A stretch of 64,000 bases of DNA from Mesorhizobium sp. AR02 (GTDB lineage Bacteria > Pseudomonadota > Alphaproteobacteria > Rhizobiales > Rhizobiaceae), in NCBI RefSeq assembly GCF_024746835.1, contig NZ_CP080530.1, forward strand, positions 248,001 to 312,000, read 5' to 3'. Both the position numbers and the translations under genes were made by a program. This document shows, piece by piece, positions 1 through 64,000 of this stretch. A model generated the notes under the pieces. That model was not told where the DNA came from. It saw only the letters and a list, made by a program, of their open reading frames with translations, and ran no database searches. Positions within the stretch are counted from its first letter, which is position 1. The number at the start of each line of letters is the position of its first letter.

Positions 1-684
1 ACCGTGCTCAGCATGGGTCCGCCCATGGCAGAAGACTCGCTACGCAAGGCGCTCGGTTACGGAGCCGATCGGGCGGTGCTCTTGACCGACCGTTATTTTG
101 CCGGCTCGGACACGCTGGCGACCTCCTTCGCTCTTTCCCAAGCAATAGCGAAGATTGGCGAAACGTTTGGCCCGCCCGACATCGTGTTTACCGGCAAGCA
201 GACGATCGATGGCGACACCGCCCAGGTCGGGCCTGGCATAGCCAAGCGCCTCGACCTCCAACAACTCACCTACGTCGCGAAAATCGGCTCCATTGACCTT
301 GCTGCCCGCGAGATCGAGGTCGAGCGCCGCTGCGAAGGCGGCACGCAGATGCTGAAGAGCAGGCTGCCTTGCCTCATCACCGTGCTGGAAGGCACAAACG
401 AGATCCGGCGGGGCTCGTTCGAGGACGCGCTGTGCGCCGCGCGCAGTCAGATCGTCAAGTGGACTGCGGTCGCCGCTGGCATTGAGGACCTTACCAGATG
501 TGGGCTGCGTGGCTCGCCGACGGTCGTCAAGCGCGTTTTTGCCCCGACTGCGCGGGCGGAAAAAGCGGAGCATATCGAGACCGCGGAGAAGACCTTGCGC
601 GATGCCGCTGACGAACTCATCGCCGCAATCTTCACCCGTCAGCCGCCGCTGGAACATGAACTCGCCTTCAACAACGGCGCGTGA
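1..684 (+). CDS. fixA: Electron transfer flavoprotein beta-type subunit FixA, 5' end outside window
   Basis: FixA is the ETF-beta-like subunit of the FixABCX complex, which bifurcates electrons from NADH to quinone and to low-potential ferredoxin/flavodoxin for nitrogenase. The reading frame is open from the first base, so the N-terminus lies outside the window; about 227 residues remain. Recognisable ETF-beta features are the nucleotide-binding stretch FTGKQTIDGDTAQVGPG (about residues 60-76 of the visible part) and the later EGTNEIRRGS segment. It is followed 16 bases later by fixB on the same strand, the usual fixABCX order. Its promoter is not visible. Identity is secure from both sequence and context. 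Confidence 0.95.
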   Translation, partial: TVLSMGPPMAEDSLRKALGYGADRAVLLTDRYFAGSDTLATSFALSQAIAKIGETFGPPDIVFTGKQTIDGDTAQVGPGIAKRLDLQQLTYVAKIGSIDLAAREIEVERRCEGGTQMLKSRLPCLITVLEGTNEIRRGSFEDALCAARSQIVKWTAVAAGIEDLTRCGLRGSPTVVKRVFAPTARAEKAEHIETAEKTLRDAADELIAAIFTRQPPLEHELAFNNGA

Positions 685-700
685 CGGCCAGGAGTAGACA

Positions 701-1810
701 ATGTCGACAGCGAATCGAGAACCCGCTCGCCCTGCCGCCGGCCGTGCCGGCATAAAGAAAGAACTGCCTGACCGTTTCAAGGACTACCGGCACGTCTGGG
801 TCTTCATCGAACTCGAACGTGGCCAAGTCCATCCCGTGTCTTTCGAACTGCTCGGCGAAGGCCGCAAGCTGGCCGACAAGCTTGGCGTCCAGCTTGCGGG
901 CGTCGTGCTCGGACCGCCAGGAGAAGCCACCTGGTATGCCGTTGCCGAGGCGTTCGCTTATGGCGCCGACCTTGTCTACATCGCCGAGGTACCGCTGCTC
1001 GCCGATTATCGAAATGAGCCGTTTACCAAGGCGATGACGGATCTGGTCGATACCCACAAACCCGAGATCCTTCTTCTCGGAGCGACCACGCTCGGCAGGG
1101 ATCTTGCCGGGTCCGTGGCGACCACCTTGCAGACCGGGCTCACGGCCGACTGCACCGAACTTGACGTGGATACCGACGGTTCGCTCGCGGCTACCCGTCC
1201 GACTTTCGGCGGTTCCTTGTTATGCACGATCTACACGCTCAACTACCGGCCGCAGATGGCGACAGTGCGAGCGAGGGTCATGCCCATGCCGCAGCGCACG
1301 GATAAGCCCGTCGGGCGTATCATCCAGCACAAGGTATCTCTGGCCGAGGACGAGATCGTGACCAAAGTCCTCGGCTTCCTGCCTGATAGCCAGTCGGCAA
1401 AGGCAAATCTCGCCTATGCCGACGTCGTGGTTGCGGGAGGCCTTGGCCTCGGCGCGGCGGAGAACCTGCAGCTTGTGAAGAATCTCGCTCGAGCAATTGG
1501 CGCCGAACATGGCTGTTCGCGCCCGCTGGTCCAGAAAGGCTGGATGCCGGCTGATCGACAGATCGGCCAGACTGGCAAGACCATCCGGCCGAAGCTTTAC
1601 ATTGCGGCGGGGATTTCCGGCGCCATTCAGCACCGGGTTGGAGTTGAGGGCGCCGATCTCATCGTGGCCATCAACACCGACCCGACCGCGCCGATTTTCG
1701 ATTTTGCCCACCTCGGGATCGTGACCGATGCCATCCGCTTCCTGCCCGCACTTACGGAAGCCTTTACCCGGCGGCTGTCGCCGCACAGTCGCGACAAGCT
1801 TGCAAGCTAA
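701..1810 (+). CDS. fixB: Electron transfer flavoprotein alpha-type subunit FixB
   Basis: FixB is the ETF-alpha-like partner of FixA; the heterodimer binds FAD and passes electrons to FixC and FixX. The protein has 369 residues, a normal length. The C-terminal FAD-binding domain of ETF-alpha is clear: [20 protein letters not shown] near residue 245, then [20 protein letters not shown] and the closing [15 protein letters not shown]. Start is the ATG at 701, 16 bases after the fixA stop and preceded by an AGGAG-type ribosome site. fixC follows 10 bases after the stop, so this is one operon. Confidence 0.95.
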
Positions 1811-1820
1811 GGAAACGGAT

Positions 1821-3128
1821 ATGATCGAGGAGAAATTCGACGCCATCGTCGTCGGGGCCGGCATGTCCGGGAACGCAGCTGCTTACATCATGGCAAGCAA
1901 CGGCCTGAACGTGCTGCAATTGGAGCGCGGTGAATATCCGGGCTCCAAGAACGTTCAGGGCGCCATCATGTACGCGAACATGCTGGAGAAGATCATCCCC
2001 GATTTCCGGGATGATGCGCCTCTTGAGCGGCATCTGGTTGAACAGCGGCTTTGGGTGATGGACGAGACCTCCCACACCGGGATTCACTATCGGTCGGATG
2101 ACTTCAACGAGGCAAAGCCCAACCGCTACACGATCATACGCGCCCAGTTCGACAAATGGTTTTCGCGCAAGGTGCGCGAGGCCGGGGCGACGGTTCTGTG
2201 CGAGACGACCGTAACGGAACTCGTCCGTGATGCCCAGGACAAGGTGGTCGGCGTCCGCACGGACCGGGCCGGCGGGCCGATCTTCGCGGACGTGGTCGTT
2301 CTCGCAGAAGGTGTCTCGGGACTGCTTGGCACGCGCGCCGGCCTGCGCAAGATGCCGAAACCAGAAACCGTGGCGCTCGCCGTAAAGGAAATGCATTTCC
2401 TGCCCGAAGAGGTCATTGAGCAGCGGTTCGGCGTCAAGGGCGATGAAGGCTGCGTCATCGAGGCGGTGGGGACGATCTCCCGCAGCATGGCTGGGCTCGG
2501 CTTCCTCTACACCAACAAGGAGTCAATCTCATTGGGCATAGGCTGCCTCGTCTCCGATTTCGCCGCGACGATGGAGAGCCCTTACGTCCTTCTCGATGCG
2601 TTCAAAAACCACCCATCGATCCGGCCGCTGATCGCCGGCTCTGAGGTGAAGGAATATGCCGCGCATCTCATTCCCGAAGGCGGCCACAAGGCGGTTCCGC
2701 AGCTCTTTGGCGACGGCTGGGTCGTGGTCGGTGATGCCGCCCAATTAAACAACGCGATTCACCGCGAAGGTTCGAACCTCGCCATGACCTCCGGCCGGAT
2801 CGCGGCTGAGGCAATCGTCGGGGTCAAGCGCCGCAACAATCCGATGACCAGACGAAACCTCACCATCTACAAGACCATGCTGGACAACTCCTTCGTGGTC
2901 AAAGACCTTCGGAAATACAAAGACATGCCGGCCTTGATCCACACGAATTCCAGCAACTTCTTCACGACCTATCCGCGCTTGATATCCCTGGCCGCGCAGA
3001 ACTTGATGCGTGTCGACGGCACACCGAAGATTGAAAAGGAAAAGGCCACCACGCGCGCCTTTATCAACGTGCGTTCTCGCTGGGGGCTGGTCAGCGACGC
3101 GGTCCGCCTGGCATTGGCCTGGCGCTGA
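1821..3128 (+). CDS. fixC: FixC flavoprotein (ETF-quinone oxidoreductase family)
   Basis: FixC is a membrane-associated FAD protein related to ETF:ubiquinone oxidoreductase and passes electrons from FixAB to the quinone pool. The open frame extends upstream inside fixB, but the start is placed at the ATG at 1821, ten bases after the fixB stop with GGAAA upstream. This gives 435 residues, the usual FixC length, and begins [20 protein letters not shown], a Rossmann FAD-binding GxGxxG motif. A second FAD contact, [20 protein letters not shown], lies near residue 300. It sits between fixB and fixX in the canonical order. Confidence 0.95.
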
Positions 3129-3139
3129 GGGAAGACAGG

Positions 3140-3439
3140 ATGACGATCGCAGTGACGAATTTACGCGTCGAGGACAAGCTTTACCAGAACCGCTATCTGG
3201 TCGATCCTGGCCGGCCGCATATCAAAGTGCGACCGCACGAGAGCCCGAGCGCGAACTTGCGCGCGCTTACCCACATCTGCCCGGCGAAATGCTATGAGTT
3301 GAACGACAAGGGTCAAGTGGAGATCACCGCCGACGGCTGCATGGAGTGCGGCACTTGCCGGATATTGTGCGAGAGCAATGGCGAGATCGAGTGGAACTAC
3401 CCGCGCGGCGGCTTCGGTGTCCTCTTCAAATTCGGGTGA
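3140..3439 (+). CDS. fixX: Ferredoxin-like protein FixX
   Basis: FixX is the small [4Fe-4S] ferredoxin-like subunit of the FixABCX complex. The protein has 99 residues. Its cysteines fall in HICPAKCYE near residue 46 and in the cluster motif [11 protein letters not shown] near residue 68, as expected for FixX. It starts 11 bases after the fixC stop behind GGAAGACAGG. A 166-base gap then separates it from nifA; no convincing terminator or sigma54 promoter was seen in that gap, so read-through from the fix operon into nifA is possible. Confidence 0.95.
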
Positions 3440-3605
3440 TCGGCGATCGCACCGTTTCGGCTGCACCTGAAATGCAAGCAAACGCCAAAGCATTTTTAGA
3501 CCGATCTCGCAGTTTGAGAGGAGCTCATGAATTCTGTGCTTTCGAATTTCAGAATCCAAAATGGCGCATGGAAGGAGCACTCTGGAAGACCCCTGAGGTG
3601 TTTCC

Positions 3606-5345
3606 ATGGCTCTCATGCCGAGCGATAGGCCCGAAGAAGAAGGACCTTCGAACACCCTGCCTGAACCACGGATCAACTCCATCCACGAACCGGACATCTC
3701 CCCCAGGGGATTCTACGAAATATCGCAGGTCCTGACTGCCCCCACCCGGCTTGAGATTACCATCGCCAATGTCGTGAATACCCTTTCTTCATTTGTGCAA
3801 TTGCGCCATGGAGCCATCGTCGTCCTGGACGCCGAAGCAGCGCCGGGGATTACCGCAATCGTCGGCAGTTCCCACCCATCTCAATCAGAAATTGGCCGCG
3901 TCATACCGCAAGCCGCGATAGACCGGATCGTCGCTACGGAGGCGCCGCTCATAATACAGGACGTTGGCAAGTCCGAACTATTTCAGGCTGAGGTTCAGCC
4001 GTCTTCGAGTGGCGGCACGATCCCAATTGCCTTCATCGGAATCCCGCTAGTAGCTGAGCACGAGATCCTTGGAACATTGTCGATCGACCGCGTCGGTGAG
4101 GGCGAGAGCATCTCTACCGGCGACGAGGACGTACGGTTCCTGACCATGGTGGCCAACCTTGTCGGCCGCACCATTCGTCTCCATCGTATGCTGAGTATGG
4201 ATGGTCAGCGATACATTGAGGAGCAAGGGCGACCGGAGAAGTCGTTCGACGAGAACAGGGCCGACGCAGCGCGGCATCGGCAAATCAAAATCGACGGGAT
4301 CATCGGGGAAAGTCTCGCGCTCAAGCGGGTACTCGAAACCGTCTCGGTCGTGGCGAGAACCAATTCCACAGTGCTTCTGCGGGGCGAAAGCGGCACTGGC
4401 AAGGAATTCTTTGCCCAAGCCATCCACAAGCTTTCAGCCCGGGGGAAGAAGGCTTTCGTCAAATTAAACTGCGCAGCACTGTCTGAAAGCGTTCTGGAAT
4501 CAGAGTTGTTTGGGCACGAAAAGGGCTCCTTCACCGGGGCTATCTCGCAGCGCGCCGGCCGCTTCGAACTGGCAAATGGCGGAACGCTGCTACTTGATGA
4601 AATCGGCGAGATTTCGCCTGCTTTTCAAGCCAAGCTGTTGCGCGTCCTGCAGGAAGGCGAACTAGAGCGAGTCGGCGGCACGAGAACGCTTCAGGTCGAT
4701 GTCCGGCTCATATGCGCCACCAACAAGGATCTTGAGACGGCTGTCTTAAATGGGCAGTTCAGGGCCGACCTTTATTACCGCATCAATGTCGTGCCAATCA
4801 TCCTACCCCCGCTCAGAGAGCGCGCCGGCGATATTCCACGCCTTGCGAACGCGTTCCTCGAGCGGTTCAACAAGGAAAACCATCGCGAGCTCGCCTTCGC
4901 GCCGCTGGCGCTTGACCTGATCTCGCAATGCTATTTCCCTGGCAATGTCCGCGAGTTGGAAAACTGCGTTCAAAGGACAGCGACACTTGCGCGTTCGACG
5001 ACGATCACTCCATCGGATTTCGCTTGCCAGAACAACCAATGCCTTTCTTCGCTTCTCTGGAAAGGAGCCGGCCCTTCGCATGGCGGCAATGCCACGGACG
5101 AGCTCTCGAAGATGCCGATCCGGCGCATCGAGGCCCCGGAAGGGTTCTCGCCCGTGAAGGCCTGCGATCCCAATGATCCCGCTTGCCCCGCAAAGGGCCG
5201 GCACCTGACGGAACGCGAGCGGCTGACCGACGCGATGCAGAAGGCCGGTTGGGTTCAGGCCAAGGCGGCTCGTGTCCTGGGCCTCACGCCGCGGCAGGTC
5301 GGCTACGCTCTGCGCCGGTATGGTATCGAGGTGAAGAAATTCTAG
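3606..5345 (+). CDS. nifA: Sigma54-dependent nitrogen-fixation activator NifA (copy downstream of fixX)
   Basis: NifA is the enhancer-binding activator of sigma54 nif and fix promoters. The 579-residue protein has an N-terminal GAF domain (about 40-190), a central AAA+ domain with Walker A GESGTGKE, the GAFTGA-type loop read here as GSFTGAI, and Walker B LLLDEIGE, and a C-terminal Fis-type HTH ending QVGYALRRYGIEVKKF. The oxygen-sensing cysteine pattern of rhizobial NifA, C-X11-C-X19-C-X4-C, is exact across the end of the AAA+ domain and the linker. It lies between fixX and nifB. A second, divergent nifA is at 12817-14760. This copy sits in the fixABCX-nifA-nifB position; the nifA1/nifA2 label is not proven from the sequence. 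Confidence 0.95.
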   Translation: MALMPSDRPEEEGPSNTLPEPRINSIHEPDISPRGFYEISQVLTAPTRLEITIANVVNTLSSFVQLRHGAIVVLDAEAAPGITAIVGSSHPSQSEIGRVIPQAAIDRIVATEAPLIIQDVGKSELFQAEVQPSSSGGTIPIAFIGIPLVAEHEILGTLSIDRVGEGESISTGDEDVRFLTMVANLVGRTIRLHRMLSMDGQRYIEEQGRPEKSFDENRADAARHRQIKIDGIIGESLALKRVLETVSVVARTNSTVLLRGESGTGKEFFAQAIHKLSARGKKAFVKLNCAALSESVLESELFGHEKGSFTGAISQRAGRFELANGGTLLLDEIGEISPAFQAKLLRVLQEGELERVGGTRTLQVDVRLICATNKDLETAVLNGQFRADLYYRINVVPIILPPLRERAGDIPRLANAFLERFNKENHRELAFAPLALDLISQCYFPGNVRELENCVQRTATLARSTTITPSDFACQNNQCLSSLLWKGAGPSHGGNATDELSKMPIRRIEAPEGFSPVKACDPNDPACPAKGRHLTERERLTDAMQKAGWVQAKAARVLGLTPRQVGYALRRYGIEVKKF

Positions 5346-5444
5346 CCAGGCGTGCTGGCGACTTCAAACGTCAGTTCGGAGTGTCGTCCTCACGCTGTGC
5401 GTGCCCAGGACGCGGTGCCTCCTCGACCCGATTGGCTGGTGCGC

Positions 5445-5460
5445 TGTCACAAGCCGGACA
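5445..5460 (+). promoter_or_regulatory. NifA upstream activator sequence for nifB
   Basis: Perfect TGT-N10-ACA motif (TGT at 5445-5447, ACA at 5458-5460), the NifA binding consensus, about 75 bases upstream of the -24 element. A near match, TGT-N10-ACC, follows at 5465-5480. Confidence 0.75.
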
Positions 5461-5532
5461 AAATTGTGCCGGAGCAAACCGACAGAATGCGACACGCAGA
5501 GCCAATCGGGAACTAGAACCGCTCTTTGAGCC

Positions 5533-5546
5533 GGCATAACTCTTGC
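5533..5546 (+). promoter_or_regulatory. Sigma54 (-24/-12) promoter of nifB
   Basis: GGCATAACTCTTGC has GG (5533-5534) and GC (5545-5546) exactly 10 bases apart, the RpoN spacing. It lies about 40 bases before the nifB ATG and downstream of a perfect NifA site. Confidence 0.8.
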
Positions 5547-5584
5547 GCCTTGAACTGCGACGTTACCAGCAACGGAGCCGTTTG

Positions 5585-7066
5585 ATGTCCGCACCGACAA
5601 TTTCGCTTCAGGGCCTGACCAGCACGACAGTCTTCGATGAGTTGCTGGCGACCCCGAGGTCCGGTGGCTGCGCATCGTCAACCTGCGGCGTGGCGGGAAA
5701 GCCGGAGGACATGGATCCGGCTGTCTGGGACAAGATCAAGGATCACCCGTGCTTTTCGGAAGAAGCGCATCACTTTTTCGCGCGCATGCACGTCGCGGTC
5801 GCACCGGCCTGCAATGTCCAGTGCAACTACTGCAATCGCAAATATGACTGCGCCAACGAAAGTCGGCCTGGGGTCGTTTCGGAAAAACTGACACCCGACC
5901 AGGCGCTGCGCAAGGTGATCGCGGTCGCCAACGAGGTGCCGCAGCTTTCCGTACTCGGGATCGCCGGACCGGGCGATGCCTGTTACGACTGGAAAAAGAC
6001 AAGGACAACCTTCGAAAGCGTCGCCAGAGAGGTCCCCGACATCAAGCTTTGCGTCTCAACCAATGGGCTCGCGCTGCCTGACCATGTCGCCGAGCTCGCC
6101 GACATGAACGTCGATCACGTGACTATCACCATCAACATGGTCGACCCGGAAGTCGGCGCAAAGATCTATCCTTGGATCTTTTACGATCATCGCCGCTACG
6201 CCGGCATCGAGGCCGCCCGAATCCTGCACGAGCGGCAGATGTTGGGCCTGGAGATGCTCACCGCGCGCGGCATCCTCACGAAAATCAATTCGGTGATGAT
6301 TCCCGGCGTCAACGACGAGCATCTGATCGACGTGAACAAATTGGTCAAGGAGCGTGGCGCGTTCCTGCATAACGTCATGCCGCTGATTTCCGACCCGGCG
6401 CACGGTACGCACTACGGCCTGACTGGGCAGCGCGGTCCAAATGCAACAGAGTTGAAGGCGCTTCAGGATCGTCTCGACGGGGGCGCCAAGTTGATGCGCC
6501 ACTGCCGGCAGTGCCGGGCCGATGCCGTCGGCCTGCTCGGCGGGGATCGTGGCCAGGAATTCACGCTCGACCGGATTGCCGGCAAGGACACCTACGACTC
6601 CAGCAAGCGCGAGGCCTATCGACAGGTGGTCGCGCACGAGCGCCGTGATCATGTGGCGGCCAGGAGCGCGGCGATCGGAATGGTCAAGGCAGCAGGCTCC
6701 GGCAAGTCCCTTCTCGTCGCGGTGGCGACTAAGGGGGGCGGCCGTGTCAATGAACACTTCGGTCATGCAAGGGAATTCCAACTTTTTGAAGCCTCGCCGA
6801 AAGGGATCAGCTTTGTTGGGCATCGCAAGGTCGAGCAGTATTGCGTCGGCGGCTGGGGCGAAAAGGCCACCCTCGACGGCGTCATCGCTGCGCTGGATGG
6901 CATAGACATCGTGCTCTGCGCCAAGATCGGAAATTGCCCGAAGGATCAGCTCGCGGAAGCGGGAATCCGAGCAACGGACGCTTATGGTCATGACTACATC
7001 GAAACCGCAATTAGCGCAGTTTACGCCACCGCGTTTGCGATCGGACCACTGGCTGCAACGGCCTAG
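5585..7066 (+). CDS. nifB: Nitrogenase FeMo-cofactor biosynthesis radical SAM protein NifB
   Basis: NifB is a radical-SAM enzyme that makes NifB-co, the [8Fe-9S-C] precursor of the FeMo-cofactor. The ATG at 5585 gives 493 residues; the longer frame from 5543 would overlap the promoter. The radical SAM motif CNVQCNYCNRKYDC lies near residue 77, the N-terminal cysteine segment GGCASSTCGV near residue 25, and a NifX-like C-terminal domain starts about residue 380 (GGGRVNEHFGHAREFQLFEA). Preceded by a NifA/sigma54 promoter and followed closely by fdxN, nifZ and fixU. Confidence 0.96.
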   Translation: MSAPTISLQGLTSTTVFDELLATPRSGGCASSTCGVAGKPEDMDPAVWDKIKDHPCFSEEAHHFFARMHVAVAPACNVQCNYCNRKYDCANESRPGVVSEKLTPDQALRKVIAVANEVPQLSVLGIAGPGDACYDWKKTRTTFESVAREVPDIKLCVSTNGLALPDHVAELADMNVDHVTITINMVDPEVGAKIYPWIFYDHRRYAGIEAARILHERQMLGLEMLTARGILTKINSVMIPGVNDEHLIDVNKLVKERGAFLHNVMPLISDPAHGTHYGLTGQRGPNATELKALQDRLDGGAKLMRHCRQCRADAVGLLGGDRGQEFTLDRIAGKDTYDSSKREAYRQVVAHERRDHVAARSAAIGMVKAAGSGKSLLVAVATKGGGRVNEHFGHAREFQLFEASPKGISFVGHRKVEQYCVGGWGEKATLDGVIAALDGIDIVLCAKIGNCPKDQLAEAGIRATDAYGHDYIETAISAVYATAFAIGPLAATA

Positions 7067-7096
7067 CCGTCTCATTCCAATCCACCAGGAGTTAAA

Positions 7097-7291
7097 ATGG
7101 CTTTCAAGATCATCGCGTCCCAATGCACCCAATGCGGCGCCTGCGAGTTCGAATGTCCCTCTGTAGCGATCAAATTCAAGGGCGAGGCCTATGTGATCGA
7201 TCCGAACAAATGCACCGAATGCAAGGAGGCCGCCGACACGCAGCAATGCGTATCGGTATGTCCGGTGCCGAAGACCTGCGTCCCTGCTTGA
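7097..7291 (+). CDS. fdxN: 2x[4Fe-4S] ferredoxin FdxN
   Basis: Small 64-residue bacterial-type ferredoxin with two cluster motifs: [12 protein letters not shown] near residue 10 and [20 protein letters not shown] near residue 40, the second with the insertion typical of nif-linked ferredoxins. FdxN donates electrons within nitrogenase or cofactor synthesis and is usually encoded just after nifB. A strong ribosome site CCAGGAG lies 6 bases before the ATG; the gap to nifB is 30 bases, so it belongs to the nifB transcript. Confidence 0.93.
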
Positions 7292-7350
7292 CTCCGTTTC
7301 GGCTTCGCCGCGACCGCGTCGCCTCAGAAGGAGGCTCTAACTCGAAAGGA

Positions 7351-7680
7351 ATGAATCGCATGTGGCTCGGACGCGAACAGGACATCGAAATCCGCAAGCC
7401 TCCGCGATTTACGCCGGGTGAGCGGGTGCGTGCCACACGACACATAAAGAATGACGGCACCTATCCTGGCAGGGAGATCGGCGAAAACCTCGTGCGGAAG
7501 GGCGACGAAGGTTATGTGCGCGACATTGGCACCTTTCTCCAGCAGTTCTTCATCTACGCGGTCGAATGGATCGATCGCGGCACGGTGGTCGGCATGCGAG
7601 CGCGTGAACTGATGAGCCTCGACAAAGCGGAGGCTCCTTGCAGTGCCGAAAGCAGTGCCCGTGAAGGAACGGCTCGATGA
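7351..7680 (+). CDS. nifZ: Nitrogenase maturation protein NifZ
   Basis: NifZ helps mature the P-clusters of the MoFe protein. The ATG at 7351 gives 109 residues (an alternative ATG is at 7360); the open frame before it only overlaps fdxN. The family core is clear: PRFTPGERVRATRHIKNDGT, then GREIGENLVRKGDEGYVRDI and the hydrophobic-acidic segment FIYAVEWIDRGTVVGMRARE. The stop overlaps the fixU start as ATGA. In M. loti R7A, nifZ is known to be NifA-regulated and needed for full symbiotic effectiveness. Confidence 0.92.
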   Translation: MNRMWLGREQDIEIRKPPRFTPGERVRATRHIKNDGTYPGREIGENLVRKGDEGYVRDIGTFLQQFFIYAVEWIDRGTVVGMRARELMSLDKAEAPCSAESSAREGTAR

Positions 7681-7889
7681 AAGTCATGATCCGCAGGACC
7701 GGTGCTGGCTTGTCGGCGTATCTCCCAAAGAAGGATTGCGAAGAGGCCATCATCAAGCTGGAGAACGAACATTTGTGGGGCGGGGCCATAACACTCAGGA
7801 ACGGCTGGCAGTTCGTCCTACCCGACCTTCCGCCCGATACGCGTTTGCCGATCACCGTCGAGGCAAGAAAGATCTCCGACGAGGACTGA
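7677..7889 (+). CDS. fixU: Nitrogen-fixation protein NifT/FixU
   Basis: A 70-residue NifT/FixU family protein beginning MKVMIRR and carrying the family features LSAYLPKKDCEE and GGAITLRNGWQF. Its biochemical role is not settled; in M. loti it is NifA-regulated and required for a fully effective symbiosis. The start overlaps the nifZ stop by four bases (ATGA) and its own stop overlaps the next gene by one base, so translation is probably coupled along the operon. Confidence 0.92.
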   Translation: MKVMIRRTGAGLSAYLPKKDCEEAIIKLENEHLWGGAITLRNGWQFVLPDLPPDTRLPITVEARKISDED

Positions 7890-8848
7890 TGTTGCGGGTG
7901 GAAGAGGGTGCGAGAGCAATGAGCATGAACACGATCCTGAACTTGGGCCACCTCGTCGTCATCCAGGGCAGTTTTGCCGAAAAGCTGCTTGACCTTGCGC
8001 GCAACGCGCTCGGGGCCGATGAGATGATCCCATATCTCGGTCCGGGCCTTCTCCGCCTCAGTTCCGCTGAACCGTCGGTGCCGTGCACGCCGGAAGCCGT
8101 CGCCGCGGCGCTAAATAGCCGGGCGCCAGCCCCTTCAAAGATTCGCACCAATATGTGGTCCGTCGCGCAGTTCATCGAACAGCGCCGGCATCGCCGGACG
8201 CTTCAGGCATGGATGGCGGAGATATTCGCAGCGCCGGCGGCGCCGAGTGTTCTCCACACCTGGCTCGCGAGACTGCCGCTCTCCCTAATCATCGATAGCT
8301 GGTACGACAGTGCCATGCGCACGACCCTCGCAGAGGCCGGCCGAACGGACGTCGTTGAGATACAAGGCGTCACGCGGGCGAACGAATTCGGTGACATTTG
8401 GACGAAAGCCTACGACTTGTCTGGGAGCGAACTCGAACCCGGATCAGCCGCAAAGACGGTTCTCTATACGCCTCACGGCAGCATTAGGCCGGCCGCAAAC
8501 TTTCTGGTCGCGGATTCCGATTATGTCGAAGTGCTCACCGAGATCGATCTCCAGACGCCGATTCCTGATGTGGTGAAGGAACGGCGCACCTATCGAGGCC
8601 TTTTCTTCGTCGGTTGCCGTTTCAACGATCAGATGCTGCGCACCTTCGCCCGACAGATCATGAAGCGCTCCAAAGGGCCACACTATGCGGTGATGGATGC
8701 GGCAATACTGACCAAGAACGAACGCCGTTTCCTTGCGGCAAGCGCAATTACGGTCATCGATATGCCCTTAGGTGAAGCCGCTGCTCGCCTCGTCGGATCG
8801 GGCACTGCTGTAGATGGTGGCAAGATTTTCGTTAACGGGCGTCGTTAG
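7889..8848 (+). CDS. SIR2-like domain protein in the nif operon
   Basis: A 319-residue protein of the SIR2-like (SIR2_2 type) family. The N-terminal nucleotide-binding signature reads MIPYLGPGLLRLSS at about residue 43, and the C-terminal motif FVGCRFNDQMLRTFARQI near residue 250 matches the FLGxSxxDxxxR signature of such proteins. The start ATG overlaps the fixU stop (TGATG), so it is translated with nifB-fdxN-nifZ-fixU. Family members cleave NAD+ or act as sensors, sometimes in phage defence; a role in nitrogen fixation is unknown. The longer upstream frame overlaps fixU and is unlikely. Confidence 0.75.
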   Translation: MLRVEEGARAMSMNTILNLGHLVVIQGSFAEKLLDLARNALGADEMIPYLGPGLLRLSSAEPSVPCTPEAVAAALNSRAPAPSKIRTNMWSVAQFIEQRRHRRTLQAWMAEIFAAPAAPSVLHTWLARLPLSLIIDSWYDSAMRTTLAEAGRTDVVEIQGVTRANEFGDIWTKAYDLSGSELEPGSAAKTVLYTPHGSIRPAANFLVADSDYVEVLTEIDLQTPIPDVVKERRTYRGLFFVGCRFNDQMLRTFARQIMKRSKGPHYAVMDAAILTKNERRFLAASAITVIDMPLGEAAARLVGSGTAVDGGKIFVNGRR

Positions 8849-8903
8849 TTGTGGGTCTCTCGCTTGCCTCAGGAAGCGTCGGAATTCAGTCTGGAACATA
8901 CAC

Positions 8904-10772
8904 GTGGGTACTGATGCAATTGGCGGCGCGACGAAGCCTCTGTATTCGTCCAAGCATGAGCAAGCGGCCGGGTGGGGCCGTGGCTTCAGCACGCTGCTGC
9001 GCATTACCCGCATGAATTTGCGGAACCGGTGGCAGGTCGCCTTCGCTTTCGGATCGACGATCGTAGCGGCAATCCTCCAGCTGCTCATTCCCCAGCTTCT
9101 CGGCCAGGCTGTCGACCACACTCAGATAGCGATTGGGGGCGGTGTTGCGGCGATCCCCGCAGAACAAGCGCTCTGGACTTCGGCTCTCCTGCTGCTCGCC
9201 GCGAGTACGCTACGCGGCCTGTTCACGATGGCGCAGAACTATTTTGCGGAGGCCGTCGGGCATCACGTCGCGTACGAACTGCGACTTGCTTGCTACGACA
9301 AGATCCAACGTCTCAGCTTTTCTTTTCACGACCGGGTTCATTCAGGCGATCTAATCACCCTCGGCATGCTCGATCTCGACGGCGTGCGGATGTATTTTTC
9401 CACCGCCCTGGTTCGTATGCTTCTGCTCACCATGCTGATGGGCATCGGCGCCTACACGATGATATCAACCGACCCGGTGCTCGGGGTTATCGCGCTGAGT
9501 TTCGTCCCTTTCGTAGCCTGGCGCTCGTCGGTCACACAGCTAAAGCTACGCGCCACCTGGCTCGACCTGCAGGAGCGGCTTTCGGTTCTAGGCCGCGTGA
9601 TGGAGGAGAATCTCGCAGGCATCCGCGTTGTCCGCGCGTTTTCGGCACAGGCCTATGAGATGGTGAAGTTCGACCGCGCCTCGAAGAATGCGCTCGCCCT
9701 CGCCCACGAGCAGGTTGACGTCTACGTGCCCAACACGTCGGCGATGACGCTGTCATTCTTTTTGGCCATGGGGTTGGTCCTCTGGATCGGTTGCAACAAG
9801 CTCATCGCGGGCCAAATCAGCGTCGGAACGCTCGCCACGTTCCTTGCGTTTATGACCATTCTGCAAATGCCCGTCCGGCAGATCGGCCTAATGGTCAATG
9901 GCTTCGCCCGCGCTTACACTTGCGGCTCGCGCCTCTTCGGCCTGCTCGACCAGGACATCACGATCAGGGATGCTTCCGGCGCCAAACCGCTCGAGATCAG
10001 TGAAGGCACTCTGAGCTTCAATAATGTCTCGTTTGTATATCCCGGCACCGGAAACCGCCCCATTCTGAAGAATATCAGCTTTAGCGCCCGTAGAGGCGAA
10101 ACGATCGCTATCGTCGGTCCGCCGGGTTCGGGCAAATCGACAATCGCTCACCTGATCGCCCGCTTTTATGACGTCACCGGGGGCACCATCACGCTTGACG
10201 GGCAGGACATCCGCGCGGTCACCCTTGCCACACTTCGCAAGGAAGTCGCAGTCGTACAGCAGGATGCATTCCTGTTCACTACCACGATCGAGAACAACAT
10301 CGCTTATGGCGATCCCTGGGCGAAAGAACAGCGAATCGAGCGCGCCAGCGAATCCGCCCAGTTGCACGATTACATCCTCAGCCTCCCCGCAGGCTACAAG
10401 ACGGTCGTTGGCGAACGCGGCGCCACCCTCTCGGGCGGCCAGCGCCAGCGTCTCACGATAGCTCGCACAATGATGCTGCGCCCATCAATCGTCATTTTCG
10501 ACGACTCAACGGCCGCGATCGACGCCGCCACTGAGCAGCGCATCCGCGCGGCGATACGGCGATTCGCCAAGGATAGGGTGACGATCATCATTGCCCACCG
10601 GCTGAGTTCGCTCAGGCACGCCGACCGGATCCTGTTTATTGACAATGGCGAGATCGTGGAACGCGGCACCCATCAAGAGCTGTTGGCTAAGCGAGGACGC
10701 TATAAGGCCCTTTATGATCTCCAGTTGCGCCCGGAAGATGACAGTGCGATCACGCACAGAGGCGCGCCCTGA
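8904..10772 (+). CDS. ABC exporter half-transporter with degenerate nucleotide site (subunit 1)
   Basis: Type IV ABC exporter: an N-terminal membrane domain with six predicted helices and a C-terminal ATPase domain. The ATPase has Walker A GPPGSGKST, signature LSGGQRQR and Walker B IVIFDDSTAAID, in which the catalytic glutamate is replaced by aspartate. That substitution is typical of the non-catalytic half of heterodimeric exporters, and the next gene supplies the partner. The open frame begins at 8814 inside the SIR2-like gene; an in-frame GTG at 8904 is a reasonable start but not certain. Substrate unknown. The stop overlaps the next ATG (TGATG). Confidence 0.85.
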   Translation: MGTDAIGGATKPLYSSKHEQAAGWGRGFSTLLRITRMNLRNRWQVAFAFGSTIVAAILQLLIPQLLGQAVDHTQIAIGGGVAAIPAEQALWTSALLLLAASTLRGLFTMAQNYFAEAVGHHVAYELRLACYDKIQRLSFSFHDRVHSGDLITLGMLDLDGVRMYFSTALVRMLLLTMLMGIGAYTMISTDPVLGVIALSFVPFVAWRSSVTQLKLRATWLDLQERLSVLGRVMEENLAGIRVVRAFSAQAYEMVKFDRASKNALALAHEQVDVYVPNTSAMTLSFFLAMGLVLWIGCNKLIAGQISVGTLATFLAFMTILQMPVRQIGLMVNGFARAYTCGSRLFGLLDQDITIRDASGAKPLEISEGTLSFNNVSFVYPGTGNRPILKNISFSARRGETIAIVGPPGSGKSTIAHLIARFYDVTGGTITLDGQDIRAVTLATLRKEVAVVQQDAFLFTTTIENNIAYGDPWAKEQRIERASESAQLHDYILSLPAGYKTVVGERGATLSGGQRQRLTIARTMMLRPSIVIFDDSTAAIDAATEQRIRAAIRRFAKDRVTIIIAHRLSSLRHADRILFIDNGEIVERGTHQELLAKRGRYKALYDLQLRPEDDSAITHRGAP

Positions 10773-12676
10773 TGACCAAGGGGCACGCCGCCGAACTTGA
10801 AATCGAACCTAATGACGGCGGCGGACGCCCCCCGCACGCGGTGGTCGGCTCCCACCGCATCAAGGAGGAGATGTTCGGCAGGGCTTTCGACAAGAGCATC
10901 GTTCGACGCATCTGGACTTTCGTTCGTCCCTACCGTGCTAGGGTAGTCATCTCGAGTGCCGCATTGCTGATCTTCGTCGGCACGCAGCTTCTCATCCCCC
11001 TGATCATCCGCCGCGCGATCGATCACGCCATAACTCCGGCAGGCGTTGATCGCTCCGCCCTGCTCAGGGCCGCCGGCGCGTTTGCGCTCGCTATTCTGGT
11101 TAATTTCGGCGCCGCCTACGCGCAGGAAACCGTAGTCGGAAAAATGGCTGACAACGTCCTCTTCGATATCCGCCGCGCAATGTTTGCCCATCTGCAGAAA
11201 GTTTCGCTCTCCTTCATGGACAAGACCGAGGTGGGACGCCTGATGTCCCGCCTTCAAGGCGACGTTAGCTCGATCCACGAATTCGTCGAGACCTCAGTCT
11301 ATTCCGTAGGAGACATTGCTCTTCTCTTCGGCATCGTTTTCGTGATGCTGTGCCTCGACTTCCGCCTCGGCTTCCTGACACTCTCGGTCTTGCCGGCCCT
11401 GTTGATCATCCGCATCGTCTGGCTGCCGCGTGCCCGCGAAGCCTTCATGGCGGCACACGAAACCAATTCGGTCGTCAATGGCGCGCTGGCGGAAGCCATT
11501 CATGGCGTGCGCACCGTCCAGTGCATGGACCGCCAGCAGATAAATTTCATGCTTTATGACGACAAGGCGCATGCCGACCTCAGTGCTCACCTGACCGCTG
11601 CCAAGTATGCACAGGTGATGGTGCCGATCGTCGATGGCCTCACCGGGCTCGCCATGGCTATCGTCATCGTGGCCGGCGGCTCCATGATCATGAATGGTCG
11701 CATCGACTTGGGCGTTTTGGTCGCCTACCTATTCTATATCCAGCGCTTCTTTGACCCAATTCGCTCCCTTACCCTCCAGTATTCGGTCATGCAGCGCGCC
11801 ATGGCCTCCGGCAAGCGGCTGACCGATGTGCTGGACGTTAGGATCGATGTTCAGGACAAACCGAATGCCAGAGTGCTTTCGCCGGAAATGGATGGCTCGG
11901 TCGAGTTCAGGAACGTCACGTTCGGCTACAATCCCGGCCATCCGGTGCTGAAAAACGTTTCCTTCAGGGTCATGCCCAGCGAGACGGTCGCTTTGGTCGG
12001 GCCGACCGGTTCTGGTAAATCGAGCGCGATGGCCCTCGTCCACCGCTTCTATGATGTTCAGCAGGGCCAAGTGCTGGTCGGCGGATACGATGTGCGAGAT
12101 CTCACCCAGGAATCGCTCGGCCGAGAGGTCGCCATGGTGCTGCAGGAGCCGTTCCTGTTCACCGGGACGGTCTTCGAAAACATTCGCTACCACAAGACGG
12201 ATGCCACGTGGCACAACGTGATCGAGGCCGCCAAGGCAGTCGGCGCCCATGACTTCATTATGAGCCTTGCAGACGGATACGATACCCAGCTCGGCGAACG
12301 CGGCGGCAACCTTTCTCTCGGCCAGCGCCAGCTTGTCAGTTTCGCGCGTGCTCTCGTTGCCGACGCCAAGATTCTCGTTCTTGACGAGGCCACCGCCAAT
12401 ATCGACAGCTACACGGAAATGCTGATCCAGAAGGCTCTTTCAAAATTGCTTAAAGGCCGCACTGGCCTCATCATCGCCCACCGGCTCGCCACGATCCGGA
12501 GTGCCGATCGCATCATCGTGCTTCAGAACGGCCAAGTCTTTGAGACCGGAAACCACGACCAACTAACGGCCCTGGGTGGGCTCTATTCCAAGCTATACAA
12601 TCTCAACTACTCATCCTTCGACGACATTCCCGAAAAGAAATCCGATACGGGGGTACAAGCCTCCTCTTCGACCTAA
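10772..12676 (+). CDS. ABC exporter half-transporter with catalytic site (subunit 2)
   Basis: A 634-residue ABC exporter half, translationally coupled to the preceding gene by a one-base overlap. The membrane domain spans roughly residues 50-350. The ATPase domain has Walker A GPTGSGKSS, a variant signature LSLGQRQL and Walker B ILVLDEATANID with the catalytic glutamate. Variant signature here plus Asp-for-Glu in subunit 1 is the pattern of a heterodimer with one degenerate and one active ATP site. It may export a lipid, peptide or drug-like compound in bacteroids; nothing fixes the substrate. The convergent second nifA ends 140 bases away. Confidence 0.88.
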   Translation: MTKGHAAELEIEPNDGGGRPPHAVVGSHRIKEEMFGRAFDKSIVRRIWTFVRPYRARVVISSAALLIFVGTQLLIPLIIRRAIDHAITPAGVDRSALLRAAGAFALAILVNFGAAYAQETVVGKMADNVLFDIRRAMFAHLQKVSLSFMDKTEVGRLMSRLQGDVSSIHEFVETSVYSVGDIALLFGIVFVMLCLDFRLGFLTLSVLPALLIIRIVWLPRAREAFMAAHETNSVVNGALAEAIHGVRTVQCMDRQQINFMLYDDKAHADLSAHLTAAKYAQVMVPIVDGLTGLAMAIVIVAGGSMIMNGRIDLGVLVAYLFYIQRFFDPIRSLTLQYSVMQRAMASGKRLTDVLDVRIDVQDKPNARVLSPEMDGSVEFRNVTFGYNPGHPVLKNVSFRVMPSETVALVGPTGSGKSSAMALVHRFYDVQQGQVLVGGYDVRDLTQESLGREVAMVLQEPFLFTGTVFENIRYHKTDATWHNVIEAAKAVGAHDFIMSLADGYDTQLGERGGNLSLGQRQLVSFARALVADAKILVLDEATANIDSYTEMLIQKALSKLLKGRTGLIIAHRLATIRSADRIIVLQNGQVFETGNHDQLTALGGLYSKLYNLNYSSFDDIPEKKSDTGVQASSST

Positions 12677-12816
12677 TGCAAACTTCTGCGCTGCGACACC
12701 AATTGATCTCCAAGCGAATTTCTTGGTCTCGTTGGCGCCTGCCTCTTCCATTTGGCGCATGGCCCCACTGAAACACCAGCGCATGAATTGTCTTGGTTAT
12801 TGGCTTAGTCGTCCTT

Positions 12817-14760
12817 TCACAGACGCTTGATCTCGATGCCGTATTTCCTCAGCACGTAACCAATCTGGCGCGGCGTCAGTCCAAGCAGGCGTGCCGCCTT
12901 CGCCTGGACCCAGCCACATCTTTCCATCGCTGCGATGACACGTTCGGCATCGGTCGTTCTCGCACCATTTAAGTGCACTGCGCCGGCAGGGCCCAGCGGC
13001 GGCTCCCCTGCGGTCTCAGGCGGGACTGCGACGGCGGCAGAACTCCCGGCAGCAGCCGGCGGTATGGCCGGAACCACTGGCACCGGCACGATCGGCCGGG
13101 GTTGCAGCGCGAGTTTGCCAGATTTGGCCTTATGCAGCGCCGCAGCGAAGCATTGGCCCTGGTAGCATGCAAAGTCGTCTCTCCCGATTGATGGTCCCGC
13201 GGCCAGCACCGCTGTCCGTTTCACGCAGTTTTGGAGCTCGCGAATGTTGCCGGGAAAATCACAGTTTATCAGCACTTCAATCGCACTGGGATCGAAGGTC
13301 AGCATACTGCCGTTCTCACCGTTGAAATTCTTGAGAAACTCGGCTGCGAGGAGCGAAATATCACTGCGCCTTTCGCGTAGCGCCGGCACCAGCAAGTCAA
13401 CGACACTGATGCGGTAATAGAGGTCCTCACGAAACTCATTGCTGGCAACTGCCTCTTCCAAGTTCTTGTTCGTGGCGGCAATGATGCGAACATCGACTTT
13501 AATGGTCTGGTTGCCGCCGACGCGCTCAAACTCCTGCTCCTGCAGCACGCGCAAGAGCTTTGCTTGGAACGAGGGCGAGATCTCGCCGATCTCGTCCAGG
13601 AACAACGTCCCCTTGTCGGCGAGCTCAAAGCGCCCCTTGCGCGAGTTGAACGCGCTTGTGAATGCACCCTTCTCATGACCGAACAATTCGGATTCCAGGA
13701 CTGTCTCGGTCAGCGCCGCGCAATTGAACTTGATGAAGGGCCGCTTGGCGCGCGGCGACAACTCGTGGATAGCCTTGGCGGCCAGCTCCTTCCCGGTACC
13801 GGATTCGCCTCGCAACAGAACCGTAATCTTCGCCTTGGCCACCCCGGCGACCTTCTCGAGCATACCGTGTAGCGCCGGACTGTCGCCAATCATCCCCTTG
13901 ACGTGAACCTTCTTACGCTCTCGCGCAGGATGCTTGAGCTCGCGGAATTGCCTTTGCAGCCGCTCCTTCTCCGCCATCGGTTGCTCGCGGTCGCAGGCGA
14001 ATGAGCGATGCAACTTCACTGCCTGTCCAACCAGGTTGGCGATCGCGGGTAGCAGACGGAGGTTGTAATCGAGCCAAGATCTTGACCTGTTGTCCAGTAT
14101 GCGGTCGATGGTCAGCGTGCCCACGATATTCGCATCGACGCGAATGGGAACGCCGATGAAGGACACTGGCATGTTGTCGGAGACCCCGAGCACGTCCGTG
14201 TCGGCGGCACTGAAGGCAGAATGCACCGCTATGTTCTCGGCGTAGAGGGGCGTGTCCGTCGTCACAATCTGGTCGATTGCCTTCCGCGGCAGGTACATCC
14301 GGCTGCGCTCATCGCAGCTCTCGCTCCAGCCGGCGCCTACGGTAATGTCCAGTTCGCCATCACCGTCGAAGAGAGAGATGATGCCGTGCCGCATCGGCAC
14401 AAACGATCGCAGAAGATCGACGACCTTGGCCAAAGTGACTTCGAGCCGGGAGGGGGCGGTGAGTGCTTTCGATATTTCGAAGATCCCGGCAAGCGTGCTC
14501 TCCTGCGACGGCACAATGGGGACCGCGTTGATCGTCGCGGATTTTGATTCGTCCGTTTTCGCGCCCACCGATATGGAGCATGACGGCGTCTGCTCAGCAG
14601 TCGGTTCGGATTCCCGATTATTTTCCAAGTCTAGCATGTCATCCTCGATCTCGGGCCACGAAATCAATGCTCGCGGCATGTGCGCCTGTGACGCCGTCGG
14701 CGCGTAGGCGCTCTCGTTAAGTGGCGTGGCGCGTTTCAGGCTCCTCCCGAGCGCAACCAT
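12817..14760 (-). CDS. nifA: Second NifA-type sigma54 activator (probable nifA2)
   Basis: A second full NifA, 647 residues from the first ATG; starts at 14679 or 14637 (the latter with GAGG upstream) are equally possible and nearer the usual length. It has a GAF domain (about 95-260), an AAA+ domain with GESGTGKE, the loop GAFTSAF (the family GAFTGA with Ser for Gly) and LFLDEIGE, a Pro/Ala-rich linker, and a Fis HTH ending QIGYVLRKYGIEIKRL. The C-X11-C-X19-C-X4-C oxygen-response motif is exact. M. loti R7A is known to have two nifA genes, with nifA2 essential and activated by FixV. A fixV homologue lies 5.4 kb upstream on the same strand and the promoter shares a block with the gene after fixV, which favours the nifA2 assignment. 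Confidence 0.9.
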   Translation of the reverse strand: MVALGRSLKRATPLNESAYAPTASQAHMPRALISWPEIEDDMLDLENNRESEPTAEQTPSCSISVGAKTDESKSATINAVPIVPSQESTLAGIFEISKALTAPSRLEVTLAKVVDLLRSFVPMRHGIISLFDGDGELDITVGAGWSESCDERSRMYLPRKAIDQIVTTDTPLYAENIAVHSAFSAADTDVLGVSDNMPVSFIGVPIRVDANIVGTLTIDRILDNRSRSWLDYNLRLLPAIANLVGQAVKLHRSFACDREQPMAEKERLQRQFRELKHPARERKKVHVKGMIGDSPALHGMLEKVAGVAKAKITVLLRGESGTGKELAAKAIHELSPRAKRPFIKFNCAALTETVLESELFGHEKGAFTSAFNSRKGRFELADKGTLFLDEIGEISPSFQAKLLRVLQEQEFERVGGNQTIKVDVRIIAATNKNLEEAVASNEFREDLYYRISVVDLLVPALRERRSDISLLAAEFLKNFNGENGSMLTFDPSAIEVLINCDFPGNIRELQNCVKRTAVLAAGPSIGRDDFACYQGQCFAAALHKAKSGKLALQPRPIVPVPVVPAIPPAAAGSSAAVAVPPETAGEPPLGPAGAVHLNGARTTDAERVIAAMERCGWVQAKAARLLGLTPRQIGYVLRKYGIEIKRL

Positions 14761-14794
14761 ACTTTGGTCTACAGACGGGAAGGAGGGAGGCTAG

Positions 14795-14866
14795 TCAACC
14801 GAGCTTTCTTTCATTTGTGAAAGCGAACTCGACGCCCATGAGAGAATCCCATCATGTAATTTTCGG
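14795..14866 (-). promoter_or_regulatory. Candidate FixV operator/promoter block upstream of nifA2
   Basis: On the minus strand this block matches 20050-20129 over about 75 bases. Shared parts are GATTCT-x-TCA (a possible -10 region), then an inverted repeat CTTTCA-N4-TGAAAG at 14808-14823, then CGGTTGACT against CGATTGACT. A palindrome shared by two promoters near a LacI-family regulator gene is what an operator would look like. Binding is inferred, not shown. Confidence 0.5.
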
Positions 14867-15100
14867 GCAGGTGGCAGGTGGATGTAACGGCCGTGCTCGT
14901 CGCTGCCAAGGCTACGGACCTGCGGCCTCGCGCGGGCCCACTACGGCCGCTTCGAATGGCTTCGTAGAAGGCGCAGGCTGACGATAAGCACAACGTCCAC
15001 CGCACTCCCTGCGCATGGAAAGACCTCGTAACTTTTCGTGTTTCCTTGAGTAGGCGCCTAAGCACACATCGAGCTGACGCGATATAGCTTGCGCAGATCA
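14867..15100 (-). other. Intergenic DNA with possible relic of a fixV 3' end
   Basis: Just upstream of the shared promoter block the minus strand reads CCCGAAAATTACATGA, resembling the last codons of fixV (CCCGGAAAACATCTGA at 20130-20115). A weak VDVVLIVS reading further up resembles VDLVAIVN of FixV. This may be an eroded fixV copy that once sat next to nifA2; the match is short. No intact gene is present. Confidence 0.3.
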
Positions 15101-16529
15101 GGGGGATGTCCCGGTCATTGTTGAAATTCTGAAGGGGCGGCGTTGGTCGCCTCGAGCCTGTAGGCTCGGGGTGTCGATTCCACTGAGGAGAGCAACGCCA
15201 TGAAAAGGAATATCACATTGCCGACGGCTGCGGCGAGCGGAGCTTTGGAAGAAGCGTTCGCCGACGTTCAGGAGAGCTTCGAGAGGCTCTGCCTTGCGGC
15301 CGGAATGGAGGCGCTGGGCGCGATGATGGAGGCGGACGTCGAAGCAGCCTGCGGCCCGCGCCACGGCCGGGTTGAAGAGCGCGAGGCGCACCGCTGGGGC
15401 TCGACGCGCGGCCGGATCGGGTTTCACGGCGGCAAGGTCGCGGTCGAGCGTCCGCGGATCCGGACCGTCGATGGGCGGGAGATGGCACTGCCGAGCTGGG
15501 ATCGCGCGATGTCGGAGGACTGGCTCGGCCTCTGGGCGATGAACCTGATGCTGATCAACGTCTCGACGCGGCGGTTCGGACGGGCGGTGCGACTTCCGGA
15601 AGGCGATGTGCCGGCGGGTCATGGCAGCGGCGTGTCGAAATCGGCTGCGTCGCGACGCTTCGTGGCCCTGTCGACGGAGAAGCTCGACGCCTTCATGAGC
15701 GCGGATCTGTCTGATCTCGACCTCCTGGTCATCCAGATCGACGGGCTGCATGTGAGCGAACGATCTCGTGCTCGTCGCCGCGATCGGCATTGACGGCAAA
15801 GGCGGCAAGCATCCTCTCGCGCTGGTCGAGGGCGCGACCGAGAACGCCGCCACCGTTCAGGCGCTTCTGGACAATCTCGTAGAACGTGGGCTCGATCCGG
15901 CGGTAGCGCGGTTGTTCATCGTCGACGGCGCCAAGGCGCTGTCCAAGGCGATCCGCGCGACTTTCGGCAAGGACAGCCTGATCCAGCGCTGCCAGATTCA
16001 CACGGCGCGCAACATCATGGATAGGCTGCCCAAGCAGCTTCACGCCTCGACGCGCCGGGTGCTGCGCCAAGCCTGGGAGCTCGACGACGCCGGCAAGGCC
16101 GAAGCTCATCCGAAACCTCGCGCGTCGGCTCGACCAGGATCGGCCAGGCGTCGCGGCCAGCATCCTGGAAGGACTGGTCGAGATACTCACCGTCGTCCGG
16201 CTGAAGCTGCCCATGCAGCTTCGCCGCTCGCTCGCCTGCACCAACATTGCCGAGAACATGATGGGCACGATCCGCCGCGTCACGCGCAACGTGAAGCGCT
16301 GGCGCAATAGCAAGATGGCCCTCAGATGGGTCGCAGCCGGCATGATCGAGGCCACCAAGGGCTTCCGCAAGCTCAAGGCTCACAAGCAGTTGCCGGTCCT
16401 GGGCGCTGCGCTGATCGCCCATCAGCAGCGCCTCGCCGCAAAGCCCGTTGGTCCGGCATCGAGGGCTGCCTAACATGAGATCGCGCAACGTCGCTCAGCC
16501 GAAGTTCAACAAGCTTCGGGACATCCCCC
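15101..16529 (+). mobile_element. IS256-family insertion sequence, transposase inactivated
   Basis: Ends are imperfect inverted repeats: GGGGGATGTCCCG followed by TTGTTGAA at the left (15101 onward) and their complement ending at 16529. The hexamer AGATCA directly flanks both ends (15095-15100 and 16530-16535), a probable short target duplication. Inside lies one transposase split by frameshifts. The element separates nifA2 from the nodD region. Confidence 0.8.
15200..16473 (+). pseudogene. Frameshifted IS256/mutator-type transposase
   Basis: Three consecutive reading frames (15200-15793, 15768-16310, 16213-16473) together encode one mutator-type transposase of about 415 residues. The first covers the N-terminal and zinc-binding-like part and the start of the catalytic core (VIQIDGLHV). 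The second continues with LVAAIGIDGKGGKHPLALVE and FIVDGAKALSKAI. The third gives the C-terminus with CTNIAENMMGTIRRVTRNVK. At least two frameshifts, near 15765 and 16105, prevent a full-length product, so the element should not transpose by itself. Confidence 0.85.
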
Positions 16530-16672
16530 AGATCAGCGAGGGGCTTAGCAGGAACCGACGTGCGACCCGGCTATTCGGCCTAAACCGGAAGGCATACGTC
16601 AGATAAATGTGCTCGCAGCCGACGCAGACATCAAGTTTTGTTTAGGGCGCTTTTGAAAGTTGCGCTTGCGAC

Positions 16673-16699
16673 GTGCTGCAAAACTGCGATTGTTTCGCC
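16673..16699 (-). promoter_or_regulatory. Degenerate nod-box-like sequence before nodD1
   Basis: The minus strand contains GAAACAATCGCAGTTTTGCA, close to the nod-box core AAACAATCGATTTTACCA but with a two-base insertion and decayed 3' half. No nodA-like sequence follows on the minus strand. Its position just before nodD1 matches a nodD-side nod box. Confidence 0.4.
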
Positions 16700-16731
16700 G
16701 AAATATATCCGCCATGTGGATAACGGAAGAC

Positions 16732-17649
16732 ATGCGTTTCAAAGGGCTTGACCTAAATCTCCTCGTTGTGCTCGACGCGCTGCTGGCGGAGCGCGGCCTC
16801 ACGGCGGCGGCCCGCCGCATCAACCTCAGCCAGCCGGCCATGAGTGCGGCCGTCGCCCGGCTGCGCGATTATTTCGGCGATGAACTGTTTACGACAAGCG
16901 GCCGCGAACGTTTTCTGACCCCGCGTGCGACAGCTCTTGCCCCCGCCGTCCGCGACGCTCTCCTGCACATCCATTGCTCGATTATCTCCTCGGATCCGTT
17001 TAACCCAGCTCAATCCGATCGCCGCTTCAGGATCATTATTTCCGATTTCGCCACGCTCGTGTTTTTAGAAAAAGTCGTGGAGCGTGTTGCACGCGAAGCC
17101 CCCGCCGTCAGCTTCGAATTGCTACCTCTCGACGACAACCCCGACGAGCTTCTCCAGCGCGGTGACGTGGACTTTCTAATTCTTCCGGATTTCTTCATGT
17201 CGAGCCCCCATCCAAGCGTGGCGCTGTTCGATGAGACACTCGTATGCGTAGGCTGTCCCACCAACAAGCAGTTGCCACGGCAGCTTACATTCGAGAGATA
17301 CATGTCGATGAGGCACGTCTCGGTCAGGTTCGGGCGTATGCTGAAGCCGGCTTTTGAGGAATGGTTTTTGCTTGAGCATGGTATTAAAAGACGTGTCGAG
17401 GTCGTCGTGCATGGCTTCAGCATGATCCCGCCGATGGTGTCCGGCACGGCCCGTATCGCGACCATGCCCTTGCGGCTGGTCAGGCATTTCAAAAAAACGT
17501 TCCCCTTGCGGATCGTCGAACTTCCGCTGCCGCTTCCCGCGTTCACCGAAGCCGTCCAATGGCCGGCTCACCACAGGAGCGATCCGGCAAGCATCTGGAT
17601 GCGGGAGATCATGATGCAGGAGGCATCTCGGATGGCTGCTCCGCTGTGA
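16732..17649 (+). CDS. nodD1: Nodulation regulator NodD, first copy
   Basis: A LysR-family regulator that binds nod boxes and activates nod genes in response to plant flavonoids. The ATG at 16732 gives 305 residues starting [18 protein letters not shown], the conserved NodD N-terminus; the frame upstream to 16660 is not needed. The winged HTH ([20 protein letters not shown], residues 24-43) is followed by the usual inducer-binding domain with [13 protein letters not shown] near residue 98. It is a close direct duplicate of the gene at 18177, including sequence just before the start and after the stop. Numbering as copy 1 is positional only. Confidence 0.9.
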
Positions 17650-17829
17650 AACCAAGGGAGGCTCCAGGCGCTCCTGGATTTACTCAGCGTCACGCCACCC
17701 ACTCTCACGTCGTTGTCAGGAGTGAAGAGACGACGGACTCTGATCCGCGGGTCGGAGCGCCCCTTTCCTGAAGACCGTCGCGTCGCGAAAATTCGCCTCA
17801 AGCTTGTCCGACGGACCGAGCCCAGCAAT

Positions 17830-18018
17830 CATAGAAGCCGCAGTGAGTTCCGGCCGGGCTACGGCGGAGGCTCCGATGATGAGGGACGTGAGTCGCTGCC
17901 AATTGCGTGAACCTCCGCGCTCGCGCTGCGCAGGCTTTTTGGAAAAGGGCGGATTCGACATGCTTAGCCAGTTGCAAGCCATTCTCCCCGCACAACCCCA
18001 CCCCACTTCGCAGTAAAT
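17830..18018 (-). pseudogene. nodA: nodA relic between the two nodD genes
   Basis: NodA is the acyltransferase that N-acylates the Nod-factor backbone. Reading the minus strand from 18018, codons ATT-TAC-TGC-GAA-GTG stand where NodA starts MRSEV, so the start codon is lost. EVGWG then shifts frame into LCGENGLQLAKHVE, matching the NodA segment LCWENELQLADHVE, and a later frame gives ARPEL as in NodA GARPEL. The relic fades near 17830. It lies about 100 bases downstream of a good nod box, the correct place for nodA. It cannot make a product. Confidence 0.65.
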
Positions 18019-18119
18019 AGAAAATTTTTCTCTTTCGAGCTGGTCATAAGGCACAGGTCACGCGATAGAGCAGCGGGTGATCGGTGCGTCAGGTGTTTTG
18101 TCCATGCGAGATTTCGGAA

Positions 18120-18144
18120 AAGTGATAAAATGGTTTGTTTCGAT
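18120..18144 (-). promoter_or_regulatory. nod box upstream of the nodA relic, divergent from nodD2
   Basis: Minus-strand ATCGAAACAAACCATTTTAT continuing CACTT matches the nod-box consensus (ATC-AAACAA-C-ATTTTA-CA-T) at most positions. It lies 33 bases upstream of the nodD2 ATG and points away from it, the classical nodD/nod-box/nodA geometry. The gene it should drive is only a relic. Confidence 0.65.
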
Positions 18145-18176
18145 CAACGGCATCCACGCTATGGATAGCTAAAGAC

Positions 18177-19094
18177 ATGCGTTTCAAAGGGCTTGACCTA
18201 AATCTCCTCGTTGTGCTCGACGCGCTGCTGGGGGAGCGCAATCTCTCGGCGGCGGCCCGCCGCATCAACCTCAGCCAGCCGGCCATGAGTGCGGCCGTCG
18301 CCCGGCTGCGCGATTATTTCGGCGATGAACTGTTTACGACGAGCGGCCGCGAACGTTTTCTGACCCCGCGTGCGGCAGCACTTGCCCCCGCGGTTCGCGA
18401 CGCTCTCCTGCAGATCCAGTGCTCGATTATTTCCTCGGATACGTTTCACCCAGCTCAATCCGACCGCCGTTTCAGGATCATTCTTTCCGATTTCGCCACG
18501 CTCGTGTTTTTTGAGAAAGTCGTTGAGCGTGTTGCGCGCGAAGCCCCCGGCGTCAGCTTCGAATTGCTGCCTGTCGACGACGGCCCCGATGAGCTTCTCC
18601 AGCGCGGTGACGTCGATTTTCTAATTCTTCCGGATTTGTTCACGTCGAGCGCGCACTCAAGCGTGGCACTGTTTGAGGAGAGACTCGTGTGCGTAGGCTG
18701 TCGCACCAACAAGCAGTTGCCACGGCAGCTTACGTTCGAGAGATACATGTCGATGAGGCACGTCTCGGTCAGGTTCGGGCGTCTAATGAAGCCCTCCATC
18801 GAGGAATGGTTCTTGCTTGAACATGGCCTCAAGAGACGTGTCGAGGTCGCCGTGCAGGGCTTCAGCATGGTCCCGCCGATGCTGTCCGGCACGGCCCGTA
18901 TCGCGACCATCCCCTCCCGGCTGGTCAGGCATTTCGAAAAATCGTTCCCCCTGCAGATCGTCGAACTTCCGCTGCCGCTTCCCGCATTCACCGAGACCCT
19001 CTGTTGGCCGTCACTCCACAACAGCGATCCGGCAAGCATCTGGATGCGGGAGATCATGATGCAGGAGGCATCTCGGATGGCTCCTCCGCTGTGA
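18177..19094 (+). CDS. nodD2: Nodulation regulator NodD, second copy
   Basis: Second LysR-type NodD, 305 residues from the ATG at 18177, very similar to the first copy along its whole length. HTH region [20 protein letters not shown] is identical; differences are scattered in the ligand-binding half (for example [20 protein letters not shown] here against [20 protein letters not shown]). Similarity extends past both stops, showing a tandem duplication with a period of about 1.45 kb. This copy keeps the better nod box upstream. Two NodD proteins with different inducer ranges are common in rhizobia. Confidence 0.9.
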
Positions 19095-19144
19095 AACCAC
19101 GGGAGGCTTCCAGGCGAACTTACATTTGGTACCCCTGCCACTCC

Positions 19145-19948
19145 TTAATCTGGCGTCAATAGCCGGCGCTGAATGAAGTCAATGCTGGCAGCAAGTGCGC
19201 CTGCAAGATCGTCCAGCGTGCGGACCACCTCGATCAGCTCGAACGAGAAGGGTCCCTCATAGCCGCCATCAAGCAGCGCCTGGATCTGGCTGCCATTGTC
19301 GGAACCTCCAAGGAAGCGATCCGGGTAAATCCAGAACGTCGGGTCATTCACACCTGAAATGTGCACCAGGCCGGTAAGCTCGGAGAACAAGAACGTCTCC
19401 CCGGCCAGGGTGTGGTGGAACGTGTCGTGCACGAGGCGGAACACTGACTGGCCGTCAACCGCGGCAATGGCCTCGGCCGCTTGCTTCTTTGATCGAAGCG
19501 AGCAGGTGCGAAAGCCCAGCGGCTCGATGAGACCTATCAGACCGCGCGGCTGGAGGATCGGCTTGAGCGCGTTTAGAGCGACGCGCAGACTGTCATGGCG
19601 CTCGCCATTGCACGCCCACGAGCCGTCGTTGACCGGTTCCAGCACGACCGTCTTGGCCCCGCACGCCGCCGCATAGTCGGCGAGCTTGATCGCCGCCGAC
19701 TGACGCGTGGGAGTCCAGTCGTTGAAGCGCTGCAAGGCGTTGACCGAGATTATGGTTACGCCAGCTTCGGTGGCGGCAGACCGGACGTCCGCAGCAGGAA
19801 TGGCGCATGCAACAGGATTGCTGAAATGAAGGTCACGGATTTGAACATCGGTTAGGCCCTGGTCACGCGCAAGCGCGAAAAATGCACTGACGTCAAGAGG
19901 GGGCGCTGCCATGTGGTTGACCGCAAAGCGGGGAGATACCTGGCGCAT
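19145..19948 (-). CDS. Sugar isomerase/epimerase-like TIM-barrel protein
   Basis: A 267-residue AP-endonuclease-2/xylose-isomerase-like TIM-barrel protein, the superfamily that includes inosose dehydratase IolE and the rhizopine catabolism protein MocC. Visible features are KTVVLEPVNDGSW, GLIEPLGFRTCS, RLVHDTFHH and the late FSFELIEVVR, placing the metal-binding Glu, Asp, His and Glu residues as in the fold. It follows fixV on the same strand; the 166-base gap carries the block shared with nifA2. In M. loti FixV is suspected to respond to an inositol derivative, so an enzyme acting on such a sugar is plausible, but the substrate is not known. Confidence 0.7.
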   Translation of the reverse strand: MRQVSPRFAVNHMAAPPLDVSAFFALARDQGLTDVQIRDLHFSNPVACAIPAADVRSAATEAGVTIISVNALQRFNDWTPTRQSAAIKLADYAAACGAKTVVLEPVNDGSWACNGERHDSLRVALNALKPILQPRGLIGLIEPLGFRTCSLRSKKQAAEAIAAVDGQSVFRLVHDTFHHTLAGETFLFSELTGLVHISGVNDPTFWIYPDRFLGGSDNGSQIQALLDGGYEGPFSFELIEVVRTLDDLAGALAASIDFIQRRLLTPD

Positions 19949-20049
19949 GGCTTGGCTTTCCTTTCAGAAGTGCGGCCGCCAGTTTGCCTGTCTGGCTTAT
20001 GCCGCGCCCCCCAGCGCAGGCCGATGCACAAGCCTGATTGAAGCAAGCC

Positions 20050-20129
20050 AGTCAATCGAGCGTTCCTTCCATTTATGAAAGGAATTTTGGCTCCGTGATA
20101 GAATCGCATCAATGTCAGATGTTTTCCGG
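20050..20129 (-). promoter_or_regulatory. Candidate FixV operator/promoter block before the TIM-barrel gene
   Basis: Contains the last codons of fixV, then GATTCTATCAC and a near-perfect inverted repeat CTTCCA-N4-TGAAAG at 20066-20081 (one mismatch from CTTTCA). The whole block parallels that upstream of nifA2. It starts about 118 bases before the TIM-barrel ATG. Confidence 0.5.
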
Positions 20130-21152
20130 GACATAGATGTCGAACGGCAGAAATGTCTGGCCCGGCATTTCCGCGGTGCCGGTCTTGATGCCTCGGTCTA
20201 TGAGTAACATCAGCTCCTGGCAAAGCCGACGCAGTGGAGTGGCGACGGCCATGGTGACGATTTCATCTGCGAGCGCTGCCCGCGTCTCGGGCGTGATTTC
20301 ATTCACGATCGCGACAAGATCCACACCTTTGCCCTCTTCGCGCAGCGCGGAGATAGCGCCCTCCATGCCCCCGCCGGCCATATAGAAGCCCACGAGCTCA
20401 GGTTCCCGCTGAATGAGATCCAGCATGGCTTCGTAAGTGATCTGCCGCTCTTCCAGGTTCACGAGCGTATCGAGCACTTCGAAGGTAGGTGCGTTCTCAC
20501 GGAAATAGGAACGAAAGGCGACCTCCCGGAGCTCATGCCCCTGGAAACGGTGGCTGCCAACAAACACGGCCACCTTCCCAGGCCGTTTGGCGGCCTTGGA
20601 AAACATCCAAGCGGCCGTCCGCCCGACTTTGCGATTATTAAGACCGATGTAACCCTCGCGCACCCCGCAGGCGAAGTCAGAAAGCAGCGAGAACACCGGG
20701 ATGCCTTTCGCCTTGAGCTCCTCGACCGCTGCCGTGATCTTCGGGTGGTCCGGCGCCACCATGGCGATCGCGTCGCAGCGGTTCCCAAGGCTCTTAAGGA
20801 GCGGGATCAGATCCCCGGGCAAATGTGACGGAGCAAATTCGATGAGCGGAATGCCGTGGAAGGATTGGGACAAACTTACCGAGGCCTCGACCTCGCGCGC
20901 GAACTCTTGGTAGAAATGCTGGGCCGGTTTTCTCAAGATGAAGCCCAGCCGGTAGCGCGGCAGGTGCCGCTTGAAGCGGTGCGTGATGAGACCGGCAGCA
21001 TGATAGCCGATCGCGTGGGCTGCTTCGTGGACGCGCCGCGCAGTCTCCTCGCGCACAGGAAGGCGGGCGTTCAGAACCCGATCGACCGTTGCAACACTGA
21101 CCCCGGCTTCGCGGGCAAGATCGACAATTGTGGGACGTTTGGCCATTATCAA
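20115..21152 (-). CDS. fixV: LacI/GalR-family regulator, probable FixV
   Basis: A 345-residue LacI/GalR regulator. The N-terminal HTH with hinge reads PTIVDLAREAGVSVATVDRV at residues 6-25, followed by a periplasmic-binding-type sensor domain (RLGFILRKPAQHFYQEFARE onward). In M. loti R7A, FixV is a LacI/GalR protein encoded upstream of nifA2 that activates nifA2, possibly in response to an inositol derivative. Family, symbiotic context and a promoter block shared between nifA2 and the gene after this one support the name. A start at the internal MAKRPT (two codons in) is possible. No other LacI gene is in the window. Confidence 0.75.
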   Translation of the reverse strand: MIMAKRPTIVDLAREAGVSVATVDRVLNARLPVREETARRVHEAAHAIGYHAAGLITHRFKRHLPRYRLGFILRKPAQHFYQEFAREVEASVSLSQSFHGIPLIEFAPSHLPGDLIPLLKSLGNRCDAIAMVAPDHPKITAAVEELKAKGIPVFSLLSDFACGVREGYIGLNNRKVGRTAAWMFSKAAKRPGKVAVFVGSHRFQGHELREVAFRSYFRENAPTFEVLDTLVNLEERQITYEAMLDLIQREPELVGFYMAGGGMEGAISALREEGKGVDLVAIVNEITPETRAALADEIVTMAVATPLRRLCQELMLLIDRGIKTGTAEMPGQTFLPFDIYVPENI

Positions 21153-21399
21153 ATCTGAATGGTTATGAGCGGTGTGGCTCTATGATCGAGCAGCCTGGGC
21201 GGTGATCCCAGACTGCAAGTGAAGGGCTCGGCATGCCCGTGGTCGACATCATTATCGATGGACAGCACTGCGAGCGCGTATCAGCATACGATTCGGTTTG
21301 CTTACGCCACTTATAATATGCACTCACCGCTTTTAACGCTCCTGATGGCACTTAGCCCCAAGCGCTTTTTCAGGCCAGCGAGGCGATCGTTAGATCTAG

Positions 21400-22758
21400 T
21401 CACGGGCCCGGCCACTTAGCAGGCGCGATGGGCGCACGATCGATCGGCCGGTTTAATGTCTCCGCAAGCTGATGACCGGAGAAGGCGGCTTCCAACTGCG
21501 CTTTATCCAATTCGCCCTCCCAGCGGGCGATGACGAGCGCTGCCACCGCGTTGCCGACCAAGTTCGTCAGCGCACGGCACTCCGACATGAAGCGGTCGAC
21601 GCCAAGGATAAGAGCGAGGCCAGCGACGGGGACACTGGGTACTACGGCGAGCGTAGCGGCAAGCGTGATGAAGCCCGCACCTGTTACGCCTGCAGAACCC
21701 TTTGAGGAAAGCATCGCAACGAGCAGCAGGAGCACCTGATCGACGATCGACAGATCCGTGTTCGTCGCTTGTGCTATGAAGAGGGCGGCCAGCGTCATAT
21801 AAATATTGGTGCCGTCCAAATTGAATGAATATCCTGCCGGGATGACGAGACCCACGACAGAACGTTTGGCGCCAGCCCGCTCAATCTTCTCCATGAGCGA
21901 GGGGAGCGCGGCCTCCGAAGAGGACGTTGCCAGAACAAGCAGCAGCTCTTCCTTGATGTAGCGAATGAGAGAAAAGATGGAGAAGCCGTTGTAACGGCAG
22001 ACCGCGCCGAGCACCCCGAACACGAATAGGAACGCGGTGAGATAGAACGTCGCGACCAGCAGGGCGAGGTTGACCATCGAACCGATTCCATATTTGCCGA
22101 TGGTGAAGGCCATCGCGCCGAAAGCCCCGATCGGTGCGGCCTTCATCAGAATGCCGACCAGCTTGAACACCGGCGCGATGAGCGCCTGGAGCAGAGAAAG
22201 CACAGGCTTCCCCGTGTCTCCGCCCTTTGCCAGAGCGATGCCGAACAGAACCGAGAAGAACAGGACCTGCAGGATGTCGCCCTCCGCGAAGGCACCGACG
22301 ACCGTTGACGGGATGATGTTCATCAGGAAGCCGATCACCGACTGCTGGTGCGCCTTTGCGGCATAGGTGCTCACCGCCTGGGCATCGAGCGACGCCGGAT
22401 CGATGTTGAGGCCGGCGCCGGGCTGAACGACATTAGCAACTATGAGGCCGACGATCAGTGCCAGCGTCGAGAAGGTTAGGAAATAGAACATCGCCTTCCC
22501 GGCGACCCGGCCCAACTTCTGAAGATCGTTCATGCCGGCGATGCCGGTCGCAATTGTCAGGAAGATGACAGGCGCGATGACCATCTTGACGAGCTTGATG
22601 AATGCATCTCCGAGCGGCTTCACGCTTTCGCCGATCTCCGGATAGAAATAGCCAAGTGCGACGCCAAGCGCGATTGCGGCAAGCACCTGCACGTAAAGCC
22701 GCGCAAAATGGGGTTTATGAGGGCCTGCGTTCGCGCTGCGGATCTCTGGAGCTAACAC
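21400..22758 (-). CDS. dctA: C4-dicarboxylate transport protein DctA
   Basis: DctA is a proton/sodium symporter of the DAACS family that imports malate, succinate and fumarate, the main carbon source of bacteroids. Start chosen at GTG 22758 behind GGGAGAGAG, giving 452 residues, the normal length; the longer frame to 22869 would cover the promoter. Family hallmarks are the serine-rich motif [20 protein letters not shown] (about residue 270), [20 protein letters not shown] and [21 protein letters not shown] sigma54 promoter lies about 95 bases upstream. fixV follows on the same strand after 247 bases. Confidence 0.93.
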
Positions 22759-22853
22759 TGTCTCTCTCCCTGACCGGGTCGGGGCGGGCGCTTCCTCCCT
22801 TCCCAGGCTTCTCCCACGCGGCGCCCCGGTCCAACGCTGCTGCCATCTCGGTC

Positions 22854-22868
22854 GCAAGTGCCGTGCCA
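22854..22868 (-). promoter_or_regulatory. Sigma54 promoter of dctA
   Basis: Minus-strand TGGCACGGCACTTGC matches the RpoN consensus TGGCAC-N5-TTGC exactly, with GG and GC ten bases apart. dctA genes are normally driven by RpoN with DctD. No perfect NifA site was found upstream. Confidence 0.85.
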
Positions 22869-22869
22869 A

Positions 22870-23524
22870 ATGAAAACCTTCGCCAGACGCCCCTCAGGCT
22901 TGCGGTTTTGCCAGCAGTTGGATGACCCCGCATTTTCCGTCTGGTTTGCGGCACCTGAGCGGAGCATTGCGTCGAAGATCGCCGAGCCACTTGTTTCCCG
23001 ACGTGCTCTTCATAGCTCCCTGCGGCAGAAGACGGACGTTTCCGCCCTCATTGATTCCAGTCGCAGGCCATAAACCGAGTGGGGTGTCGCTCTCACTTGA
23101 CCTCAAGTTGCAACCCTCACAGCATAAGTCAGGTTGGTTGGGTGTTTGTTCCGCCCCCTGCTACGGGCGTCAGATGATCGGCGCGATGGTGGGGCCCGCT
23201 CAGCCCGCCAGACGAAGAAACTCGTCGAGTCAGGAGGGCTCAGACACGCCTACCAAACATTCCCACGCCACCGCCGCCGATCTCAAATGGAGGCTCTCCC
23301 CGTACGGCTCCATTTGATGGCACTCCAGCGGTTCTCCATACGGTCTACGTCAGGTCCGACAAGATCGGCATTACGCCGGCGTCAGCCAAGATGAACTTCG
23401 ACAGTAGCGCCGCGCTTCAAAGCCGGGCGACGTTCCCAACCTGTGGCGCGACAATTCTGGGTTCTTCCGCATATTTGGTGCAGGTGCGTCGTTCCCTTGG
23501 TTCCCCCGTCTGTTTCTACGGTCG
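22870..23524. other. Non-coding stretch upstream of dctA
   Basis: About 650 bases without a recognisable gene. Apart from possible activator sites for the dctA promoter, nothing could be assigned; short open frames here match no family I recognise. Confidence 0.4.
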
Positions 23525-23926
23525 TTAGGCGGCTGCCAGCAGCCTGTTTCTCAGCAGCGGATACCCGGAGCGCCCATACATCTGGCGCTTGATGGTCTTG
23601 AGACGGTTGATCTGTCCCTCGACGGGACTGGTGCTCCAGGGCTGGGTGATTGCGGCCCGAACAGCCGCAATGTCACGGCCGATGCCTGCTGCAAGGGAAG
23701 CCAGTTCGCTGTCCGTGGCGTCCTCGATCTATTGCTCGAGGCCGGCATCATCGTCGCCGCGTATCAGTGCAGCGAAACGTCGAGCCAAGTCACCCGCCTT
23801 CAAGAGTTCCGGCGCGCAGTCATAGAGATGGCCCAAGAATTGCTCGGTCTGCTCATCGAGCAAAGTCGTGTCTTCACTCAGCAGCCATGCACAGTTTCGG
23901 CATTTCAGCTCCTGTTCGTGAGCCAC
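23525..23926 (-). pseudogene. ISL3-family transposase C-terminal fragment
   Basis: One frame, interrupted by a TAG at 23729-23731, encodes the last ~134 residues of an ISL3-type transposase. It contains LLSEDTTLLDEQTEQFLGHL, then after the stop IEDATDSELASLAAGIGRDI and the diagnostic SPVEGQINRLKTIKRQMYGR. The catalytic N-terminal half is missing. Confidence 0.75.
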
Positions 23927-23993
23927 TCTGGCTCAGCTCAGGCAGAAATTCCACTTAACCCCCTGTTCAATTTTGCCGAGCCAGCTCTCACAA

Positions 23994-24144
23994 AGCAGGA
24001 ATCCCGAAGAGTTCACCGGCCGGCACATGCCGGCATTCATCCTGGCCTGTCGCCACGACCATCATCGTCAATCTTACGATGGTGGTATTCGCGAGCCGCA
24101 GCTGGACCGGCTTCGTCGTGAAGAACTCCTATGCCGCCAGCTAG
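23994..24144 (+). pseudogene. fixH: fixH relic
   Basis: FixH is a membrane protein of the FixGHIS cluster needed to assemble cbb3 oxidase. The fragment reads RNPEEFTGRHMPAFILA, then after a frameshift near 24050 IIVNLTMVVFASRSWTGFVV and KNSYAAS before a stop. This is the N-terminal half of FixH with its single membrane helix. No fixG, fixI or fixS sequence is nearby, so it is an isolated remnant, immediately upstream of the NifA sites of the thioredoxin gene. Confidence 0.7.
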
Positions 24145-24284
24145 GAATTCCATCGCAGCGGACGATGATAGGAGCATGGCGTGGCCCGCGCAGTCATGAT
24201 GTCCATCTGCTCGTCCCTCAATCCGAATATATGTTGCGTCGTCCGAGGCCACGCTTTTTCCGGCGGCGCGAAGCGCGTGATGCG

Positions 24285-24300
24285 TGTCCAAAACCTGACA
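24285..24300 (+). promoter_or_regulatory. NifA upstream activator sequence, distal
   Basis: Perfect TGT-N10-ACA (TGT 24285-24287, ACA 24298-24300), 29 bases upstream of a second perfect copy. Confidence 0.7.
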
Positions 24301-24313
24301 GCGGCAGAAAACA

Positions 24314-24329
24314 TGTCGGGTTCAATACA
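24314..24329 (+). promoter_or_regulatory. NifA upstream activator sequence, proximal
   Basis: Perfect TGT-N10-ACA (TGT 24314-24316, ACA 24327-24329), about 70 bases upstream of the -24 element of the thioredoxin gene promoter. Confidence 0.75.
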
Positions 24330-24397
24330 ACCGGACATCTTGGACATTTGGAGGTTTTTCAAAGCGCAATCATGGGCTTATTGCGCGCTGAGCGTGC

Positions 24398-24412
24398 TGG
24401 CACGGCCTTTGC
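24398..24412 (+). promoter_or_regulatory. Sigma54 promoter of the thioredoxin-TPR gene
   Basis: TGGCACGGCCTTTGC: GG and GC ten bases apart, perfect consensus. Two perfect NifA sites lie upstream; the ATG is about 160 bases downstream. Confidence 0.85.
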
Positions 24413-24569
24413 GAATTGAGATGCGGCAACACTGAGTGAAGGCTGACTGCATGCAGACGAACAAGACGAGCGATGCTCTCCTTTCCTTGAACCTTCTGCC
24501 CCGTCTCTACCGGGGAAACAAGCTCGCGCATAAAGCGCGCAATCTTTGGCAATAGCTTTGGAGAACAAC

Positions 24570-25727
24570 ATGGTGTTGCGTATGGAGTCCCCGGCTCCTC
24601 CCATCAAAGTGGACGACTGGCTGCGTGGCGAGCCCCTCACGAACTTCCAGCCCGGCAAGGTGTACCTCCTAGAATTTTGGGCGACTGGGTGCGGACCCTG
24701 TGTGGCGGCGATGCCTCATCTGATGCAGCTGCAGGAGAAATATCGAGACAGCGGATTTGAGGTCGTCGGAGTCGCAGCTAGCGAACAGGGCCCGACCGCG
24801 GAGGAGGCGCGGACCAGCTTGGATGCTTGGCTGACCGAGAGGTTCCCGAATCTGAACTATCGGATCGCGTTCGACTACACAGGCGAAATGAACAAGCTTT
24901 GGATGGAACCCAGCTTGTCTGTCGGGATTCCGGCCTCGTTCGTGGTCGACCGGGACGGCCACATCGCCTTTATCGGCCACCCGGCGGACCTCGAGGACGT
25001 TTTGCCGAAGGTTCTTAACGGCAGCTGGCGCAGCAGCGATGAAGCGAAAGCCGCCGATACACGGCGAGTCGCTAGTGACCAACGCACAGCGCGCGAACTA
25101 TCGCTGACCATGCCGATATACGCCAAACTTCGGCCGGCGATGGAGGCCGAGGATTGGATGGCGGCACTCACGGCCATCGAAGAAGGCCTCGCCTTAATGC
25201 CAGATGATAGCGGGTTCCGGGAAACTCATGCGAATCTACTGCTTCACAAGCGGCGCGACATGCGGGCCGGCTTGCCAGCCATGCGCCAATTAGTCGAGGA
25301 CGCGATCGACAAAAAATTCGTGGCCGTGTCTTGGATGGTCATGGCCCTGAACCAACTCTTCGATCCGGAAATGGACAACTCCCATCTCCCCCGTGCTGAG
25401 CGCTTTGCGATGGGCGACAAGCTCTCGGAACAGATCCTGACACTCAATCCTCCACAAGGCGACGGCCCCCTTAAATTCCGTTGGTACCTCCCGGTCGCTC
25501 AGTATTATTACGAGAGCGGCGACAAGGATCGCGCGATCGATTTGATCGAGGTGGCATTGAAATCTCTGGGTGATCCGGAGACAATGCCGGACCACATCAA
25601 ACAGTACTACCTTAGCCCATTGCTCCAAGCCCTGGCCAACTACACGGGTGAAAACGCCTGTTACGCGGATCTTTGTGTGGTTCCGCAAAACAAGGCTCCT
25701 GACAATCAAACCGCAGTCGCCTCATGA
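24570..25727 (+). CDS. NifA-regulated thioredoxin-like/TPR protein
   Basis: A 385-residue protein: a TlpA/thioredoxin-like domain (about residues 5-160) with active-site ATGCGPC near residue 43, then an alpha-helical region with TPR-like character (about 185-370, for example YYYESGDKDRAIDLIEVALK). No signal peptide is visible, so a cytoplasmic place is likely, unlike secreted TlpA. Start at ATG 24570 behind GGAGA; a TTG at 24546 is possible but less likely. A textbook sigma54 promoter with two NifA sites makes it part of the NifA regulon. It may protect or mature nitrogenase components through thiol chemistry; this is inference. Confidence 0.8.
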   Translation: MVLRMESPAPPIKVDDWLRGEPLTNFQPGKVYLLEFWATGCGPCVAAMPHLMQLQEKYRDSGFEVVGVAASEQGPTAEEARTSLDAWLTERFPNLNYRIAFDYTGEMNKLWMEPSLSVGIPASFVVDRDGHIAFIGHPADLEDVLPKVLNGSWRSSDEAKAADTRRVASDQRTARELSLTMPIYAKLRPAMEAEDWMAALTAIEEGLALMPDDSGFRETHANLLLHKRRDMRAGLPAMRQLVEDAIDKKFVAVSWMVMALNQLFDPEMDNSHLPRAERFAMGDKLSEQILTLNPPQGDGPLKFRWYLPVAQYYYESGDKDRAIDLIEVALKSLGDPETMPDHIKQYYLSPLLQALANYTGENACYADLCVVPQNKAPDNQTAVAS

Positions 25728-25806
25728 GCAAAGATCGCAAAGGGATGACAATTGGAATTGAACCCTGGCCAATTCGTCCAGTTTCTGCGGCGGGCCCGCG
25801 GTAAGT

Positions 25807-26088
25807 ATGTCCATTGCAGCACAGGGCGCATCGCTTGCCGCAGGTTGGAGTTCAAAACTTGCGATGCCCTCCGGCTGCATCGCGGGAGACGGGATACTCG
25901 ACGCGATTCTGGCCGCGGTGGAAGACCCCGCAGTCGAGGACCTCTTCAAGATCGGCCAGCGGGACATAAATTGCGTGGAATCGGCCGCCCGGAGCCGGAC
26001 GTCGGCTGCGCAAGTGTGCCCGAAGCAGGGGTCCCCGAAAACAGAAATCCTCCTTCGAGGACGAGGACTGAAATTGAGGAGAAGGTGA
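25807..26088 (+). CDS. Possible small hypothetical protein between thioredoxin and DUF269 genes
   Basis: A 93-residue frame starting MSIAAQGASLAAGWSSKLAM and ending just before the DUF269 start. It has no ribosome site and no family I recognise; a region GILDAILAAVEDPAVEDLFK could be helical. It occupies part of a 362-base gap that elsewhere would hold nifX or a small nif gene, so it could be decayed coding DNA. Low confidence. Confidence 0.25.
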   Translation: MSIAAQGASLAAGWSSKLAMPSGCIAGDGILDAILAAVEDPAVEDLFKIGQRDINCVESAARSRTSAAQVCPKQGSPKTEILLRGRGLKLRRR

Positions 26089-26089
26089 A

Positions 26090-26785
26090 ATGTCTGATGC
26101 CGCGGTTAGCCCTGCTGTAAACGAGCACGAGGCGGCCCTTGCCACCCCGTTTGTCAAATGCCTCGTGCGGCTGATCCGTGCTCAAGACTTTGACGGCTCA
26201 TGGCGAGGCAAGGCTGACACCGAGCTGCTGGCCGGCTTCATCATCACGAAGGAACAGCGCCGTGCCATCCCCATCATCGGCGATCCTGATCCGGACGTGC
26301 TGTGGAGGCTGGACATGTTTTACACCGCCGTCAGTCTTGCCATCGAGGAGCGCTCCGGCCTGATCACATCGCCAATGAAGGAGATGAAACCGATGGGGGC
26401 TTCGGGCGCCTGGTTTCCACGGCCGGGCGGTTGGTCGTTCTGTCGAGACGTCCACCGGTTTGGCTTCGAGACGTTCCGGAAACTCGCGGAGGCCGGTACG
26501 AAACTGGTCGACGATGCGACTGCAGCTATTGGCTTCCCGCCGTGGCGCGGCCGTGAAGAAACTGATTTCGAGGAAGGATTTATGTCAAACCTAGATGAGA
26601 TGGGGAAGAAAGTCCGAAAGCTTCAGCTGCGTGCGGCAGTTGCGAAGATGAAATTGCGCGACCTTGCAGAGGATCTCCCGGTCCAATGGACTGAGATAGA
26701 GGAGGTTGCCGAGAAAGCGTACGCCGTTTTTGCCGAGTTGGATGATGCCAAGAGAGAGCTCGCTGCAATGAAGAATTTACGATGA
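26090..26785 (+). CDS. Fused DUF269-DUF683 NifX-associated protein, with indels
   Basis: The first ~155 residues are a NifX-associated DUF269 protein (ATPFVKCLVRLIRAQDFDGS, PIIGDPDPDVLWRLDMFYTA, RDVHRFGFETFRKLAEAGTK). The last 68 are a DUF683 protein (MSNLDEMGKKVRKLQLRAAV to the end), normally separate genes after nifX. Two features are odd. Between about 26393 and 26441 the conserved GGFGRLVSTAGRLVVLS appears only in another frame, so two compensating deletions scramble ~16 residues. Near 26541 a lost base removes the expected stop after FPAVARP, so translation runs on through the old spacer. DUF683 keeps its own ATG at 26582 behind GAGGAAGG and could still be made alone. Confidence 0.7.
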   Translation: MSDAAVSPAVNEHEAALATPFVKCLVRLIRAQDFDGSWRGKADTELLAGFIITKEQRRAIPIIGDPDPDVLWRLDMFYTAVSLAIEERSGLITSPMKEMKPMGASGAWFPRPGGWSFCRDVHRFGFETFRKLAEAGTKLVDDATAAIGFPPWRGREETDFEEGFMSNLDEMGKKVRKLQLRAAVAKMKLRDLAEDLPVQWTEIEEVAEKAYAVFAELDDAKRELAAMKNLR

Positions 26786-27099
26786 GGAGCACATTCACCA
26801 CCCGCGACGGCTCCATATGGCTGCCGGAATATCTGACCGCTATAGATGGCAGGACTTGTATCGGCTGCGGCCGCTGTTTCAAGGTCTGCTCGCGCGAGGT
26901 CATGCACCTTCACGGCGTCGATGACGCGGGTGAAATCCTCGGCGTCTGCGACGGCGAAGACGACGACTTCGATGGCGAGCTCAATCGCATGATCATGGTT
27001 GTCGATAATGCCGGCCGATGCATTGGCTGCGGAGCCTGCGCCCGCGTCTGCCCGAAGAACTGCCAGACCCATGTTGCGGCCGACCAGGTCGCAGCATGA
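26782..27099 (+). CDS. fdxB: Nif-specific ferredoxin III (FdxB)
   Basis: A 105-residue ferredoxin with two [4Fe-4S] motifs: CIGCGRCFKVCSREVM near residue 23 and CIGCGACARVCPKNCQ near residue 77, separated by the long acidic insertion (EILGVCDGEDDDFDGELN) that marks FdxB. It begins inside the preceding stop (ATGA overlap), keeping the usual nifX-DUF269-DUF683-fdxB order, although nifENX are absent from this window. Likely an electron donor in nitrogenase assembly or function. Confidence 0.9.
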   Translation: MRSTFTTRDGSIWLPEYLTAIDGRTCIGCGRCFKVCSREVMHLHGVDDAGEILGVCDGEDDDFDGELNRMIMVVDNAGRCIGCGACARVCPKNCQTHVAADQVAA

Positions 27100-27103
27100 C
27101 TTG

Positions 27104-27250
27104 ATGGGACAAACCAGGAGAACGGCGTTGCCCTTTAGAATCTTTTGTGGCGTGTTTGTGCTGGTCCTGTGCGGCAACGCTGTGGCTGTCTACTTCGCCT
27201 CGCATTCCATCCGTCTAGCAGTTGTCAGAGCTATGACGGAATTTGGGTGA
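27104..27250 (+). CDS. Possible small membrane protein after fdxB
   Basis: A 48-residue frame starting five bases after the fdxB stop: MGQTRRTALPFRIFCGVFVL and one predicted membrane helix (IFCGVFVLVLCGNAVAVYFA). There is no clear ribosome site, but close spacing would allow coupling. No family recognised. Confidence 0.35.
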   Translation: MGQTRRTALPFRIFCGVFVLVLCGNAVAVYFASHSIRLAVVRAMTEFG

Positions 27251-27259
27251 CTGGGTTGA

Positions 27260-27409
27260 TCAAGCGGCGCTTTGCGGCTTCATTTCGATGACCTCGATGC
27301 TGTCCTGGAACCTGGCACCTGCCAGCTGTTTGGGCAACTGATTTTGTCCCTTCAATCTTCGCCAGGATGTTGCGGCGGCCATGACGAGCTTGAAGACCAT
27401 CAGGCTGGC
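27260..27409 (-). pseudogene. IS256-type transposase C-terminal fragment
   Basis: Minus-strand translation ends WRRLKGQNQLPKQLAG then FQDSIEVIEM, the typical tail of an IS256-type transposase different from the one at 15200. Only about 50 residues remain. Confidence 0.6.
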
Positions 27410-27436
27410 GGGAGGTCGAAATCGGGCTTGGCATCG

Positions 27437-27703
27437 TCCGATGCCACCTGCCCGGTTATAGCCGTGGAACTGGCTCAAGCTCGCCCGTATCGCGCACGTT
27501 CCGTCTTCCGACGCGTCACCGGCCAGGGCAAGGCGGTCGGCACCGATCGGCTCAACGATCAGGAGGTCGCCCGCCTAGTCAAGCGGACTGCGCTCGCGGC
27601 TAGAGTACGCGGCGACTTGCCGGAAGGCAAACGCGGAAAGCTCTGCCGGCCATTCGGCGCTCGCCTCCCCGGCCAAAGTCGACGAGTGCTATTTACCCTG
27701 TGA
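27437..27703 (+). pseudogene. Tyrosine recombinase fragment
   Basis: Contains FRRVTGQGKAVGTDRLNDQE then VARLVKRTALAARVRGDLPE, nearly the same as the intact recombinase at 61501-62640 (FRRVTGQGKAVGAERLNPQE). The catalytic C-terminus is lost. It is the third copy of this recombinase type in the window. Confidence 0.7.
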
Positions 27704-28214
27704 CAAAGGACATGGGGCGAACAAGTACATCCATCACTATTGACCACGGTCATAAGAGAGTTAACCGCCTTGATGCACGGCGATCGGTGGAGATCAGAAC
27801 CGGCGCCTCAGTGATCGCGGCCAGCTTCAGCCCTTTGGTGAACCGGCATGCCCCTCTAGCCACCGTGCCAGATCACCTTCAAGATCCGCCGAAACAGAAA
27901 AGAAGTCCCAAAGGATCGGGTTTCAGTGCCTTCTGGACCTGCAGAGCCGGCGCGCGCAAGCCCTTGCGCCTCGGTGTGACCAGTGACAAGCACACCCGGC
28001 CGGAATTGAGACCGTCGGATCACCGGGGCGGTCCACCTGAGTCGAAATGGACTGGGCCGAGATGGAAGCGCGTCGTGCTCGAGGGGCGCATCGCTAAGGT
28101 GGCCTGGCGGGGGGCAGGACGCCCGAAAGGGGCCGCACGTATGCGGCACCTTCGGCGCCGTGCAAGAGCTCAGCATTGAAAAACCAGCACAAGGCGAACT
28201 CTGGCCGCAGAACA
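27704..28214. other. Gene-free stretch
   Basis: About 510 bases with only overlapping, low-quality open frames. Nothing recognised. Confidence 0.35.
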
Positions 28215-29591
28215 TTAGCCGCAGCACCCACTCTCATCTTCTTCGGCTCTTTGCCCTCTTGAGGTTTTCTCACTGAGGCCGAGAAGGCGGCTATTGAGAC
28301 GGCTCGACAATGTTCGGGTGTCGCCGAAGACCATCTCCACATCCTCGCGCGAGACGACATCACTGCCATCCCGTGCCAGGCTCCGTTGAGCCAAACGACG
28401 GACCATCTCCTTGACATAGGCCGCGCTGCTGTTCTCCGAGCGTGCGACGGCATCCGCCAGCGCCCCGTCTTCGAAGACGAGCGCACGACCATACAGCGCG
28501 ATCAGCCGCTCGCGGCAACCGGCGTCGGGAAGCGGGATCTCAATTGCTTCGTCCACGCGGCCTGGGCGCGAGGCGAGCGCGTCCTCAATGTCCTCCGGAC
28601 GGTTCGTCGTCAGGAGGAAGAGGATATCTGCATTTGGTTCAAGGCCATCGATCTCGTTCAACAGACGGTTGAGCAAGCATTCGGCTTTTGGGCTGTAAAT
28701 GTTTTCTCGCGACCGACCCACCAGATCCACGTCTTCAAGTACGACGATGCTCGGCTGAAGGGTGCGGGCCAACGCGATGTAGCAGGCAATATCCGTTGTC
28801 TGCTCAGCCGTAACCAGAACGGTAGTGCGTCCGGGCAGGTTGGCAGAAACATAACGGATGACGTGCGTCTTGCCTGTACCAGGGGGACCATAAAGCAGAA
28901 TACCCTTTTGCGCGTGTTGGCCGAGGCGCTTCAACCCCTCTCGGTGTCGATCAAAGTCGAAGACGTTGGCATCAAGACGCGCCATAGTTGCCTCCGAAAG
29001 CACCACGTCGTTCCGGGGTACGGCGGGAAGGCGATGAACCCGAATCGTTCCCGGCATCCCGGAGTTTCGTGCATCGAATTCGAACGAGAGAACCTTGTTG
29101 CGGTAGTATCGCGAGCTTTCGCCTGCCGCCTGGATTTTGCTCAGAAATCCGCGCGAGAAGGCGCATGCCTGCTCGCCAGGCAAATAGGCGATTTCCACTT
29201 GAACCGTTCGGCCGCCCCAGTGGTCAAAAAACTGCGATAGGAGGATCGCGACAGGCTCTTGGCCGATAAGGAACAACCAGAGGCCATTGTGCAGAGACGC
29301 GTAGGGCACATCTTCGCCGATATCGATGTCCTGATATTGCAAGGGTGTCAGCGCAACGGCGTCACCGTCGCGAATCACCATGTCCGACAGCTTCATGGCT
29401 TCGAACTCGTCCCACTGGTGGACGCCGATGAGCTTGGGAGATAAAGTCGTAATCTGCTCTTCAATGACCGTTTGAAGGTCAGGCAGCATATGGGCAGCAA
29501 ACTTTCGGCGCGAGCTAGCGAGACCCGTCAAATCATCGGTTTTGAAATGCCGATTTAGTGCCTGCCAGGCATAGCGATCGATATCGGTCAC
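28215..29591 (-). CDS. AAA+ ATPase of the FtsH/CDC48-like class, orphan
   Basis: A 458-residue protein. The first ~200 residues are an uncharacterised domain; residues ~205-420 are an AAA+ module with Walker A LYGPPGTGKT, Walker B SIVVLEDVD, sensor LLTTNRPEDIEDALASRPGR with the arginine fingers, and a helical lid. The start is GTG at 29591 with AAGGA upstream. The tail ends in DESGCCG. No protease domain or partner gene is adjacent. The core is intact, so it is likely functional, perhaps as a chaperone or remodelling ATPase; the target is unknown. Confidence 0.75.
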   Translation of the reverse strand: MTDIDRYAWQALNRHFKTDDLTGLASSRRKFAAHMLPDLQTVIEEQITTLSPKLIGVHQWDEFEAMKLSDMVIRDGDAVALTPLQYQDIDIGEDVPYASLHNGLWLFLIGQEPVAILLSQFFDHWGGRTVQVEIAYLPGEQACAFSRGFLSKIQAAGESSRYYRNKVLSFEFDARNSGMPGTIRVHRLPAVPRNDVVLSEATMARLDANVFDFDRHREGLKRLGQHAQKGILLYGPPGTGKTHVIRYVSANLPGRTTVLVTAEQTTDIACYIALARTLQPSIVVLEDVDLVGRSRENIYSPKAECLLNRLLNEIDGLEPNADILFLLTTNRPEDIEDALASRPGRVDEAIEIPLPDAGCRERLIALYGRALVFEDGALADAVARSENSSAAYVKEMVRRLAQRSLARDGSDVVSREDVEMVFGDTRTLSSRLNSRLLGLSEKTSRGQRAEEDESGCCG

Positions 29592-30879
29592 AGCAGAATC
29601 CTTTTTTGCGGTTGAGGGAAGAACGATGCGACTGCATCATTTGTCGTTACGGCGCCGCCGAGCTCCCCCGAATTGCTCCCACCGGCAAGATTATCGAAGC
29701 AATTTGCGTGCCCGGTTGGCGCTCCGTTGGCGTTCCACCGCTTCCCGCTAGCCAGCGGCGCTTCTTGGCGACCTTTCGGTCGGCCTTGCGACATTCTAGT
29801 CCAGTTCCGGACACAAGAAGGTCTCGATACGCACGCTCGGCGAGACCAAATTGGAACCCCAAGCATGTAAACGTCGCACCCCAGCCCAATTCGATGCTCA
29901 TCGAAGGCGCTTGCTGAAGAGCGGCTGGCCATTGGGGTGCTGCCACGGGCGTGCGTTCGCGCTAGTCGCGGCTCTGCGTACACAAAAACACGCTAGGGTA
30001 GACACTGTGCAATCGCTGCAATGCCCCCCGTGTGCGGTATTGCATGGGCTTGCGCTGTCTGGTCCGTCTTTTGCCAGCCGGTGCGGAAGCGTAAAATTCA
30101 TCGCTACACAGGACTTTTGTTTCAATGCGATGACCTGGCGGCCATAGCGCGCACCCTACCTTGGCGAACACGTCGTCGAAGCCAAAGCGTTTGTGCAGAA
30201 GCATTTCATTGGAAATGGCATGCCGCTTGCTCCTCGTGCTTAGAGCCCATCAAACCAGGAAGAAAGCGACTACCGGACCATGGTTGACACGCGAAGCCCT
30301 AAACGATCGACAAAGGCGACGGTGGTCGTCCTCGCTGAAGACCGGGACATCGTCCGGTTCGGAGATCCGTCCTCGGAGGTCGCTTTGCAGATGGGGGTCC
30401 GATGCCGACACGCCAGATGATGCGCGCGCATTTGCCGTGTACCGGTCCGCATCAGCATGTCAGCGGCCAAGCGGCTCCTCAAAGTTTCGCCAGAGCCCAC
30501 GTCGGCCGGAAACAGGCAAGTCCACCCAATACGCTGAACCAGTTCAGCCACGCCGGTCTGTGGCGTGGAGACTCACATTTGCGACTCATACGCTTATCCC
30601 GCTACTGGCCATTTCCGGCTGCCAAGAGTTTCACCCCGGGCATGAGCAGTGGGTGATCCATGCCGGTTCCGGCGCCGCAGTCGCGGTAGGACGGATCGAG
30701 CCGCTCGAAAGTCCCCTCATCCCTCACATCGATACCGTTCGGGTGAGGAACATCTGGAGCCGGACCGTTCCCATGGATCGGGAGCCGCGTGGCATCATCT
30801 CGCGCCTGGTACGGGGCCCCAGCGCGGTACTCCCGCGAGCTCAGTCCAGTGCGCCAGTTTTTCTAGAGGAGCAAGCTGA
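29592..30879. other. Long stretch without a recognisable gene
   Basis: About 1.3 kb containing only overlapping open frames with atypical composition. One at 30161-30883 (+) spans 240 codons, but its translation is rich in Arg, Ser and Pro and resembles no family I know. No IS ends or RNA genes seen. Confidence 0.35.
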
Positions 30880-31041
30880 ATGACCGTTCAAACAAAGGTT
30901 CCCTTCGTCACGTTTCTCACGCGTGTTCGCGACACCACGCAGGATCACCGTCGCGCAAAATCGCCGGTAGCTTTCAGGCTGCTGTCAGCTAGGGCTGGCA
31001 AAAAAGGTGTTATCGGAACAACCAATCAGGAGACCTTATAA
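30880..31041 (+). CDS. Possible small protein of 53 residues
   Basis: ATG at 30880 behind a good ribosome site (GAGGAG, 8 bases upstream) opens a 53-codon frame starting MTVQTKVPFVTFLTRVRDTT. It is basic and has no recognised domain. Support rests on the ribosome site alone. Confidence 0.35.
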   Translation: MTVQTKVPFVTFLTRVRDTTQDHRRAKSPVAFRLLSARAGKKGVIGTTNQETL

Positions 31042-31071
31042 AATGAGAACTTCGGCCCAACTCGGCCAAGT

Positions 31072-31087
31072 TGGCACGAGTCTTGAA
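31072..31087 (+). promoter_or_regulatory. Sigma54-like promoter, one mismatch at -12
   Basis: TGGCACGAGTCTTGAA matches TGGCAC-N5-TTG but has GA instead of GC at -12. Two one-mismatch NifA-like sites lie upstream (TGT at 30924 with ACG; TGT near 31009 with ACC). It would drive the small secreted protein gene 230 bases downstream. Confidence 0.35.
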
Positions 31088-31217
31088 GCCCTTCGGTTCG
31101 AGGCGGCGAGAGCTGCCGACCGGCATTCATGTCGCGGGCAGCCGCGATGAATCGAACAGAAGAAGGAAAGCTACATGTCGGGCCTGCACAGCTTCGAGTC
31201 GGAGCAGACAAACGAGC

Positions 31218-31277
31218 ATGGCGGACCAGGTTCTCATCGTCGACGACGACAGGGTCGCCTGTCCGCCCTGCTGAAGA
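31218..31277 (+). pseudogene. Fragment of a response-regulator N-terminus
   Basis: ATG GCG GAC... encodes MADQVLIVDDDRV, the start of a receiver domain, then runs into a stop after five more codons. Only a stub remains. Confidence 0.4.
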
Positions 31278-31304
31278 TGAAGCAATAATACACAGAGAAG
31301 TAAC

Positions 31305-31631
31305 ATGAAAAACAGACTTCGCGTATTGGCAATGGCGGCTATCATTGCCTCTTCCCTTCCATCCTTTGCGCTGTCAGAGATTTACGAATGTTGGATCGAT
31401 GTCGAAAATCACAGTGACGTTGCCGTAGAAGAGCTCCACATAAAGCCCATCCGCGCCAAGCGCTGGGGTCCGGATCTTCTGGGTTCGTCCTACTTGGATC
31501 CAGGCTCCGAGATCATGGTGGAGCGGCCGGGCGGCTTGTGCCGCTTCGATGTGCTGATTGAGTACGAAGATGGCCGCAAAAAGGTCATCCGGGATATCAA
31601 TCTTTGCGAGGAGGACGCTCTTAAAGTCTGA
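31305..31631 (+). CDS. Small secreted protein of unknown function
   Basis: A 108-residue protein with a clear Sec signal peptide (KNRLRVLAMAAIIASSLPSF then ALS), so the mature ~85 residues should be periplasmic. The mature part has three cysteines (YECWIDVEN, GLCRFDV, NLCEED) and an immunoglobulin-like beta pattern: EIYECWIDVENHSDVAVEEL and then YLDPGSEIMVERPGG. The ATG follows GAGAAGTAAC. A strong rho-independent terminator lies 50 bases after the stop. No family name recognised; the sigma54-like site upstream hints at nodule expression. Confidence 0.7.
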   Translation: MKNRLRVLAMAAIIASSLPSFALSEIYECWIDVENHSDVAVEELHIKPIRAKRWGPDLLGSSYLDPGSEIMVERPGGLCRFDVLIEYEDGRKKVIRDINLCEEDALKV

Positions 31632-31650
31632 CCCGCAACGCAAATGGAAA

Positions 31651-31670
31651 GGTCAGCCTCGAGGCTGACC
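31651..31670. repeat. Perfect 20-base palindrome
   Basis: Two 10-base arms (GGTCAGCCTC and its complement) meet without a spacer, 20 bases after the secreted-protein stop. It may be part of transcription termination or mRNA protection. Confidence 0.6.
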
Positions 31671-31683
31671 TCAGACCGCTGAC

Positions 31684-31715
31684 AAACCCCGTCGAATTTC
31701 GGCGGGGTTTGTTTT
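31684..31715 (+). terminator. Rho-independent terminator after the secreted protein gene
   Basis: AAACCCCG-TCGAATTTCGG-CGGGGTTT hairpin followed by GTTTT. Strong GC stem with a T-rich tail. Confidence 0.85.
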
Positions 31716-31780
31716 ACGTGATTGAAGTGCTTTGGGAAGGTTGCGTCAGGAGATTTTGACAGGTTGAATGCTTTTTGGCT

Positions 31781-31795
31781 TGGCACGCTACATGC
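31781..31795 (+). promoter_or_regulatory. Candidate sigma54 promoter
   Basis: TGGCACGCTACATGC has GG and GC ten bases apart (ATGC instead of TTGC at -12). No perfect NifA site was found upstream. The frame at 31822-32277 follows. Confidence 0.45.
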
Positions 31796-31821
31796 GCGCT
31801 GTTCAGCAAACGCGCGACTGA

Positions 31822-32277
31822 GTGGTCCCACCGCCACGAGAGCCGCTGACTTACGCCACCTCCCAAGGCGTACCCGGCCCGGCAGCGAGCTCAGTTTCCT
31901 GCCGGCATACGTGTTCAGACTTACTCGCGTTCAGAACAGCAGCTCATTCTAAGCTGTGGAACTTTAATGGGAGAAGCGAAATAGGGGGTCCAGAGGAGCA
32001 CTTTACCAAGCATTCACGCATTCACGCCTTCTTCATTGAGCCGCGCGGCGATCTTCTTCGCCGCGATATCGAGGGGTCGGCGGAACGTCGAATAACGCCA
32101 GCCGAGGCGCTCGCGCAGGGACTGGCCTACCGCGGTAATCCCAAAAGGCTGGTGACGATGCAGATGCAGAAGCCAATTATTGTTCTGAGCATGCTGTCAG
32201 CAAATTTGATCTTACCCGCGTACTTTGTGAAAAAGAAAACTGCCAAAGTGCGAAGAAAAAGACGGTTATCGAAATGA
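31822..32277 (+). CDS. Hypothetical protein, doubtful
   Basis: A 151-codon frame downstream of the candidate sigma54 promoter. The start at 31822 lacks a good ribosome site. The second half (residues ~60-150) looks more protein-like, with EEHFTKHSRIHAFFIEPRGD, and the end is very basic (KKKTAKVRRKRRLSK). No family recognised; it could also be decayed DNA. Confidence 0.3.
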   Translation: MVPPPREPLTYATSQGVPGPAASSVSCRHTCSDLLAFRTAAHSKLWNFNGRSEIGGPEEHFTKHSRIHAFFIEPRGDLLRRDIEGSAERRITPAEALAQGLAYRGNPKRLVTMQMQKPIIVLSMLSANLILPAYFVKKKTAKVRRKRRLSK

Positions 32278-32461
32278 TTACTCCTGCCATTATGTAAGGA
32301 CGAAAAACATCAATGTTTATATCTTATCCCTTAGGTGCAGCAAGTGCCACCTACACTCGCATGAAGTTGCTTGCTTCGTGTAAGTTCGACACGTATCTCA
32401 ACAGTATCTTGTCAGCTTCTCCTGCTCGAACGACAAGAGATCTCAGAGTCGGTTTGGAAAA

Positions 32462-33061
32462 TCACGGTTGGGCGTTTCTGCGTAGCATGATGCCGCCCAT
32501 GGCGACGAGGATCATGGCCTGCGAGACATCGATGCGCTGCTCGTAATCGCGCACGAGGCGTCGCCACCGGATCATCCATCCGAACGTCCGTTCGACGACC
32601 CAGCGACGCGGTAGAACCTTGAAGCCTTTCTGGTCGTCGGAGCGGCGGATGATCTCGACGATGAAGTCGAGATAGCAGGCCTTATCCATCAGCTTGAGCC
32701 GGTCATAGGCCCCGTCGGCGAAGAGATGCTTGACCCACGGCCAGCGTTTGCGGATGCCGTCGAGTATCGCCTGCGCACCCGCGCTGTCGGAGATGTCAGC
32801 GGTGGTCAGGTTGACCATCAGGAGCCGTCCGTCCGTATCGACCGCAATATGGCGCTTGCGCCCGACGATCTTCTTACCCGCGTCGTAGCCTCGTGCTTTT
32901 GCATGGGGCGCCTTGATCGACTGACTATCAATCACACCAGCGCTGGGTGAAGGTTCGCGACCCTGCCGCTCGCGGTCGAGCATCAGTTCCACGTCGTGGA
33001 TCGTCTGAAACAGGAAGCGCCGTGCCAACTCGCGGAACCAGCTATAGACCGTCTGCAACAA
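32462..33061 (-). mobile_element. IS5-family transposase, N-terminally truncated
   Basis: About 199 residues of an IS5-type DDE transposase: SPSAGVIDSQSIKAPHAKAR with the first Asp, KKIVGRKRHIAVDTDGRLL, HLFADGAYDRLK with the second Asp, and the C-terminal [20 protein letters not shown] containing the Glu. The N-terminal helix region expected before LMLDRERQGREPS is abnormal or absent, so the gene begins inside the protein. Inverted repeats could not be assigned. Confidence 0.75.
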
Positions 33062-33318
33062 ACTGCGCCAATAGAGCGAAAAACTCGGTTTTAATAGGCT
33101 TGATACAAAATCGAGGACGCTTGGTCCGCCAAGCTATTTCTGGGCTTCCACCGGCAAAACTAGAGGACCTTGAGCGCTGAGCATCTAATGGCTAACAAAC
33201 CTATTTTTTCAGCGTGCCGTGATCCTCCAAGGCCCACCAGTCGTAGGCTTCGTTCACGAAAGATGGGCCAAGACGACCGGTCACAGTTTCTGCCGCCACG
33301 ATGTGACGGGCAACTTCC
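33062..33318. other. Short unassigned spacer
   Basis: No gene recognised between the IS5 remnant and the PaiB-type fragment. Confidence 0.3.
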
Positions 33319-33774
33319 TCAGCCCTGTTCGGACTTCGAGGCGGCGGCCGCAAGCATCGCTTCGCCTAGGCGCCGGTCGCCTTTGGCGTTCAGCACTTCG
33401 CCGGCATTGCGAATGTCGCGCGGTTCTATGTTCTGGCTGAGCTTGGCTTTGCCCACTAGACGGGTAATTTCGATCTCCAGCCCGACGATCGCCTTGACCA
33501 TTGTGTCGATAAAGTCCCTGGGCGCGTCACCCATCTTCCACGGGACAGGATGCGCCGCCTCGTGCCGGCGGGTCAGCCTGGCGACATTGTGACGGACATA
33601 GCTCTCGTCGTCACGGACGGTGATCCGTCCGTATGCATGGGCAACGAGGTAGTTCCAGGTCGGCACCTGCCGGTGGAACTCCTGCTTGCTCGGGTACCAT
33701 TGCGGCGAGATATAGGCGTCGGCCGCGCGGAACACGACGAGCACCTCATCGCCGGTCGACACGTCCTGCCAGAC
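33319..33774 (-). pseudogene. PaiB-type FMN-binding regulator, C-terminal fragment
   Basis: Encodes VLVVFRAADAYISPQWYPSK, VPTWNYLVAHAYGRI and FIDTMVKAIVGLEIEITRLV, characteristic of the PaiB/FMN-binding negative regulator family. The first ~70 residues of the family are missing. Upstream it runs directly into a methionine gamma-lyase fragment on the same strand, so the two were joined by a deletion near 33775. Confidence 0.7.
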
Positions 33775-34468
33775 AGGGTTGTTGCGGGCGCCTCGAGCGC
33801 TTGCGCGGTCGAAAGAGCCGTCGCGCTGTGGCGCTCCATGCGAAGCGCGAGCGTCTTGAGCCCGCGCAGGATCAGGAACGCCGAGAGTGGTGATAGTGCG
33901 GCACCAGTGATATAGCGCAGACCGGTTTCGTGGAGCGTGTGGAGTGTTTTCGCGTCACCCAAGATCGCCCCGCCGAGGGCATCGCCGTGCCCGTTGATAT
34001 ACTTCGTCAGTGAGTGGATGACGATATCGGCCCCGTGTTCCAGCGGCCGCTGGAGCGCGGGCGAGGCGAAGGTACTGTCCACGGCCACCTTCACGCCGCG
34101 CGCGTGTGCGCGTTCGGCGATTTCCGCGATGTCGAGGATGCGGCTCAGCGGGTTGACCGGGGTCTCGAAGAAAACAAGCCGGGTCCGGTCAGTGATCGCG
34201 CCATCGAGGTTGCTTGGCTCGGACAGATCGACCGCGACGACCTTGATCCCAAAACGCGGGACCGCCTGTCGAGCGCGGCTGCAGCCTCATTGGCCGCAAC
34301 GCTCTCGAAGCCGTATGTGGAGGTCAGGAAGACCGGAGGCTGGACTGCGTTCGAAAATCCGACCAGATCGTAGCCAAAATGGATTGCGCGGGTAGCGAAA
34401 CCGAGGTCAGCGTCGCTCTGCGACTGGTCCGGAGCATACATTTTAGTTTGATCGGTCGTTCGGGTCAT
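33775..34468 (-). pseudogene. Methionine gamma-lyase/cystathionine synthase-type enzyme, broken
   Basis: A PLP-dependent Cys/Met metabolism enzyme in pieces. The N-terminus (34468 downward) reads FATRAIHFGYDLVGFSNAVQ then PPVFLTSTYGFESVAANEAA. After an internal deletion and frameshift near 34265 it continues VVAVDLSEPSNLDGAITDRT, VAVDSTFASPALQRPLEHGA and DIVIHSLTKYINGHGD, where the lysine is the PLP site. It stops abruptly near 33775. Roughly 100 residues of the PLP-binding region and the whole C-terminus are lost. It is divergent from a MocR regulator that may once have controlled it. Confidence 0.75.
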
Positions 34469-34522
34469 GAGTCTGTGGTGTCCTCTTGGATTTTCGGCAG
34501 AATGCGCTCAAACTGGTTTATA

Positions 34523-34560
34523 TGAAATGTCCAGTTGGCGATCATTGAAATGGTCCAGTC
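34523..34560. repeat. Direct repeats before the MocR gene, possible autoregulatory operator
   Basis: TGAAATGTCCAGT (34523-34535) and TGAAATGGTCCAGT (34546-34559) recur 23 bases apart, about two helix turns. MocR/PdxR regulators often bind direct repeats. The second copy contains the likely ATG. Confidence 0.45.
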
Positions 34561-36088
34561 TCATGATCCCGGCTCTGCGGGCCGTGAGCACGCGTTGGGT
34601 GCGCGCCAGATTTACATGGCGCTTCGGGACCAGATTCTTGGCGGTGTTTATGAAACCGGCAGTCACTTGCCGTCCTCTCGGAGTTTGGCGAATGAGCTCG
34701 GCGTTTCGCGAACCACGGTCACTGTCGCTTACGAGCAGCTGGCTGTGGAAGGCTTCATCGAAGTTCGCCAAGGCGCACGACCCCGCGTTGCATCATCTCT
34801 GCTCGAACACAGCCCAAGCAGCGCGCGCTCGAAACGAGCCGGCCCGGTTAGACTGTCCGCCTATGGCGGGCGCCTGCGCGCCAGTCCGCCCTGGCCGGAT
34901 TACTTGCCGAACGCGCTGAAGATTGATTTCCGCTATGGTGATCTGGCGCCGTCCGATTTCCCGGCGCTGATCTGGAAGCGCGCCATGAACGCGGCGATGG
35001 CGCAACGTCCCGTGCGGCTGGCCTATGACGATCCTCGCGGATCGCGCCGGCTGCGCCAGGCGCTGCAGAGCTATCTCTGGCGCGCCCGAACGTTGAGCTG
35101 CGACCTCGAGCAGATCATCATCGTCAGCGGCTCGCAGCAGGGTCTCGATCTGTGCGCTCGCCTGATGCTCGATCCCGTGGACCGCTTCGTAATCGAAGAC
35201 CCGTGCTACAGGATGGCTCGTCAGGTCTTTGCCAGCACAGGCGCCTCGCCTGTCTCGGTCGCTGTTGACGAGGATGGGATGAAGACGGAGTTACTCAAAG
35301 GAGTCGCGGCTCGGCTGGCCTATGTCACGCCCTCGCACCAGTTCCCACTGGGCCGCGTCATGCCGATCGCGCGCCGGCATCAGCTCCTGGAATGGGCGCG
35401 GCGCAACGACGCCTATGTGATCGAGGATGATTACGACAGCGAGTACCGCTACGACATCAATCCGGTGCCCCCACTGCACAAGCTGGAAGACCGCGGTTCT
35501 GTGATTTATCTCGGCACGATTTCCAAGACGCTCTCGCCGATGCTGCGCATTGGCTATCTCGTGGTCCCCCCGGAATTGCCGGACGTCTTCGCGACGGCCA
35601 AACAACTCCTGGACAGGCACTCTCCGGTGGCCGAGCAGGAGGCTTTAGCCATGCTCATCGAGAGCGGCGCCTATGAAAGCCATGTGCGCCGCGTGCGCCG
35701 GCCGAATGGTGAGCGCAGGGAGACCCTGTTGAATGCCCTGCGACACCGATTCGGAGGTCGGATCGCCATCGAGGGCGCCGATGCCGGGCTGCACGTTGTC
35801 GTCTGGTTCAAGGAACTGTCGCGATCATTGGAAGCACCGCTGATTGAAAAAGCGCGACGCTCAGGTGTGGGCATACACTCCATTTCCCCCCTATACGATT
35901 GCGAAACGGGCGAAGGCCGTGCTGACCAGGTCGGGCTGGTCATGGGCTACTCCGCCTTGAGCATACAGCAGATCGAGAAGGGTGTTCGAATTCTGCTGAA
36001 GGCTGTCGAACAGGTGAAAGGAGAATTCTCCGAGACCGATGGCTGCGACGGTGGCTTGGCGCCGGGCGATGATAGGCCGCTCTTGTGA
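34550..36088 (+). CDS. MocR/PdxR-type GntR regulator with aminotransferase domain
   Basis: Start at ATG 34550 gives 512 residues (TTG at 34535 is an alternative). The N-terminal winged HTH (about 20-85) reads GSHLPSSRSLANELGVSRTT then VTVAYEQLAVEGFIEVRQGA. The rest is a fold-type I aminotransferase-like domain with the PLP site YLGTISKTLSPMLRIGYLVV and EDDYDSEYRYD. Such proteins sense PLP or amino-acid derivatives. Neighbours are the divergent broken lyase and, downstream, broken MOSC and reductase genes, so its natural targets here seem lost. Confidence 0.88.
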   Translation: MVQSHDPGSAGREHALGARQIYMALRDQILGGVYETGSHLPSSRSLANELGVSRTTVTVAYEQLAVEGFIEVRQGARPRVASSLLEHSPSSARSKRAGPVRLSAYGGRLRASPPWPDYLPNALKIDFRYGDLAPSDFPALIWKRAMNAAMAQRPVRLAYDDPRGSRRLRQALQSYLWRARTLSCDLEQIIIVSGSQQGLDLCARLMLDPVDRFVIEDPCYRMARQVFASTGASPVSVAVDEDGMKTELLKGVAARLAYVTPSHQFPLGRVMPIARRHQLLEWARRNDAYVIEDDYDSEYRYDINPVPPLHKLEDRGSVIYLGTISKTLSPMLRIGYLVVPPELPDVFATAKQLLDRHSPVAEQEALAMLIESGAYESHVRRVRRPNGERRETLLNALRHRFGGRIAIEGADAGLHVVVWFKELSRSLEAPLIEKARRSGVGIHSISPLYDCETGEGRADQVGLVMGYSALSIQQIEKGVRILLKAVEQVKGEFSETDGCDGGLAPGDDRPLL

Positions 36089-36307
36089 CCCTGAGCCACG
36101 TAGAGACGTAGAGGTACTGGACTGGGAAAATATCAAAAAACTGGCACTGTTGATCAGACCAGTTTCCGGGCAAAGCTTTCGGGCAACAGCCCCAATCCAG
36201 CGTGACTCCCTCGCCGAAGGGCCGGAGGCAGAGATGCAACAGAGAGCCCGTGGAGATCCTAATCAAGGCTCTCACCAGGCTGTGGCCATGGTTTCGGAGG
36301 ACAATGC

Positions 36308-36798
36308 ATGACTTGGCAGGGAACGCTGCTTCACATCCACGTTGCACCTGCGGCGTCCTACGAGACGGAAGAGTTGACGGAGGCACAACTCGTTGCCGGG
36401 CGCGGCATTGTCGGGGATCGGTACTACCTTGGAACGGGGACCTATTCTCCGAAACCCGATGTGCGCGAAGTGACACTGATCGAGGTCGAAGTCCTGGAAG
36501 CCATGGCACAGGGAGAACCCAGGATTCCGGGTTTCAAGGCCAGCTCGCGCCCGAAGATCATCGGCGGAACCTGACCACGCGCGGCGTACCCTTGGGGCAC
36601 CTGGTCGGCACGCGCTTTCGGATCGGGGAAACCGTCCTGCGGGCGGCGCGGATGAATTTTCCCTGCAAGTATATCGAGCAACTGCTCGGCATTCCCGGTC
36701 TCTACGAGGGGCTTCTGAACCGCTCTGGCCTGAACTGCGCGATCGAGGTTGGTGGCGTGATCCGCCCCGGTGATCCGATACTTCCGATTGACGGGTAA
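36308..36798 (+). pseudogene. MOSC-domain protein, frameshifted
   Basis: The first frame encodes the N-terminal MOSC half (LLHIHVAPAASYETEELTEA, GRGIVGDRYYLGTGTYS, EVTLIEVEVLEAMA). A frameshift near 36530 moves the rest into another frame: LAPEDHRRNLTTRGVPL then FPCKYIEQLLGIPGLYEGL, with the conserved MOSC cysteine. MOSC proteins transfer sulfur or handle molybdenum cofactor. One indel separates the halves. It ends five bases before the reductase gene. Confidence 0.75.
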
Positions 36799-36803
36799 TC
36801 GAT

Positions 36804-37679
36804 ATGGCCTCGCCCCGCATCATCACGAAGCTGACCGTGACCGCCGCCCGCAAGGAGCCAGGCGACGTCCTGGTCATCGACCTGAAGCATACGCGCAAAC
36901 CTCTGCTGCCGCCCTTCGAACCGGGCCCTCACGTCGATGTTCATCTGCCCGATGGGAAAGTGCGCCAGTATTCGCTCTGCGGCGATCCGACAGATCTGAG
37001 CCGCTACACAATCGCGGTGAAGCGTGAAGACGTTGGTCACGGCGGCTCGGCGTGGATCCACGAGGCAGTGGCCGTCGGATGCATGCTCCCGGTTTCTGCT
37101 CCTCGCAATCATTTTCCGCTTGCCCAACGCGAAGGGCCAACCGTGCTGCTGGCAGGAGGCATCGGGATCACCCCGATCCTGGCAATGGCGCGCGCCCTGG
37201 AGCGGCAGGGCAAGCCGTACGAGCTGCACTACTTCACCCGCAGCCGAGCACTCGCGCCTCTGTTGTCGGTCATCGAGCGGGAGCTCGACCGCAACACCGT
37301 GTGGCTGCATTTCGACGACGAACCGGAGACCAGGCAGGATCTTGAATCCTTGCTTACGACCCCCTCTTCCGATGCACAGCTCTATTATTGCGGTCCACCG
37401 GGCTTTATGGCGGCCGCGGATCGGGCAACCGCGCACTGGCCGGAAGGAACCGTGCATTTCGAGGCTTTTCTGCCGCCGGAACACGACGATGCGCCACCGG
37501 AACCTTTCACGATCACCCTTCGCGACGGGACAGTGGTTCCTGTCGCGGCCGATACCTCCGCTCTCGCAGCGCTGCGCGCCGCTGGCGTGGTGATCATGGC
37601 GTCGTGCGAGAACGGGGTTTGCGGGACCTGCGAATGCGGAATTCTGGAAGGGCAGCCGATCCATCGGGATGCTGTCTGA
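36804..37679 (+). pseudogene. VanB/phthalate-dioxygenase-reductase-type protein, C-terminus lost
   Basis: 291 residues: FMN-binding domain with RQYSLCG, NAD domain with GGIGITPILAMARAL and YYCGPPGFM, then a C-terminal [2Fe-2S] domain with CENGVCGTCECG. The family continues about 30 residues to a fourth cluster cysteine, but here a stop falls after IHRDAV, exactly where sequence of an opposite-strand MHYT gene begins (about 37674). Without the fourth ligand the cluster should not form, so the protein is probably non-functional. Confidence 0.75.
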
Positions 37680-38424
37680 GAGCCGTCGACGCAGGCAAGC
37701 GCGGCGAAACTGCGATTGGCTGCCACGATCTCGGTTTCGTTGCACACGATCAGCCCCTCGACGGCCGCGTCGGCCAGCTCCTGCATACGCGCTGCTTCGC
37801 CGGCGCGACGGAGATCGCGCACATCGAGGGCGAGGCCGATGATCGCCAAAAGGATGATGACGATCGAAACGAGGGCTACGCCAGCGGCCATCCAGTCCGC
37901 GGGCAACGCCCTTGCGGAAATGACAATGCGCGGGTCTGGCATGATTGCGGCCGCGCCCATCGCCGTGAAATGGTGGCTGCAAATCGCTACCGTCAGCACG
38001 AGGCGCCGAGCGCCTTCCACTTGACCGTGTTGGCGTGAAGGGCAACCGGCAATGCGGCCGCGCCGAACAGCCCACCAAGAATGATTGAGGCGGCGACGAG
38101 CGGCACATCCCAGACGACGCGGCCCGCGATCTCGAATGCGGCCATGCCAGTGTAGTGCATCACCGCGATGCCGCCTCCCACGATCGCACCGCCGATCCAG
38201 CGTCCATGTGGAACGCGTGGCGAGGTACTGATCGTGAGACCCGTCCCGGTCAAAGCGATCGCGGCCAGCAACGACATGATCGTCCAAGCGATGTTGTAGC
38301 CGCTCGGTACGGCGGGCTGGAAGGCCAACATGGCTATGAAATGCGTCGCCCAGATGCCGAAGCCGGTGGCGACCGCGGCGACGGCTAGCCAGATCCGTCG
38401 CATTTCGCTTTCACTGCGCCCGAC
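37674..38424 (-). pseudogene. MHYT-domain signalling protein, truncated at both ends and frameshifted
   Basis: Encodes repeated MHYT membrane motifs: GFGIWATHFIAMLAFQ, GGIAVMHYTGMAAFEI and, after a frameshift near 38025, ICSHHFTAMGAAAIMP. A linker follows and then the start of a PAS domain (ADAAVEGLIVCNETEIVAAN) that ends at the junction with the reductase gene. MHYT proteins usually carry PAS-GGDEF-EAL outputs; these are missing. The 5' end abuts the IS21 left terminus at 38425. Confidence 0.75.
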
Positions 38425-38505
38425 TGTCAATGACCACGGAATCGGGACCCTGTTTTTTCGCGCAAAAGGGACCCCGGCTTTCGGTGTTGAGAGGCACGCC
38501 GGTAA

Positions 38506-38554
38506 GCGCCCGATCAGGCGAAGCTGGTCAGGGTTGCACAGCCTGATCGGGCGC
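38506..38554. repeat. Hairpin inside the IS21 left end
   Basis: GCGCCCGATCAGGC (38506-38519) and its exact complement (38541-38554) form a 14-base stem with a 21-base loop, between the left terminus and the istB stop. Could be a terminator-like structure. Confidence 0.6.
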
Positions 38555-38574
38555 GACTGATTGGCTTTCGGACT

Positions 38575-39309
38575 TCAGCTTTGAGAGCGGCTCTTGAAGC
38601 GCCAGGATTCGTTGCCAGTCTCGGCGATCTCACAGTGATGGGTGAGGCGGTCGAGCAGCGCGGTTGTCATCTTGGCGTCGCCGAAGACGCTCGGCCATTC
38701 CCCGAAGGCGAGATTGGTGGTGATGATGACGCTGGTGCGTTCGTAAAGCTTCGAGACCAGATGGAAGAGCAACTGCCCGCCGGCCTGGGCGAAGGGAAGA
38801 TAGCCGAGTTCATCGAAGACGACGAAGTCGAGCCGGGTAAGGTGATCGGCAATGCGGCCCTGCCGGCCGGCACGGGTCTCGGTCTCGAGCCTGTTGACGA
38901 GGTCGACGACGTTGAAGAAGCGCCCGCGTGCTCCGTTGCGGATGAGAGAACGGGCAATGGCGATGGCCAGATGCGACTTGCCGGTGCCTGTCCCGCCGAC
39001 CAGGACGACGTTGCGCTGATCGGCAACGAAAGCACCGCCGGCGAGATCGCGGATCAGAGGTTCGTTGACCGGCGTGCCGGCAAAATCGAAGTCCTCGATA
39101 TCCTTGGCCAGCGGAAGCTTGGCGACGGTGAGCTGGTACTTGATGGAGCGGGCCTGCTTCTCCGATATCTCGGCCTGCAACAGATCGCCGACGATCTTCG
39201 GCGGTTCGTGCTGCCGCTTAATGGCGACGCCCATGATCTCGTCATAGGCCGCGCGCATCCCGAAGAGTTTCAGCGCCCCCATCAGTTCCAGTACTTCGGT
39301 GCGTTCCAT
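38575..39309 (-). CDS. istB: IS21 helper ATPase IstB
   Basis: 244-residue DnaC/IstB-like AAA+ ATPase that directs IS21 target choice. Walker [20 protein letters not shown] and Walker [14 protein letters not shown] are intact. Start taken at [10 protein letters not shown] (ATG 39309) with GGAGGACG upstream; it overlaps the istA end by 68 bases, a typical coupled arrangement. Confidence 0.9.
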
Positions 39310-40810
39310 GGCTGTTCGTCCTCCTGAGGCTGTCATAGCGGGCGCAGTCGGCGATCGGCTCGTGAGCCAGCTTCAGCGCCTGGGGAATGGAAAGGATCGT
39401 GCCCGGCGCCGGATCGCGGCTGCGGGCCAGGATGTTGAGGATCACCGCCGCCGACGAGACGCCGTGTTCGATGGCTTCCTGGCAGGCGGCCTCGACGGCG
39501 CTCAATCCGTCGGTCAGCACGCAGGTGAGGATCGACACCATCTGCCGGTCGCCGTCATCAACCGCCTTGAGCTTGCGGCGCACCTTCTCCATTGCCGACG
39601 GCAGGACCCAGCCAAGGAACGGCGCGCCGTTGCGCAATCCGCCCGGCTTGCGGGCCAGGACCGGCACGTAGTGCCAGGGATCGTAGATGACCTCGTTGCG
39701 GCCGAAGCAGCGGGCATGCTCGCCCACGACCACGCCGTCCTGGCGGATAATGATCCGGTCGGCATAAGCATGGATCTCGACCGGCCGGCCGACGGCACTC
39801 GACAGCACCGAGTATTTGTTGTTGTCGAAGCGCACCGTGCAGGTCTTCGACACCGACGCGGGAATGCAATGGAAGCCGTCGAAGCGACCGGCATAGGGAA
39901 TGAAGCTAGCGCGCTCTTCTTCGAATACGTCCCAGACCGTGCGCTCGCCCCGTTCGGGATGCCGATGCGCCTTGGCATAGGCAACGCATTTGTCGGCCAG
40001 CCAGCCGTTGAGATCCTCCAGCGTCTTGAAGCGCAGCCTCGGTGTGAAGAAGCGCTCGCGCACCAGCCCGACCTGGTTCTCGACTTGCCCCTTCTCCCAG
40101 CCGGCCGCCGGCGTGCAGGCCTCCGGCTCGACAAGGTAATGCCCGCACATCTGCGCAAAGCGGCGGTTGTAGCGGCGATCCCTGCCGATGAAGATCGCGT
40201 CCACCGCCGTCTTCATGTTGTCGTAGATGCCGCGCGTGCAGGCGCCGCGGAAGAAGCTGAACGCCCGGTCATGGGCATCGAACACCATCTCCTGCGTTTC
40301 GCGCGGATAGGCCCGCACGAAGAACATACGGCTGTGGCAAAGCCGCATGTGCGCCACCTTCACCGTTACCGTCACGCCGTCGAGCAGAACGATCTCGTGG
40401 CTCCAGTCGAACTGGTAGGCCTCGCCCGGCGCAAAGCTCAACGGAATGTAGGCTTCGGCCGCGGCGCTGCCGCGATCTGCCTCCCAACTCTGAGCATGCC
40501 GCCACACCGAACTGTAGCTGCCGTCATAGCCGAGGCCGCGAAGCTCCTCAAAGATGCGGATCAGTGTCAGCCGCTCCCGCTGAGACTTGGCCGCATTCGC
40601 CGACAGCAGCCGATCCAACTCGTCACGCCAGGCGCCCATCCGGGGATAAGGCTGATGCTTGCGCTCGTAGCGGAACTCTGTCTCCTCGGAACGCAAAACC
40701 TTGCGCACCACCTTCCGGGAGATCTTCAGCTCCCGACAGATCGCCTTGATCGACTTTCCCTGCACCAGCGACAGCCGGCGTATCTTTGCAATCGTCTCCA
40801 CAACCAACAT
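39242..40810 (-). CDS. istA: IS21 transposase IstA
   Basis: 522-residue DDE transposase: N-terminal HTH ([20 protein letters not shown]), integrase core beginning [14 protein letters not shown] with the first Asp, [11 protein letters not shown] with the second, and [19 protein letters not shown] with the Glu. Start at ATG 40810 (GTG 40819 also possible). Appears complete. Confidence 0.9.
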
Positions 40811-40927
40811 CCAAAACACAAATGCCTCCGATCAAACCGGAGGCATCTTGATGGCCCCATCGTTAAGGGGGCCCGTTTGGACGAAAATCACCCCTCAAAC
40901 AGGGTCCTCATTCCATGAAAAATCACA

Positions 40928-41921
40928 ATCAGGCAGACGAGCGGCGTTCCGCCCTTCCGCGAACGAATATCCGGCGGTGTGATCGGCCTGGTGTTAGCAA
41001 CCGCACTCAACAAGGACTCCTTCCCCAACGTTACCAACCATGGGTGCCGCGTTTGGCACATTTTTGTGCAGGTGCGAAGAGTTAAATTCGCGATGCGCGT
41101 GGTGTTGACGGGCCACGGTCATCGTCAGAATCAATCAAATCGGTTCAAGCTGCTTCAGCAGCGCACCTGCCAACCGGCCCAAGGATCATGGCCATCAGGC
41201 AAAGCCAACCAGGAAGGCAGATCGGGAGGCAAGGCGAACGACGTCAAAGCGGTCCTGATCGCCGTCGTGGTCGCCCTGACGAATGGTGACCCAGGCATGC
41301 TTACCATCGGGCAGGCTAATGCTTCGCCATACAAGCGCGCTGGAGCCTGAGGGACTCATTGCTCAGTGCCCGATAAAGCGCTGCAGACGCAGGTTCCAGC
41401 GCGTTGGCTGCGGTCGGCAGGCAGAGGGACGACCGACGAGCGGACGTTCATCGAATGGCGAGTCATTTTGACGACGCCAAAGGCGACGATTGGCGCCCCA
41501 TCGGTTCGAACCCGTGGCAGCAGACCCGTATTCGAGACTGCCTTTTTATGCGACTATCGAAGCACCAAACATAGGACTGAAAACGTCTTTGCTCTCCGAT
41601 CCAGACGTCAGCCTCGCGCCGAGGGACGGCGATCAGAATCTCGGCGTTGAAGGTCTTGATTGGGGCCGTGTATGGACGGCTCTCTGTTAGCAAGGGTTCT
41701 ATTTGAGCGCTCTGCAGTTGCTGGTTGGTGCGGCCATGTATCCGACCTCACATCCGGCGGGATGATATCCCAACCACTGTCCCGCATTCGGGACGGGAGA
41801 GCTCCAAAGGAACGGCACCACTCTGTGAAGACGGCACTGAAGCACCACGCCGGACAACGGCGTGGTTCCCTCGGTCACCGGGCTGCTTTGCCGTCGCAGA
41901 GCTGCCCGATCTCGATAATTA
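40928..41921. other. Unassigned stretch between IS21 and IS110 elements
   Basis: About 1 kb. Open frames here (for example 40979-41350 and 41366-41650 on +) match nothing I recognise and overlap in several frames. A TGGCAC at 41055 is followed by TGTGC rather than TTGC at the right distance, so it is not a good sigma54 promoter. Confidence 0.35.
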
Positions 41922-43079
41922 TTATACGGCGGGCTTCATGGTCGCTCCCTCCGGTACGACACCATCGAAGGCAAAGCGCCACAGAGCGATCAGCAACTTG
42001 CGACCGAGGGCGACCACTATGACCTTGCGGACGCGGCGGCCAGTAGAGCCGGTGCGTTCCCGGAACCAGGCGACCTGGGCAGCACCAGGCTGGTAGCGTT
42101 GCCAGAGCCAGGCCAGCTCCACCATCACCGTTCGAAGCCGCCGGTTCCCGGCCTTTCCGATCCCTTGCTCGCGTTCCACCCCACCACTGTTGTAAGGCGT
42201 CGCAGTAAGACCTGCATAAGATCCGAGCGCTTTGGCATTAGCGAAGCGACGGACGAAGGCCTCGCGGACCAATATTGTGGCACTCTGCACCCCTATACCG
42301 CGCAGACTGCACAGCTGCTGGATCATCCGACTGGCATCATCCGAAGCGGGCACCTCCGCTACCGCATCGCGGTCGTGTTCCAGCGTGGCGATCTGATCAA
42401 GAACGAGCTCCAGCCGGCTCAGTAACCGTTCGATCTTGGCGAGGGCGTGAGGTGGCATTGGGTCACCCAGACCGGTACGAAGGTCGGCCAGACGCCGCCG
42501 GCGGTTTTTCAGGAGCGGGTTGTAATCCTCGACGCCGAGCGTCGCGAGGACAGCACCGATCCGGTTGGCAAGGCTGACACGTTCGGACACGAGCTCTGTT
42601 CGTTCGCGGACAGAGCGCCGTGCATCCTCATCGGCTTCGTCAGGGATCGGTACCATGGAGCAGACGCGCGGTTCGCCGCGAAGCCACGCCAACAGCGTAC
42701 GCAGGAGTAACTCGGCGTCGATCCCGTCCGACTTTGCGCGACGCATGCGACGATCGACGGGCACGCTGGAAGGCTGGATGACATGGACCTCCACGCCTTT
42801 GGCAATCAGCCATCTGGCAAGCCAGAACCCGGACCATCCAGCTTCGTAGGTCGCAACCACCCGATCTACCGGGTGGCCGGCAGCAGCAGCACGAGCATGA
42901 TAGCCATGGATTGCGGACTGAAGAGCAAGCTTATCTGGCTCAATGGCACGCTTCGCCTTGGTCTGCGGCAGGCCGGGCACCTGGGCGGCCAAAACCCAGT
43001 TTTTGTTGCTTAGTTCGATAGCCAGCACGAGCGTACGATCGTATTGGACAACTTCTGCGCCGTTGAATGATTGCGACAT
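41922..43079 (-). mobile_element. IS110-family transposase
   Basis: 385-residue IS110-type (DEDD) transposase from ATG 43079, which has GGAGG 7 bases upstream. The N-terminal catalytic part has LAIELSNKNW, VVATYEAGW and RRAKSDGIDAELL. The C-terminal transposase_20 part reads LCSLRGIGVQSATILVREAF with GSYAGLTATPYNSGG and the serine-containing QGIGKAGNRRLRT. It looks full length. Element boundaries were not resolved, as IS110 members often lack inverted repeats. Confidence 0.85.
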
Positions 43080-43330
43080 GATCAGGCCTCCAGAGTTTGA
43101 AATGGCGCAGTCTAATCTGCCTGCGCCGCAAATCATGGGATCTGTAGGTGCGGCGCTTCACATATGCTGCTGGCCATAATGCCATTCGCGCGGCTGAGGT
43201 CCCGATCGAAAGCTCGCACTCGAAGGTGCACGGCCCAATTGGGTTCTCCTGATCGGGCGGTATCAACCGGCTTTTTGCATTAGCTCACCCCAAGACCCGC
43301 CCACGGGTCAGCTTCCTGCGGGCGACATGG

Positions 43331-43678
43331 CGTTCGTGCGTCCCGCTTTCGAAGTACCGCTCCATTGCGAGACGCCCAACGCTCCAGGCCCTCAAGGTCT
43401 CGCAGAAAGCGCTACGCACCGGCGAACTCGTGGATCGTCAAAGCCGCCAGGTCATCCGCAAAGCGATCGGTGGCTATCACGAGCTCGACGACGATCAGGC
43501 ATGGCTTGAGCTCGGCCACGTTGACAAGCAACTGCGGCAGTTGCGCACCCAGCTTGAGCGAGGCCTCAGAGACAAGATCATCCAACGGGTCGACGGCTAC
43601 CTCGACGTCCAGGACGGAGCGCTTGCCCGCTATCTCGAGAAGCTTCGCCAGCAATGCGTCGATGACCTCAGCGGATAA
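43331..43678 (+). CDS. Unrecognised helical protein fragment
   Basis: An open frame whose end reads LVDRQSRQVIRKAIGGYHEL then VDKQLRQLRTQLERGLRDK. It looks like a real alpha-helical protein, but no start with a ribosome site and no family could be assigned. It ends just before the histidine-kinase relic. Confidence 0.25.
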   Translation, partial: RSCVPLSKYRSIARRPTLQALKVSQKALRTGELVDRQSRQVIRKAIGGYHELDDDQAWLELGHVDKQLRQLRTQLERGLRDKIIQRVDGYLDVQDGALARYLEKLRQQCVDDLSG

Positions 43679-43988
43679 GGTTCAACAGCACCTGCTGGAC
43701 CTCGATCCTAATGCAATAAAAGCCAAGGAGGGCGCCGGAAGACGTGCTGCGGCTTTCAACCTCCCCATTGCACATGACATGGTTGCAGTGGCGGTAGCCG
43801 ACACCGGCGCCGGTTTCGCGCCGGAGGGACGCGACCGCCTGTTCCCACCCTTCGTGACCACCAAATCCACCGGCATGGAGATTGGTCTGTCGATCTGTCG
43901 GCGAATGGTCGAGTCGAGGGGGCAGTTGTGGGCCGAGCACAACGCAGGAGGCGGGACAGCAACGCTGCAAAAAGCCGCGCCCGCTTGA
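43671..43988 (+). pseudogene. Histidine kinase ATPase-domain fragment (FixL-like)
   Basis: Carries a degenerate N-box (KVQQHLLDLDPNAIKA, where FixL-type kinases have VQQVLLNLIRNAIEA), the G1 box VAVADTGAGFAPEG, F-box FPPFVTTKSTGMEIGLSIC and closing GGGTATLQ. The DHp domain and sensor are missing. The pattern is closest to FixL and NtrB-like kinases; FixL is suggested by the adjacent receiver gene. Confidence 0.6.
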
Positions 43989-44079
43989 TTAGCATCAAGG
44001 ACGAGCTGGAGAGCTAATCTATTCTTGTGGGCTGCTTGGCGCATAATGCGCCATTTCGAACCGCTGCAAAGGTATCTGC

Positions 44080-44445
44080 ATGAGTAATATCAATCGGAAC
44101 ATGATTGCCGTTGTGGACGATGACGAGGACGCTCGGAAGGCGCTCAACTTTCTTCTCGATGCGCTCGGGCGGTCTGCGGAAGGCTTCTCTTCAGGCGCGG
44201 ACCTCCTCAACGCTGAGCTGGAGAATTTTGACCATATTATCCTAGATCAGCATATGCCCAGGATGACCGGCTTGCAGCTAATGAGCATCCTCCGCTCGTC
44301 GCAAATCAATACTCCGGTCATGTTGATGAGCGGCAATCTGACCGACGAGGTGGTCGCGGCGGCCGAAGCCCTTGGCGCCAAAGTCACCGAGAAGCCACTG
44401 AGTCTGGAGGTCCTTGCCGCGTTCCTTGACAAGGAAGAAATGTAA
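44080..44445 (+). CDS. Single-domain response regulator (receiver only)
   Basis: 121 residues forming one CheY-like receiver domain: acidic pocket VVDDDED near residue 14, phosphoacceptor Asp in HIILDQHMPRMTGLQL near residue 54, Ser in MLMSGN and Lys in VTEKPLS. It resembles the receiver half of FixJ but has no output domain. A possible ribosome site AAAGGT precedes the ATG. It follows the FixL-like kinase fragment by 91 bases, so it has lost its partner or serves another kinase. Confidence 0.8.
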   Translation: MSNINRNMIAVVDDDEDARKALNFLLDALGRSAEGFSSGADLLNAELENFDHIILDQHMPRMTGLQLMSILRSSQINTPVMLMSGNLTDEVVAAAEALGAKVTEKPLSLEVLAAFLDKEEM

Positions 44446-44469
44446 GTTGCGCTAGCGAACAGTACGGCC

Positions 44470-44640
44470 CCTGGCAAGGGCAAGCAGCCGAGCGGATCGA
44501 GGCGGCCGGCGAGAAGGAGAACGAGCAGGCTGCTCCCACGGAACGTCTGGCAAAGACTGTCAAGCGTCGGGCCAACCGGGTGCACTGCCGTCGCATCTTC
44601 CTCGTGTCGAGATGGTTGTCGTGTTGCCTCACGTAATTTT
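44470..44640 (+). pseudogene. IS66 TnpC fragment
   Basis: Translates to TERLAKTVKRRANR and, after a frameshift, LPSHLPRVEMVVVLPH, matching the segment before the zinc-binding part of IS66 TnpC. Unrelated in position to the IS66 at 47590. Confidence 0.45.
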
Positions 44641-44812
44641 GTTACCGGCTGCCTCACCAAGAATGTTACCCGCTCGCCAGACGTGTGGAATCTGAAGCGA
44701 GGTATGGCGCTGGGCCGCTGACCTTGCCGATGAGCCGCCGCACGGCTTGTTGTCGCCACGCCCTTAGTTCGGTCAGCTCGGCCTTGGAGGCATGGGCCTC
44801 AGATTCCTAACC

Positions 44813-44906
44813 TTCCCGTATTTGAAATACGCTAAAGTTAGAAATCATTGCCGTTTCAAGCCTGCCGTGTTACTTTCCCGTATGTGAGATACGCGAAAGT
44901 TAGAAA
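44813..44906 (+). promoter_or_regulatory. Tandem palindromic repeats abutting the HipA-like gene
   Basis: A ~33-base unit occurs twice, 62 bases apart. Each contains a palindrome, CGTATTTGAAATACG (44817-44831) and CGTATGTGAGATACG (44879-44893), followed by AAAGTTAGAAA. The second unit ends at the ATG (44907), leaving no room for a ribosome site, so the mRNA may be leaderless. Looks like an autoregulatory operator. Confidence 0.6.
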
Positions 44907-46748
44907 ATGCCCCTGCACCTAGTTGGAGAGAACATCGACAAAACCCGCAGCCACTACCAGGCTGAGACGGGCAAACTCGTCCAGCTGATGCGCGGCATCT
45001 ACGTCAATGCCGGGGAGGATATCGAGGCGACGGCACTCAAGCATGCCGTCCGCATCGCAAAATATCTCTACCCCAACGCCTACCTGTCAGCGGCGAGCGC
45101 TGTCCTTCTCGGGCCAACCCGCGACGGCCGCCTGTTCCTAAGCGGGCGGCGGATACAGCGCACGCCCATCCGCTTGCTCGAAATCATCCAGAACGCGGCT
45201 CCCGATCATCCATCTGTGGCCGCGGCGATTGTTGATGACGGCATGGGAGAATTCCGGATCGACGTTTCCTCAATGCGCCAACGCTTCCTCGAAGCCTTCC
45301 GTCTGCGCAGCGAGCACGCGGCATCCATCGACGAAACGATGCGCGAGACAATCGCGAACCGCCTCATCGAAGAGTACGGCAGCGCCCAGGGTGCGGCCGA
45401 TGCCATATGGTCACTTGCCCGCGAAAATAAGTGGTATCGCGAAGGTGAGCATGCCGAGCGCTTCCTGCTCCGGCGTCCCGCGCCAGCGGAAGCAGCGCGC
45501 AACGAGGCCGCACTTGATTTGATTGTCGCATGGCACGGCGCGCCCCTGGGCAACCTCACTCATGACGGTTTTGAATGGCGCTGGAATCCCGACGATCAGG
45601 ACGGCCCGCCGCTCGTTCGCCAGACCACGCCGGGTAAACTCCCGCCCTTCATTTTGTCGCTGCTGCCCGAAGGCTGGCTTGAGTCAGTCTTGAACGACCG
45701 CGACGAGCGCGCGATGCTGCGCTCGGGCAAGCGCTACATGTCGAACATCACGATCGTTGAGCGCGCGAACGATCTCGCCGCCCTGCCGCCTGACATACTG
45801 CTGACCCGGCTCAGTGGCTTCACTAAGAACTCTCTATTCACTGGCCAGTATGCCGGGCCGGGCCGCGGCGACCTGGAGCAAAGCTTCGAACGCAATCTCG
45901 CACAGATATTCGAGCGCACCGATACACCCCGCTTGTCGGGTGTCCAGATCAAAGCGCCAATGTTCCTCGATGCGGATGGCACCTTGTCGCCCAGCACCGG
46001 CAAACCCTTCACCCATATCCTCAAACCTGCTGGCACGAGCGGATTTGAGGCTCTGCCGGTTATTGAATGGCAGTCGCTCGCGTTGGGCCGCCGATCCGGT
46101 TTCACAACGGCCCCGACCGCACTCGTTCCCATGCCTGACGGGATGCCGCCCGCGCTCGTGGTTGAGCGGTTCGACATCAGGACGAGCCTTGATGACAAGC
46201 ATCTTCTTGCGCTTGAGGATTTCTGTTCCGTGCTGGGTGTGCCCACCGAAGCAAAATACGACGGCACGATGGAGCGCATCGCGCGGGCTCTGAGACCTCT
46301 ATCAACCGCCCCGGAAGAGGATGTTCTGCTTGTGCTGAAGCGATCCCTGTTCGCCTGGCTGATCGCCGATGGCGACATGCATCTTAAGAACATGGCGCTC
46401 CTCAAGATCGCAGAGCCGGGCAGCGCGCAATTCAGCTCGGTTCGCATGGCACCGCTCTACGATGCTGTCACGACCCGCGTGTTTCCACGTCTCGAAAGAG
46501 ACCGGATGGCGCTCAAACTGAACGGCAAGGACGATCGTCTGCGCCGCGCCGACTTCAAGACGTTCGCCAGCACTGCAGGCCTCAAGGCTGCCGAAGCAGA
46601 CAACGCAATTGACGATCTTGTCGCCGCTCTTTCGCACGCACTCGATCACCTAGAATTGCCATCGCCTCTATCAGACGGGTCTCAAGGCGCGAAGATGGCG
46701 GAGCAAATGCGCGCGATTGTCCGCGAACGTATCGAAGGGTTTGCGTAG
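44907..46748 (+). CDS. HipA-family kinase with AbiEi-like N-terminal extension
   Basis: 613 residues. Residues ~200-600 form a HipA-type Ser/Thr kinase: PGKLPPFILSLLPEGWLESV, ATP-binding SGVQIKAPMFL, catalytic ADGDMHLKNMALL and metal-binding MAPLYDAVTTR, all with key Lys, Asp, His, Asn and Asp present. Residues 1-190 are extra: LVQLMRGIYVNAGED and YPNAYLSAASAVLLGP resemble the AbiEi-type antitoxin/transcriptional regulator fold. No separate hipB lies upstream, so the N-terminal part may act as built-in regulator. A TAG just upstream fixes 44907 as the first possible start. The next gene begins directly after the stop. AbiEi assignment is by eye and moderate. Confidence 0.75.
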   Translation: MPLHLVGENIDKTRSHYQAETGKLVQLMRGIYVNAGEDIEATALKHAVRIAKYLYPNAYLSAASAVLLGPTRDGRLFLSGRRIQRTPIRLLEIIQNAAPDHPSVAAAIVDDGMGEFRIDVSSMRQRFLEAFRLRSEHAASIDETMRETIANRLIEEYGSAQGAADAIWSLARENKWYREGEHAERFLLRRPAPAEAARNEAALDLIVAWHGAPLGNLTHDGFEWRWNPDDQDGPPLVRQTTPGKLPPFILSLLPEGWLESVLNDRDERAMLRSGKRYMSNITIVERANDLAALPPDILLTRLSGFTKNSLFTGQYAGPGRGDLEQSFERNLAQIFERTDTPRLSGVQIKAPMFLDADGTLSPSTGKPFTHILKPAGTSGFEALPVIEWQSLALGRRSGFTTAPTALVPMPDGMPPALVVERFDIRTSLDDKHLLALEDFCSVLGVPTEAKYDGTMERIARALRPLSTAPEEDVLLVLKRSLFAWLIADGDMHLKNMALLKIAEPGSAQFSSVRMAPLYDAVTTRVFPRLERDRMALKLNGKDDRLRRADFKTFASTAGLKAAEADNAIDDLVAALSHALDHLELPSPLSDGSQGAKMAEQMRAIVRERIEGFA

Positions 46749-47234
46749 ATGATCGATCTCACCGACGCGCCGGTCTCTGCCCTCCTTGAACTGCACGGCG
46801 ATTTGTTGGCAGAGCTGCGGCGTCGTAAGATCGTGCGCAGTGCCAACAATCCAACCGGCGACTACGGAGAGCTCCTATTCTCCAGAGCCTTCGGGTGGAC
46901 CCTCAACAGCAATTCTTCCGCCGATGCTGACGCCATCGATACCGAGGGGGTGCGCTATCAGATAAAGTGCCGCAAGCTTGAAACACTGGGCGGTTCCCGT
47001 CAGCTCGGATTTATCCGCCGACTCCCCGACAGACCTTTTGACCGGCTCGCGGCTGTCCTGCTCGATGGCAAGTTCCGTGTCACCAGGGCAGCCATCATTC
47101 CGTACGAAGTCGTCGAACCGCGACGTACGTCGATAGCGTCAAAGGCTGGAGGTTCATGCTGCGCGACTGTCTGTGACATACCCGGCGTCATGGATGTTAC
47201 GCCCGAATTGCGAGCGGCGGAGCAGGCGATCTGA
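46749..47234 (+). CDS. DUF6998-like protein paired with the HipA-like kinase
   Basis: 161 residues starting immediately after the HipA stop. It resembles DUF6998 proteins: LLELHGDLLAELRRRKIVRS, NNPTGDYGELLFSRAFGW, DAIDTEGVRYQIKCRKLE, then FDRLAAVLLDGKFRVTRAAI. The GDYGE and D-x(n)-QIKCR elements look like a PD-(D/E)XK nuclease-type core, but activity is unproven. Near 47123-47178 the expected YVDSVKGWRFMLRDCL is found only in another frame, flanked by compensating indels; the normal frame resumes at DIPGVMDVTPELRAA. The product is full length but scrambled there. Confidence 0.65.
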   Translation: MIDLTDAPVSALLELHGDLLAELRRRKIVRSANNPTGDYGELLFSRAFGWTLNSNSSADADAIDTEGVRYQIKCRKLETLGGSRQLGFIRRLPDRPFDRLAAVLLDGKFRVTRAAIIPYEVVEPRRTSIASKAGGSCCATVCDIPGVMDVTPELRAAEQAI

Positions 47235-47559
47235 TGGCTGGCAGCGGCGCGACCCGTCCTACTGATCGCGTCCGAAATCGCTTTGCGCAAGGAACCCAAG
47301 GGATGCGTAGTCCGACATAGGGGCGGCCACGCAGTTCCTCGCGGATGTCATCGATGATCAGATCGAGATTGCAGCTCTTGCTGACGATGCGCGCAAGAGC
47401 CTCACGCGAAACGGGTTCGCTGGCGGCAAAAATGGTCGCCTCGACGCGATGCATCCACTCGCGCCAGCGAACCTCCGCCAGCAGATGATCCAACTCGCGG
47501 ACGACCAGCATTCGCTGGACATCTCTTTTTTCTCGTGTGCGTCGTGTCGGTTCCACCAT
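47197..47559 (-). pseudogene. ScpB-like chromosome segregation protein, truncated
   Basis: From ATG 47559 the minus strand encodes VVRELDHLLAEVRWREWMHR, VEATIFAASEPVSREALARI and IIDDIREELRGRPY, typical of an ScpB-like winged-helix protein. After GRPY the family signature disappears and the frame ends inside the opposite-strand DUF6998 gene, so the C-terminal half is missing. It followed the DUF1403 gene before IS66 arrived: the DUF1403 stop lies 10-20 bases upstream. Confidence 0.65.
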
Positions 47560-47659
47560 TCGATCACAATCCGTAGATGCGGAAGGTCGGTAAGCGCTCA
47601 TTTCCATGCGCGTTGACGCGGCCCGTTTGACGGGGTCGCTGTCAGACGGCTGCATCGGA

Positions 47660-49201
47660 TCATGCAGCGGCGGTTTTGGCGAAGTTGAAGGGCAGCAGGT
47701 CGGTGATGTCGGCGTCTGTGGCGCGCTGCGGCAATTCGCTGAGGACGTAGCGCAAGTAGGCCAAGGGCTCGACGCCACAGGCGCGGCAGGTCAGCATCAG
47801 GCTGTATATGACGGCGCTGGCCCTGGCTCCATCCACGGTATCGCTGAACAGCCAGGATTTTCTGCCGGTGGCAAAGATTCTGATATCGCGTTCGAGGAGG
47901 TTGTTGTCGATCGGCATCCTGCCGTCTTCTGTGTATCGCGTCAGGTACTCCCACTGGTTCAGAGTGTAGGACACGGCGTCGCCGATCTTGCTATCGGGCA
48001 AGACCTTCGGCGCGATGTCGTCGAGCCATGCCTTGAGAGCATTGAGGATGGGAACGCTGTGTTGCTGGCGAAAGCGGCGAATGCAATCGGCTTGTGTTTC
48101 GCCCTTGTCCGGCTTTTCGTTCCGAACTTGGCCTTCAACCCGGTAGAGCTGCTCGAAGAACTTGAGCGCCTGCTCCGGCGGACCGCCCCCCTTCTTTCTT
48201 GCCTTGAGGGCATCGACGAAGCGACGTCTGGAATGGGCCATGCATCCCACATGGGTGGCCCCTGCCAGCGTGCGCCATGCGGTATAGCCATCGCTCATCA
48301 GTATGCCGCGGTAATCGCCGAGGAAGGCCTGCGGATAAATCTGGCCGCGACCCGGTTGATAATCGAGCAGCACGATCGGCTCGTTACTCTCTTCGCCGCT
48401 CCGGTATGCCCACATAAATGATGTGCTGGTGGCCTCCCTGTCCTTTTCCTTCAGGACCTGGACGGTGGTCTCGTCGCCATGGATGAGTGCTTGAGACCTG
48501 AGCCGCAGCTTCAGTGCGTCATAGATGCGGGAGAGATGCTTCTCGCTCGATCCGATCACCCAATGCCCCAGAGCGCCGCGGCTGACGGGCACGCCGGCTC
48601 GCTCGAATGCCTGGCTCAAGCGGTAGAGCGGCGTGCCGTCGACGTACTTGTGAACAAGAGCAAATGCCAGTGTCGAGGCCGTGGCGATGCTGCCCGGCAA
48701 GGGCTGCGCGGGCATCGGCGCGATCACGACCGGCGTATTGATGCCGGTACGGTCGCAATGGCGGCAGGCATACTTGAAGCGCACATTCTGCAGGACCTTC
48801 GCCTTCACCTCGATATGAAGCTGCTCGGTAATGGCCTCGCCCATGTGGTGCATCCGGTGACGACAGCAAGGACAGGCCTTCTGATCTTCGGGAAGGTCAT
48901 ACTCGACGCGCTCGCGCGGCAGGTGTTCCGGCAGGGCCTTGCGGCCACGCTTCTTTCCCTCCGGCTTTTTTTCGGTGGACGGAAAGCCGGTGTCCGGCAG
49001 GTCGACCACATTGCCATCTTCGCTGCCGGCGTCGTCTTCATCGGCAACCTGTTCGGCTTCATTGAAAAGGCGATCAACGTGCTTTTCGCTCTTGGGCGCA
49101 AAACGATGTGAGCGCGCCAGCGCCAACTCTTCCTCGAGCTTAACCACGCGTTCTGCGAGCTGACGGTTCTCCGCCTGCAGCACAGCAATGCGCGCCATCA
49201 A
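47660..49201 (-). CDS. tnpC: IS66 transposase TnpC, 5' end displaced by IS91
   Basis: 513 residues visible: coiled-coil leader (MARIAVLQAENRQLAERVVK), zinc-binding region CPCCRHRMHHMG and CRHCDRTG, DDE core with LIHGDETTVQV, LMSDGYTAW and late LLERDIRIFATGRKSWLFS. The frame stays open upstream to the IS91 junction at about 49228, and continues in register beyond IS91 to an ATG at 51777 (MNLEGSVWSRARLGGH). So the original protein was longer by about 35 residues and IS91 split it near its N-terminus. Confidence 0.85.
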   Translation of the reverse strand: MMARIAVLQAENRQLAERVVKLEEELALARSHRFAPKSEKHVDRLFNEAEQVADEDDAGSEDGNVVDLPDTGFPSTEKKPEGKKRGRKALPEHLPRERVEYDLPEDQKACPCCRHRMHHMGEAITEQLHIEVKAKVLQNVRFKYACRHCDRTGINTPVVIAPMPAQPLPGSIATASTLAFALVHKYVDGTPLYRLSQAFERAGVPVSRGALGHWVIGSSEKHLSRIYDALKLRLRSQALIHGDETTVQVLKEKDREATSTSFMWAYRSGEESNEPIVLLDYQPGRGQIYPQAFLGDYRGILMSDGYTAWRTLAGATHVGCMAHSRRRFVDALKARKKGGGPPEQALKFFEQLYRVEGQVRNEKPDKGETQADCIRRFRQQHSVPILNALKAWLDDIAPKVLPDSKIGDAVSYTLNQWEYLTRYTEDGRMPIDNNLLERDIRIFATGRKSWLFSDTVDGARASAVIYSLMLTCRACGVEPLAYLRYVLSELPQRATDADITDLLPFNFAKTAAA

Positions 49202-49336
49202 CTCCTCAACAGTCGGTTCGCCAGGTCGATTGAACTAAACCGCTGCCGCGGTAGCTGACGCGCGGGTCTGGCCTGAGGAGGCCCCTGTCTGAGAAGATTT
49301 GGTGTCGAGCCAACCTTCCAGACAGGAGAACCCCAG

Positions 49337-50197
49337 ATGGCCCAGATAAGCCCTCTGCGTCAGCGGATGATTGAAGATCTGACGATCCGCAATTTGTCAC
49401 CGGAGACCCAGCGATCCTACGTGCATCACGTGGCGAAGTTCAGTCGATTTTTTGGACGATCACCCGATCAATTGGGATACGAAGAGGTGCGCGCCTATCA
49501 GGCCCACTTGGTGGGCCGAAGGGTCTCGTGGGGCGCGTTGAACCAGACCGTTTGCGCCTTGCGTTTCTTCTACGGCGTGACGCTGGGTCGATCTGATCTG
49601 CCTGAGCGGATCGCTTACGCCCGGACGCCGCGCAAGTTGCCGGTCGTGCTGAGCGCCGATGAGGTGGTCGGCTTTCTGCAGGCCGTGAAGGGGACGAGGA
49701 ACCGGGTCGCTCTGATGACCACCTATGCGGCGGGCTTACGCGCCGCGGAGGCGGCGTGTCTGCGGGTGAGCGACATCGATAGCAGCCGGATGGTCATTCG
49801 CATCGAGCAGGGCAAGGGCGGCAAGGACCGCTATGTGATGCTGTCGCCGCAGCTGCTGGAGATTTTGCGCGTCTATTGGCGGTTGACCAAGCCGGGGCGA
49901 TGGCTGTTTCCCCGGCGCGATGGCCGCGGCCCGATCCACCCGCAGACCTTGGGGATCGCCTGTCGAGCAGCCTGCGAGTTCCTGGGCGTTGAGAAGCGGG
50001 TGACGGTGCACACCCTTCGTCACAGCTTCGCCACCCACCTTTTGGAAGCCGGCACGGACATAAGGATCATTCAGGTGCTGCTGGGCCATCGCAGCCTGGC
50101 GACGACGACACTGTACGCCCAGGTCTCAACGGCAGTGATCGGCCGGACCGCCAGTCCTTTTGACCAACTCCACATGGAGATCACGCCGCCCGGCTGA
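49337..50197 (+). CDS. Tyrosine recombinase/integrase of the IS91-type element
   Basis: 286-residue XerC/D-like recombinase: N-terminal SAM-like core-binding domain, then catalytic Arg in TTYAAGLRAAEAACLRVSDI, Lys in GKGGKDRYVML, HTLRHSFATHLLEAG with His-x-x-Arg, and a late GHRSLATTTLYAQVS with the tyrosine. All catalytic residues are present. It ends 10 bases before the transposase start; such paired integrases are common in IS91-like elements. Confidence 0.85.
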   Translation: MAQISPLRQRMIEDLTIRNLSPETQRSYVHHVAKFSRFFGRSPDQLGYEEVRAYQAHLVGRRVSWGALNQTVCALRFFYGVTLGRSDLPERIAYARTPRKLPVVLSADEVVGFLQAVKGTRNRVALMTTYAAGLRAAEAACLRVSDIDSSRMVIRIEQGKGGKDRYVMLSPQLLEILRVYWRLTKPGRWLFPRRDGRGPIHPQTLGIACRAACEFLGVEKRVTVHTLRHSFATHLLEAGTDIRIIQVLLGHRSLATTTLYAQVSTAVIGRTASPFDQLHMEITPPG

Positions 50198-50207
50198 GCC
50201 GCGCGCC

Positions 50208-51416
50208 ATGCGCCCGGATCTGGAAGTGGCGGATGTATTCCACCGTCACGGGGATGATTATCGCCGCGACCATGCCGGCCATCTCGGGCGTGTCGAGCGC
50301 CGGGTCATGGCCGCGGTGGAGGCGTGCCGGACCGCGGCCCTGGGTGGTCACGCCGAACACTGCACCGACTGCGGCCTCGTGCGGCAAGCCTATAACTCCT
50401 GCCGCAACCGCCACTGCCCTAAGTGCCAGGGCCTAGCCCGCGCCCAGTGGCTGGCCGAGCGGCAGGCTGAGCTGCTGCCGGTCCCATACTTCCACGTGGT
50501 CTTCACCGTCCCGGCCCAGATCGCTGAGATCGCCTTCCAGAACAAGGCGGCGGTCTATGCGATCCTGTTCAAGGCCGCATCCGAAGCCTTGAGGGCGGCG
50601 GCGGCCGATCCCAGGCATCTGGGCGCCGAGATCGGCGTGGTCGCCGTGCTTCATACTTGGGGTCAAAATCTCCACCATCATCCGCATGTCCACTGCGTCG
50701 TGCCGGGCGGCGGCCTGTCGCTCGAGCCTGCCCCGGCGACGGCCGGGGACCGGCGATGGATCGCCTGCCGGCCGGGATTTTTCCTGCCCGTGCGGGTTCT
50801 GTCGCGCCTGTTCAGGCGGCTATTCCTGGAGCACCTGCAGGACGCCTTCGACGCCGGCCAGCTTCGCTTCTTCAGCGATCTCGCCAGCCTGGCCGACCCT
50901 GCCACTTTCTGCGCCCAACTGGCTGGACTGAAGCGGATCGAATGGGTCGTCTACGCCAAGCCCCCGTTCGGCGGTCCCGAACAGGTCCTCGCCTATCTGG
51001 GCCGCTACACCCATCGCGTCGCCATCGCCAACAGCCGCCTCGTGAGCCTGGACCAGGGAAAGGTCAGCTTCCGCTGGAAGGACTATCGCCACCACGACAA
51101 GTCCAAGCACAAGCTCATGACCTTAAGCGCCGACGAGTTCATCCGGCGCTTCCTGCTGCACGCTCTTCCAGACGGATTCCATCGCATCCGCCACTACGGC
51201 CTCTTCGCCAACGGCCACCGCGTCGCCAAGCTCGCCCAGTGCCGTCTTCTTCTGGCGGCGCCCACGCCGCCGACGCCGGACCCGACCGCCGACTATCGCC
51301 AGCGTTACCGCTGTCTCACAGGGCGCTCCCTGGACATCTGTCCGGGCTGCGGCGGCGCCATGGCCTCGCTCGGCCCGATCCCGCGCAAGGCCCAGACCTG
51401 GCCAGACACCTCATGA
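50208..51416 (+). CDS. IS91-family HUH transposase
   Basis: 402 residues from ATG 50208 (the frame upstream to 50160 only overlaps the integrase). A zinc-ribbon region CTDCGLVRQAYNSCRNRHCP with CPKC follows; the HUH motif reads HHHPHVHCVVPGGGLS. The second half has YLGRYTHRVAIANSRLVS, with its catalytic tyrosines, and a final CPGC zinc motif. The element moves by rolling-circle replication. The reading frame is complete. Confidence 0.85.
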   Translation: MRPDLEVADVFHRHGDDYRRDHAGHLGRVERRVMAAVEACRTAALGGHAEHCTDCGLVRQAYNSCRNRHCPKCQGLARAQWLAERQAELLPVPYFHVVFTVPAQIAEIAFQNKAAVYAILFKAASEALRAAAADPRHLGAEIGVVAVLHTWGQNLHHHPHVHCVVPGGGLSLEPAPATAGDRRWIACRPGFFLPVRVLSRLFRRLFLEHLQDAFDAGQLRFFSDLASLADPATFCAQLAGLKRIEWVVYAKPPFGGPEQVLAYLGRYTHRVAIANSRLVSLDQGKVSFRWKDYRHHDKSKHKLMTLSADEFIRRFLLHALPDGFHRIRHYGLFANGHRVAKLAQCRLLLAAPTPPTPDPTADYRQRYRCLTGRSLDICPGCGGAMASLGPIPRKAQTWPDTS

Positions 51417-51831
51417 CACGCCGCGCACCGACACGCTCGCACCGTCCATCCCGGCGTCTGCTACAGTCGCCGCCGGGCCTTTGCGCGCCGCTAGTCAAAG
51501 TCGCAGCCTGGCTATCGCCAGCAACGCTGCACCTCAGCGTCAACGACCCAATGGCGCCGTCTCTCGCGTCGCAGATGGTCCTGCATCGCGACGACGGGCG
51601 ACTGCCCCAGAGCGATCGGCGAGCCCGCTCCGGCGCCTCGGACACACTGTCGACCCCTAAATCCCCATAGCCCCGCCCGCCATCCCGCGGTTCAGTTCAA
51701 TCAGGCTTCAATGTAGTCGCGACCCATGCGTGCCCGCCCAATCGCGCCCGCGACCACACAGAACCCTCCAGATTCATCGTAGTTTTGAATCTGAACCGCA
51801 CCGACGCGTCAACCGCACAATTCGGGAGCCG

Positions 51832-52200
51832 TCAGCCCGCAACCTGATATTGCCGCACCGGATGGCGCACCATTGCATCGATGTCGATGCCGTCGAGAAT
51901 CCAATGGAGCTGCTCGGTCGTCAGCGTAACCACCGCCGTCTCCCGGCGTGGCCATCGGAACCTGTCTTCGGTCAGCCGCTTCAGAACCAGCACGAAGCCG
52001 GACCGGTCGAAGAACAAGAGTTTCATCCGGTCGCGGCGGCGATTGCAAAATGCAAAGACCGCAGGCGCAAATGGGTCAAGCTCCATCACCTCCTGAACCA
52101 GGACCGCAAGGCTGTTGATGCCGGCCCTAAAATCGATCGGCTCGCGGTGCAGGTAGACGTTGAGATCAGCGCCCAGTCTGAACATGGCCCAGAGCTCCAA
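51832..52200 (-). CDS. tnpB: IS66 accessory protein TnpB
   Basis: 122 residues with the IS66 Orf2 signature: YLHREPIDFRAGINSLAVLV, DPFAPAVFAFCNRRRDRMKL and LLFFDRSGFVLVLKRL. It overlaps the tnpA end. Needed for IS66 transposition although its function is not known. Confidence 0.9.
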   Translation of the reverse strand: MELWAMFRLGADLNVYLHREPIDFRAGINSLAVLVQEVMELDPFAPAVFAFCNRRRDRMKLLFFDRSGFVLVLKRLTEDRFRWPRRETAVVTLTTEQLHWILDGIDIDAMVRHPVRQYQVAG

Positions 52201-52666
52201 TGATCGCCGTCAACGCGTCTACATCACCGCATTCCAGCACCAGCTTCACGCCGTTCGGCAAAGACGCGCTCACCTTGGCTGGGAGTGGCAATGAGCCCAT
52301 GCTTTCCGACTTCGACAGCCGCTCTTCACCACGCGCAGCAGGCCTGTCCACCGAATTGCTCTGCATAGGCAGGCTGTGGTCCGCAGCGGTGACTTGAACT
52401 GGAATGAACGCAGACGGTGCAGGTGGCGGCAAAGCACCGGCGTCTTTGGTCGTCTTTATCCATTTCCGAAGAAGGTTGGCATTGATCCCATATTCAAGCG
52501 CAAGTCGCGATACCGACACGCCAGGCTCAAGGCAGGCCGCAACTAGCCGCTCTTTCGACGCCGGGTCGTACCGCCGGCGGCCGTTGCGCAAAATCCGCCT
52601 CACCAGCAGTTTCTGTTCATCGTCCTCAATCACTTGGTGTCCACCTCCGTTAAGTGGACACTTCAT
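52166..52666 (-). CDS. tnpA: IS66 accessory protein TnpA
   Basis: 166 residues. The N-terminal half is a Xre/Tc1-like HTH (RRRYDPASKERLVAACLEPG, then SVSRLALEYGINANLLRKW), the rest a Pro/Ala-rich and small beta region as in IS66 Orf1. It is the first gene of the IS66 operon; the start is about 50 bases inside the right terminus. Confidence 0.88.
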   Translation of the reverse strand: MKCPLNGGGHQVIEDDEQKLLVRRILRNGRRRYDPASKERLVAACLEPGVSVSRLALEYGINANLLRKWIKTTKDAGALPPPAPSAFIPVQVTAADHSLPMQSNSVDRPAARGEERLSKSESMGSLPLPAKVSASLPNGVKLVLECGDVDALTAIIGALGHVQTGR

Positions 52667-52713
52667 GCCAAAACACGCTCAATGGAAAAAGGTGCGGAGA
52701 AATTCGCGCTTAC

Positions 52714-53520
52714 GAAGGTCGGGCGGCCCGACAGTTCGCGCACGGCGCCAAACTCGAGCAGCCGGTCGAACAGCCGGCGTAACCCGCGATCGCTCATGCC
52801 GGTCTTGTTGTATCACCGCGCGAGGCGACGACGGCGTCATCGCCGAGAAGCGTCTCGATCACCGCGTCCGCACCTTTTGCCTGCAATTTTGGCGCAACAG
52901 CCAGCAGATGATCGGCGCGGCGGCCGAGCTCGGCGGCAAGATCCACCGCCTGCAGCGCCGCCCGCGCATAGGCGCCAAAAATGGCTTGGCGCGATGCCGG
53001 CTGCGCTTGCCGTTGGTCCGCTGGCGACAACCGATCGCTGGCTGTCGGCGGTGGCGGGTAGGCGCTCGAGCGTCGCGATGACATCGGCGGCCACGCCGAC
53101 CGCGTTCGCGTGTGCGCCAGCAAGCCCTTTGATTTCATCGCCGAGACGCCCTGCCGTGTCCTCATCGAGGAAACTCCCCAGATCCGCGCCTATCTCGCCC
53201 AGCGCCGCTTCGCCAACCAAAGTCGCGACCGGACGCGAGGCCAGCCTGCGCTAGATCAGCAGCATGCGGCCGGCGGGCCCGAAATTATCGCCGGGGCGGG
53301 TGAGCAGCAGTGCGTCGCGCAACGCCGCTGCGTCTTCCATGCGGCCGGCGCGTTTTGCCGCTTCCGCCGCCGCGGCGGCGGCAAAAGCGGCATCTTCAAG
53401 CGATTGCGGAGCGGCCGCCGCGGCGCGCAGCCAGGCCGGCACCGGAGCGACCGGCGCAACCGGGCCCGAGCTCGCGGTGACAAGCGGGTGATGGCGGATC
53501 AATTTCGGGCGGAGAATCAT
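52714..53520 (-). pseudogene. DUF1403-family protein, decayed and cut by IS66
   Basis: From ATG 53520 the minus strand encodes MILRPKL, VPAWLRAAAAAPQSLEDAAF and ALRDALLLTRPGDNFGPAG, the same start as the DUF1403 gene at 63455. Compared with that copy an internal segment is lost, a TAG follows at about 53251, and later parts (KGADAVIETLLGDDAVVAS, RGLRRLFDRLLEFGAVREL) lie in other frames. The IS66 splits its last codons: SGRPTF before the element and RIYGL-stop after it at 47589-47571. Function of DUF1403 is unknown. Confidence 0.75.
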
Positions 53521-53597
53521 CGCCGAGAGCATGAATCGGCGCGGCGCTTTTGGCAGCGTACTTTAGCAGAAACCGCCGCGCCTGTCGTGCAACTGTT

Positions 53598-53624
53598 ACG
53601 AACGATAATGTTGTTATCGGACGT
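53598..53624. repeat. Divergent-promoter palindrome, degenerate copy
   Basis: ACGAACGATAATG then TTGTTATCGGACGT: an imperfect inverted repeat related to the perfect one at 63351-63375. It lies between the divergent DUF1403 relic and recombinase relic. Confidence 0.5.
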
Positions 53625-53645
53625 ATGGCGCTAGCGTGCCAAATC

Positions 53646-54765
53646 ATGGAAGATTCCCCATCGAAACCCGCCAAAATCGACCTCTCGCCCGCCGACCATC
53701 CGGATGGCGATCTTCCCGATATCGTCGATCTGGTGCTGGAAATGGGGGCCCCACCCACCACCCCGTGGGCGCCGGCGAATCTCGAAGCGCTCGTCGAGAC
53801 GGCAACAGGCTACGCCAGGGCCGCCCGCTCCGAAAACACCAAAACCGCCTACTAAGGATTGGCGGCATTTTTCAGCCTGGTGCCGGCGCAACGGTTTCGA
53901 GCCCCTGCCCCCAGAGGTACAAACAATCGGCCTCTATATCAGCGCCTGTGCCTCAGGCAGCGCCGCCGGTGAGGCCCACCGGGGCTTGCTACCCCTTTCG
54001 GTCGCCACAATTGAACGCCGCCTGTCCGGCCACGCCTGGAACTTTACCCAGCGCGGTTTTGCGCTCGATCGATCCGATCGGCATATCGCCATGGTGCTTG
54101 CCGGCATTCGCAGAAAACACGCAAAGCCACCGCGGCAGAAAGAAGCCGTGCTCGGCGACGATCTCCTGGCGATGATCGCGACGCTCGGCCATAATTTGCG
54201 CGGCCTGCGCGACCGCGCTATTTTGCTCCTGGGCTTCGCCGGCGGCCTGCGCCGCTCCGAAATCGTCGGCCTCGACGTCGTGCGAGACGACAAGAGTGAC
54301 GGCGCCGGCTGGATCGAGATTTTTCCGGACAAGGGCGTGCTGGTGACGCTGCGTGGGAAGACCGGCTGGCGCGAGGTCGAGGTGGGCAGCGGCTCCAGCG
54401 ATTTGTCTTGCCCCGTGGTGGCGCTGGAGACCTGGATCAGGCTGGGCCGCATTGCGCGAGGCCCGCTTTTCCGCCGCATCTTCAAGGACAACGAGACCGT
54501 CGACGTCGAGCGGTTGTCCAACAAGCAATCGCCCGCCTGGTCAAGCAAACGGCGCTCGCCGGTGGCGTCCGCGCCGATCTTCCGGAAGCGGAGCGCGCTG
54601 TTGTTCGCCGGACACTCGCTGCGAGCAGGTCTCGCCTCTTCGGCTGAGATCGAGAAGCGCTACGTGCGGAAGTAACTCGGCCACGCCTCGGCCGAGATGA
54701 CCCGCAAATATCAGCGCCGGCGTGAGCGGTTCCGCACCAACCTCACCAAGGCTTCCGGGCTTTGA
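53646..54765 (+). pseudogene. Tyrosine recombinase, inactivated copy
   Basis: Homologous end to end with the intact recombinase at 61501-62640. The frame from ATG 53646 stops after ARSENTKTAY (TAA at 53852). It resumes DWRHFSAWCRRNGFEPLPPE, then RHIAMVLAGIRRKHAKPPRQ and LLLGFAGGLRRSEIVGLD with the catalytic Arg, and shifts frame near 54530 into ARLVKQTALAGGVRADLPEA. The HxxR and tyrosine parts are broken. At least one stop and two frameshifts. Confidence 0.85.
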
Positions 54766-54882
54766 ACGGCCCCCTAGGGCGAGATTTCTACTTAGCGTTT
54801 CAGTTGACATCGGGAGTTAAGGGCGACAGCGGCCTCGCTAATCTCCCCGAGACGCGGAGCCTACGCCTGGTCGGAGCAAGGT

Positions 54883-55322
54883 TTGCCCGTTCCAGCAAGA
54901 AGGTCTCACCCAACGTTCTGTGGCGAAGCCCGAAAGTTTGGCATCCGTTCGGAGATGTCGATCCCGATCTTCGACGGGTCCGGAAGGCGTGCCCTCTTTA
55001 CCTTCCCGTCCCGTGAGCGGAAACCCGACCCCGCGATGGTAGCGGACGGGTATTCCGTTCTGACACTTGGTGCCTTCATCGATGGCTACCTACAGAGCCG
55101 CAGCGACGACGGGTTGATATGCGCAGCCCCCTCCCACTGACGAGCTATCAGCTGGAATGCCTCGCATGGCTCCTGCAGGGCAAGACCAACGGCGATATCG
55201 CAGCACTTGGCAATGTCAGAAGACGGGCGGTCGAGTTCCAACTGCCGAACATCCGTCGGAAGCTCAACGTCATGACTACCTACCAGGCCCTCGACATCGC
55301 GATAAAGCACAATTGGATCTAA
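54883..55322 (+). pseudogene. LuxR-family (TraR-like) quorum-sensing regulator, fragment
   Basis: The first frame gives the end of an autoinducer-binding domain (MSIPIFDGSGRRALFTFPSR, VLTLGAFIDGYLQ). After a frameshift near 55105 a LuxR/GerE DNA-binding domain follows at 55119-55322: LECLAWLLQGKTNGDIAALG, AVEFQLPNIRRKLNVMTTYQ, ALDIAIKHNW. The N-terminal half of the sensor is absent. The 67-residue HTH part could still be translated alone from ATG 55119. Confidence 0.65.
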
Positions 55323-56990
55323 GCTCGATTGCAGACCGCGGTGGCTTCTCGGGAAGTGTGAGCTAGAAGACAGACGTTCTGGTGATGGGTGCCTATGCCA
55401 CCGAATCATGGAAACATTCGTCATTTGGAGACAAAATGGTCAAGGCTACCAGCTGGCGCGACCAAGGATTGCCAATCTTGATTGATTGTCGCCGAAAAGC
55501 ACTGGACCAGCTCTCTCTCTCTCTGAGGCGCCCTGGGTAGGCATAGCCTCCGTCTTATCGTCTCACCGGGAGGGCCACAACATTTCCCTCGCCTGGCAGA
55601 TCAAAAGCCATTGCCAGCAAGCGTGTCGTAGCCATCTCGACGATCAACTCTTCAATGGACCGATCGGGCAAACCAGTCTTGACCCGCTGGCGAACCGCAC
55701 GGTGAGTTGATAGACCGGAACCGGAACCAAAGGAGATGATCATCGAGCAATTGACTAATCTCGATTACAAGGTCGGCATCGATATTCTTTGGCAATTCTC
55801 GCATAGGCGATCCTTGATCAAATAAGGTGAACATCGACACGCGAGCAGTCTGAAGGTGATTTATACATGCGACCGCCACGATCTGCGCCACCTGCCCCCC
55901 TTTTAGTCCCAGCTATTGAACGCCAAGCCTTCGTCGCTTGCTTAAACTACCCGCCCCAACGCCCCTCCGAAGAATGCGTCAGGCTGGCAGGCGAGTCCAG
56001 AATCGAGATGGAGGAAAGTGGCTAGGCCTTTGCTTTCCGTATCCTTCCGATGGTCGGCCGCTGAAGCGGAGGCAGTCGCATGAAGATGGAGGTGAACCCG
56101 AAGAAATCCGTCGCTCGACGGTAATCTTGTCCCTTGCCGGGACGAGCAGCGGCAAACCCGCCAGGAGCTATGCAGCCCTTCCATCGGAGCGGACTGCGTT
56201 GCTGACATTGGGAGCCGCAGCGTCCGATGCCATGCTGTGGCGAGCACTGTTCGACCACGAAGAGAACGCTGAAACCGGCAGGAGGCAGGTCATTCGTCCA
56301 AGGGCCAGTAGGAATTTTATCTGGCGATCGACGTGTTGCTAGAACGATCCGCGAATGAAGGGCGTGAGCGGCTATTTAGGTTCTGTGGACACTTCAGCAC
56401 CGTAAGCTGGCCGCCGAGGAGCTGCGTGAAGGTCACCCTGCCGACCTGGTCGCGCTGCACCTCGATCCAGACGCTGTGCACGTTCCGGACATCGGCAAGG
56501 CTAGAGAACGGTTGACCCCGGGCCCGCAATTAGAGAACGCTCCTGCGGCTGTCCCGTTCACCGCCACGACGGGGGCGAATTTCCTCCATCCCCCGCGCGA
56601 AGGTTGTCCAACGTTGGTGACGCGCGCTGGATTGCGGTTTATACGCCCTCTATCCTTTGGGCGCCGAGGAAGGGATTATCAAGCATACGAATGCGAGACA
56701 CTCATGCACCCGCACGACGCCACCGACATCCGCTATCGACACGGCTGCTTGATTTCTCGAACAAGATAATGGGGGCCGACAGTTGCTCCATCCACGCCGC
56801 CCCGCGACTTGCTTGGAGCCAATCGGCCCAATTGAGCTTGGACCTTCGACCATTGCTCACCTGCCTCCCCTTCGACGGGCGGCCCTTGCCTCTGTCTCAC
56901 ATGGCCAGATTGTCCCTCCCCGGTCTCGCCGGCGGGAACCAAACGCACTGCCCTGCGCAGCCGGCATCTGCAATCTTTGGCTGCTGACGA
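55323..56990. other. Long gene-poor stretch before repA
   Basis: About 1.7 kb of decayed DNA. Minus-strand frames at 55555-55891 (PMRELPKNIDADLVIEISQL, then a frameshift to RSIEELIVEMATTRLLAMAF) look like a small broken protein of unknown family. A plus-strand run near 56405 (KLAAEELREGHPADLVALHL) likewise. Nothing named with confidence. Confidence 0.35.
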
Positions 56991-56995
56991 CCGTG

Positions 56996-57011
56996 ATTTA
57001 CTGCCGTAAAA
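56996..57011 (-). promoter_or_regulatory. parS-like palindrome upstream of repA
   Basis: Minus strand TTTTACGGCAGTAAAT, identical in 15 of 16 bases to the site at 58454. Matches the repABC parS core (C-N-GC-N-G with flanking TT and AA). RepB would bind here. Confidence 0.55.
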
Positions 57012-57246
57012 ACTGATCCTTATGGCAGAGAAAACATACATTTAGATGGGAGAGCGGAAACCTCCTAGTTTCGGCTAATGGGTACGGATTATGTTATACC
57101 AGCGTCAACCGGCAGCAAAGGGGCCGACCCGCATCGTTAACATTCTCTTAACCTAAAACTTCTTGCGGGGGTTGGCCGAATCGGAGCTTAATGGCGGTTG
57201 TTGAATAGTTTCATCGCAAAAAGCGCCAATTCAGGTTCCGACGAGA

Positions 57247-58449
57247 ATGAACATCGCCATGCGGCTACCACGCTTTGAGTTCGATGACAAAATTCTCGAG
57301 CAGGGTGCCGAGATATCGCGACGCCTCAACCAGCTACGCATGGAGAAGTTCCCACCTAACGCGACGAAGACGCTACGCTCTTTTTCGATGGCTGAGGTGG
57401 CCCACTATCTTGGTGTGTCGCAAAACAATTTGAAGCGCCTTCATCTTGAGGGCAAAGGGCCGCTGCCCGATCAAGTCCCCTCCGGCCGGCGATCTTACAC
57501 GGCCGAGCAAATGCTTGAGCTGCGCCATTTCCTTGACCGCCACGGCCGGACCGAGGTGAAAAAGTACGTCCCCCACCGCAAGCCCGGCGACAAGCTCCAG
57601 GTGGTTGCTGTCGTCAACTTCAAGGGCGGAAGCGGCAAGACAACGACCGCCGCCCACCTCGCCCAGCACCTGGCGCTGACCGGTCACCGTGTCCTTGCAA
57701 TCGATCTCGACCCGCAAGCCTCGCTCTCCGCGCTCCATGGCTTTCAGCCGGAACTCGATCGCAACCTCTCTCTGTATGAGGCGATCCGCTACGATGATGA
57801 GCGCAAGCCGATCTCCGAGGTGATCGTGCCGACGAATTTCCCTGGCCTGGATATCATTCCGGCCAATCTTGAGCTGCAGGAGTATGAGTACGACACGCCG
57901 CTCGCCATGCAGGACAAATCGTCCAATGCCGGCCGCCAGTTTTTCACCAGGATCGCAAAGGCGCTGTCAGAAGTAGACAGCCGTTATGACGTCGTCGTCG
58001 TCGATTGCCCGCCGCAGCTTGGCTATCTCACCTTGACGGCGATGTCGGCGGCGACATCCGTTCTCATCACCGTTCACCCGCAGATGCTCGACTTGATGTC
58101 GATGAGCCAGTTTCTGCTGATGCTCGGCGGCATCTTGAAGACCATCAAAGCGGCCGGCGCATCGATACAGCTGGATTGGTTTCGCTATCTGATCACGCGC
58201 TACGAACCGACAGACATTCCGCAGGCGCAGATGGTCGGCTTCATGCAATCGATGCTTGCTGGCCAGATCCTCGAAAATCCGATGCTCAAGTCGACGGCGA
58301 TTTCGGACGCGGGCCTGACGAAACAGACGCTCTACGAGGTGGAGAAATCGTCTTTTACCCGTTCAACCTACGACCGGGCGCTCGAATCGCTGGACGCGGT
58401 GAACTCGGAGATCGCGACATTAGTCCATCGCGCATGGGGACGGTCATGA
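57247..58449 (+). CDS. repA: Plasmid partitioning protein RepA
   Basis: 400-residue ParA-type ATPase of a repABC replicon. The N-terminal ~110 residues hold a MerR-like HTH (MAEVAHYLGVSQNNLKRLHL); then come the deviant Walker A VVNFKGGSGKTTTAAHLAQH, LAIDLDPQASLSAL and VVVDCPPQLGYLTLTAM. RepA partitions the plasmid with RepB and represses the operon. Start ATG 57247 (57259 also possible). repB follows after 74 bases that contain a parS-like site. Confidence 0.95.
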   Translation: MNIAMRLPRFEFDDKILEQGAEISRRLNQLRMEKFPPNATKTLRSFSMAEVAHYLGVSQNNLKRLHLEGKGPLPDQVPSGRRSYTAEQMLELRHFLDRHGRTEVKKYVPHRKPGDKLQVVAVVNFKGGSGKTTTAAHLAQHLALTGHRVLAIDLDPQASLSALHGFQPELDRNLSLYEAIRYDDERKPISEVIVPTNFPGLDIIPANLELQEYEYDTPLAMQDKSSNAGRQFFTRIAKALSEVDSRYDVVVVDCPPQLGYLTLTAMSAATSVLITVHPQMLDLMSMSQFLLMLGGILKTIKAAGASIQLDWFRYLITRYEPTDIPQAQMVGFMQSMLAGQILENPMLKSTAISDAGLTKQTLYEVEKSSFTRSTYDRALESLDAVNSEIATLVHRAWGRS

Positions 58450-58453
58450 CGGC

Positions 58454-58469
58454 TTTTACGGCAGTAAAA
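58454..58469 (+). promoter_or_regulatory. parS-like palindrome between repA and repB
   Basis: TTTTACGGCAGTAAAA, a perfect 16-base dyad apart from the central two positions, in the repA-repB gap where many repABC plasmids carry parS. A near-identical copy is upstream of repA. Confidence 0.6.
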
Positions 58470-58523
58470 AATGACAAGTTTGCTCGTGAAATCAGTCGAC
58501 TAACCGAGAATGGGAGCGATTGA

Positions 58524-59489
58524 ATGGCGCGCAAGGACATATTCGGCAGTGTTATGGGCCCAGCGACTGGAGTCGCGAATAACCAGGATGTATCGGGGTA
58601 TGCCGTTCGCGGCGCATCACGGTCGATTATACAGTCGTTCGAGGAGCTCTCGAAGAGTTCTGTCGTCGATCTCGATCCGGCATTGGTCGACACGTCATTC
58701 GTCTCTGACCGCATGGCCGGTGACGATGAGGCCTTTCAGGAGTTGCTGGTGGCGATTCGTGACCGAGGACAGGATTCCCCTGTACTGGTCAGACCTCATC
58801 CGGAGATTTCCGGTCGGTTTCAGACCGTCTTTGGCCACAGGCGCGTCAGGGTCGCCCGCCAACTGGGCAGGCCTGTCCGTGCTGTCGTCAAGAAGATGGG
58901 CGATGAGGACCATGTCATCGCCCAGGGTCAAGAGAATGCTGCCAGGTCTGATTTGTCCTTCATCGAGCGGACGCTTTTCGCGGAGCGCATTCTCAAGCGG
59001 GGCCATTCGCCGGATACGGTGAAGTCGGCTCTTGCACTCGATGATACGACCTTCTCGAAGATGCGCTCCGTTACCAGCAGCATTCCTGAGCAGGTCATTC
59101 TGGCAGTCGGCGCCGCCAAGGGCGTTGGCCGGGATCGCTGGTGGCAACTTGCCAAACTGTTGGAGCATCCTGGGGCTGCAGCCAGGGCGACAGAGTATGT
59201 GGAAAGCGCGGATTTTGCCCAACCGGGGAGTGATGGCCGTTTCGCCCATCTCTTCGACTATCTGAGTGGCCCGGTGAAACGCCCGCCGGCGCCATCAAAG
59301 TCTCAGCAAAAGTCGTGGATCCCCCGGGACAAATCGGTCCGGGCCAACATCACCGACACTGGAAAAGTGTTTACGCTTGCCTTGAAATCCAAGGAAGCAT
59401 CACCCTTCGGCGCATTCATTGCCGGCAAGCTCGACGAGCTTTTCGAGGCTTTTCGGGAATCGGAAATTGCGAAGAAAGCAGGAGACTAA
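58524..59489 (+). CDS. repB: Plasmid partitioning protein RepB
   Basis: 321-residue ParB-type protein. ParB N-domain features include ELLVAIRDRGQDSPVLVRPH and the box GHRRVRVARQLGRPVRAVVK; then SFIERTLFAERILKRGHSPD leads into the HTH (VKSALALDDTTFSKMRSVTS). It binds parS and works with RepA. Followed by the repB-repC gap carrying the counter-transcribed RNA. Confidence 0.95.
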   Translation: MARKDIFGSVMGPATGVANNQDVSGYAVRGASRSIIQSFEELSKSSVVDLDPALVDTSFVSDRMAGDDEAFQELLVAIRDRGQDSPVLVRPHPEISGRFQTVFGHRRVRVARQLGRPVRAVVKKMGDEDHVIAQGQENAARSDLSFIERTLFAERILKRGHSPDTVKSALALDDTTFSKMRSVTSSIPEQVILAVGAAKGVGRDRWWQLAKLLEHPGAAARATEYVESADFAQPGSDGRFAHLFDYLSGPVKRPPAPSKSQQKSWIPRDKSVRANITDTGKVFTLALKSKEASPFGAFIAGKLDELFEAFRESEIAKKAGD

Positions 59490-59496
59490 AACCGCA

Positions 59497-59552
59497 AAAG
59501 AAAAAGGCCCCCGAACGTCACCGTCGCGGAAGCCCTTCTCATGTCTCTAGCA
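59497..59552 (-). ncRNA. repABC counter-transcribed RNA (incompatibility RNA)
   Basis: On the minus strand of the repB-repC gap a promoter TTGACA (59586-59581), 17-base spacer and GATTCT (59563-59558) is followed about 10 bases later by a short transcript unit ending in a GC hairpin (GGCTTCCG pairing with CGGGGGCC) and TTTTTCTTTT near 59500. This is the arrangement of the small antisense RNA that limits RepC synthesis and sets incompatibility and copy number in repABC plasmids. Confidence 0.8.
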
Positions 59553-59644
59553 AGCTGAGAATCGCACTTCCCCGAATCACTGTCAAGAGTCGTGGCGCCG
59601 TTTCGGCGAGCAGAGTTCTTTTGCCTGATTGAAAGGTGAGGGAA

Positions 59645-60850
59645 ATGAAGAGTGGGTACGCGACGACGCCCTTCGGGCGGCGGCCGATGACGCTTGCCCT
59701 GGTGCAAGCGAATACGGCATCGCGGGAGATCCCGAAAGGATCTCTCGTCGAGAAGTGGCAGGTCTATCGTTGGCTCTGTGAGGGAAAGTCGGCTCTCGGC
59801 GTGGGAGACCGCGCGCTGGCGGTGCTGAGCGGCCTGTTGACGTTCTACCCAGACGACCAGATCAGCGAGGAAAACGGCCTGATGGTCTTTCCGTCGAACG
59901 CTCAGCTGTCGTTGCGCGCACACGGCATGGCCGATTCCACATTGCGCAGGAACTTGGCGGAGTTGGTCAATTGCGGTCTGATCATCCGCCGCGATAGCCC
60001 CAATGGCAAAAGGTTCGCTCGCAAGGGGCAGGGCGGGGCTGTCGTGGAAGCGTTCGGGTTCTCGTTGGCGCCCCTTTTGACACGGGCCGCGGAGTTTCAG
60101 CTGGCGGCCGAGCAGGTCCGCGCCGACTCTAGGGCGCTGAAATTGATGCGTGAGCGGGTCACGCTCCATCGCCGTGACATCCATAAGCTTGTCGAGGCTG
60201 CGATCGAGGAGGCCGTTCCTGGCGACTGGGGAGCCATCTGGAGGCGTTTCCGAACCATCGTGGGGGCCATTCCCCGCCGAGCCGGCCTATCTGACCTGGA
60301 GGGCTTCGTTGCGGAGCTGACCGCATTGCACGATGAAGTGGACAGGATGCTGGAAAGCTTCACAAAGTCCAGGAATCCTAGCGGCAATGAGTCCCAAAAT
60401 GAGCGGCAGCAATCTGATTCAAACACAGACTCCACTTTTGTATTTGAACCGGCTTTCGAAAAAAGCAGGGCGGCGGTCGAGCCAACATCTGTTTCGGCCG
60501 AGAAACCGAAAGGCTACCCGATAGGACTTGTGCTGAGAGCGTGCCCCGAAATTGCGGACTATGCCGTCAACGGGATCGGAAATTGGCGCGACTTGATGAT
60601 GACCGCTGCCCAGGTGCGGGGGTACCTTGGCGTTTCGCCCTCAGCGTATGAGGAGGCCTGCCATGTGATGGGCCAGGAAGTTGCCGCGATCGTGATCGCC
60701 TGCATCCTGCAAAGAGCGCAACATATCAACTCGGCAGGCGGCTATCTGCGGGTGCTGACCGAAAAGGCGAGGGGAGGGCAGTTTTCTGTCGGACCGATGC
60801 TCATGGCGGCGCTGAAGGCCAATGGCTCGATAGCAAGGATGACCGGATAG
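59645..60850 (+). CDS. repC: Replication initiator RepC
   Basis: 401 residues from ATG 59645 behind GTGAGGGAA. RepC is the initiator of repABC plasmids; the origin normally lies inside its gene. Family features: TTPFGRRPMTLALVQ at the N-terminus, EKWQVYRWLCEGKSALGVGD, the winged HTH around LRAHGMADSTLRRNLAELVN, and the C-terminal GYLRVLTEKARGGQFSVGPM. A low-complexity polar linker lies near residues 240-270. Complete, so the replicon looks functional. Confidence 0.95.
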   Translation: MKSGYATTPFGRRPMTLALVQANTASREIPKGSLVEKWQVYRWLCEGKSALGVGDRALAVLSGLLTFYPDDQISEENGLMVFPSNAQLSLRAHGMADSTLRRNLAELVNCGLIIRRDSPNGKRFARKGQGGAVVEAFGFSLAPLLTRAAEFQLAAEQVRADSRALKLMRERVTLHRRDIHKLVEAAIEEAVPGDWGAIWRRFRTIVGAIPRRAGLSDLEGFVAELTALHDEVDRMLESFTKSRNPSGNESQNERQQSDSNTDSTFVFEPAFEKSRAAVEPTSVSAEKPKGYPIGLVLRACPEIADYAVNGIGNWRDLMMTAAQVRGYLGVSPSAYEEACHVMGQEVAAIVIACILQRAQHINSAGGYLRVLTEKARGGQFSVGPMLMAALKANGSIARMTG

Positions 60851-60960
60851 TATGGGGGTCATCCACGATTGTGCATATGTCGTGGGCATCGACACGTCGT
60901 TTAATCATGTCGATAGAATACCAATTTGTCGACATGTGGCCGAACTGCTTCTGTACATAG
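60851..60960. other. Spacer with recombinase fragment and inverted repeat
   Basis: The minus strand at 60936-60962 reads RYVQKQFGH, one residue different from RYVQKQLGH of the intact recombinase at 61579-61605, suggesting a leftover end of another copy. CATGTCGA (60907-60914) and TCGACATG (60929-60936) form an inverted repeat beside it. Confidence 0.35.
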
Positions 60961-61125
60961 CGGGGCGGAGCGCGGGGGATCTGCTATTGGTACAGTGACG
61001 ATGCCCCGATTTATGCCCTTTTGGCCGACGGCAAGAACGAAAAGACGGATTTGAAGCCGGAAGAGGCTAAGGCGGTTGCAGCATTTGCAAAGGCGATCAA
61101 GGCTGCAAACAGGAGCAGGACATGA
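60961..61125 (+). pseudogene. RelE/HigB-type toxin, C-terminal fragment
   Basis: In frame with the downstream gene, this reads RGGARGICYWYSDDAPIYAL then LADGKNEKTDLKPEEAKAVA and ends AAFAKAIKAANRSRT. It matches the C-terminal half of a RelE-type mRNA-interferase toxin. A TAG precedes it and no start is available, so the N-terminal half is lost. Its stop overlaps the antitoxin ATG (ATGA). Confidence 0.6.
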
Positions 61126-61469
61126 GCGAGATGACGAAATTCGGTGCGGATCTGATCCAGGCCATGTCTGAAGCATTGGCTCATGCGCAGGGCAAGAATG
61201 TTCCCGGCGTTCGCGTGAGCGCTGTTGATGTCGGCACAGTTGATGCGAAGGCAATCCGCAAGCAGCTTGACCTCACTCAGGATGAAATGGCGACTGTGCA
61301 CGGTACAAGTCCTTCCGGCTACAAAAAATGGGAGCAAGGAAAGCGGCAACCCAGTGGTGCTGCTCGAACCTTGCGTCGGATCATGGAGAAAGAGCCCGAA
61401 GCCGTCTTGCGGGCTCTGTCAATCGACAAGTCTGCCGAGGAAATTCAAACCGCCGCGGCGCCTCACTGA
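61122..61469 (+). CDS. HTH (Xre-type) antitoxin
   Basis: 115 residues with a Cro/C1-type HTH in the second half: AIRKQLDLTQDEMATVHGTS, then GYKKWEQGKRQPSGAARTLR. Toxin-before-antitoxin order and the ATGA overlap fit a HigBA/RelBE-type module. The toxin gene is truncated, so this is a solitary antitoxin, possibly able to neutralise a related toxin elsewhere. Confidence 0.75.
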   Translation: MSEMTKFGADLIQAMSEALAHAQGKNVPGVRVSAVDVGTVDAKAIRKQLDLTQDEMATVHGTSPSGYKKWEQGKRQPSGAARTLRRIMEKEPEAVLRALSIDKSAEEIQTAAAPH

Positions 61470-61500
61470 AAATTGGGCAGGGGAGGGGTTTTATCGCCGT

Positions 61501-62640
61501 TTACAGTCCTGATGCCTTGGTGAGATTAACACGAAAACGGTCGCGCCGGCGCTGATAGCGGCGGGTCATTTCGGCGGAGGCATGGCCGAGTTGTTTCTGC
61601 ACATAGCGCTCATCGACCTCGGCCGAGGAGGCAAGGCCGGCGCGCAGCGAATGCCCCGAGAATTTTGCCCCACGCTCCCCTTCGGCCAGGTCGCCGCGAA
61701 CACCGGCAGCCAGTGCAGCGCGCTTGACCAGCCGCGCGACCTCCTGGGGGTTGAGGCGCTCGGCGCCAACGGCCTTGCCTTGACCGGTGACGCGCCGAAA
61801 CAAAGGGCCATGGCCAATCCGCGCCAGTTTCAGCCAGGTCTGCAGAGCGACTACCGGACATGTGGCATCCGCGGAACCGCGGCCGATCTCCACCTCGCGC
61901 CAGCCAGTTTTGCCGCGTATGTTGACCAAAATTCCTTTGTCCAAAATCTCGACCCAACCCGAAGACTCCTCGGTCTGATCGCGCGAAAAGTCCAGGCCGA
62001 CGATTTCCGAGCGCCGCAGCCCGCCGGCGAAGCCCAGAAGCAGCATGGCGCGGTCGCGCAGGCCGCGCAGCGCGCCGCGGTCAAGGGTCTCGAGCATGGC
62101 GATCAGGTCTTCCGGCAGAATGGCTTCTTTCTGCCGGGGCGGGGAGGCGTGGCTGTTGCGAATGCCGGCCAGCACGGTGGCGATATGCCGGTCCTTTCTG
62201 TCCAGCGGCTGGCCACGCTGAGAAAAATTCCAGGTCAGCGAAGAGAGACGTCGCTCGATTGTCGAAACGGCGTTCGGCTTCTTATCGCCCGTTACCTTAC
62301 CGGACGCGCAGGCCGTAATGGAAAGGCCGACGAGCTGCGGATCGGGCGGCAACACATCGAGATGCTGGCGGCGCGCCCAGGCGCAAAAATGCTTCCAGTC
62401 GGCGGCGTAGGCGCGCCGGGTGTTGGCTGAGCTTGCCGCCTCGACGTAATCGCGAGCGCGCTCGGCGAGCGCGTCGAGATGTGCCGGCAGGCGGGGATTG
62501 GCGACGGCCGGAAGGGGTGGGGAGGGGGCTTCGGTTGACGGTTCCTCCGGTGCGCGTCCCATCTCCATGACCACATCGATGATGTCGGGAAGATCGCTCT
62601 CTTCGGAAGTAGCTGCTGAAACTTGACCTTCGTCAGCCAT
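61501..62640 (-). CDS. Tyrosine recombinase, intact copy
   Basis: 379-residue site-specific recombinase. The N-terminal core-binding region (YVEAASSANTRRAYAADWKH) precedes the catalytic domain: Arg in LLLGFAGGLRRSEIVGLDFS, Lys in NIRGKTGWREVEI, HSLRAG with His-x-x-Arg, and LGHASAEMTRRYQRRRDRFR with the tyrosine. All key residues are present. Relics of the same family lie at 27437 and 53646. It starts three bases after the vapC stop, so it may be co-transcribed with vapBC. It could resolve plasmid multimers or move a local module; the target site is unknown. Confidence 0.88.
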   Translation of the reverse strand: MADEGQVSAATSEESDLPDIIDVVMEMGRAPEEPSTEAPSPPLPAVANPRLPAHLDALAERARDYVEAASSANTRRAYAADWKHFCAWARRQHLDVLPPDPQLVGLSITACASGKVTGDKKPNAVSTIERRLSSLTWNFSQRGQPLDRKDRHIATVLAGIRNSHASPPRQKEAILPEDLIAMLETLDRGALRGLRDRAMLLLGFAGGLRRSEIVGLDFSRDQTEESSGWVEILDKGILVNIRGKTGWREVEIGRGSADATCPVVALQTWLKLARIGHGPLFRRVTGQGKAVGAERLNPQEVARLVKRAALAAGVRGDLAEGERGAKFSGHSLRAGLASSAEVDERYVQKQLGHASAEMTRRYQRRRDRFRVNLTKASGL

Positions 62641-62642
62641 CC

Positions 62643-63029
62643 TTATGCCGCCTCGATATCCGTCTGGGAGAAGTCCTTGCCGATGAAAAGCAGCGGCTCA
62701 TCGGCACGCTTTGCCAAAGCGTAGGAGAAGCAATCGGCAAAGTTCAAGGCGGCAGGATGACGGCCCTTGCCGTAGGAGAGCCAAGCTTGGGTGGCCAGAT
62801 CAACCAATTCGGAATCAACGGGAATGATGTTGGCCCCGATCTTGTGAAGCCAGAGATCGATCTCCGCCAATGCGTGTTCGCCGCGCCTGCTGACCAGCAC
62901 CATGCGTGCTTCGAGCACACAAGTCGCCGGAACCAGACGGATTGGATCGGAGACAAGGGCTTGTTCAAGCCTTGCTGCCTCGGGTTCGCTACGCAGGATC
63001 GCCACAATGGCTGAAGTGTCGATCACCAT
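62643..63029 (-). CDS. vapC: VapC-type PIN-domain toxin
   Basis: 128 residues. A PIN RNase: the first Asp in MVIDTSAIVAILRSEPEAAR, Glu in TCVLEARMVLVSR, Asp in LNFADCFSYALAKRADEPLL and a final FIGKDFSQTDIEAA. VapC toxins cleave tRNA or rRNA. The start overlaps the vapB stop by one base, in antitoxin-toxin order. All acidic residues are kept, so it should be active. Confidence 0.88.
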   Translation of the reverse strand: MVIDTSAIVAILRSEPEAARLEQALVSDPIRLVPATCVLEARMVLVSRRGEHALAEIDLWLHKIGANIIPVDSELVDLATQAWLSYGKGRHPAALNFADCFSYALAKRADEPLLFIGKDFSQTDIEAA

Positions 63030-63298
63030 CAGTTGGGAATTCCGTGTTCGTCGTAGCCGATGATCTCCTCGTCAGTGCGATTATCCCGTTCAGGCAACCG
63101 CGCCAGTCTCTCCCGGATTGAGCGCAGCTCCGCGAGCAGGCGCTCCTGCGCAGTGTCACCGAAACCCATGCGATGCAGGCGCTCGCTCAAGGCCTGATGA
63201 ATAGCCGCCGTCTTGCTGATACCCTGGCGGCGCGCGAGCTCGTCGGCCAGCGCGACGGTTGCCGGATTTTTGATATTGAGGGACACGACAGGCTCCAA
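63029..63298 (-). CDS. vapB: VapB-type antitoxin
   Basis: 89 residues with an N-terminal ribbon-helix-helix-like DNA-binding region (VVSLNIKNPATVALADELAR, then RQGISKTAAIHQALSERLHR) and a C-terminal tail expected to wrap the toxin (LARLPERDNRTDEEIIGYDE). First gene of the vapBC-recombinase run. A perfect palindrome lies 53 bases upstream at 63351-63375. Confidence 0.85.
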   Translation of the reverse strand: MEPVVSLNIKNPATVALADELARRQGISKTAAIHQALSERLHRMGFGDTAQERLLAELRSIRERLARLPERDNRTDEEIIGYDEHGIPN

Positions 63299-63350
63299 AA
63301 GTCTACCTTTGCGTCAGTTTCTACCTGTGGTCGGCAGAGATGTCAATAAT

Positions 63351-63375
63351 GAACGATAATGCAACATTATCGTTC
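63351..63375. repeat. Perfect palindrome between vapB and the DUF1403 gene
   Basis: GAACGATAAT-GCAAC-ATTATCGTTC: 10-base arms, 5-base loop. It lies in the divergent intergenic region and has a decayed relative at 53598. Candidate operator or recombination site. Confidence 0.65.
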
Positions 63376-63454
63376 GTTTTTATTGTGCGACAGGCACAGC
63401 GCTTTTTGTCCATTTCTGTTGCCAAAAGCGCCGCCATGATTCATCGTGCTTTCG

Positions 63455-64000
63455 ATGATTCTGCGTCCCAAACCCTCTCCTCGCCACCACGCCACGCTTG
63501 CCGGCGCCCCTTCGACCGCGCCGATGGCAACGGTGCCGGCCTGGCTGCGCCGGGCCATCCCGGATGCGCAACGCCTTGCGGGAAAAGATGTTGAGGACGT
63601 GGCGCTCGTCGCCGGCGCCGCCATCGGCACGCTCGATGCTATAGTCCGCCGGCAAGAGCGGTGGGCCGGCGCCTGGCGGCAGCGCCTGGCGCTTTCGGCC
63701 GCCGCGGCAACGGCGAAGCAGGCCGGCCGTGTCGAGGATGAAGGCGCGCTGCGCGACGCCGTGCTGCTCACGCGACCGGGCGATTTTTTGTCCGTCGGTC
63801 CCGCCGGGCTTTTGCTGCTCGGCTGGCGCCGGCTGGCAGCCCGGCCGGCGGAAAACCTGCTGAAGGAGAAGAGCCTTGTCGCGGTGCTGGAGGAGTTCGG
63901 CTACGCCGGCGACGACGAGGTGGTCAGCAACCTGACGGACGATCTTCGCCAACTCGCCGCCAGTGACGCGACGGTGGGAATGATGACCGGCGCCATAGCG
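63455..64000 (+). CDS. DUF1403-family protein, 3' end outside window
   Basis: Open from ATG 63455 to the last base (182 codons visible). Begins MILRPKPSPRHHATLAGAPS; further features are VPAWLRRAIPDAQRLAGKDV, EDVALVAGAAIGTLDAIVRR, ALRDAVLLTRPGDFLSVGPA and LLKEKSLVAVLEEFGYAGDD. DUF1403 proteins are found on rhizobial plasmids and islands near ScpB-like and recombinase genes; function unknown. Unlike the decayed copy at 52714-53520 this one has no stops. The start is aligned with that copy (MILRPK) and upstream sequences also align, supporting it. Confidence 0.7.
   Translation, partial: MILRPKPSPRHHATLAGAPSTAPMATVPAWLRRAIPDAQRLAGKDVEDVALVAGAAIGTLDAIVRRQERWAGAWRQRLALSAAAATAKQAGRVEDEGALRDAVLLTRPGDFLSVGPAGLLLLGWRRLAARPAENLLKEKSLVAVLEEFGYAGDDEVVSNLTDDLRQLAASDATVGMMTGAIA

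Follow-up and report, generated by a model that had tools for sequence, protein, structure and literature searches.

HipA kinases are model persistence toxins, and their control lies mostly with a separate antitoxin. The locus described here raises the question of how such a kinase might be controlled when a putative regulator forms part of its own chain, and whether the gene that follows it belongs to the same system. Coordinates refer to the window, by which we mean the whole stretch of 64,000 nucleotides that was analyzed. The kinase is encoded by a 613-aa open reading frame (44907–46748, + strand), and the ATG of a 161-aa frame (46749–47234, + strand) lies directly 3′ of its TAG, just as a sequence-only reading of this DNA had reported.

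A HipA-Type Kinase with a Predicted AbiEi-like N-Terminal Fold

Residues 343–577 of the 613-aa protein (45933–46637, + strand) match the Ser/Thr kinase domain HipA_C in Pfam with an E value of 4e-39 and 134.9 bits against a cut-off of 30.5, and contain an LSGVQIK loop, K373, a DGDMHLKN motif and D519. We take these motif residues to be the Gly-rich loop, the ATP lysine, the catalytic D...N and the Mg-binding Asp, an assignment also given by alignment to HipT. No variation is seen at Q347, K349, K373, E387, D488, D490, N495 or D519 among the 59 aligned members (the protein itself and 58 relatives that are 61–77% identical to it). By sequence, the nearest solved structures are Legionella HipT (E 7e-16) and E. 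coli HipA (E 3e-8), both of which are also matched in a Foldseek search with the full-length AlphaFold2 model (pLDDT 85.7, pTM 0.76), with E values from 6e-15. These comparisons support the assignment of the protein as a complete HipA-type kinase, and the full set of kinase residues claimed for it earlier is indeed present. A HipS-like segment, comparable to HipA N-subdomain 1, is weakly supported between the AbiEi-type part and the kinase domain (residues ∼203–285; 45513–45761, + strand), as evidenced by a Couple_hipA match in 27 of the 59 members, with E values no higher than 0.1 and a best value of 0.005, and a match to HI_0666 at E 0.05.

The N-terminal part of the protein, residues 1–190 (44907–45476, + strand), had been read as an AbiEi-type module. 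In the predicted fold a short winged part is followed by an NTase-like domain, so that the two-domain layout of AbiEi (a winged HTH and an NTase-like C-terminal domain) is present. The winged part has a predicted recognition helix at residues 12–20 and a wing at 24–34; compared with a three-helix winged HTH, it consists only of strand 3–6, helix 12–20 and strands 24–34 in the model. The first residue of the model aligns to residue 14 of AbiEi, and the winged helix is shorter at its start than in AbiEi. The predicted fold, weak profile evidence and HMM–HMM comparison support the AbiEi-type assignment; for the hhalign step, 8 and then 12 of 25 open reading frames with an AbiEi_4 hit were chosen by eye as plausible AbiEi-type proteins. 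A profile search of the PDB with the N-terminus did not find AbiEi, its best match being MutL at E 0.5. No free AbiEi protein was recognizable by label among the 120 of 512 matches to the family alignment that were listed, these being close family sequences, 62–90% identical and all shorter than 340 aa by the length filter applied. For most of the module, the match to nucleotidyltransferase folds is almost as good as that to AbiEi, which slightly lowers our confidence in the AbiEi–HipA unit. A HipH-type HTH was also considered for the N-terminus and rejected, because the sole significant BLASTP piece against HipH falls in kinase residues.

A search with residues 1–195 gives 2,025 protein clusters with E values of 0.001 or lower, and most of the best 120 of these are ∼612 aa in length and carry HipA_C. 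By record title, the kinase loci include alpha-, beta- and gammaproteobacteria, and they also occur in metagenome-assembled genomes labelled Bryobacterales, Solibacter, Polyangiaceae and Fibrobacteres. Among plasmids, 71 records contain no less than 80% of the protein in one place, with most of the 40 listed coming from a single marine species. On plasmid 1 of Nitrobacter hamburgensis, a 92%-identical kinase (L084) lies ∼2.3 kb upstream of an annotated cas9, and a contig from the IMG/VR viral collection (L124) carries a relative together with the paired palindromes described below. The AR02 genome itself encodes a second HipA-like kinase (G000:C1:622795–623379), which matches the window kinase at E 8e-8.

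Paired Palindromes over a Predicted Promoter

Two palindromic repeats of 35 nt each, 89% identical and spaced by 62, precede the kinase gene as a putative distal operator (44810–44844) and a putative proximal operator (44872–44906). The family consensus for the distal repeat is about TAACTTTCsCGTAT-nTGAn-ATACGsGAAAGTTA, and the non-redundant consensus of the proximal repeat over 58 loci is tcTAACTTTCcCGTATcTGAAATACGcGAAAGTTAgA. The last base of the proximal repeat immediately precedes the kinase start codon, and by eye no clear Shine–Dalgarno sequence is present, which agrees with the earlier description of tandem palindromes that run up to the start codon and leave no ribosome site. With up to 3 mismatches allowed, a 26-nt form of the pattern is never matched when the window is shuffled 100 times, and a 32-nt form has no other site in the 8.9-Mb genome (control 0).

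The arrangement is conserved in relatives of the kinase. We compared 91 upstream regions, a set that takes in the window locus and near-identical pairs, and from which L018 (runs of N), L028 (too little upstream sequence), L044 (partial) and L085 (a second copy of the window locus) were set aside. In 71% of these regions, each of the two palindromes has 11 or more of its 15 pairs, compared with 0.2% of 910 mononucleotide shuffles. Their centers are 61–68 bp apart in 79 regions, 52–55 bp apart in 5 and at other distances in 7, and the center of the proximal palindrome lies 17.5–22.5 bp upstream of the aligned start in 86 of the 91, a distance that is approximate for those loci in which alignment position 1 falls on something other than a start codon. 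Roughly one turn of the helix separates the two spacing classes. This near-constant helical phasing suggests cooperative binding on one face of the DNA. In the most distant relatives (L112, L113 and L114, 61–64% identity), the operators have GCAT in place of GTAT, the spacing is 55 bp and the recognition helix is changed.

A predicted promoter overlaps this arrangement. Its −35 box, TTGCCG (44848–44853, + strand), lies between the palindromes and is separated by a 16-bp spacer in the window from a predicted −10 box, TTACTT (44870–44875, + strand), which coincides with the proximal palindrome's outer arm. Among the 58 non-redundant loci, a −35-like box with at most 2 mismatches occurs between the palindromes in 36, compared with 18.8% in shuffles, and 28 of those 36 have a 17-bp spacer. 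The predicted −10 box reads exactly TAACTT in 41 of the 58, a raw count, as the shuffle comparison covers the −35 box only. A protein bound at the proximal palindrome would block this predicted promoter, and the palindromes look like a dedicated operator of the kinase gene.

Covariation of the Putative Operator with the Predicted Recognition Helix

If the N-terminal module reads these palindromes, changes in the operator might be accompanied by changes in the predicted recognition helix. Across 57 of the 58 non-redundant loci (L108 has no palindrome pair and was dropped), the strongest covariation of the variable operator positions is with residues 10–21, which contain that helix. The median best z is 6.4 for the 11 helix columns, 3.2 for the 107 other N-terminal columns and 2.9 for the 265 columns after residue 195. 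A rank test of the helix against the other columns gives p 1.6e-4, or 0.0013 with the mean z in place of the best, p values that ignore kinship among the loci. High scores also occur beyond the helix, for example at residues 247, 477 and 140. An outer operator base G pairs with R17 in 6 of 8 loci vs 0 of 49, and an outer T-to-C change pairs with D, S or N at residue 13 in 5 of 7 vs 2 of 50. The four Fisher tables, chosen after the pattern had been seen, give p values of 8e-7, 1e-4, 0.03 and 0.08, the last two belonging to two further and weak residue–base pairs. We conclude that the protein probably reads the palindromes of its own gene.

These data also bear on whether the palindromes instead serve a different regulator, unrelated to the protein, or function as structured RNA. 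The proximal palindrome would lie in the presumed short leader, where a hairpin could form, which is in keeping with a role in RNA. However, both palindromes are conserved, even the copy upstream of the promoter, the pattern is unique to the kinase locus in the genome, and the palindromes covary more with residues 10–21 than with the rest of the protein. We therefore regard an operator foreign to the protein, or an RNA element, as hardly credible.

A BisI-Family Gene behind the Kinase

The gene at 46749–47234 had been likened to DUF6998, a name that does not hold as its best identity: the match (E 3e-4, 21.1 bits) is under the Pfam cut-off of 27, and we rejected it, noting that some relatives of the gene are labelled DUF6998. 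The best matches are to the BisI/Eco15I/NhoI family, with PADLOC mREase_II at E 2.8e-39 and the solved structures of Eco15I (8q5m, E 1.4e-26) and NhoI (8q5n, E 3.8e-16). By these matches the product belongs to the BisI family of PD-(D/E)XK 5-methylcytosine-dependent endonucleases. The active-site pattern E ... (x)D ... QxK, as set out in PMC11347163, is kept by alignment as E41, D61 and Q71-I-K73. Residues ∼125–142, on the other hand, are out of frame vs the family, whose peptide is encoded by an alternative reading frame of this segment. The place near the C-terminus where the (H/R)(V/I/T/M) methyl-binding motif would be expected falls in this stretch and is therefore hard to align with certainty; close relatives have W-K or W-R there.

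Does the kinase act with this nuclease? The sequence-only reading had suggested that the two genes could form one unit, and a two-gene defence system, in which for example the kinase gates a modification-dependent restriction enzyme, would fit the nuclease start codon directly behind the kinase stop. The same gene order is found on a Mesorhizobium AR10 plasmid, where the BisI copy is 97% identical in DNA and broken differently, and, degraded, in Aminobacter (L005), where the copy beside the kinase is shortened and scrambled. Furthermore, in 8 of 14 close loci tested, these 8 being from Mesorhizobium, only the first 37 nt of the nuclease are left behind the kinase; L003 has a similar stub by eye. 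Against this, conserved pairing was not found. By tblastn of the best 80 of 212 public-genome loci, a nuclease homologue lies beside the kinase in one (L005) and was not found there in the other 79, with <500 nt available downstream in 4 of the 80. The copies in the window, AR10 and Aminobacter are damaged in different ways, while the kinase is intact. Among 397 genomes of the order, 18 have a nuclease homologue, 10 the kinase and only AR02 itself both, a sample with little power either way, as about 0.5 joint carriers would be expected by chance.

Approached from the nuclease side, 33 other BisI-type loci with flanks of mostly 1.5–3 kb contain a HipA-type kinase in L087 only (1 of 33). There, in genome G261, a different and ordinary HipA of 410 aa with Couple_hipA and HipA_C (L087:1498–3230) is followed after 8 nt by a BisI homologue that appears to be intact. 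This second, independent HipA–BisI neighborhood speaks for a two-gene unit, and we treat it as a lead, not a pattern. Of the further family samples, some added no new BisI locus and others gave five, none of them with HipA; no BisI homologues were found in the viral contigs searched, and in the literature searched we found nothing that links HipA to modification-dependent restriction. Three genomes (L089, L090 and L092) share a layout in which the gene before the BisI homologue encodes ∼310 aa that include an Mrr_cat restriction domain. On the strength of the 1/80 pairing, the stubs, the single kinase among 33 BisI loci and the damaged copies, we rejected the pair as one system and consider it very improbable; the BisI-family gene is probably a decaying former neighbor outside the regulatory unit. 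A nuclease neighbor can thus hint at a defence unit which comparison across relatives fails to support.

No Constant Partner Gene Found

The earlier statement that no hipB accompanies the kinase was confirmed in the window, where neither a hipB-like gene nor an AbiEii nucleotidyltransferase gene was found adjoining it. The response regulator upstream of the palindromes (44080–44445) is of the single-domain type, and the annotation of the AR10 plasmid also places one upstream of the kinase. Farther out, at 39242–43136 and 47660–52200, are reading frames resembling what we take to be IS21-, IS110- and IS66-type transposases.

We examined two sets of neighbors in the relatives: 126 small frames of 40–130 aa from 57 of the 59 loci, most of which are surely not genes, and 131 larger frames of 110–700 aa from 35 loci with long flanks. 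HTH_3 is matched by one of the 126 small frames, at E 0.0099, and no Pfam family recurs in more than 3 of the 131 larger or 1 of the 126 small frames. With no recurrent Pfam neighbor and a lone weak HTH_3 match, the kinase appears to stand alone as a single-gene unit without a constant partner. Release factor RF3 and other HipA_C proteins each account for 3 of the 131, perhaps reflecting a preferred insertion place and tandem kinases. A PADLOC scan of the 131 frames matched 29 families at E 1e-8 or better, mostly once each among the 25 families listed; as the scan had no control set, we make no claim of a defence island.

Proposed Mechanism and Its Implications

On balance, we think it likely that 44810–46748 is a single-gene, self-repressing HipA-type kinase unit whose AbiEi module acts on its own palindromes. 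From the features established computationally (the domain make-up, the AbiEi-like predicted fold, palindromes that are paired throughout the family and unique in the genome, recognition-helix covariation and the lack of a constant partner gene in our searches), we infer DNA binding, cooperativity, cis-inhibition, toxicity, target and trigger as follows. The AbiEi module would bind both ∼33-bp palindromes, which flank the predicted −35 box and cover the predicted −10 box and the leader, and so shut off its own promoter. The kinase half would be restrained in cis by the AbiEi C-terminal domain, the HipS-like segment or both. On its release or titration, the kinase half would phosphorylate some target in the cell, for which a translation component is plausible by analogy with HipA and HipT, and growth would stall.

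Alternatively, the protein may be a self-regulated signaling kinase and not a toxin: the AbiEi part would be a sensor, and the kinase would modify a specific regulator with no arrest of growth. That there is a single gene, for which we found neither an antitoxin gene nor a constant neighbor, is consistent with such a role, as is the nearest known analogue, HipH/YjjJ, which is likewise monocistronic with an N-terminal HTH (PMC8262856). HipH is, however, toxic on overproduction (PMC9948734), and the patchy spread of the window kinase (10 of 397 genomes) and its presence on plasmids fit an accessory toxin–antitoxin-like unit at least equally well. We judge a purely signaling role rather unlikely.

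The self-repressing kinase unit may also have a wider meaning. We put forward, tentatively, that the family is a widespread, undescribed class of one-polypeptide toxin–antitoxin systems, in which a type IV antitoxin/repressor, AbiEi, is joined to a type II kinase toxin, HipA, and phased paired palindromes exert the control. Were this the case, the state of the kinase could be coupled to that of the operator, for example if autophosphorylation or target binding frees the DNA, and a change in gene dosage, plasmid loss or takeover by phage would trigger growth arrest. The AbiEi–HipA family opens a direct test of whether one molecule can be toxin, antitoxin and repressor.

Comparison with Known Systems

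The closest likeness is to HipH (YjjJ), which is also one gene encoding a HipA-type kinase with an N-terminal extension of DNA-binding type and no adjoining antitoxin gene (PMC8262856); for the window protein, DNA binding is predicted. The two differ in that the extension of the window protein measures ∼190 aa and is predicted to fold like AbiEi, compared with ∼100 aa and an HTH in HipH; BLASTP gives one significant piece, 25% identical over 104 kinase residues; the window protein scores 15.8 bits against the 401-bit cut-off of the NCBIfam HipH model; and a putative paired palindromic operator is conserved in the window family. The 2021 Hip survey describes the HipH/YjjJ and HipL operons as monocistronic, retains kinases with an adjoining antitoxin gene and does not mention AbiEi (PMC8262856), and that criterion may be why such kinases are unlisted. 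We found no account of an AbiEi–HipA fusion in the literature covered, the search having stopped short of most subscription papers and all preprints.

With the AbiEi antitoxins of the AbiE type IV system, the locus shares the predicted fold and the placing of inverted repeats across the promoter, which is a predicted one in the window; autorepression via such repeats is described for S. agalactiae AbiEi and for Rv2827c (PMC7319586 and PMC3985639). In the window, by contrast, the module is fused to a HipA kinase without an AbiEii nucleotidyltransferase partner, and where the AbiEi repeats are 23 bp long and separated by 3 or 13 bp, the window has two full palindromes at a distance of ∼63 bp. 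As for the neighboring gene, it keeps the E, AD and QIK active-site residues of the BisI endonucleases Eco15I and NhoI, whereas the C-terminal stretch that reads N-A-H-I in an Eco15I-like protein has lost its frame in the window gene and reads K/N-A-W-(K/R) in the five close relatives aligned.

Finally, the kinase domain, and possibly a HipS-like subdomain, are held in common with HipBA and HipBST. The window locus differs from both in having no HipB or HipS gene, and in placing the putative repressor, which is of another fold, within the kinase chain. An AbiEi-type repressor and HipA in the same chain would thus join two types of toxin–antitoxin system that are normally kept apart.
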